Part shown: positions 1 to 20,002 of the stretch, piece by piece
Position numbering within the stretch: position 1 is the stretch's first letter
How the letters are laid out: every line of letters begins with the position of its first letter
IMG/VR virus record: IMGVR_UViG_3300017917_002457
Coordinates: 1 to 20,002 of that record
Direction: 5' to 3' (one strand)
From: a virus
Length of the DNA stretch: 20,002 bases
The notes under the pieces: generated by a model
What the model was told of the DNA's origin: nothing
Databases searched by the model: none
The model's input: the letters and a program-made list of their open reading frames with translations, nothing else
Position numbers and translations under genes: made by a program

Positions 1-188
1 GAGACTTCAATCGTGTTGCTCATGTCGTGATGGCACTTCGCTCTCAGATCGAGATCGACAACCCCCTCTGTCAAGAATACATCGCTGGGTGGGAGGTCGT
101 AGATGATGACTATCTGACGCAGAGCGAGCGCCTTCAGCTGCTATACGATGGCAAAGTATCCCATGCTCCCCAAGAGCTGACACTGTAG
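1..188 (+). CDS. C-terminal part of an unknown early protein (cut by left edge)
   Basis: An open frame runs in from the left edge and ends at TAG 186-188, giving 61 visible residues (DFNRVAHVVMALRSQ... ending PQELTL). There is no stop in this frame from the window edge, and the composition (mixed charged and hydrophobic, GW, LLYDGK) looks like real protein. The start lies outside the window. It is followed after about 48 bp by the first of the early promoter cassettes, which fits a small early gene at the end of its own unit. I recognise no family. The long ORF on the opposite strand here is read as a shadow. Confidence 0.6.
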   Translation, partial: DFNRVAHVVMALRSQIEIDNPLCQEYIAGWEVVDDDYLTQSERLQLLYDGKVSHAPQELTL

Positions 189-236
189 ATTGTCGCCTGG
201 TCCCGGGACAAGATGACAATCTTAGTAACCCTTCAT

Positions 237-265
237 TTGACTCGGGTACCATTTGAACATATAAT
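237..265 (+). promoter_or_regulatory. Early sigma70-like promoter, left-arm cassette copy 1
   Basis: TTGACT at 237-242, a 17-bp spacer and a perfect TATAAT at 260-265. It is flanked upstream by AACCCTTCAT and downstream by the leader GGTATGGTAAAGAACAAAG, both shared with the three other left-arm promoters. It should drive the gene at 304. Confidence 0.85.
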
Positions 266-303
266 TATGGTATGGTAAAGAACAAAGAAGCAAGGAGCAG
301 ATC

Positions 304-513
304 ATGATTGAGCGTAATCTACATGCAGCAGGTCGTAGAGCCAATGTCCTGTTTGGTGTTGCAGAGGTCATAGACGGCTTGGTCAGAGTTCTCAGTGCTG
401 GATTCCTCCACACCAGATTGACCCTGATCGTTAGCCGTTGGCAGATGCGGCGTGCGATCGTTAGCCGTTGGCAGATGCGGAGTGCTTTTCAGCGTCGGTC
501 AGTGAGGAGTTGA
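304..513 (+). CDS. Unknown small basic early protein with internal repeat
   Basis: A 69-residue Arg-rich protein. The start is well supported: AAGGAG at 292-297 lies 6 nt before ATG 304, and early promoter copy 1 lies 38 bp upstream, so this is the first ORF of its transcript. Residues about 42-59 contain the octapeptide IVSRWQMR twice, made by an in-frame 30-nt tandem duplication (426-485). No known domain is recognised. The next promoter cassette starts almost at its stop, so it is probably a one-gene unit. Many T4-like phages carry such tiny host-takeover genes behind strong early promoters; that role is inference from position only. Confidence 0.55.
   Translation: MIERNLHAAGRRANVLFGVAEVIDGLVRVLSAGFLHTRLTLIVSRWQMRRAIVSRWQMRSAFQRRSVRS
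426..485 (+). repeat. 30-nt in-frame tandem duplication
   Basis: Two adjacent 30-nt units (426-455 and 456-485). Their first 25 bases are identical (starting GATCGTTAGCCG) and the last five differ by one base (CGTGC, AGTGC). It duplicates ten codons inside the gene at 304, so the reading frame is kept. Confidence 0.95.
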
Positions 514-524
514 TACCCCGTCAT

Positions 525-553
525 TTGACTCGGGTATCAAAAGGTGTTAGTAT
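525..553 (+). promoter_or_regulatory. Early sigma70-like promoter, left-arm cassette copy 2
   Basis: TTGACT 525-530, 17-bp spacer, TAGTAT 548-553. The spacer begins CGGGTATCAAAAGGTGT, nearly the same as in copy 3. Transcription should start near 560, so the upstream in-frame ATG at 554 would lie at or before the start site. This decides the start of the next gene at 581. Confidence 0.85.
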
Positions 554-580
554 ATGGTTATGGTGAAGAAAGGAACAAAG

Positions 581-787
581 ATGACGAAAACCCCAGTGTA
601 CGTGAATCTAGATCATGCACTTCTCATAGCCGACCTAGCGTATATATGTGCTAGGCTTTCGCCTCGCGACAATGTCCTAGCAGGGATGCTGATCAAGTGG
701 TTCGATAACAGGGGGACTCTGTCCGAAAAGCAAGATGCCCTGGGCAGAGAAATTCTACTTCGTAACGAGGAGCTCTTAAATGCGTAA
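581..787 (+). CDS. Unknown small early protein
   Basis: A 68-residue protein (MTKTPVYVNLDHALLIADLAYICARL...). The ATG at 554 is rejected because it abuts the -10 box of promoter copy 2. ATG 581 has a purine-rich AAAGGA about 8 nt upstream, in the conserved leader. Its end overlaps the next gene by 8 nt, suggesting translational coupling. There is no membrane segment, and the protein is probably a compact helical one. No family is recognised. It is likely an early gene of unknown, possibly host-modifying, role. Confidence 0.6.
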   Translation: MTKTPVYVNLDHALLIADLAYICARLSPRDNVLAGMLIKWFDNRGTLSEKQDALGREILLRNEELLNA

Positions 788-1046
788 TCGGTTAGTCGTG
801 GGGCTGAAGAACAGCCAGAAGATTCGAGTCATCGTCAACGGTGTAGCGTTTCACACCACAGTACAGGGTGCTCTTGAGGGTATGTCCTTCGTAGATCAGC
901 GACTCGCAGTGAGCCATGTGCTAACAGAGCTCGGCTTAGGTCAGTTCAACCATACAGACAAACCCATGGGCATAGGTAAACCCGTCCGAGTCTACAATCA
1001 CAAGAATGAGCGTGTTACTGTAGATGTCCAAGTCGACTTAGTATAA
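780..1046 (+). CDS. Unknown 88-aa early protein
   Basis: Starts at ATG 780 inside the end of the preceding gene (8-nt overlap), with GAGGAG at 767-772 as a good ribosome-binding site. The protein (MRNRLVVGLKNSQKIRVIVNGVAFHTTVQGALEG...) has alternating hydrophobic stretches (KIRVIVNGVAF, VRVYNHKNERVTVDVQVDLV) that suggest a small beta-rich fold. No family is recognised. It shares a transcript with the gene at 581, driven by promoter copy 2, and stops 8 bp before promoter copy 3. Confidence 0.65.
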   Translation: MRNRLVVGLKNSQKIRVIVNGVAFHTTVQGALEGMSFVDQRLAVSHVLTELGLGQFNHTDKPMGIGKPVRVYNHKNERVTVDVQVDLV

Positions 1047-1054
1047 CCCTTTAT

Positions 1055-1083
1055 TTGACTCGGGTATCAAACGGTGTTAGAAT
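1055..1083 (+). promoter_or_regulatory. Early sigma70-like promoter, left-arm cassette copy 3
   Basis: TTGACT 1055-1060, 17-bp spacer (CGGGTATCAAACGGTGT), TAGAAT 1078-1083, then the conserved leader GGTATGGTAAAGAACAAAGG. Start of transcription is expected near 1090, so ATG 1090 is not a usable start for the next gene. Confidence 0.85.
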
Positions 1084-1113
1084 AGCGGTATGGTAAAGAA
1101 CAAAGGAATAAAG

Positions 1114-1287
1114 ATGCAAGTATCCCAAGATGTCCGTAGCTACGCTCTAGACCTCGTAGAGAATGGCATAGTCGACATGGAAGTGTTGCTGAGAGCATGT
1201 CTGGGCTATATGAGCTCTGATGATGTTGCTCACATGCTTGATCTTAACGAAATGAGTCCGCGCTTTCTACAGGAGGAATTAGCATGA
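1114..1287 (+). CDS. Unknown small acidic early protein
   Basis: A 57-residue protein (MQVSQDVRSYALDLVENGIVDMEVLLRACLGYMSSDDVAHMLDLNEM...). It is acidic and strongly helical in appearance. The start at 1114 is chosen because ATG 1090 falls on the expected transcription start, and AAAGGA in the leader sits about 10 nt before 1114. The SSDDVAHMLDLNE stretch resembles a small helical domain but I do not recognise a family. It overlaps the next micro-gene by 4 nt (ATGA). Confidence 0.6.
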   Translation: MQVSQDVRSYALDLVENGIVDMEVLLRACLGYMSSDDVAHMLDLNEMSPRFLQEELA

Positions 1288-1358
1288 TGACCACAAAAGA
1301 ATTTGAAGAGTGGGTCGCAAAGACGTGGGAAGAGTGTCAGAAACGTGCGTGGGCCTAA
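1284..1358 (+). CDS. Micro-protein of 24 aa
   Basis: ATG 1284 overlaps the TGA of the previous gene and is preceded by a near-perfect Shine-Dalgarno, AGGAGGAA (1271-1278). The product is MMTTKEFEEWVAKTWEECQK followed by RAWA, a charged amphipathic helix with three tryptophans, ending at TAA 1356. A second ATG at 1287 is equally possible. The strong ribosome-binding site and coupled stop-start are the main support. No family or function can be given. Confidence 0.5.
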   Translation: MMTTKEFEEWVAKTWEECQKRAWA

Positions 1359-1369
1359 TAACCCTTCAT

Positions 1370-1398
1370 TTGACTCAGATATCAAAAGCATATAGACT
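1370..1398 (+). promoter_or_regulatory. Early sigma70-like promoter, left-arm cassette copy 4
   Basis: TTGACT 1370-1375, 17-bp spacer, TAGACT 1393-1398 (weaker -10 than copies 1-3). The upstream AACCCTTCAT and downstream ATGGTTATGGTAAAGAACAA match the other copies. ATG 1399 directly follows the -10 box and is not a usable start. Confidence 0.8.
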
Positions 1399-1428
1399 AT
1401 GGTTATGGTAAAGAACAAAGGAAACGAA

Positions 1429-1671
1429 ATGAAAAGCAAAGAGTTCATCGATATGACAGACATGATTCGCAAAGCAACAGTGTCCGCAATGGACGCAGGT
1501 AACGAGTTCAGCACTCCCTGGCGCATCATCGGTGTCATGACCGCTGTGATCGAGACCTCGTTGTATCAGCTCCCCAAGGCCAAGCGTGAAGAGCAGCTAA
1601 AGTCTCTATTAGAGGGCATAGCGCATATAGAGCGTTCTTATATGAAGGAAGAAGTGAGGAAAGCAGCATGA
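1429..1671 (+). CDS. Unknown 80-aa early protein
   Basis: The product starts MKSKEFIDMTDMIRKATVSAM and is helical, with a basic C-terminus (SYMKEEVRKAA). The start at 1429 follows from the promoter position; AAAGGA of the leader lies about 9 nt upstream. Its C-terminal half (KAKREEQLKSLLEGIAHIERSYMKEE) looks amphipathic. It is coupled by an ATGA overlap to the small membrane protein at 1668. No family is recognised. Confidence 0.65.
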   Translation: MKSKEFIDMTDMIRKATVSAMDAGNEFSTPWRIIGVMTAVIETSLYQLPKAKREEQLKSLLEGIAHIERSYMKEEVRKAA

Positions 1672-1763
1672 GATTTGAGGACAGAATGGATATGGTGATA
1701 GGCTACGTATGTAGCTTTCTACTGGTCGTACTTGGGACACTGCTGGTAGTAGGGGTAGCGTAA
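1668..1763 (+). CDS. 31-aa single-pass membrane micro-protein
   Basis: ATG 1668 overlaps the TGA of the previous gene. A GAGG at 1655-1658 can serve as ribosome-binding site. The product (MRFEDRMDMVIGYVCSFLLV, then VLGTLLVVGVA) has a charged N-terminus and one continuous hydrophobic segment of about 21 residues to its end, so it should be an inner-membrane peptide. Its last codons lie in the 12-nt direct repeat at 1754-1777. Function is unknown; small membrane proteins are common among phage early genes. Confidence 0.5.
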   Translation: MRFEDRMDMVIGYVCSFLLVVLGTLLVVGVA

Positions 1764-1777
1764 GCGGTAGCGTAAGC
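1754..1777 (+). repeat. 12-bp tandem direct repeat
   Basis: GGTAGCGTAAGC occurs twice in a row (1754-1765 and 1766-1777), covering the stop codon of the small membrane gene and duplicating it just downstream. Confidence 0.95.
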
Positions 1778-1783
1778 GAAAAA

Positions 1784-1830
1784 AGACTCGATATAGTTTT
1801 TTGACTATAGTTTCCAAATCGAGTCTCATA
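1784..1830 (+). terminator. Probable terminator closing the left early region
   Basis: AGACTCGAT (1784-1792) is perfectly complementary to ATCGAGTCT (1818-1826). An inner hairpin, TATAGT 1792-1797 with ACTATA 1804-1809, sits in the loop. An ATATTTTTAG tract follows and poly-A precedes the stem, so it may work on both strands. It lies after the last left-arm gene, where composition changes to AT-rich. Confidence 0.55.
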
Positions 1831-1883
1831 TTTTTAGGGTGGGGTTTATACGCAACCTGAGTTTTCACCATGAATGCTTCCCT

Positions 1884-1924
1884 GAGCTTATTCCACTCTA
1901 TTCCGAGCTTATTCCGCTCTATCC
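1884..1924 (+). repeat. Imperfect 21-bp tandem repeat in a non-coding stretch
   Basis: GAGCTTATTCC followed by ACTCTATTCC or GCTCTATCC, at 1884-1904 and 1905-1924. The stretch 1831-2045 is pyrimidine-rich and of low complexity. Open frames cross it, but their products are repetitive (ELIPLY repeated) and lack ribosome-binding sites, so I see no convincing gene there. Confidence 0.7.
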
Positions 1925-2045
1925 AAGTCTATATGCTCCCTTCGGTCGCTATTCCCTCTACGCTATCTCTATGCTATTTCTCATATATAGAATATCTAAC
2001 GTTTCTTATTTCGAGAATACCGCAGAAATCTTACTGGGGAAAAAC

Positions 2046-2225
2046 ATGGGAAAATACGGTACTACAACCAGACGTACGGATAAGGGGACAGGAATGAAGA
2101 CTACTACCTCTTCTAAAAAGAGTTCTCCAGGCAAAACATCTACTACCAGATCATACGAATCTGCTGGATTTAGATACTCATATAATCTAAATACGGGAAA
2201 GAGAAGAAAAACTAAACTATGGTAA
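2046..2225 (+). CDS. Small basic Ser/Thr-rich protein, unknown
   Basis: A 59-residue protein (MGKYGTTTRRTDKGTGMKTT...), very rich in Lys, Arg, Ser and Thr and ending in GKRRKTKLW. Start 2046 is chosen because GGGGA lies about 6 nt upstream and the sequence before it in frame is low complexity; 2094 is an alternative start. The composition fits a nucleic-acid-binding or disordered protein, but no family is recognised. It overlaps the next micro-ORF by 7 nt. The AAG/AAA-rich codons match the AT-rich right side rather than the left arm. Confidence 0.5.
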   Translation: MGKYGTTTRRTDKGTGMKTTTSSKKSSPGKTSTTRSYESAGFRYSYNLNTGKRRKTKLW

Positions 2226-2308
2226 TTGATTCATTTCTACTCATTATGATACCCTTAATAATAATCGTTGCTTTCTTTGTCTATTTACATAGAGATAAAA
2301 TATTATGA
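2219..2308 (+). CDS. 29-aa membrane micro-protein
   Basis: ATG 2219 starts inside the end of the preceding gene. TGA 2306-2308 overlaps the ATG of the next gene (ATGA). The product (MVIDSFLLIMIPLIIIVAFF, then VYLHRDKIL) is one hydrophobic helix followed by a positively charged tail, typical of a single-pass membrane peptide. GGGAAAGAGAAG lies upstream but not at ideal spacing. Tight packing on both sides supports it. Function is unknown. Confidence 0.45.
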   Translation: MVIDSFLLIMIPLIIIVAFFVYLHRDKIL

Positions 2309-2967
2309 ATAACGTTATTTTCGAAGAAAAAATACTAACCAAGATAGGTTATCTAATAACGAAATTACCAGATATTCCTTTTAAAGAATTAGTTGATAAT
2401 GTACTAAATAACAATTTTTCAATAGATTTAAAAAAACATTTAATAGGACAGATCGAAAAAGAAAACGCATTTAACCATGAGCTTTTCCCTAATGAAATAA
2501 AGAATATAATAATACAAGGATGTAATCAATACGTTCATATGTACTATTCTGAAAATTTTCTTTCAGAAAAATATAATCTAAATTTTGTTGATACATGGAT
2601 AAATTTTCAACGAAAGGGAGAATATCAACCAGTACATAATCATACTAAAGATTTGGTATACGTAATTTGGGTTAAAGTTCCATATGATATTGAGAATGAA
2701 AGAAATTTATCTCATGCCAAAAATAGTAACTATAACGTTGCAGCAAATTTTGAGTTTATATTAGCAAACACATTTAATACAGTTAAAAATAGTAGTTTAC
2801 ATGTAGACAAAACATATGAGGGTACTATGGTAATATTCGATGCCAAGTTATGGCATTGTGTATATCCCTTTTTTACCAGTGATGAATATAGAATTTCTAT
2901 TTCTGGTAATGTGTTAATTACAAAAGAAAATAAAGAAAAACTAATAAAACAAATAAGTTATGATTAA
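2305..2967 (+). CDS. 2OG-Fe(II) oxygenase-like protein (type 1 of 3)
   Basis: A 220-residue protein. The C-terminal half looks like the double-stranded beta-helix of the putative 2OG-Fe(II) oxygenases common in marine T4-like phages. WINFQRKGEYQPVHNHTKDLVYVIWVKVP (residues 98-126 by position) carries the likely first iron ligands around H111, H113 and D116. GTMVIFDAKLWHCVYPF gives the distal His at H184, and DEYRISISGNV supplies R196 for 2-oxoglutarate. The family hydroxylates proteins or small molecules using O2 and 2-oxoglutarate; the substrate is unknown. The gene is conspicuously AT-rich compared with the glycosyltransferase-like gene nearby, suggesting a separate origin. It is the first gene of the 2305-5493 island. 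Confidence 0.7.
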   Translation: MNNVIFEEKILTKIGYLITKLPDIPFKELVDNVLNNNFSIDLKKHLIGQIEKENAFNHELFPNEIKNIIIQGCNQYVHMYYSENFLSEKYNLNFVDTWINFQRKGEYQPVHNHTKDLVYVIWVKVPYDIENERNLSHAKNSNYNVAANFEFILANTFNTVKNSSLHVDKTYEGTMVIFDAKLWHCVYPFFTSDEYRISISGNVLITKENKEKLIKQISYD

Positions 2968-2984
2968 GTTAAATAGGATAAGCT

Positions 2985-3272
2985 ATGAAGATTAATGATC
3001 TATTATCCGATGAAGAGATCGAGAATTGTATCGACGGATCTTCTGATCTACGAATGATACGAGAGATCATTGAAGTAAGTCAACTCGATAATCTGTTGGA
3101 TGTTGAAGATTTTGCTGATATGTTTGCTTATAAGATACGTGGATTCATCGATGTTACGTTCGAAGAAGACGAGGAAGCGTATGATGAAGCGTATATGAAT
3201 AATTGGGATTGGGGTATTTCCATTGCGGAGAACATCAATCTTTTACTTGTTGATAAGTGGACTGGCGTGTGA
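2985..3272 (+). CDS. Unknown acidic protein
   Basis: A 95-residue, strongly acidic protein (MKINDLLSDEEIENCIDGSS..., then FEEDEEAYDEAYMNNWDWG). AGGATA lies about 7 nt before ATG 2985. Predicted mainly helical, with no Cys pairs or membrane segment. No family is recognised. It ends in a GTGA overlap with the glycosyltransferase-like gene, so the two are probably translated together. An acidic protein in a modification island could be an adaptor or a DNA-mimic-like protein, but nothing in the sequence proves either. Confidence 0.6.
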   Translation: MKINDLLSDEEIENCIDGSSDLRMIREIIEVSQLDNLLDVEDFADMFAYKIRGFIDVTFEEDEEAYDEAYMNNWDWGISIAENINLLLVDKWTGV

Positions 3273-4321
3273 AACGTATCTTTACGATCTTCTCACCGTT
3301 TATCGGTACTGGGAAGGATCAGCATCATATCGGAGCTTTTCCCGTTGAGGCTGATTGCGATTATCATTATACCAAATCTTTCGAGCAATTGGGGTACGTG
3401 GTCAATAAAGCCAGATGGAGAGTTGAAAACGAAAACATGTATCTTGATGTAACCGAAACGTTGGATTCCATTAAGAAGGAAATTAAGCAATACGATTCCA
3501 TCACGATACTATTTGAATGTAACTTTAGAATCAGTCAGAATGCCGCACTGAAGCAACTCTATACCGCTATTCGTTTTTTACGAAACAAGGGACTCAATAT
3601 ACGTTTAATAGCCCAGGTGCCGGATTCTTGGGCTCGGTTGGATTTACTGCAGATATTGGGAGAGTTGGGTTTCGTCGACCGAATCATTGTCTTTAATGAA
3701 TCCATTATACAAGTACTACGTGAGAATGGTCTCAATGAAAGTATAGCAAATAAGTGCTACTATACACCATCTTTACCTGTTGTGTATAGAGGTCATACTG
3801 CAGAGAAGAATATTGACTTTTGTTACATCGGATCACCGAAGGGACAACGATTACAGCGTATCGGTGACATGATGCTGCATCGTAACATACATTGGTTAGT
3901 CTTTACTAATGGCAGAGACGCTGTTGAGTTCAATCCATTTAGAAGTACTGAGAGTTATCTACATGCGTACGAACATTCGAAGTTCTCTATTATGACCAGT
4001 GTTATGTCCATGAGACATTTTAAATATACACACAACAGACTTATACGAGTACCAGGACAGTTGCCTGGTCGTTTTGCTGAATCGTTATCCGTCAATTGTA
4101 TTCCTGTTTATTTTCAAGAGGATACGTTTGATAATCCACCGATTGAGTATACTGATTCAAAACTTGAAAAACCCTTTATTGTAGTACCACCTTTTATGCG
4201 TGGACAAGAAATTATAGATTTTATATACAAACGACAAATAACTGTTGGTAACATCAAGGAGTTTTACGATGCCCATATGTCACCTGAAGTAATCATACCG
4301 AGAATGTTGAATGGAAATTAA
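3269..4321 (+). CDS. Glycosyltransferase-like protein (exostosin/GT-B type)
   Basis: A 350-residue protein. GTG 3269 is preferred as start: it gives MKRIFTIFSPFIG, a typical beta-strand start for a GT-B fold, and overlaps the preceding TGA as GTGA; GTG 3257 is the alternative. The C-terminal half has the layout of GT-B/exostosin-like transferases: FCYIGSPKGQR, then SKFSIMTS, then GRFAESLSVNCIPVYF, which resembles the nucleotide-sugar-binding E-x-L...G-x-P-V element. It may transfer a sugar to phage DNA, a phage protein or a host surface glycan; which is not visible. It sits between oxygenase genes, and hydroxylation followed by glycosylation is a plausible two-step modification. The last 11 nt overlap the next gene. 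Confidence 0.6.
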   Translation: MKRIFTIFSPFIGTGKDQHHIGAFPVEADCDYHYTKSFEQLGYVVNKARWRVENENMYLDVTETLDSIKKEIKQYDSITILFECNFRISQNAALKQLYTAIRFLRNKGLNIRLIAQVPDSWARLDLLQILGELGFVDRIIVFNESIIQVLRENGLNESIANKCYYTPSLPVVYRGHTAEKNIDFCYIGSPKGQRLQRIGDMMLHRNIHWLVFTNGRDAVEFNPFRSTESYLHAYEHSKFSIMTSVMSMRHFKYTHNRLIRVPGQLPGRFAESLSVNCIPVYFQEDTFDNPPIEYTDSKLEKPFIVVPPFMRGQEIIDFIYKRQITVGNIKEFYDAHMSPEVIIPRMLNGN

Positions 4322-4889
4322 AATATCTAAAGATTTTATTTTAGGCATTGAATGTGGATTACCCACTATAAAAGATTACTATAGAGAAATCTCATCTTTA
4401 AAAGATGATCAATGGGATTTGCAAGGTGAGCCGAGAAACTATCATCATATTAAAAACGATATCTTTCACATATCATTTTGGGACTACTATAGAAATATAG
4501 TTAAAGATTGTATTGATTGCTATACTGCTCTATATACTTATTCTAAACATAACCAACAAAAGTTTTCTAATAGTGGATTTAATATTCAAAAGTATTCACC
4601 TGGTAAAAGTTATAATATGTTTCATTATGAAAACAATGGTGATGTAATTCATGGAAAACGTCTTCTGGCATATATGACATATCTAAACACTATAGATGAA
4701 GGCGGGGAAACAGAGTTTTTATATCAAAATATGAAAATAAAACCTATTCAAGGACTAACATTAATATGGCCCGCACATTGGACACATACACATAGGGGAG
4801 TTTCTGCACCAAAAGAAACAAAGTATATAATTACCGGATGGTATAGCTATGATTTAGAATTAAAGCCCAGAATGCATAGCTATGAATAA
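4311..4889 (+). CDS. 2OG-Fe(II) oxygenase, prolyl-4-hydroxylase-like (type 2 of 3)
   Basis: A 192-residue protein matching the phage P4H-like oxygenases. The motif order is IQKYSPGKSYNMFHYENNG with H105-x-E107 (HxE rather than the commoner HxD), then RLLAYMTYLNTIDEGGETEF, the typical strand and GGETEF turn. IKPIQGLTLIWPAHWTHTHRG carries the distal His (H161, or H159), and KYIITGWYSY has K171 in the 2-oxoglutarate-binding position. The expected reaction is Fe(II)- and 2-oxoglutarate-dependent hydroxylation of a peptide side chain. It overlaps both neighbours (11 and 8 nt). Strong AT-richness contrasts with the genes on both sides, suggesting separate acquisition. Confidence 0.8.
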   Translation: MEIKISKDFILGIECGLPTIKDYYREISSLKDDQWDLQGEPRNYHHIKNDIFHISFWDYYRNIVKDCIDCYTALYTYSKHNQQKFSNSGFNIQKYSPGKSYNMFHYENNGDVIHGKRLLAYMTYLNTIDEGGETEFLYQNMKIKPIQGLTLIWPAHWTHTHRGVSAPKETKYIITGWYSYDLELKPRMHSYE

Positions 4890-5493
4890 GTATAAAACTT
4901 TTTATGATTTTAAACCCTTGACGAATCCCAGTGAGGGCACTACACTGGTTAAATTTAGTAAAGCGTTCTCCGATACCGAGTGTGATATGATACAAATGCT
5001 GGAGAACTTTATTCAAATAGATGAGGTTGGTGTCAGTACTAAGAATAATATGATATCCAAGACTCGTCGTTCAAAAGCGGGTTGGATCACCTATGAGAAA
5101 AACATTGAATGGTTATTCGATAAGATTGTTGCTTATGGACGAAAGGCGAATAATGAAGTATTTCGTTTTAACATAAATGGACTCTATGAACCCTTTCAAT
5201 ATACAATATATGAGCAGGAAAACGAGGGTTTCTATAATTGGCATTTGGATATTGGCGTGTACAATGAAATGACCGTGACTCGAAAGATGTCTATGTCCAT
5301 GGTGCTAAATGACCCTGCTGAATACGAGGGAGGGGATCTTGAAGTATGGGGTTCTTCAGGTGTCGTGACCGCACCGAGAGAACAAGGCACACCTGCTTTC
5401 TTTCCTTCGTTTCTATTACATCGTGTTACACCTGTGACCAAAGGAACTCGTAAGTCCCTTGTTGTTTGGTTCGGGGGTCCAAACTGGCAGTAA
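4882..5493 (+). CDS. 2OG-Fe(II) oxygenase, PiuC/PKHD-type (type 3 of 3)
   Basis: A 203-residue protein with the PKHD hydroxylase pattern. YNWHLDIG gives iron ligands H121 and D123, MSMVLNDPAEYEGGDLEVW is the family strand and EGGDLE turn, PAFFPSFLLHRVTPVT gives distal H180, and GTRKSLVVWFGGP supplies R190 for 2-oxoglutarate. Length is close to that of bacterial PiuC-like proteins. The start at 4882 overlaps the preceding oxygenase by 8 nt. PiuC-type genes in bacteria often lie near iron-uptake genes; in phages they are common but the substrate is unknown. Codon use is more balanced than in the two AT-rich oxygenase genes of the island. Confidence 0.85.
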   Translation: MNKYKTFYDFKPLTNPSEGTTLVKFSKAFSDTECDMIQMLENFIQIDEVGVSTKNNMISKTRRSKAGWITYEKNIEWLFDKIVAYGRKANNEVFRFNINGLYEPFQYTIYEQENEGFYNWHLDIGVYNEMTVTRKMSMSMVLNDPAEYEGGDLEVWGSSGVVTAPREQGTPAFFPSFLLHRVTPVTKGTRKSLVVWFGGPNWQ

Positions 5494-5506
5494 AATAAAT
5501 ATATAA

Positions 5507-5719
5507 ATGGCATTCAAAGAAAGACCGCAGGTCACTGTCAATCCTTATAGGTTAATGATTTGGCCTATAGATCAATGGAGCAGATCTAGAATATTAGAGA
5601 TTCTAGTTGAACTGAACTTACCATACAAAACTGAGGAAACTAGTATGATGCATCCGGCGTTTGTGTTCGAAACTCATGCCGATTATGCTCAAGTTTTAAG
5701 CAGAATTGAATCTTTCTAG
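5507..5719 (+). CDS. Unknown 70-aa protein
   Basis: A 70-residue protein (MAFKERPQVTVNPYRLMIWPIDQWSRSRILEILVELNLPYKTEE...). No clear Shine-Dalgarno is visible; the start lies in ATATAAATGG. The RSRILEILVELNLPY stretch is a likely helix and HADYAQVLSRIESF a second one, suggesting a small alpha/beta fold. No family is recognised. It is separated from the next gene by a clear promoter, so it closes the oxygenase island transcript. Confidence 0.6.
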   Translation: MAFKERPQVTVNPYRLMIWPIDQWSRSRILEILVELNLPYKTEETSMMHPAFVFETHADYAQVLSRIESF

Positions 5720-5723
5720 GTGC

Positions 5724-5752
5724 TTGACAAGTATAACTGTTCCATATATAAT
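5724..5752 (+). promoter_or_regulatory. Sigma70-like promoter (right-side class)
   Basis: Perfect TTGACA 5724-5729, 17-bp spacer (AGTATAACTGTTCCATA), perfect TATAAT 5747-5752. The start of the spacer (AAGTATAACT) resembles the promoter at 9064 (AAGCGTAACT). It should drive the secreted protein at 5782. Confidence 0.85.
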
Positions 5753-5781
5753 AAGAGCATGTAAAGACTTAGGAGTCGAAA

Positions 5782-6135
5782 ATGCGTAAGTTAATAGCAT
5801 CCGCTTTAGTAGCAGGTACAGCTTTGGTGTCAACCTCAGTTGACGCTTATGGTGGTCATAGACATGGTCACCATGGACATTGGCACAGATCAGCGCCCAC
5901 ATGGGGTTGGGTCGCTCCTACCATCATAGGTGGTGTAATTGGATATGAGATAGCTAGAAACCAGACCCCGGTTATTATTCAACAACCACAGGTTATTCAA
6001 CCTCAAGTTATTGCTCCGCAACCAGGCAATTGCCTAGTTAATATTTTTAACCCCTATATGAATCGTTACGAGAATGTGGTTGTAGCATGTAATCAACCTG
6101 TTCAACAATCGGTTCCTCAAATAACAACCCAATAA
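5782..6135 (+). CDS. Secreted His-rich protein with signal peptide
   Basis: A 117-residue protein. MRKLIASALVAGTALVSTSVDA is a textbook signal peptide with cleavage likely after VDA. The mature part starts with a His/Gly-rich stretch (YGGHRHGHHGHWHR) able to bind metal ions. A glycine-zipper-like segment follows (IIGGVIGYEIA), then a Gln/Pro/Val repeat region (IQQPQVIQPQVIAPQPG) and a C-terminal part with two cysteines that could form a disulfide in the periplasm. GGAG lies upstream and the gene has its own strong promoter. Export of an early phage protein suggests a role in the host envelope. No phage family is assigned; it resembles small bacterial periplasmic proteins and may be host-derived. 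Confidence 0.75.
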   Translation: MRKLIASALVAGTALVSTSVDAYGGHRHGHHGHWHRSAPTWGWVAPTIIGGVIGYEIARNQTPVIIQQPQVIQPQVIAPQPGNCLVNIFNPYMNRYENVVVACNQPVQQSVPQITTQ

Positions 6136-6150
6136 CTTTAATTCTATATT

Positions 6151-6462
6151 ATGATAAACATTGATAAAAACGGTCTTTTGGATTCGTTAGCCTATGCCAG
6201 TTTTACTGACGAGGAGCGAAATCTTTTTAAAACATGGTTAGGTGGTCTGCTACGTGATGGTATTGTGGACTTGACTTTCGTCAAAAAAGATGGTACTATT
6301 AGAAATATGCGAGCAACCTTAAAAGAAGGCTTGGTTGCTTCGACATCTGGTACCGGCAAAACAGGTAACGGCGAATCGATTGCTGTAACAGATGTAGAAA
6401 TTAACGAATGGCGTTCTGTTAGATTTGATTCAATCAAAGAAATTAAATTTTCATTGGAGTGA
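6151..6462 (+). CDS. SH3 beta-barrel fold protein (DUF2693-like)
   Basis: A 103-residue protein. Residues about 27-57 (WLGGLLRDGIVDLTFVKKDGTIRNMRATLKE) and the end (EINEWRSVRFDSIKEIKF) match the pattern of the small DUF2693-type proteins, in which a beta-barrel pairs a 'K-K-D-G-T-x-R' strand with a final 'W-R-S-x-R-x-D-S-I' strand. These are common in T4-like and other large phages; the molecular role is unknown. No strong Shine-Dalgarno is seen before ATG 6151. The stop is 2 nt from the start of the next gene, so it opens the replication block transcript. Confidence 0.7.
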   Translation: MINIDKNGLLDSLAYASFTDEERNLFKTWLGGLLRDGIVDLTFVKKDGTIRNMRATLKEGLVASTSGTGKTGNGESIAVTDVEINEWRSVRFDSIKEIKFSLE

Positions 6463-6464
6463 TA

Positions 6465-7571
6465 ATGGCAAGAGCTGAACGAGTTGCGAATCCCAAGAAT
6501 GTAGTAGTGGGTGTTGAGCCTGTCGCGACAGAGATTGTTGCTGGTGTCGAAGGATATTCTGTTAAGTTCATCAATGCAATGAATTGGTATTCGATTGATG
6601 GTAATAAAAACGAAGCTCGTAAGTTCCTAAGAGAGTACATTAGAAAAAACAGAGCAGCTGATCTTAAAGATTTTGACAAGGTGAGTGACAAAGAGATTCG
6701 TCCTACATATGGTTGGATTGCTAGAATCATTTCTCGAGGCGCTAAGCTAAGCGATTACCATATTGAAAACTTCAACAACTACATTTTTACTATTCTAAAG
6801 TCTGTTGCTGCTCCTGTAGTACAAAAAACCGTTATAGTTTCTAACAGACCATCCATACAGAATGCTATGAATGAAAAGGTGTCTGAGTATATTGGCACCT
6901 TGGAGGGTCACTATGACGAATACATTACCCATGGTACAGAGTTTTCGCTGGATTCTGATCTTAAAGCTAAAGAAATACCTCAAGCATATGTTACTCGAAT
7001 TCAAGAGTGGGCAAAACGCCGGCTACGTGAATGGATCGAGGTAGTAGAGGGCAAAGATCAACAGATCAACGAAGCATACTCTCACTATACAAAGACAAGT
7101 AAAAAGAATGTTGCCAAATTTTTTGTTTCAATGATTGAAGATTGTGACAAATACGGCGCGTTTAAGAAGGCAAATCGTAAACCTCGCACTATTAGACAAA
7201 AATCTCCTGTCCAACAGACTAAAAATCTTAAATTTAAGGCAAAAGATGACGAACTTGGATTGGCTTCTCTCAATCCTGTTGAGATTGTTGGTGCACAGTC
7301 GGTATGGTTATACAATACTAAGTCAAAAAAGCTAATGTTATATCGTACAGACTCATCTCAAGGCATTCAAGTTAAAGGTTCTTCATTGCAGAACTATGAT
7401 CCTGAGATGTCTGAACAGAAAACTTTGAGAAAACCTCTCGAACAGCTTCAAGATTTGATGTCTGCTGGTAAAGTGCAGCTAAGAAAGTTTATGGAAGGCA
7501 TCAAAACGAAGAAACAAGACGTGAACGGGCGTCTAAATACTGAAGTTATCATTCTAAAGGCAGTAAAATGA
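6465..7571 (+). CDS. Unknown 368-aa protein of the replication block
   Basis: ATG 6465 follows GGAG (6456-6459) at good spacing; the in-frame GTG 6459 is less likely. The protein (MARAERVANPKNVVVGVEPV...) is rich in Lys, Arg and long helical stretches. It has a basic linker around residues 235-260 (KKANRKPRTIRQKSPVQQTK) and a C-terminal part with beta-strand character (AQSVWLYNTKSKKLMLYR). The last 50 residues are again Lys-rich. This looks nucleic-acid-binding. It overlaps the RNase H gene by ATGA, so a role alongside it in DNA or RNA processing is likely by context. I do not recognise a named T4 gene. Confidence 0.7.
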   Translation: MARAERVANPKNVVVGVEPVATEIVAGVEGYSVKFINAMNWYSIDGNKNEARKFLREYIRKNRAADLKDFDKVSDKEIRPTYGWIARIISRGAKLSDYHIENFNNYIFTILKSVAAPVVQKTVIVSNRPSIQNAMNEKVSEYIGTLEGHYDEYITHGTEFSLDSDLKAKEIPQAYVTRIQEWAKRRLREWIEVVEGKDQQINEAYSHYTKTSKKNVAKFFVSMIEDCDKYGAFKKANRKPRTIRQKSPVQQTKNLKFKAKDDELGLASLNPVEIVGAQSVWLYNTKSKKLMLYRTDSSQGIQVKGSSLQNYDPEMSEQKTLRKPLEQLQDLMSAGKVQLRKFMEGIKTKKQDVNGRLNTEVIILKAVK

Positions 7572-8458
7572 TTGTTGTAGACTATAACCAGACCGCAATT
7601 TCAAATTTTATGGCAGAAATTGGCGGTCGAACCGACATAGAGATCAATGTTGGGCTTCTGCGCCACATGATTATCAATTCTTTACGAGGTTACAAGCAAA
7701 AATTTGGAAAAACATACGGCGATTTGGTAATTGCATGCGATTCTCGCAATTATTGGCGCCGAGATGTGTTTCCTTTGTACAAGGCAGGGAGAAAAAAGGC
7801 AAGAGAGGAGTCAGGTTTCGACTGGAAGACGATTTTCGAGACACTAAGCATGATTCGAGACGAACTTGACAAATATTTTCCATATAAAGTGATCAATGTT
7901 GACGGTTCTGAGGCAGATGACGTCATTGCTATTTTGGCAGAATGGTCTCAGGCAAATGATTTGATGAATTCGTCACCTTTTGCCGAAGGTGATCCGAAAC
8001 CCTTTATGATTGTATCTGGTGATCACGACTTTATACAGTTGCAGAGGTTCAAAAATGTCAAACAATTCTCGCCGATTCAGAAAAAACATGTCAATGTTGA
8101 CACAACGCCGGAGAGATATGTATTGGAACATACTATCCGCGGCGACAAGGGAGACGGAATCCCTAATGTACTCTCGCCTGATGACTGCCTCGTCAACGGT
8201 GAAAGACAAAAAGCAATCTCAACGAAGAAATTAGAAGAATGGTTGTCTGATCCTACTCGTATGCCTAACGATGATGAGTTTGTTACTCGATTTAGACGTA
8301 ACAAGATGCTTGTAGACTTTACACAGATTCCTACACAGGTCAGAGAATCAGTAATAAATAACTTTGTAACACAACCTAACAAAGATCGTAGCAAACTTCT
8401 TAATTATTTTATTGAAAATAAAATGAAGAACATGCTAGAAGTTATTGAGGATTTTTAA
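7568..8458 (+). CDS. rnh: RNase H / 5'-3' exonuclease of the FEN family
   Basis: A 296-residue protein; T4 RNase H has 305. It removes RNA primers and flap DNA on the lagging strand. The metal-binding acidic residues are visible in FEN order: D5 (MIVVDYN), D58 (ACDSR), the basic bridge RRDVFPLYKAGRKK, D112, E115, D117 and D118 (VDGSEADDVIA), D152 and D154 (VSGDHDF), D193 and D196 (RGDKGDGIPN). GDKGDGIPN is the helix-hairpin-helix DNA-binding motif. It overlaps both neighbours (ATGA and TAATG types). DNA ligase lies downstream, which fits Okazaki fragment maturation. Confidence 0.9.
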   Translation: MIVVDYNQTAISNFMAEIGGRTDIEINVGLLRHMIINSLRGYKQKFGKTYGDLVIACDSRNYWRRDVFPLYKAGRKKAREESGFDWKTIFETLSMIRDELDKYFPYKVINVDGSEADDVIAILAEWSQANDLMNSSPFAEGDPKPFMIVSGDHDFIQLQRFKNVKQFSPIQKKHVNVDTTPERYVLEHTIRGDKGDGIPNVLSPDDCLVNGERQKAISTKKLEEWLSDPTRMPNDDEFVTRFRRNKMLVDFTQIPTQVRESVINNFVTQPNKDRSKLLNYFIENKMKNMLEVIEDF

Positions 8459-8937
8459 TGAAGACATCTGTCCCACAAATATTGGAGGAAGTGGAAAAAC
8501 AACCTAGTAAGGAGGGTAAGATCAGAGTTCTGCGATCTTATGATAGTCCTGTACTAAGGGGTATTCTGCAACTTAATTTTAACCCAGCAATGAAAATGGA
8601 TTTGCCTCCAGGTGAACCCCCTTTCAAGAAGGACACAAATGTCCCCGAGGGTTATTCAGAATCTAATTTGTATGTTGAACATAGACGTTTCTATATTTGG
8701 CTAGACCCAACTAAGAATATAAACAAGTTTAGAAAAGAATCTTTATTCATTCAAATGCTTGAAGGTATGCATTGGAAAGAATCAGAGCTAGTCTGTCTTG
8801 CTAAAGATAAAAAGATCGAAACAAAATACAAGACTGTATCACATGAATTAGTAGATGAAGCATTTCCTAATTTTCTTCCGCCAAAGGTGAAGGAAGAAAA
8901 GAAGCCAAAAAAAGCCAAAGTCCCTTTGAAAGAATAA
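8458..8937 (+). CDS. DUF6433-like phage protein
   Basis: A 159-residue protein. The core (residues about 97-140, with FIQMLEGMHWKESELVCLAK, then KKIETKYKTVSHELVDEAFP) matches a pattern I associate with the DUF6433-type proteins common in marine T4-like phages. Function is unknown; position beside rnh suggests replication or recombination. The C-terminal tail is Lys-rich (KVKEEKKPKKAKVPLKE), with a run of seven A at 8907-8913 where a -1 slip would open a further 55 codons (see next entry). ATG 8458 overlaps the last base of the rnh stop codon. Confidence 0.7.
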   Translation: MKTSVPQILEEVEKQPSKEGKIRVLRSYDSPVLRGILQLNFNPAMKMDLPPGEPPFKKDTNVPEGYSESNLYVEHRRFYIWLDPTKNINKFRKESLFIQMLEGMHWKESELVCLAKDKKIETKYKTVSHELVDEAFPNFLPPKVKEEKKPKKAKVPLKE

Positions 8938-9080
8938 AGAATATCTTCTTTAAACCCAAGAGGGACGAACCCGAACCTGTAGAACAGTGGTCTGTAGACC
9001 CCAGTATGCCAAAAGATCCAGTTTATGATTCAAGAACTGTGGACTTTTGGAAATACAGAGCATTTGACAAGCGTAACTAA
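8913..9080 (+). CDS. Possible -1 frameshift extension, or unstarted small ORF, after the DUF6433-like gene
   Basis: In the -1 frame relative to the DUF6433-like gene an open stretch continues from 8871 to TAA 9078-9080. It reads SQSPFERIKNIFFKPKRDEP, then EPVEQWSVDPSMPKDPVYDS, then RTVDFWKYRAFDKRN, which looks like real protein. It has no ATG, GTG or TTG until ATG 9006, which lacks a Shine-Dalgarno and would leave only 24 codons. The in-frame heptamer A-AAA-AAA (8907-8913) is a classic slippery site. A weak hairpin (AAAGAA, loop TATC, TTCTTT, 8936-8951) lies about 22 nt downstream. Slippage would give a 207-aa protein. Alternatives are a rare start codon (ATA 8934) or a decayed gene. Confidence 0.4.
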   Translation, partial: SQSPFERIKNIFFKPKRDEPEPVEQWSVDPSMPKDPVYDSRTVDFWKYRAFDKRN

Positions 9081-9092
9081 TTACTATATAAT
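9064..9092 (+). promoter_or_regulatory. Sigma70-like promoter (right-side class)
   Basis: TTGACA 9064-9069, 17-bp spacer (AGCGTAACTAATTACTA), TATAAT 9087-9092. It overlaps the end of the -1 frame ORF and lies 25 bp before the ATG of the next gene. Confidence 0.85.
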
Positions 9093-9117
9093 GTTGATAT
9101 ATTAAGTGAGGTGATCT

Positions 9118-9492
9118 ATGTCCTTAGTTGGTCCATGGTTAAACAATATCGGCAGCAAAAAACGTAAAGTAAAGTATGCTTCCGCTGAGGCTAAAAAACG
9201 TGACCTTGAATTGAAAGCAGAATGGGAAAAGAAAATGATTGATATTGACAAGACCAAGAAGGTACTTATGACCAGGTCACTAACTAGACCTATGCCTAAA
9301 CTAGGTCCTCCTCCTGGTCGTGAGACTCGTTTTATTCCTAGCCATGATTCAGGTCAAGGTATGGCTGCTAAGAAAGAAAATCCTGTTTATACTGGCGACA
9401 AGGTACTCGGTGTTTCTATCGTGCACAAGTCTTGTCTGCAACCTGTTTTTAGTGAAACCCAAGCGAAAGACTTCGCATCCATGAGGAGATAA
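9118..9492 (+). CDS. Conserved marine-phage protein of unknown function
   Basis: A 124-residue basic protein with a good ribosome-binding site (GAGGTGAT) and its own promoter. The N-terminal half is Lys-rich and helical (KKRKVKYASAEAKKRDLELKAEW). A Pro-rich linker follows (MPKLGPPPGRETRFIPS), then the C-terminal pattern YTGDKVLGVSIVHKSCLQPVF, then SETQAKDFASMRR. I know the 'TG-x-x-x-G-I-x-x-x-HKS-x-x-x-PVF-x-x-x-x-AKD-x-x-x-MRR' ending from many marine phage hypothetical proteins. No function is assigned. The pairing with the DsbA-like gene 4 nt downstream suggests a shared transcript. Confidence 0.75.
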   Translation: MSLVGPWLNNIGSKKRKVKYASAEAKKRDLELKAEWEKKMIDIDKTKKVLMTRSLTRPMPKLGPPPGRETRFIPSHDSGQGMAAKKENPVYTGDKVLGVSIVHKSCLQPVFSETQAKDFASMRR

Positions 9493-9496
9493 TATT

Positions 9497-9772
9497 ATGG
9501 CTGTACCTAGTAGTCCAGCAGATCGTAAAGCAATTTTAGATTGTATGAAAGAAATTAGTGGGTCTATGACTCGCATTGATGCTGAACGAGATTTTATTAG
9601 AGAGGCAATTAAGAGTATTTGTGATGAGCAAAATCTTAGTAAGAAGACATTTCGTCGTATGGCTAAAACTTATCATAAGCAAAACTTTAACAGTGAGGTT
9701 GAGGAGCACGAAGAGTTTGAAACATTATATCAGACCATTACTAATACTACAACTATGAGTAAAGTGGCATGA
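9497..9772 (+). CDS. dsbA: DsbA-like late-transcription dsDNA-binding protein
   Basis: A 91-residue helical protein; T4 DsbA has about 89. The middle and end (residues about 19-84) match the T4 DsbA pattern: helix, then IKSICDEQNLSKKTFRRMAKTYHKQNF, then acidic EVEEHEEFETLYQTI. T4 DsbA binds double-stranded DNA near late promoters and helps late transcription; it is not the disulfide oxidoreductase of the same name. GAGGAGATA lies just upstream of ATG 9497. An exact T4-type late promoter elsewhere in the window (16445) is consistent. It overlaps the next gene by ATGA. Confidence 0.65.
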   Translation: MAVPSSPADRKAILDCMKEISGSMTRIDAERDFIREAIKSICDEQNLSKKTFRRMAKTYHKQNFNSEVEEHEEFETLYQTITNTTTMSKVA

Positions 9773-10101
9773 GAAAATTTACCTTTGAATCAGTACATGG
9801 TGATGATAGAGTAATGTTATCTCTAAGGGAAACTAGTATTTCAGAAACAATAAACAAATTTTTTGGTTTTTTAAGAGCAGCTGGTTATGACGATGAGATT
9901 ATTAAAAGCTGCACTAGAGATATTTTAGATGGGAAATGGTCTGCCAGTCTTGGCACAATAATTGGCACAACTTCTGGATTGCAAATTCCTTTATCTATTA
10001 CTAATTTAACAACTGCAAATCTAACTAGTTTAAATACTAACCAAGTTGGTGCCTTTGGAACAGTATACTCAGGTAGTCAAAATACAATGCATAACCCATA
10101 A
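9769..10101 (+). CDS. Unknown protein with Thr/Asn-rich C-terminus
   Basis: A 110-residue protein. The N-terminal part, residues 1-60, is compact, with mixed beta and helix (FESVHGDDRVMLSLRE, then ISETINKFFGFLRAAGYDDE). The C-terminal 40 residues are low-complexity Thr/Asn/Ser (LTTANLTSLNTNQVG). The N-terminal pattern resembles phage proteins seen after dsbA in marine T4-like genomes, but I cannot name a family. It is coupled to its neighbours by ATGA upstream and TAATG downstream. Confidence 0.6.
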   Translation: MRKFTFESVHGDDRVMLSLRETSISETINKFFGFLRAAGYDDEIIKSCTRDILDGKWSASLGTIIGTTSGLQIPLSITNLTTANLTSLNTNQVGAFGTVYSGSQNTMHNP

Positions 10102-10292
10102 TGAAAACAGTATATATTCTTGAAGCTAAGTGGCATGATACTATTGGTAGGTGCCGAAAAAATGAACTAATCGGTGTATACGATAGTCTTGACAAATTAG
10201 AAGTAGTAAAAAGGCAAATAGAGGCGAAGCCACACGATTACAAATCTATATCTTTTGGAATTAATAAGGAAATACAGCCATTTCATGCTTAA
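10101..10292 (+). CDS. Unknown 63-aa protein
   Basis: ATG 10101 uses the last A of the preceding TAA. The protein (MKTVYILEAKWHDTIGRCRK, then NELIGVYDSLDKLEVVKRQI) looks like a small alpha/beta fold: a first strand, a loop, a second strand (ELIGVYDS) and a helix. Short phage proteins of the 'x-V-G-V-Y-x-S-x-E-x-A' type are common and mostly uncharacterised. No Shine-Dalgarno is obvious, so translation is probably coupled. Confidence 0.6.
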   Translation: MKTVYILEAKWHDTIGRCRKNELIGVYDSLDKLEVVKRQIEAKPHDYKSISFGINKEIQPFHA

Positions 10293-10322
10293 CTTTTAAG
10301 CAAAATATGAATAACCCTTCGG

Positions 10323-10351
10323 TTGACACGGATATCTTTTTACTATATAAT
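10323..10351 (+). promoter_or_regulatory. Sigma70-like promoter related to the left-arm class
   Basis: TTGACA 10323-10328, 17-bp spacer, TATAAT 10346-10351. The upstream flank AACCCTTC and the CGG-x-TATC at the start of the spacer match the left-arm cassettes, but the downstream leader does not. Start of transcription is expected near 10358, so the in-frame ATG at 10307 cannot start the next gene from this transcript. Confidence 0.85.
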
Positions 10352-10372
10352 AATGAAATAGTGGAGAAGATG

Positions 10373-10510
10373 ATGAAAACCGAAAAAAGACGTAACCCTG
10401 TAGCTAAAGATCTTCGTACGCCGAAGTATCGTCCTCGTGTTGTTGAGGACAAGACTGCGTACAAGCGTAAACTTAAGAATGACCGCCAAGCTAACGTATT
10501 TTATTCTTGA
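10373..10510 (+). CDS. Small basic conserved phage protein
   Basis: A 45-residue protein (MKTEKRRNPVAKDLRTPKYR, then PRVVEDKTAYKRKLKNDRQA, then NVFYS). GGAG at 10363-10366 suits ATG 10373 better than ATG 10370. The 'NPVAKDLRTPKYRPRVV' pattern is familiar from many T4-like and other marine phages as a tiny uncharacterised protein. It is highly basic, suggesting nucleic-acid contact. It has its own strong promoter and immediately precedes DNA ligase, which is probably on the same transcript. Confidence 0.75.
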   Translation: MKTEKRRNPVAKDLRTPKYRPRVVEDKTAYKRKLKNDRQANVFYS

Positions 10511-10518
10511 TAGGTAAT

Positions 10519-11847
10519 ATGATGACTGTATTTGAAATTCTTGAAGCTCTTGCTGCAGATAATTCTCGTTTAGCCAAGGAAGCTATTCTTCGGCAACATG
10601 CTAGTAACGATATGTTAAAAGAGACATTTCGACTAGCATATGATCCTATGATTAGTTATTATATTCGCAAAATCCCAAACTATACTGTTAGCAAATCTAA
10701 AGCAGCATTAGGTTGGGCTATGCAAGAACTTGAGCAGCAATTTGCCACTCGTAACAAAACTGGTAATGCTGCAATTGACCATTTGAAATTTATTTTGGAG
10801 TCACTTGATGCACAAGATGCCAGCGTTATTGAGAGGATCATTAAACAAGACCTTCGTTGCGGAGTCGGCGAACCCACAATCAACAAGATTTGGCCGGGAC
10901 TCATTAAGACGTATCCCGTCATGTTGGCTTCTGGATTCGACCAGAAACTCGTTGACAAAATCGGATTCCCGTCCTATGTCCAACTCAAATTGGATGGCAT
11001 GCGCTTCAACGCTATCGTCCGTAACGGCAAAGTAGAATTTAGGAGTCGTAATGGAAGACAACTGGATATTGCGTCAGATTTATTTTCTGAAGCGTTCGTT
11101 GGGTTGGCCGCTGTTTATGGCATTGATTGTGTGTTTGATGGTGAACTTCTTGTTGTTGATTCAAGTGGTAAACCGCTTGATAGGAAAACCGGTAACGGTA
11201 TTCTAACTAAGGCAATTAAAGGTACACAATCAGCGAAAGAAGGTGCAATGGTTCGTGCTACATTATGGGATGTGATTCCCTATGATGTCTTTGTAAGGGG
11301 TAAATATACAGTACCGTATAATACTAGATTAAGCAATTTAGTTAGTAATGTAAATAAATTCAAAAAAGTAAAAGCATTGGGGCATCTAATTGATATTGTA
11401 CCAACTGAGGTTGTGGAAAATCAATATACTGCTAATAAATTATTTAATAAGTATTTGGATGAAGGACAAGAAGGCATCATTCTTAAATCAATGAAAGGTA
11501 TCTGGGAAGATAAGCGTAGTAAGGATCAGGTAAAATTTAAAGCGGAACTTGAATGTGATCTGATGATTGTTGGTTGGGAAGAAGGCACTGGAAGAAATAA
11601 AGGTCGCCTTGGTGCTTTGATATGTGAATCAGCAGATGGAGCTATTCGAGTTAATGTTGGTTCTGGTTATAGTGATGAGCAACGTACAGAATTTAAGGTT
11701 GACTATGTTGTAGGAAAAGTAGCCACAGTAAAATATAATGCTCGTATTCAGGACAAAGCAGGTAATGTTGAGAGTTTATTTTTGCCGACGTTTATTGAAT
11801 TACGAGAAGATAAAAACCAAGCAGATAACAGTAGGAATATCAAATGA
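10519..11847 (+). CDS. 30: ATP-dependent DNA ligase (T4 gp30-like)
   Basis: A 442-residue protein from ATG 10519 (ATG 10522 is possible); T4 ligase has 487. It seals nicks by forming an enzyme-AMP intermediate. The nucleophile is K157 in QLKLDGMRFN, close to K159 in T4 ligase. Other nucleotidyltransferase motifs follow in order: RSRNG, FDGELLVV, EGIILK and QVKFKAE. The N-terminal 140 residues are the helical DNA-binding domain (GWAMQELEQQFATR, LRCGVGEPTINKIWP). The C-terminal part is the OB-fold (DLMIVGWEEGTGRNKGRLGAL, then VNVGSGYSDEQR). It works with RNase H (7568) in lagging-strand maturation. It overlaps the next gene by ATGA. Confidence 0.93.
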   Translation: MMTVFEILEALAADNSRLAKEAILRQHASNDMLKETFRLAYDPMISYYIRKIPNYTVSKSKAALGWAMQELEQQFATRNKTGNAAIDHLKFILESLDAQDASVIERIIKQDLRCGVGEPTINKIWPGLIKTYPVMLASGFDQKLVDKIGFPSYVQLKLDGMRFNAIVRNGKVEFRSRNGRQLDIASDLFSEAFVGLAAVYGIDCVFDGELLVVDSSGKPLDRKTGNGILTKAIKGTQSAKEGAMVRATLWDVIPYDVFVRGKYTVPYNTRLSNLVSNVNKFKKVKALGHLIDIVPTEVVENQYTANKLFNKYLDEGQEGIILKSMKGIWEDKRSKDQVKFKAELECDLMIVGWEEGTGRNKGRLGALICESADGAIRVNVGSGYSDEQRTEFKVDYVVGKVATVKYNARIQDKAGNVESLFLPTFIELREDKNQADNSRNIK

Positions 11848-12095
11848 AAATGTTTAGTTCACTAAGTAATTTAGAATCAGAATTAATTCAAGCAGAACGA
11901 GCAGTGTCTCTTTTGAAAGCAGTAGAAGGTGCTATGGAGTATCATGTTTTAAGTGAAGAAGATTCAAAGAATGCTTTAGGATTAGCGCTTGAATTAGTAG
12001 ATGAAGGTATTAGGAAAACAAGAGAAAAATTCAATGAAGCATGGGAAGCTTCAAAAAATTTAAATGAACATGAGGATGCTGACCCAGCAATTTAA
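11844..12095 (+). CDS. Unknown small helical acidic protein
   Basis: An 83-residue protein (MKMFSSLSNLESELIQAERA, then VSLLKAVEGAMEYHVLSEED), nearly all helical, with heptad-like spacing of Leu/Ala that suggests a short coiled coil. It is acidic at the C-terminus (NEHEDADPAI). Coupled to ligase by ATGA and followed 2 nt later by the AAA ATPase. No family is recognised; it may be a partner of one of its neighbours. Confidence 0.6.
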   Translation: MKMFSSLSNLESELIQAERAVSLLKAVEGAMEYHVLSEEDSKNALGLALELVDEGIRKTREKFNEAWEASKNLNEHEDADPAI

Positions 12096-12097
12096 TT

Positions 12098-13225
12098 ATG
12101 TCTAGATCAATAGATTTTTTGTTTCAATCATTGGGTGATTCTACCTTTAAAGGTAGACATCTAGGAAGATCATCTAGATCTAGATTAAGAAAAGACAAAA
12201 AAATAGGTTTGAATAGTTATACGTGGGATAGTTATAATATGGACAATAGACAAGTGTTTTTGGCAGCAACTGATGCAGAGGATGTAATTGTATCAGAATT
12301 TTTGCTTGAAAAGGCTTATGCAGGTATAGATACACAATTCAAATCTTTGCATCTTCTTTGTTCTATGGAAGATTGGAAAAACTTTGTAGCTAATAATACT
12401 GCATCTCGTACTCGTATTTTTCAATCAGGCGAAGAACATGGTGCCATCTTTTTTAATGAAGCTATTATTAAATTTAATATTAGCAGCACCTATATCTCAG
12501 TAAAACTAATTGGTGAAAATAACTTCATTAAGAATTTTGAACAGACACTAAAAGATACCTTCGATATCGCTGAAGCCTTTATTGAATGGATGTATTCTTC
12601 AGATGGATCTAACGTAACTGTTCCATTGACTACCGATAAGACTCCTGTATCAGAAATGTATCCTTTTCTCGGGAGTGAAAAATTAAATGATTACTATGAT
12701 CGTTACATGCATTCATCTGCGAGTGTACTCGTATTGATTGGTCCGCCAGGTACAGGTAAAACTACATTTATCCGAGGTCTTCTGCAGCATACTAAGACAA
12801 GTGCTATTGTTACCTATGATCCTGAGCTATTAGAAAAAGATTATGTATTTGCTCGCTTTATTGAAAGTAGTAATAACATTATGGTGTTAGAAGATGCAGA
12901 TAATTTCTTGGGTAGTAGAAATGAAGGCAATACTGTTATGCACAAGTTTCTTAACGTCGGTGATGGCTTGATTACTACAAAGAACAAAAAGCTTATCTTT
13001 AGTACTAATTTACCATCGGTTAAAGATATCGATCCTGCACTAGTTCGTCCTGGACGCTGCTTTGATGTTTTATCTTTTGATTACCTAAGCAAAGAACAGG
13101 CAAAGAAATTAGCAAAAGTTATAGATGCAGATTTACTCACTGATAGTGACACTTATAGCATTGCTGATGTTTTTCATAAACAAACACATAAAGCAAAACC
13201 CAAAGCTAAAATTGGTTTTATTTAG
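12098..13225 (+). CDS. AAA family ATPase
   Basis: A 375-residue protein. The AAA core is clear: Walker A GPPGTGKTT (215-223), Walker B IMVLEDAD (261-268), sensor 1 region FSTNLP with N304, and the second-region signature IDPALVRPGRCFDVL with R317 and R320, as in BCS1/VCP-like AAA proteins. The N-terminal 200 residues form a separate unknown domain with a basic start (GRHLGRSSRSRLRKDKK). Such ATPases are common near replication genes in marine T4-like phages and probably remodel a protein or protein-DNA complex. The start is 2 nt after the preceding stop. Confidence 0.85.
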   Translation: MSRSIDFLFQSLGDSTFKGRHLGRSSRSRLRKDKKIGLNSYTWDSYNMDNRQVFLAATDAEDVIVSEFLLEKAYAGIDTQFKSLHLLCSMEDWKNFVANNTASRTRIFQSGEEHGAIFFNEAIIKFNISSTYISVKLIGENNFIKNFEQTLKDTFDIAEAFIEWMYSSDGSNVTVPLTTDKTPVSEMYPFLGSEKLNDYYDRYMHSSASVLVLIGPPGTGKTTFIRGLLQHTKTSAIVTYDPELLEKDYVFARFIESSNNIMVLEDADNFLGSRNEGNTVMHKFLNVGDGLITTKNKKLIFSTNLPSVKDIDPALVRPGRCFDVLSFDYLSKEQAKKLAKVIDADLLTDSDTYSIADVFHKQTHKAKPKAKIGFI

Positions 13226-13233
13226 GAGATGTT

Positions 13234-13560
13234 ATGAGTTTACTAAAAGGATATGCATCTGATGAATACGAAATAGAGGATTATGATTTACAAGTTATCT
13301 CAATCAAAGGTACAATGGTAACTTGTAAATATACTATGTCTGATATGTCTTTATACAATATGTCGCCAGCAGATTTAGAAAGTAATATTAAACAAAATTT
13401 AGCTACAAAACTTGCTAGGCATTTGTTAGAATCAAATAATAGTTTTATTGAATTTGCAAAAAGAATAGATCCGGTATCAGGCGAAACACATTTTATGGCA
13501 AGGCTCAGTGTAGTACCTAAAGATAGTACTCAAATATTTAAGAAACATTTAAGCAAATAA
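13234..13560 (+). CDS. Unknown 108-aa protein
   Basis: AGGAG lies about 6 nt before ATG 13234. The protein (MSLLKGYASDEYEIEDYDLQ, then VISIKGTMVTCKYTMSDMSL) begins with an acidic stretch, then a beta-strand pair, then a helical middle (ESNIKQNLATKLARHLLESN) and a strand-rich end (GETHFMARLSVVPK). It looks like a compact alpha/beta phage protein. No family is recognised. The last A of its stop is the first base of psiE (TAATG). Confidence 0.6.
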   Translation: MSLLKGYASDEYEIEDYDLQVISIKGTMVTCKYTMSDMSLYNMSPADLESNIKQNLATKLARHLLESNNSFIEFAKRIDPVSGETHFMARLSVVPKDSTQIFKKHLSK

Positions 13561-13976
13561 TGGAATCTCAATTAGATAAGACGAAAAGAGTAGGTAATGT
13601 ATTAGTTCAAACTTTTCATTACATCGCTTTATTTGTTATTGGCGCATTGACAGTATGGTCAGCATTGTATGCAACTATCTTTATGTTTTATCAAGATTAT
13701 GCTACAATACAAGACATTCTTTTGTTATTCATATATCTTGAAATAGGTGCAATGGTTGGTATTTACTTTAAGACCAATCACATGCCTGTTAGATTTTTAA
13801 TCTATATTGGTATCACTGCTTTAACCAGACATCTTGTTGACTTAGTTGCTGACGGTGAAGAACATATGATGGAAATATTATCACTTGGGGTTACGGTATT
13901 AATTTTAGCATTAAGTATTGTTCTAATAAGGTATGCTAGCTATAAGTTCCCCTCGTCTAAAGAAGACTCGCAATGA
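13560..13976 (+). CDS. psiE: PsiE-family phosphate-starvation-inducible membrane protein
   Basis: A 138-residue integral membrane protein with four hydrophobic segments (about 14-36, 43-65, 76-96, 104-126). The family signature is seen at IYLEIGAMVGIYFKTNHMPVRFLIYIGITALTRHLV by position 58-93. E60, R78 and the TxLxRxL pattern correspond to PsiE proteins of bacteria. In Escherichia coli psiE is induced by phosphate starvation, but its biochemical role is unknown. Presence beside phoH (15697) in a phage suggests acting on host phosphate stress. Coupled by TAATG upstream and ATGA downstream. Confidence 0.8.
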   Translation: MESQLDKTKRVGNVLVQTFHYIALFVIGALTVWSALYATIFMFYQDYATIQDILLLFIYLEIGAMVGIYFKTNHMPVRFLIYIGITALTRHLVDLVADGEEHMMEILSLGVTVLILALSIVLIRYASYKFPSSKEDSQ

Positions 13977-14524
13977 AATTGTTGAAAACTTTTAATTTAT
14001 CAGATGTTGAAGATCCTCATCTATATGCACAGATGCATATAGATCAACTTATTGAATTAGGGCAACTACCTAAAGATAATCTTAAATTTGATCTTGTTAC
14101 TGAAGGTTATGGTTATAAAGTTAAAGTTTATGATAGCAGAGAAGATTTTTCAGAATCACTAGAAGAACTTGGAAAAATATTTCGTGAAACTATGAATGAA
14201 ATAGAAAAAGAAAGCGAATCTTACTGGAATTCTTTATCTAAGGAAGAACAGCTAAAAGTTTTTTGTGCTGTGAGCCGACGGATTTTTGAAGGGGAGATTA
14301 AGAACAAGGGCTCCTACAGACATGTTCTGTATAGCACTTTTGGATTCGGACCTGAAGCATATGCACAGGCACAGTGTTCCGGGTATTTATCAATTCATAA
14401 TGCAATATACGATGGTGAACGATTACGAGAAAACATAAAAGATTTTTGTACTGAATTTTTAGGTACTGATAAAAATATTTTAGAATCTAAATTAGACGAG
14501 TACGTCAAAAAATTGTATTTCTAA
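13973..14524 (+). CDS. Unknown 183-aa conserved-looking phage protein
   Basis: A largely helical acidic protein (MKLLKTFNLSDVEDPHLYAQ, then MHIDQLIELGQLPKDNLKFD). The most distinctive segment is GSYRHVLYSTFGFGPEAYAQ, then AQCSGYLSIHNAIYDGERLR (about 122-161), which looks like a conserved core with several aromatic and Gly residues. The region before it (ESESYWNSLSKEEQLKVFCA) is a probable helix. No family is recognised. Overlaps psiE by ATGA. Its stop is followed by the late-promoter-like element and hairpin at 14523-14553. Confidence 0.65.
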   Translation: MKLLKTFNLSDVEDPHLYAQMHIDQLIELGQLPKDNLKFDLVTEGYGYKVKVYDSREDFSESLEELGKIFRETMNEIEKESESYWNSLSKEEQLKVFCAVSRRIFEGEIKNKGSYRHVLYSTFGFGPEAYAQAQCSGYLSIHNAIYDGERLRENIKDFCTEFLGTDKNILESKLDEYVKKLYF

Positions 14525-14553
14525 TAAATAATCGAGAGTGAGGAGCTCTCGAT
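14523..14553 (+). promoter_or_regulatory. Late-promoter-like box joined to a hairpin that holds the ribosome-binding site
   Basis: AATAAATA (14523-14530) matches the T4 late consensus TATAAATA at 7 of 8 bases. It runs straight into a perfect 8-bp stem, ATCGAGAG (14531-14538) with CTCTCGAT (14546-14553). The 7-nt loop is TGAGGAG, which is the Shine-Dalgarno, and the stem ends with the A and T of the ATG at 14552. A transcript starting about 6 nt after the late box would lose most of the 5' arm and free the start site. Confidence 0.55.
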
Positions 14554-14830
14554 GACAGCTAAGGTTATACAATTTCCAATTAAAGAAAAGGTAATAGGTT
14601 ATAAGATACCGTTGTATACGGATGAAGAAATATTCGTTACTGTTTCAGCAATGAATATGTATAGTGATCTAAACTACAAAATAACAGAAAAAAATTTAAC
14701 AAACCATGATCCCATCATGGTGATCAACGCCTTAATGAAAGCTAAAGAATCAGAAATAATTTCAGGCGTTTACAAAAGAATTATAGGAAATATTCTTAAG
14801 GCTGTAGAGCCAGTTGAAATGAGAGGATAA
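14552..14830 (+). CDS. Unknown 92-aa protein, start site in a hairpin
   Basis: A 92-residue protein (MTAKVIQFPIKEKVIGYKIP, then LYTDEEIFVTVSAMNMYSDL). The N-terminal 'x-x-V-I-x-F-P' start is common in small phage proteins. It looks alpha/beta with a helical second half (INALMKAKESEIISGVYKRI). No family is recognised. The start is fixed by AGGAG at 14541-14545, which lies in a hairpin loop, so translation is probably blocked on transcripts reading through from upstream. The stop lies 1 nt from the TTG start of the next gene. Confidence 0.65.
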   Translation: MTAKVIQFPIKEKVIGYKIPLYTDEEIFVTVSAMNMYSDLNYKITEKNLTNHDPIMVINALMKAKESEIISGVYKRIIGNILKAVEPVEMRG

Positions 14831-14831
14831 A

Positions 14832-15371
14832 TTGAATATATTTTATTTAGATGATGACCCTGAGATTTGTGCACAAATGCATAATGATAAACATGTAGTA
14901 AAAATGATTCTGGAGTATGGGCAATTGATGTCTACTGCTCATAGAGTGTTGGATGGCACAGAATACTACGATAAAACTAAAAATAATAGAAATATAAAAC
15001 GATGGTTATTACCCGACGATAGAGAAAACATTCTTTGGAAAGCTAGTCATATCAAACATCCTTCTGGATTGTGGGTTAGATCGTCTAATGCTAATTACAA
15101 ATATCTCTATGTCCTGTGGACTTATTTACTCAAAGAATATACATACAGATATTTAAAGACTCATTCTGCAATTAGAATGCAACCACATTTTGCCAAGACT
15201 CCCTACAATATTCCTGTAGGAAAATTTACATCTCCTACACCTGCTATGCCAGATCAATACAAAGTTCCTGGAGATAGCATCAGATCATATATAAATTATT
15301 ACGTCGGTGCCAAACAACACTTGGCATCATGGAAACATAGGGAAATCCCTAACTGGTGGACAAATGCCTAG
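14832..15371 (+). CDS. Conserved phage protein of unknown function with TTG start
   Basis: A 179-residue protein. TTG 14832 is the start: it gives the usual N-terminus of this family, MNIFYLDxDPxxCAxxHxDKHVVKMILE, and GAGAGGA (14821-14827) lies at good spacing. Conserved-looking features are H17, D19, K20 and H21 (HNDKH), the STAHRVLDG segment (34-42), HPSGLWVRSS (76-85) and the end IPVGKFTSPTPAMP, then GDSIRSYINYYVGAKQ, with WWT last. I know this family from many tailed phages but not its function. The clustered His and Asp near the N-terminus suggest a metal site. The gene overlaps the zinc-ribbon gene by 8 nt. Confidence 0.75.
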   Translation: MNIFYLDDDPEICAQMHNDKHVVKMILEYGQLMSTAHRVLDGTEYYDKTKNNRNIKRWLLPDDRENILWKASHIKHPSGLWVRSSNANYKYLYVLWTYLLKEYTYRYLKTHSAIRMQPHFAKTPYNIPVGKFTSPTPAMPDQYKVPGDSIRSYINYYVGAKQHLASWKHREIPNWWTNA

Positions 15372-15621
15372 CTATAGTTTTAAATGTTCAGATTGTGATC
15401 ATATATTTGATGTGTTCTGTTCTATGAAAGATAGAGAAGAACAAGAGTGCCCTAACTGCAAATCTAAAAATTATGAAACACATCATCGAGGCGGTAATGC
15501 GTTGATTGATCCGGTTCGTCTTGGGGTCAGAACCATAGATGGTGGGTTTAGAGAAGTCTTGTCTAAGATTGCTCAAAATAATTACAAAAGCAACTTGGCG
15601 GACAAATTATCAAGACGATGA
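15364..15621 (+). CDS. FmdB-type zinc-ribbon protein
   Basis: An 85-residue protein from ATG 15364, which overlaps the preceding stop by 8 nt. The first 35 residues form a zinc ribbon: YSFKCSDCDHIFDVFCS with C8 and C11, then ECPNCKSK with C29 and C32, as in the FmdB/CxxC zinc-ribbon regulatory family found in bacteria and many T4-like phages. The rest is basic and probably contacts nucleic acid or protein (GVRTIDGGFREVLSKIAQNN). Function in phages is unknown. Its TGA stop overlaps the ATG of an 11-codon leader ORF in front of phoH. Confidence 0.8.
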   Translation: MPSYSFKCSDCDHIFDVFCSMKDREEQECPNCKSKNYETHHRGGNALIDPVRLGVRTIDGGFREVLSKIAQNNYKSNLADKLSRR

Positions 15622-15653
15622 AAACTTATCTTCAACTTTCTCCTGGAGGGTAA
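15618..15653 (+). CDS. Putative 11-aa leader peptide of phoH
   Basis: ATG 15618 overlaps the TGA of the zinc-ribbon gene (ATGA), the same coupling used by many real gene pairs in this window. The ORF reads MKTYLQLSPGG and stops at TAA 15651-15653. The stop lies in the 5' arm of a strong hairpin (15646-15664), so a ribosome finishing this ORF would open that hairpin. No good Shine-Dalgarno; translation would depend on the upstream gene. It may be chance, as 11 codons is very short. Confidence 0.35.
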   Translation: MKTYLQLSPGG

Positions 15654-15692
15654 TAGCTGAGAGGTTATTGCCCTCACTTACTTTAAGAGGGC
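15646..15692 (+). promoter_or_regulatory. Two mutually exclusive RNA hairpins in the phoH leader
   Basis: Hairpin A pairs GAGGGTAATAGC (15646-15657) with GGTATTGCCCTC-type sequence at 15664-15675 (reads GTTATTGCCCTC), about 12 bp including two G-U pairs and a 6-nt loop. Hairpin B pairs GCCCTC (15670-15675) with GAGGGC (15687-15692), 6 bp of mostly G-C. Both need the same GCCCTC, so they exclude each other. Hairpin B would hide GAGGG (15687-15691), the only Shine-Dalgarno before the phoH ATG at 15697. Either hairpin could instead be a simple processing or stability element. Confidence 0.55.
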
Positions 15693-15696
15693 ATTC

Positions 15697-16443
15697 ATGG
15701 CAAAACAAAAAAATAATACACAATTGCATTCTGTTCAACCTCATCTTACTATTCATAATAAGTTAAAAGTAAGATTGGATGATATGAATGTTATTGAGCC
15801 ATTGACAGAGAACCAAAGGAGAGTATTTGAGCATTATCAAAATTCAAGTATTATGTTGTTGCACGGAGTGGCAGGAACAGGTAAAACTTTCATCGCTTTA
15901 TATCACGCACTAGAGGAGGTACTTGATAAATCTAATCCTTATGAAAAGGTAGTTATAGTTAGATCAGCGGTTCCAAGCAGAGACATTGGACACTTGCCTG
16001 GGGACGAAAAGGAAAAGACAGAAGTTTATACAGAACCTTATGTAGGCATCTGTCAAGATTTATTCAATAGATATGATGCATATCAAAGATTAGTAGAGCA
16101 GGGAGCAATACAATTTTTGGTCACATCTTTCGTTAGAGGTATTACATTAGAAAATAGTATTATTATAGTTGATGAATGTCAAAACATGACAGACATGGAG
16201 CTAAATTCAATAATAACAAGAGTAGGAGATAGATCTAAAATTATATTCTGCGGTGATTTTAGACAAACAGACCTATATAGAAAAACGGATATGTCGGGTC
16301 TGAAAAAATTTATGGTTATAGCAGATATGATGCCCTCATTTAAGACTATAGAATTTGGAGTAGAAGATATTGTAAGATCAGCCTTAGTTAAAGAATATAT
16401 TCTAGCAAGATTAGAATATGAAACTAGATACGGAGGAAATTAG
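15697..16443 (+). CDS. phoH: PhoH-like P-loop ATPase
   Basis: A 248-residue protein. Walker A is GVAGTGKT (57-64). [20 protein letters not shown] (90-109) is the PhoH family signature. Walker B is [10 protein letters not shown] (155-164), and GDFRQTDL (186-193) contains the conserved sensor region. PhoH proteins are ATPases with an RNA-helicase-like core and are the best-known phosphate-associated genes of marine phages, though their role in infection is not settled. ATG 15697 follows GAGGG inside a possible switch hairpin. A late promoter and a hairpin follow the TAG stop. With psiE at 13560 it forms a phosphate-stress pair. Confidence 0.92.
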
Positions 16444-16444
16444 G

Positions 16445-16452
16445 TATAAATA
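16445..16452 (+). promoter_or_regulatory. T4-type late promoter
   Basis: An exact TATAAATA, the T4 late promoter -10 element, directly after the phoH stop. T4 late promoters need no -35 box. The expected start near 16458 would put the Fe-S carrier, LamG, IscU and endolysin genes on a late transcript, which suits an endolysin. I found no other exact match in the intergenic positions I checked. Confidence 0.65.
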
Positions 16453-16478
16453 AAAGAGTCGGGAAACCGACTCTTTTA
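16451..16478 (+). terminator. 12-bp GAAA-tetraloop hairpin between phoH and the Fe-S carrier gene
   Basis: TAAAAGAGTCGG (16451-16462) pairs perfectly with CCGACTCTTTTA (16467-16478) around a GAAA (GNRA) tetraloop. With the A tract before and four T after, it fits an intrinsic terminator for early transcription through phoH, working on either strand. The late promoter's start site falls inside its 5' arm, so late transcripts would lack the full hairpin. Confidence 0.7.
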
Positions 16479-16490
16479 CCTGGAGGAAGA

Positions 16491-16808
16491 ATGTTAGTAG
16501 TCACAGATAAAGCATTTAATCAGATTAAACAAGTACAAATTGAAGAGAATGATAATTCTCCTTTACGAGTATTTGTTCAGGGTGGTGGTTGCTCAGGTTT
16601 CAGTTATGGATTTACTTTTGATAATCAACAAGATGATGATTTCGTTTTGGAAAAAGAAGGTACCAAAGTGTTAGTAGATGCTTTATCTATGAGCTATCTT
16701 GAAGGTGCGGAAATAGACTACAAAAAGGAAATTGGTTCAGCTCAGTTTGTAATTAGAAATCCCAACGCATCTACTACTTGTGGATGCGGCTCAAGTTTTT
16801 CAGTATGA
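16491..16808 (+). CDS. iscA: A-type Fe-S carrier (IscA/ErpA/HesB family)
   Basis: A 105-residue protein of the normal family length. The three cluster-binding cysteines are present: C34 in [11 protein letters not shown], and C97 and C99 in TTCGCGSSF. These proteins accept [2Fe-2S] or [4Fe-4S] clusters and hand them to target enzymes. TGGAGGAAG at good spacing supports ATG 16491. Whether it is closer to IscA, ErpA or SufA cannot be decided by eye. Placed directly after a late promoter and two genes before iscU, it suggests late-stage cluster supply. It overlaps the LamG gene by ATGA. Confidence 0.9.
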
Positions 16809-17497
16809 TTCTAAAAGGTGTTACTATAAAAGGTGCTACAATCTCCGAATCAGGCGGTATTGTCACTAATGGATTAACATTACATATTGATGCTGGTAAT
16901 TCTACAAGCTATAATGGATCAGGATCTACTTGGACAGATATAGCAGGCACAGCAGATAATATTACATTAGTAGGATCTCCTGTTTTTACTTCAGGCACAC
17001 CTTCCTATTTTACATTTAATGGTAGTACACAATATGGCACAGGATCTGCTACAAACATTTTACCTAGTACAGTTTATACAAAATCTGTTTGGTTTTATTT
17101 AAATAGTTATGTTGATAATAATTTGGTAAGTAGTAGTACAGGAGGACATTTTATATTTTTTAATAGTTCTAGTACCATGTACTGTGGGCATGCAAACTGG
17201 CCGATTTATACAGTTTTTCCTTCAGTAACAACTTTTAGTTTAAGTACATGGTATAATGCTGCACTTTCTTTTAGTACAACTAATGGTATGAAATTATACA
17301 TAAATGGTGTATTAGACAATACCTACACTGCTAATAAATCTGCAAGGGGAGGTGATGGTTCAATAAACGTTGCTACATTTGGCGGTGGCAATTTATTGAA
17401 CGGAAGAATTTCTCAGGTGTTATGTTATAATTTAGAATTGACGGCAAGTGAGGTACTTCAAAATTACAACGCAACTAAATCTAATTTTGGATTATAA
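16805..17497 (+). CDS. LamG/concanavalin A-like lectin domain protein (adhesin-like)
   Basis: A 230-residue protein from ATG 16805, which overlaps the preceding TGA. After a short N-terminal beta segment ([20 protein letters not shown]) comes a LamG-3/ConA-like jelly roll. The markers are [25 protein letters not shown], then [41 protein letters not shown] and a final [20 protein letters not shown], then NYNATK. This layout is typical of tail-fibre or capsid-decoration proteins binding carbohydrates. No signal peptide is seen. Its place between two Fe-S assembly genes is odd; it probably reflects shared late timing rather than function. Confidence 0.85.
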
Positions 17498-17893
17498 ATG
17501 TCTTATTCTATTCAAGTTTTAGATCATTACGAAAATCCTCGTAATGTTGGCTCTTTTGCGAAGGAAATCAAAAGAGTTGGCACAGGTATGGTTGGGGCAC
17601 CCGCTTGCGGTGATGTGATGAAACTACAGATACAGGTAAACGAAGATGGTATTATTACGGATGCTAAATTCAAAACATATGGATGTGGTTCAGCAATTGC
17701 AAGTAGTTCGCTTGTTACGGAATGGGTCAAGGGTAAATCTCTTGAAGAAGCGGGTACGATTAAAAACACACAGATCGCTCAAGAGTTGGCACTTCCTCCT
17801 GTCAAGATCCATTGTTCAATCCTGGCGGAAGACGCCATCAAAGCAGCTATAAAAGATTATAAAGAAAAATATGAAAACCTTCAAGCAATTTGA
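17498..17893 (+). CDS. iscU: IscU Fe-S cluster scaffold protein
   Basis: A 131-residue protein, normal IscU length. All key residues are kept: C37 and D39 (GAPACGDVM), C63 (YGCGSAIASSS), H105 and C106 (KIHCS). The chaperone-binding motif LPPVK (99-103), recognised by HscA in bacteria, is intact just before. IscU receives sulfur from IscS and iron, builds [2Fe-2S] and passes it on; IscS and HscA/HscB would have to come from the host as none is seen here. The ATG directly follows the LamG stop. The last 23 nt overlap the next gene. Confidence 0.93.
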   Translation: MSYSIQVLDHYENPRNVGSFAKEIKRVGTGMVGAPACGDVMKLQIQVNEDGIITDAKFKTYGCGSAIASSSLVTEWVKGKSLEEAGTIKNTQIAQELALPPVKIHCSILAEDAIKAAIKDYKEKYENLQAI

Positions 17894-18080
17894 TAGTATG
17901 CAAGAAGGTACTACAAGATCTTCACCAAAAGGTGCGCCGGGCACATTAAAAAGAAAAATAAAAGGTCCAGTAACTATAGCAAAGGCGATGGCATTGAAAA
18001 ATGATCCTGATGCTACTCCGCATGATAAGGCACAAGCCAACTGGTTTATAAACATGCAAAGAGGAAAACGCAATGTCTAG
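17871..18080 (+). CDS. Unknown small basic protein
   Basis: A 69-residue protein (MKTFKQFDSMQEGTTRSSPK, then GAPGTLKRKIKGPVTIAKAM). The MKTFKQF start is a frequent N-terminus among marine T4-like phage proteins, often in virion proteins processed by the phage protease, but here the function is unknown. The middle is basic and the end (HDKAQANWFINMQRGKRNV) is helical. It overlaps iscU by 23 nt and the endolysin by 8 nt, so it sits in the same late unit. Confidence 0.6.
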   Translation: MKTFKQFDSMQEGTTRSSPKGAPGTLKRKIKGPVTIAKAMALKNDPDATPHDKAQANWFINMQRGKRNV

Positions 18081-18708
18081 TTTTGACTTTGATTTTACAG
18101 AATATAAACTACAAAAATTAATACCTCGGGTAAAAAACATAGGTGAATGGTATGAAGCAGTGTGTGATGCACTTCCTCAATATCATATAAGTGATGTAGC
18201 AAGGGTTGCAGCTTTTATAGCACAATGCTCACATGAATCTGCTGGTTTTACTGCCTTGTCCGAAAATTTAAACTATTCTGCAGATGGCTTGAGAAAAATA
18301 TTTCCAAAGTATTTTCCATCTGCCGAGATGGCACAAGCATATCATCGTCAACCTGAAAAGATAGCTAACAGAGTTTATTCCAGTAGAATGGGTAACGGTG
18401 ATGAGGCAAGCGGCGAAGGCTATAAATTTAGAGGTAGAGGATTGATTCAACTTACTGGTAAATCTAATTATTCAAGATGCTCTCAATTTTTATTTGAGGA
18501 TGATACTTTAATCAGAATGCCAGATGTTTTGACACAACCTTACTATGCTCTCCATTCTGCTTGTTGGTTCTGGCATGCTAATAAATTAAATGAACAAGCT
18601 GATGCTCAAGACATTAGAACAATGACAAAGAAAATAAATGGTGGTTTCATAGGATTGGAAGATCGTATTAAACATTACAATCATGCGTTAGAAGTGTTAC
18701 AAGAATAA
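18073..18708 (+). CDS. Endolysin, glycoside hydrolase family 19 (chitinase-like)
   Basis: A 211-residue protein. The GH19 fold is clear: FIAQCSHESAGFTALSENLNYSA by position 48-70 with catalytic E55 and second acid E64, YHRQPEKIANRVYSSRMGNG, GEGYKFRGRGLIQLTGKSNY (114-133), and the C-terminal ALHSACWFWHANKLN and TKKINGGFIGLEDR. In phages this family cuts the glycan strand of peptidoglycan at lysis. No signal peptide, so release needs a holin, which I do not see in the window. AGAGGA lies just before ATG 18073. It is on the probable late unit from 16445. Confidence 0.92.
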   Translation: MSSFDFDFTEYKLQKLIPRVKNIGEWYEAVCDALPQYHISDVARVAAFIAQCSHESAGFTALSENLNYSADGLRKIFPKYFPSAEMAQAYHRQPEKIANRVYSSRMGNGDEASGEGYKFRGRGLIQLTGKSNYSRCSQFLFEDDTLIRMPDVLTQPYYALHSACWFWHANKLNEQADAQDIRTMTKKINGGFIGLEDRIKHYNHALEVLQE

Positions 18709-19368
18709 ATGTTATTTAATCATGTTAAGGTGCCTGATCTAAAATTAGAACGTGTTACATTAGATGATGGCAAAAGATATTATTTGACTCCAGAGGGAAT
18801 GAAATATCCCTCTATCACCACCATGCTAAGTTATTTCAATAGAGAAGTAATAAATCAATGGCGTAAAAAGGTTGGTGCTGAAGAGGCAAATAAAATATCT
18901 AAAGCAGCTTCTCATAGAGGTACTAGAATACACACTATTGTTGAGAAGTATTTGGCCAACGAAGATATGGAAATACAAAATCCCATTCATTTAGAATTAT
19001 TCAAAACTCTTCTTCCTTATCTGAATCACATAGATAATATTCATTTACAAGAAAAATATTTGTATTCTGATTTTTTAAGATTAGCTGGTACTGTAGATTG
19101 TATAGCTGAGTATAAAGGTAAAATGAATGTTATAGACTTTAAGACATCTTCTAAACCTAAAAGAGAAGATTGGATTGAAGGATACTTTGTTCAAGCAGCA
19201 GCGTATGCAATAATGTTTGAAGAAAGATACAAAATACCTGTGCCAAGAATAACTATTATGATTGCAGTAGAAAATGATTATCCCCAGATATTTACTAAGA
19301 AGCGTGATGATTATGCTGGAAAATTATTAAAAATGAGAGATGAATACGAAAGATCAACTTTAGTATAG
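18709..19368 (+). CDS. PD-(D/E)XK exonuclease (RecB/Cas4/MGME1-like)
   Basis: A 219-residue protein. The nuclease core reads SHRGTRIHTIVEKYL with H75, then E115, GTVDCIAEY with D130, VIDFKTSSKP with D143 and K145, and YFVQAAAYA with Q162. This order (H, E, D, DxK, QxxxY) is that of RecB-type and Cas4-type nucleases and of the mitochondrial MGME1-like exonucleases annotated in many marine phages. Likely role: single-strand DNA exonuclease in recombination, repair or host DNA breakdown. The start follows the endolysin stop directly. No CRISPR array or other cas gene is present, so Cas4 activity is not suggested. Confidence 0.85.
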   Translation: MLFNHVKVPDLKLERVTLDDGKRYYLTPEGMKYPSITTMLSYFNREVINQWRKKVGAEEANKISKAASHRGTRIHTIVEKYLANEDMEIQNPIHLELFKTLLPYLNHIDNIHLQEKYLYSDFLRLAGTVDCIAEYKGKMNVIDFKTSSKPKREDWIEGYFVQAAAYAIMFEERYKIPVPRITIMIAVENDYPQIFTKKRDDYAGKLLKMRDEYERSTLV

Positions 19369-19416
19369 CAATACTGATCTTTTTATTTTATAATATATTT
19401 TTATTAAGGAGATGAT

Positions 19417-19845
19417 ATGAAAGTTAAAGGCACTAAAACCGAACAAAATCTAAAAGATGCATTTGCAGGTGAATCAATGGCAAATCGTCGATATTTGTAT
19501 TTCGCAAATATGGCAGATGTTGAAGGTGCCCCAGAAGTAGCATCAGTATTTCGTAATACTGCTGAAGGTGAAACAGGACATGCTCACGGTCATATGGATT
19601 ATTTGAAGGAAGCAGGTGATCCGGCAACAGGGCATGCATTCAATACTGTACAACAAGCATTAGAATCAGCAATTGAAGGTGAGACTCACGAGTATACAGA
19701 TATGTATCCTGGAATGGCAAAAACTGCTAGAGATGAAGGATTCGATGAAATTGCTGATTGGTTTGAGACATTAGCAAAGGCAGAACGTAGTCATGCTGGC
19801 AAATTTAAGAAAACTTTGGATGCATATCTAAAAGACAATAGTTAA
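19417..19845 (+). CDS. Rubrerythrin (ferritin-like diiron domain only)
   Basis: A 142-residue protein. The four-helix diiron pattern is clear: E19 ([11 protein letters not shown]), E52 and H55 ([11 protein letters not shown]), E89 and E92 ([12 protein letters not shown]), E123 and H126 ([11 protein letters not shown]). The C-terminal rubredoxin-like [FeS4] domain of classical rubrerythrins is absent, so it is the short form. Family role: peroxide reduction and iron handling under oxidative stress. AAGGAGAT gives an excellent ribosome-binding site. A TATAAT at 19389-19394 lies upstream but its -35 (TAGCAA) is poor. A small hairpin AGTAT/ATACT (19362-19375) followed by T-rich sequence may end the upstream transcript. 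Confidence 0.9.
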
Positions 19846-19859
19846 TATATATTTTTATG

Positions 19860-20002
19860 GTTGTATGAAGCAAGCAGAAACGTGCTGCGGACGCGGGTTC
19901 GATTCCCGCCTGGTCCACCAGAAGTATATTGCACTTCACTGATAAGGAAGACTGGTCGGCTGTATTCAACTGGCTAGTGCAGTATACTTCTGATGGGCCA
20001 GA
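19860..20002 (+). ncRNA. ssrA: Circularly permuted (two-piece) tmRNA gene, cut by right edge
   Basis: tmRNA rescues stalled ribosomes, acting as alanyl-tRNA and as mRNA for a degradation tag. The 3' (acceptor) piece comes first: GCGGACGCGGG then TTCGATT then CCCGC is a 5-bp T stem (19893-19897 with 19905-19909) with 7-nt loop, then CTGGTCC (19910-19916), A and an encoded CCA (19918-19920). GGACGCGGGTTC is typical of tmRNA 3' ends. No matching 5' acceptor strand lies upstream. The partner GGGCCAG lies downstream at 19995-20001 and gives 7 bp, with the G-U at the third pair that alanyl-tRNA synthetase recognises. The order is therefore acceptor piece, spacer, coding piece, as in alphaproteobacteria, cyanobacteria and some betaproteobacteria. 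The exact 5' end and the tag-coding part are not visible. Confidence 0.8.
19919..19992 (+). other. Intervening-segment hairpin of the permuted tmRNA
   Basis: Bases 19919-19935 pair continuously with 19976-19992 (17 bp including one G-U; outer strand CAGAAGTATA with TATACTTCTG) around a 40-nt loop. The stem begins in the last two bases of the encoded CCA and ends three bases before the coding piece. It would bring the two tmRNA ends together in the precursor and is removed when the RNA is cut into two pieces. Confidence 0.7.

Follow-up and report, generated by a model that had tools for sequence, protein, structure and literature searches.

What is carried in the part of a two-piece tmRNA gene that does not reach the mature molecule? 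In permuted tmRNAs, the segment between the CCA end and the coding piece is removed on maturation, and the gene is usually read as one RNA plus a throw-away spacer. The question is raised by a virus record of 20,002 bases (hereafter the window, meaning the whole stretch analyzed). The contig is that of a T4-like phage, and a circularly permuted (two-piece) tmRNA gene begins at its right end (19859–20002). Comparison with other phage loci indicated that the 74-nt segment of this gene is no neutral spacer and that it is probably a portable structured small RNA, freed by tRNA processing.

All features of the gene lie on the plus strand. The acceptor piece (19859–19920), placed by the match to Rfam RF04321 and by the sequence, consists of the 5′ strand of P2, the T arm (GCGGG-TTCGATT-CCCGC, 19893–19909, from the sequence and the covariance model alignment), the acceptor 3′ strand CTGGTCC (19910–19916), the discriminator A (19917), and the encoded CCA (19918–19920). 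After the intervening segment (19921–19994), the coding piece starts with the acceptor 5′ strand GGGCCAG (19995–20001), exactly 74 nt after the CCA, and is cut by the contig end after one further A (19995–20002; sequence and RF04321 match). The order of a permuted tmRNA, with the acceptor 3′ strand and CCA (19910–19920) preceding the acceptor 5′ strand, was thereby observed directly, and GGGCCAG/CTGGTCC form seven pairs that include the alanine identity pair G3-U70. These elements, their spacing, and the G-U at the third pair had been reported in a preliminary description of the window and all were present. The contig ends just 3′ of the acceptor 5′ strand, and the tag region and the P2 partner positions fall beyond it; relatives with the same intervening segment have both.

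The model tmRNA_permuted (RF04321) matched 19859–20002 with 49.3 bits (E = 3.5e-7), above its gathering cut-off of 47, and the 3′ side of the match was cut by the contig end only. Of the covariance models suggested for a check in the same description, beta_tmRNA (RF01850) scored 37.1 bits in the window (E = 1.7e-8), short of the 84 bits of its own cut-off, and the alpha tmRNA model did not match. ARAGORN reported neither a tRNA nor a complete tmRNA in the window, as expected because the gene is truncated.

A 22-base exact-match probe that spans the CCA and the loop start recovered 21 contigs, nearly all of which encode a complete permuted tmRNA with the tag ANDDYFYQDLKLAA, ANDEVFALAA, ANDEKFALAA, or ANDEHFYQEFKLVA. 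Ten relatives matched RF04321 over its full length (107–126 bits), three of which also passed the betaproteobacterial model. The closest relative by acceptor piece (L224; 97% identical) has an identical loop and the tag ANDDYFYQDLKLAA. As relatives carry the complete gene and tag, the feature in the window belongs to the family and, apart from its truncation, is a normal example of it, and the original identification of a phage-encoded, circularly permuted, two-piece tmRNA holds. Recent capture of the gene from a host, as had been proposed, was not supported: the coding piece of one relative had no match among 399 genomes of the Cupriavidus order in a search run without a positive control, though the best older Rfam model for the tmRNAs of the relatives is the betaproteobacterial one. 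As a separate observation, matches that resemble permuted tmRNAs and have a similar loop end occur in Cupriavidus (L345–L356), several per strain and on both plasmids and chromosomes, with strain HN-2 having such matches at four places.

The odd part of the gene is the intervening segment, which the preliminary description missed. Across 17 distinct tmRNA genes, the 74-nt loop differed at no more than 2 positions, compared to a mean identity of 90% (minimum, 71%) for the acceptor pieces and 77% (minimum, 58%) for the coding pieces of the same genes. The loop is the most conserved part of the gene, though it is removed when the tmRNA matures. Between the window and five relatives (L203, L205, L208, L224, and L225), the four-fold degenerate sites of two flanking genes were 22–49% identical and the loop differed at 0 or 1 position (73–74 of 74 nt in common). 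Many loci in the loop comparison had been selected by the first 16 bases of the loop, a selection bias, though L203, L205, and L208 were selected through a search with a neighboring protein, independently of the loop, and had the same loop conservation. A search anchored solely on the last loop bases and the start of the coding piece again recovered this group of loops (family 1), along with other loop families. The module is dispensable for the tmRNA, as related phages (L207 and L201) carry a different segment in the slot and the loops of some phage tmRNAs are only 4–6 nt long. Reading the loop as a peptide (LHFTDKEDWSAVFNWLVQYTSDGPD) gave no meaningful phage match, and the invariance at the nucleotide level speaks against it.

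Within the segment, a 46-nt three-way-junction core (19933–19978; hairpins 19934–19950 and 19951–19978) is enclosed by an outer stem (5′ arm, 19921–19932; 3′ arm, 19979–19990), such that the module folds as two hairpins on a closing stem, with the outer stem supplying much of the folding energy. The core also occurs outside of tmRNA genes, in the tRNA arrays of 12 other phage contigs (L236, L237, and L364–L373): directly 5′ of a tRNA-Glu in L237, among tRNA genes in L236, and, with one base changed, inside large tRNA arrays in the remaining ten. The outer stems of these copies are unrelated in sequence yet paired, with perfect arms of 14–25 bp. In an alignment of ten copies, 9 of the 12 outer-stem pairs changed on both sides and 98.3% of cells were paired, a covariation score that none of 500 shuffles reached. 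The module is thus portable, with the same core found in tRNA arrays under different stems, and a conserved core within a covarying stem, seen in independent contexts, is what identifies a new structured-RNA family. Neither the intervening segment of the window (Rfam, including GOLLD and ROOL) nor those of 14 related loci matched an Rfam family, except for the tmRNA models themselves in the latter. No copy of family 1 was found among the sequenced phage isolates of INPHARED (one 21-nt match was at chance level), nor was there one of a second loop family, family 2, described below. Among the other fetched loci, there were no diverged family 1 members between the clear matches and noise, except for a copy in L274 cut by the contig end.

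The alternative that survives best, though it is judged unlikely, is that the locus is an ordinary permuted phage tmRNA and that homologous recombination between conserved tRNA-like flanks has recently spread an identical loop with no function of its own. The T arm, the CCA, and GGGCCAGACATGGTTTCGAC are conserved enough for recombination, almost every tmRNA copy of family 1 has the identical outer stem, and the related phages L201 and L207 have different loops in the slot. Further, family 1 has hardly any internal variation, too little to prove selection, and family 1 may therefore have moved recently by recombination within tmRNA genes. Against recent spread as the whole explanation, the acceptor and coding pieces that adjoin the loop are diverged, and the copies in tRNA arrays have the core in common and not the outer stem, which points to a core kept through an old separation. 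Family 2 also has compensatory changes inside the module. The reading as a portable module is preferred because the tmRNA and tRNA-array copies have entirely different stems around a core that persisted, and because the changes in family 2 keep its structure.

It is improbable that the loop is a mere aid to folding or processing, a long hairpin that joins the two acceptor strands for RNase P and 3′ processing. The outer stem does stack beside the acceptor stem, the RNA of 19859–20002 folds as a whole at z = −5.9, and outer stems of 7–15 bp are present in most of the loops that reach 40 nt. This would account for a stem, but not for an invariant 46-nt core, and the same core adjoins ordinary tRNAs that need no such help, while some phage tmRNAs make do with the 4–6 nt loops noted above. 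Insertion of a mobile DNA palindrome next to tRNA and tmRNA genes is highly improbable: inverted-repeat arms do flank a conserved center in several unrelated phage backgrounds, but the terminal arms are wholly different between contexts yet complementary, the opposite of a transposing palindrome. No mobility gene is known to accompany the module. For practical purposes, the relatives refute an assembly artefact, a host fragment, or an ordinary tRNA starting at GGGCCAGA, readings suggested by the position at the contig end, as in about 20 other contigs this junction leads into a tmRNA coding piece with a tag, and an exact 27-mer of the core had no match in a collection of 84,980 genomes of bacteria and archaea.

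The preferred reading takes the segment as a portable structured RNA, in which an outer stem that can be exchanged encloses a conserved three-way-junction core. As expected for the tmRNA family, host tRNA-processing enzymes would divide the tmRNA precursor into its acceptor and coding pieces. By the same analogy, the tmRNA would be charged with alanine through G3-U70 and would act with host SmpB in freeing stalled ribosomes and tagging the incomplete protein. Most likely, the modules would ride as small RNAs in tmRNA and tRNA transcripts and come free through processing of the CCA end before them and the 5′ end after them, so that the host tRNA-processing machinery would free an RNA with a role of its own. 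As a guess, this small RNA may pair directly with or bind an RNA or protein that the host uses in translation or RNA decay. If the spacer carries portable small RNAs, many unannotated phage RNAs may hide in tmRNA loops and in the gaps of tRNA arrays. There would then also be a reason for phages to keep the permuted gene order, and tRNA processing would be a route to small RNAs without a promoter or terminator of their own.

Other intervening segments were explored among the 141 permuted tmRNA genes in the fetched loci, of which 124 had loops of at least 40 nt (98 distinct). Several loop families recur next to different acceptor stems. In family 2, compensatory changes affect 6 of 26 pairs inside the module, and a copy is located just upstream of the tmRNA in L383, a gene with a different loop of its own. 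At least three other intervening-segment modules were also found outside tmRNA loops: the type of L308 just 5′ of the tmRNA in L318 and L256, the type of L271 between tRNA-Lys and tRNA-Pro in L286 and L332, and the type of L273 between two tRNA-Leu genes in L370. In L370 and L365, the stem of a module begins within the ACCA end of the tRNA itself. A few loops hold open reading frames instead. Tentatively, tmRNA loops and the spacers by tRNA genes in tRNA arrays could be interchangeable slots filled from a common repertoire, made up of small structured RNAs and in some cases of tiny proteins, and host tRNA-processing enzymes would free the inserts during infection.

Two candidates for stand-alone module copies (L328 and L314) were rejected, being located inside tmRNA genes. 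A 175-nt intervening segment occurs in the tmRNA of L369 (5049–5528, minus strand) and in L373 (2409–2888). This loop contains a 50-aa frame wholly inside it, starting just after the 5′ arm and stopping at the 3′ arm, for which PHROG had no match. Similar frames, some extending into the coding piece, are present in L285, L323, and L201.

The gene type is already known, and the conserved portable RNA in the removed segment is the new part. Comparable in kind, the small stable RNAs C and D of the phage T4 tRNA cluster are co-transcribed with the phage tRNAs and have no known function; they differ from the module in that they are not in a tmRNA loop. Two-piece tmRNAs of phages, held in the preliminary description to be little described, were published in 2022: that report described one in the OM43 phage Melnitz, counted 53 in publicly available genomes of phages, 50 of which were marine or aquatic, and found the gene in 17 of 47 Melnitz-like contigs (PMC9004378). 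A 2025 tmRNA database contains 79 bacteriophage tmRNA sequences of all forms (PMC11915505). Like the window, Melnitz and other aquatic phages show a permuted tmRNA borne by T4-like aquatic phages; for the ssrA region, the available text of the 2022 report describes a glutamine-riboswitch-like motif and no conserved or common intervening segment (PMC9004378). The window shares gene order, T arm, CCA, and G3-U70 with RF04321 and RF01850, to which the relatives add a tag and full-length model matches. It differs from them in the truncation of its gene and in having a conserved portable module, not a variable spacer, as its intervening segment. GOLLD and ROOL are likewise structured phage RNAs near tRNA islands, of unknown function (PMC12286853). 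They are large, with many GOLLD RNAs >800 nt, and constitute Rfam families of their own, whereas the modules here are about 40–114 nt inside the stem, occur in a tmRNA loop or a tRNA spacer, and have no Rfam match.

The genes neighboring the tmRNA encode a rubrerythrin (19417–19845), a PD-(D/E)XK nuclease, a chitinase-class (GH19) lysin-like protein, PhoH, a DNA ligase, and a T4-type RNase H, and they fit a T4-like phage. At the DNA level, the rubrerythrin gene has 74% identity to its counterpart in Pelagibacter phage Mosig. This gene is directly 5′ of the tmRNA in the window and seems to come and go, as the close relative L203 has no similar DNA at the same place. A conserved, structured-looking stretch (GATACCGCTGGTCGGTAACGTAGGTGAGAATCCTACATAGTG) is present just upstream of the tmRNA in L015, L017, and L021 and resembles tRNA-array inserts with a T-loop-like TGAGAAT. 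Runs of stem-closed modules were seen in phage tRNA arrays (L366, 2206–2743; L372, 83–501, reverse complement; L370, 1155–1666), and one stem, CATATTGAAATGCA/TGCATTTCAATATG, encloses at least two inserts that are unrelated to each other (L365 compared to L372).
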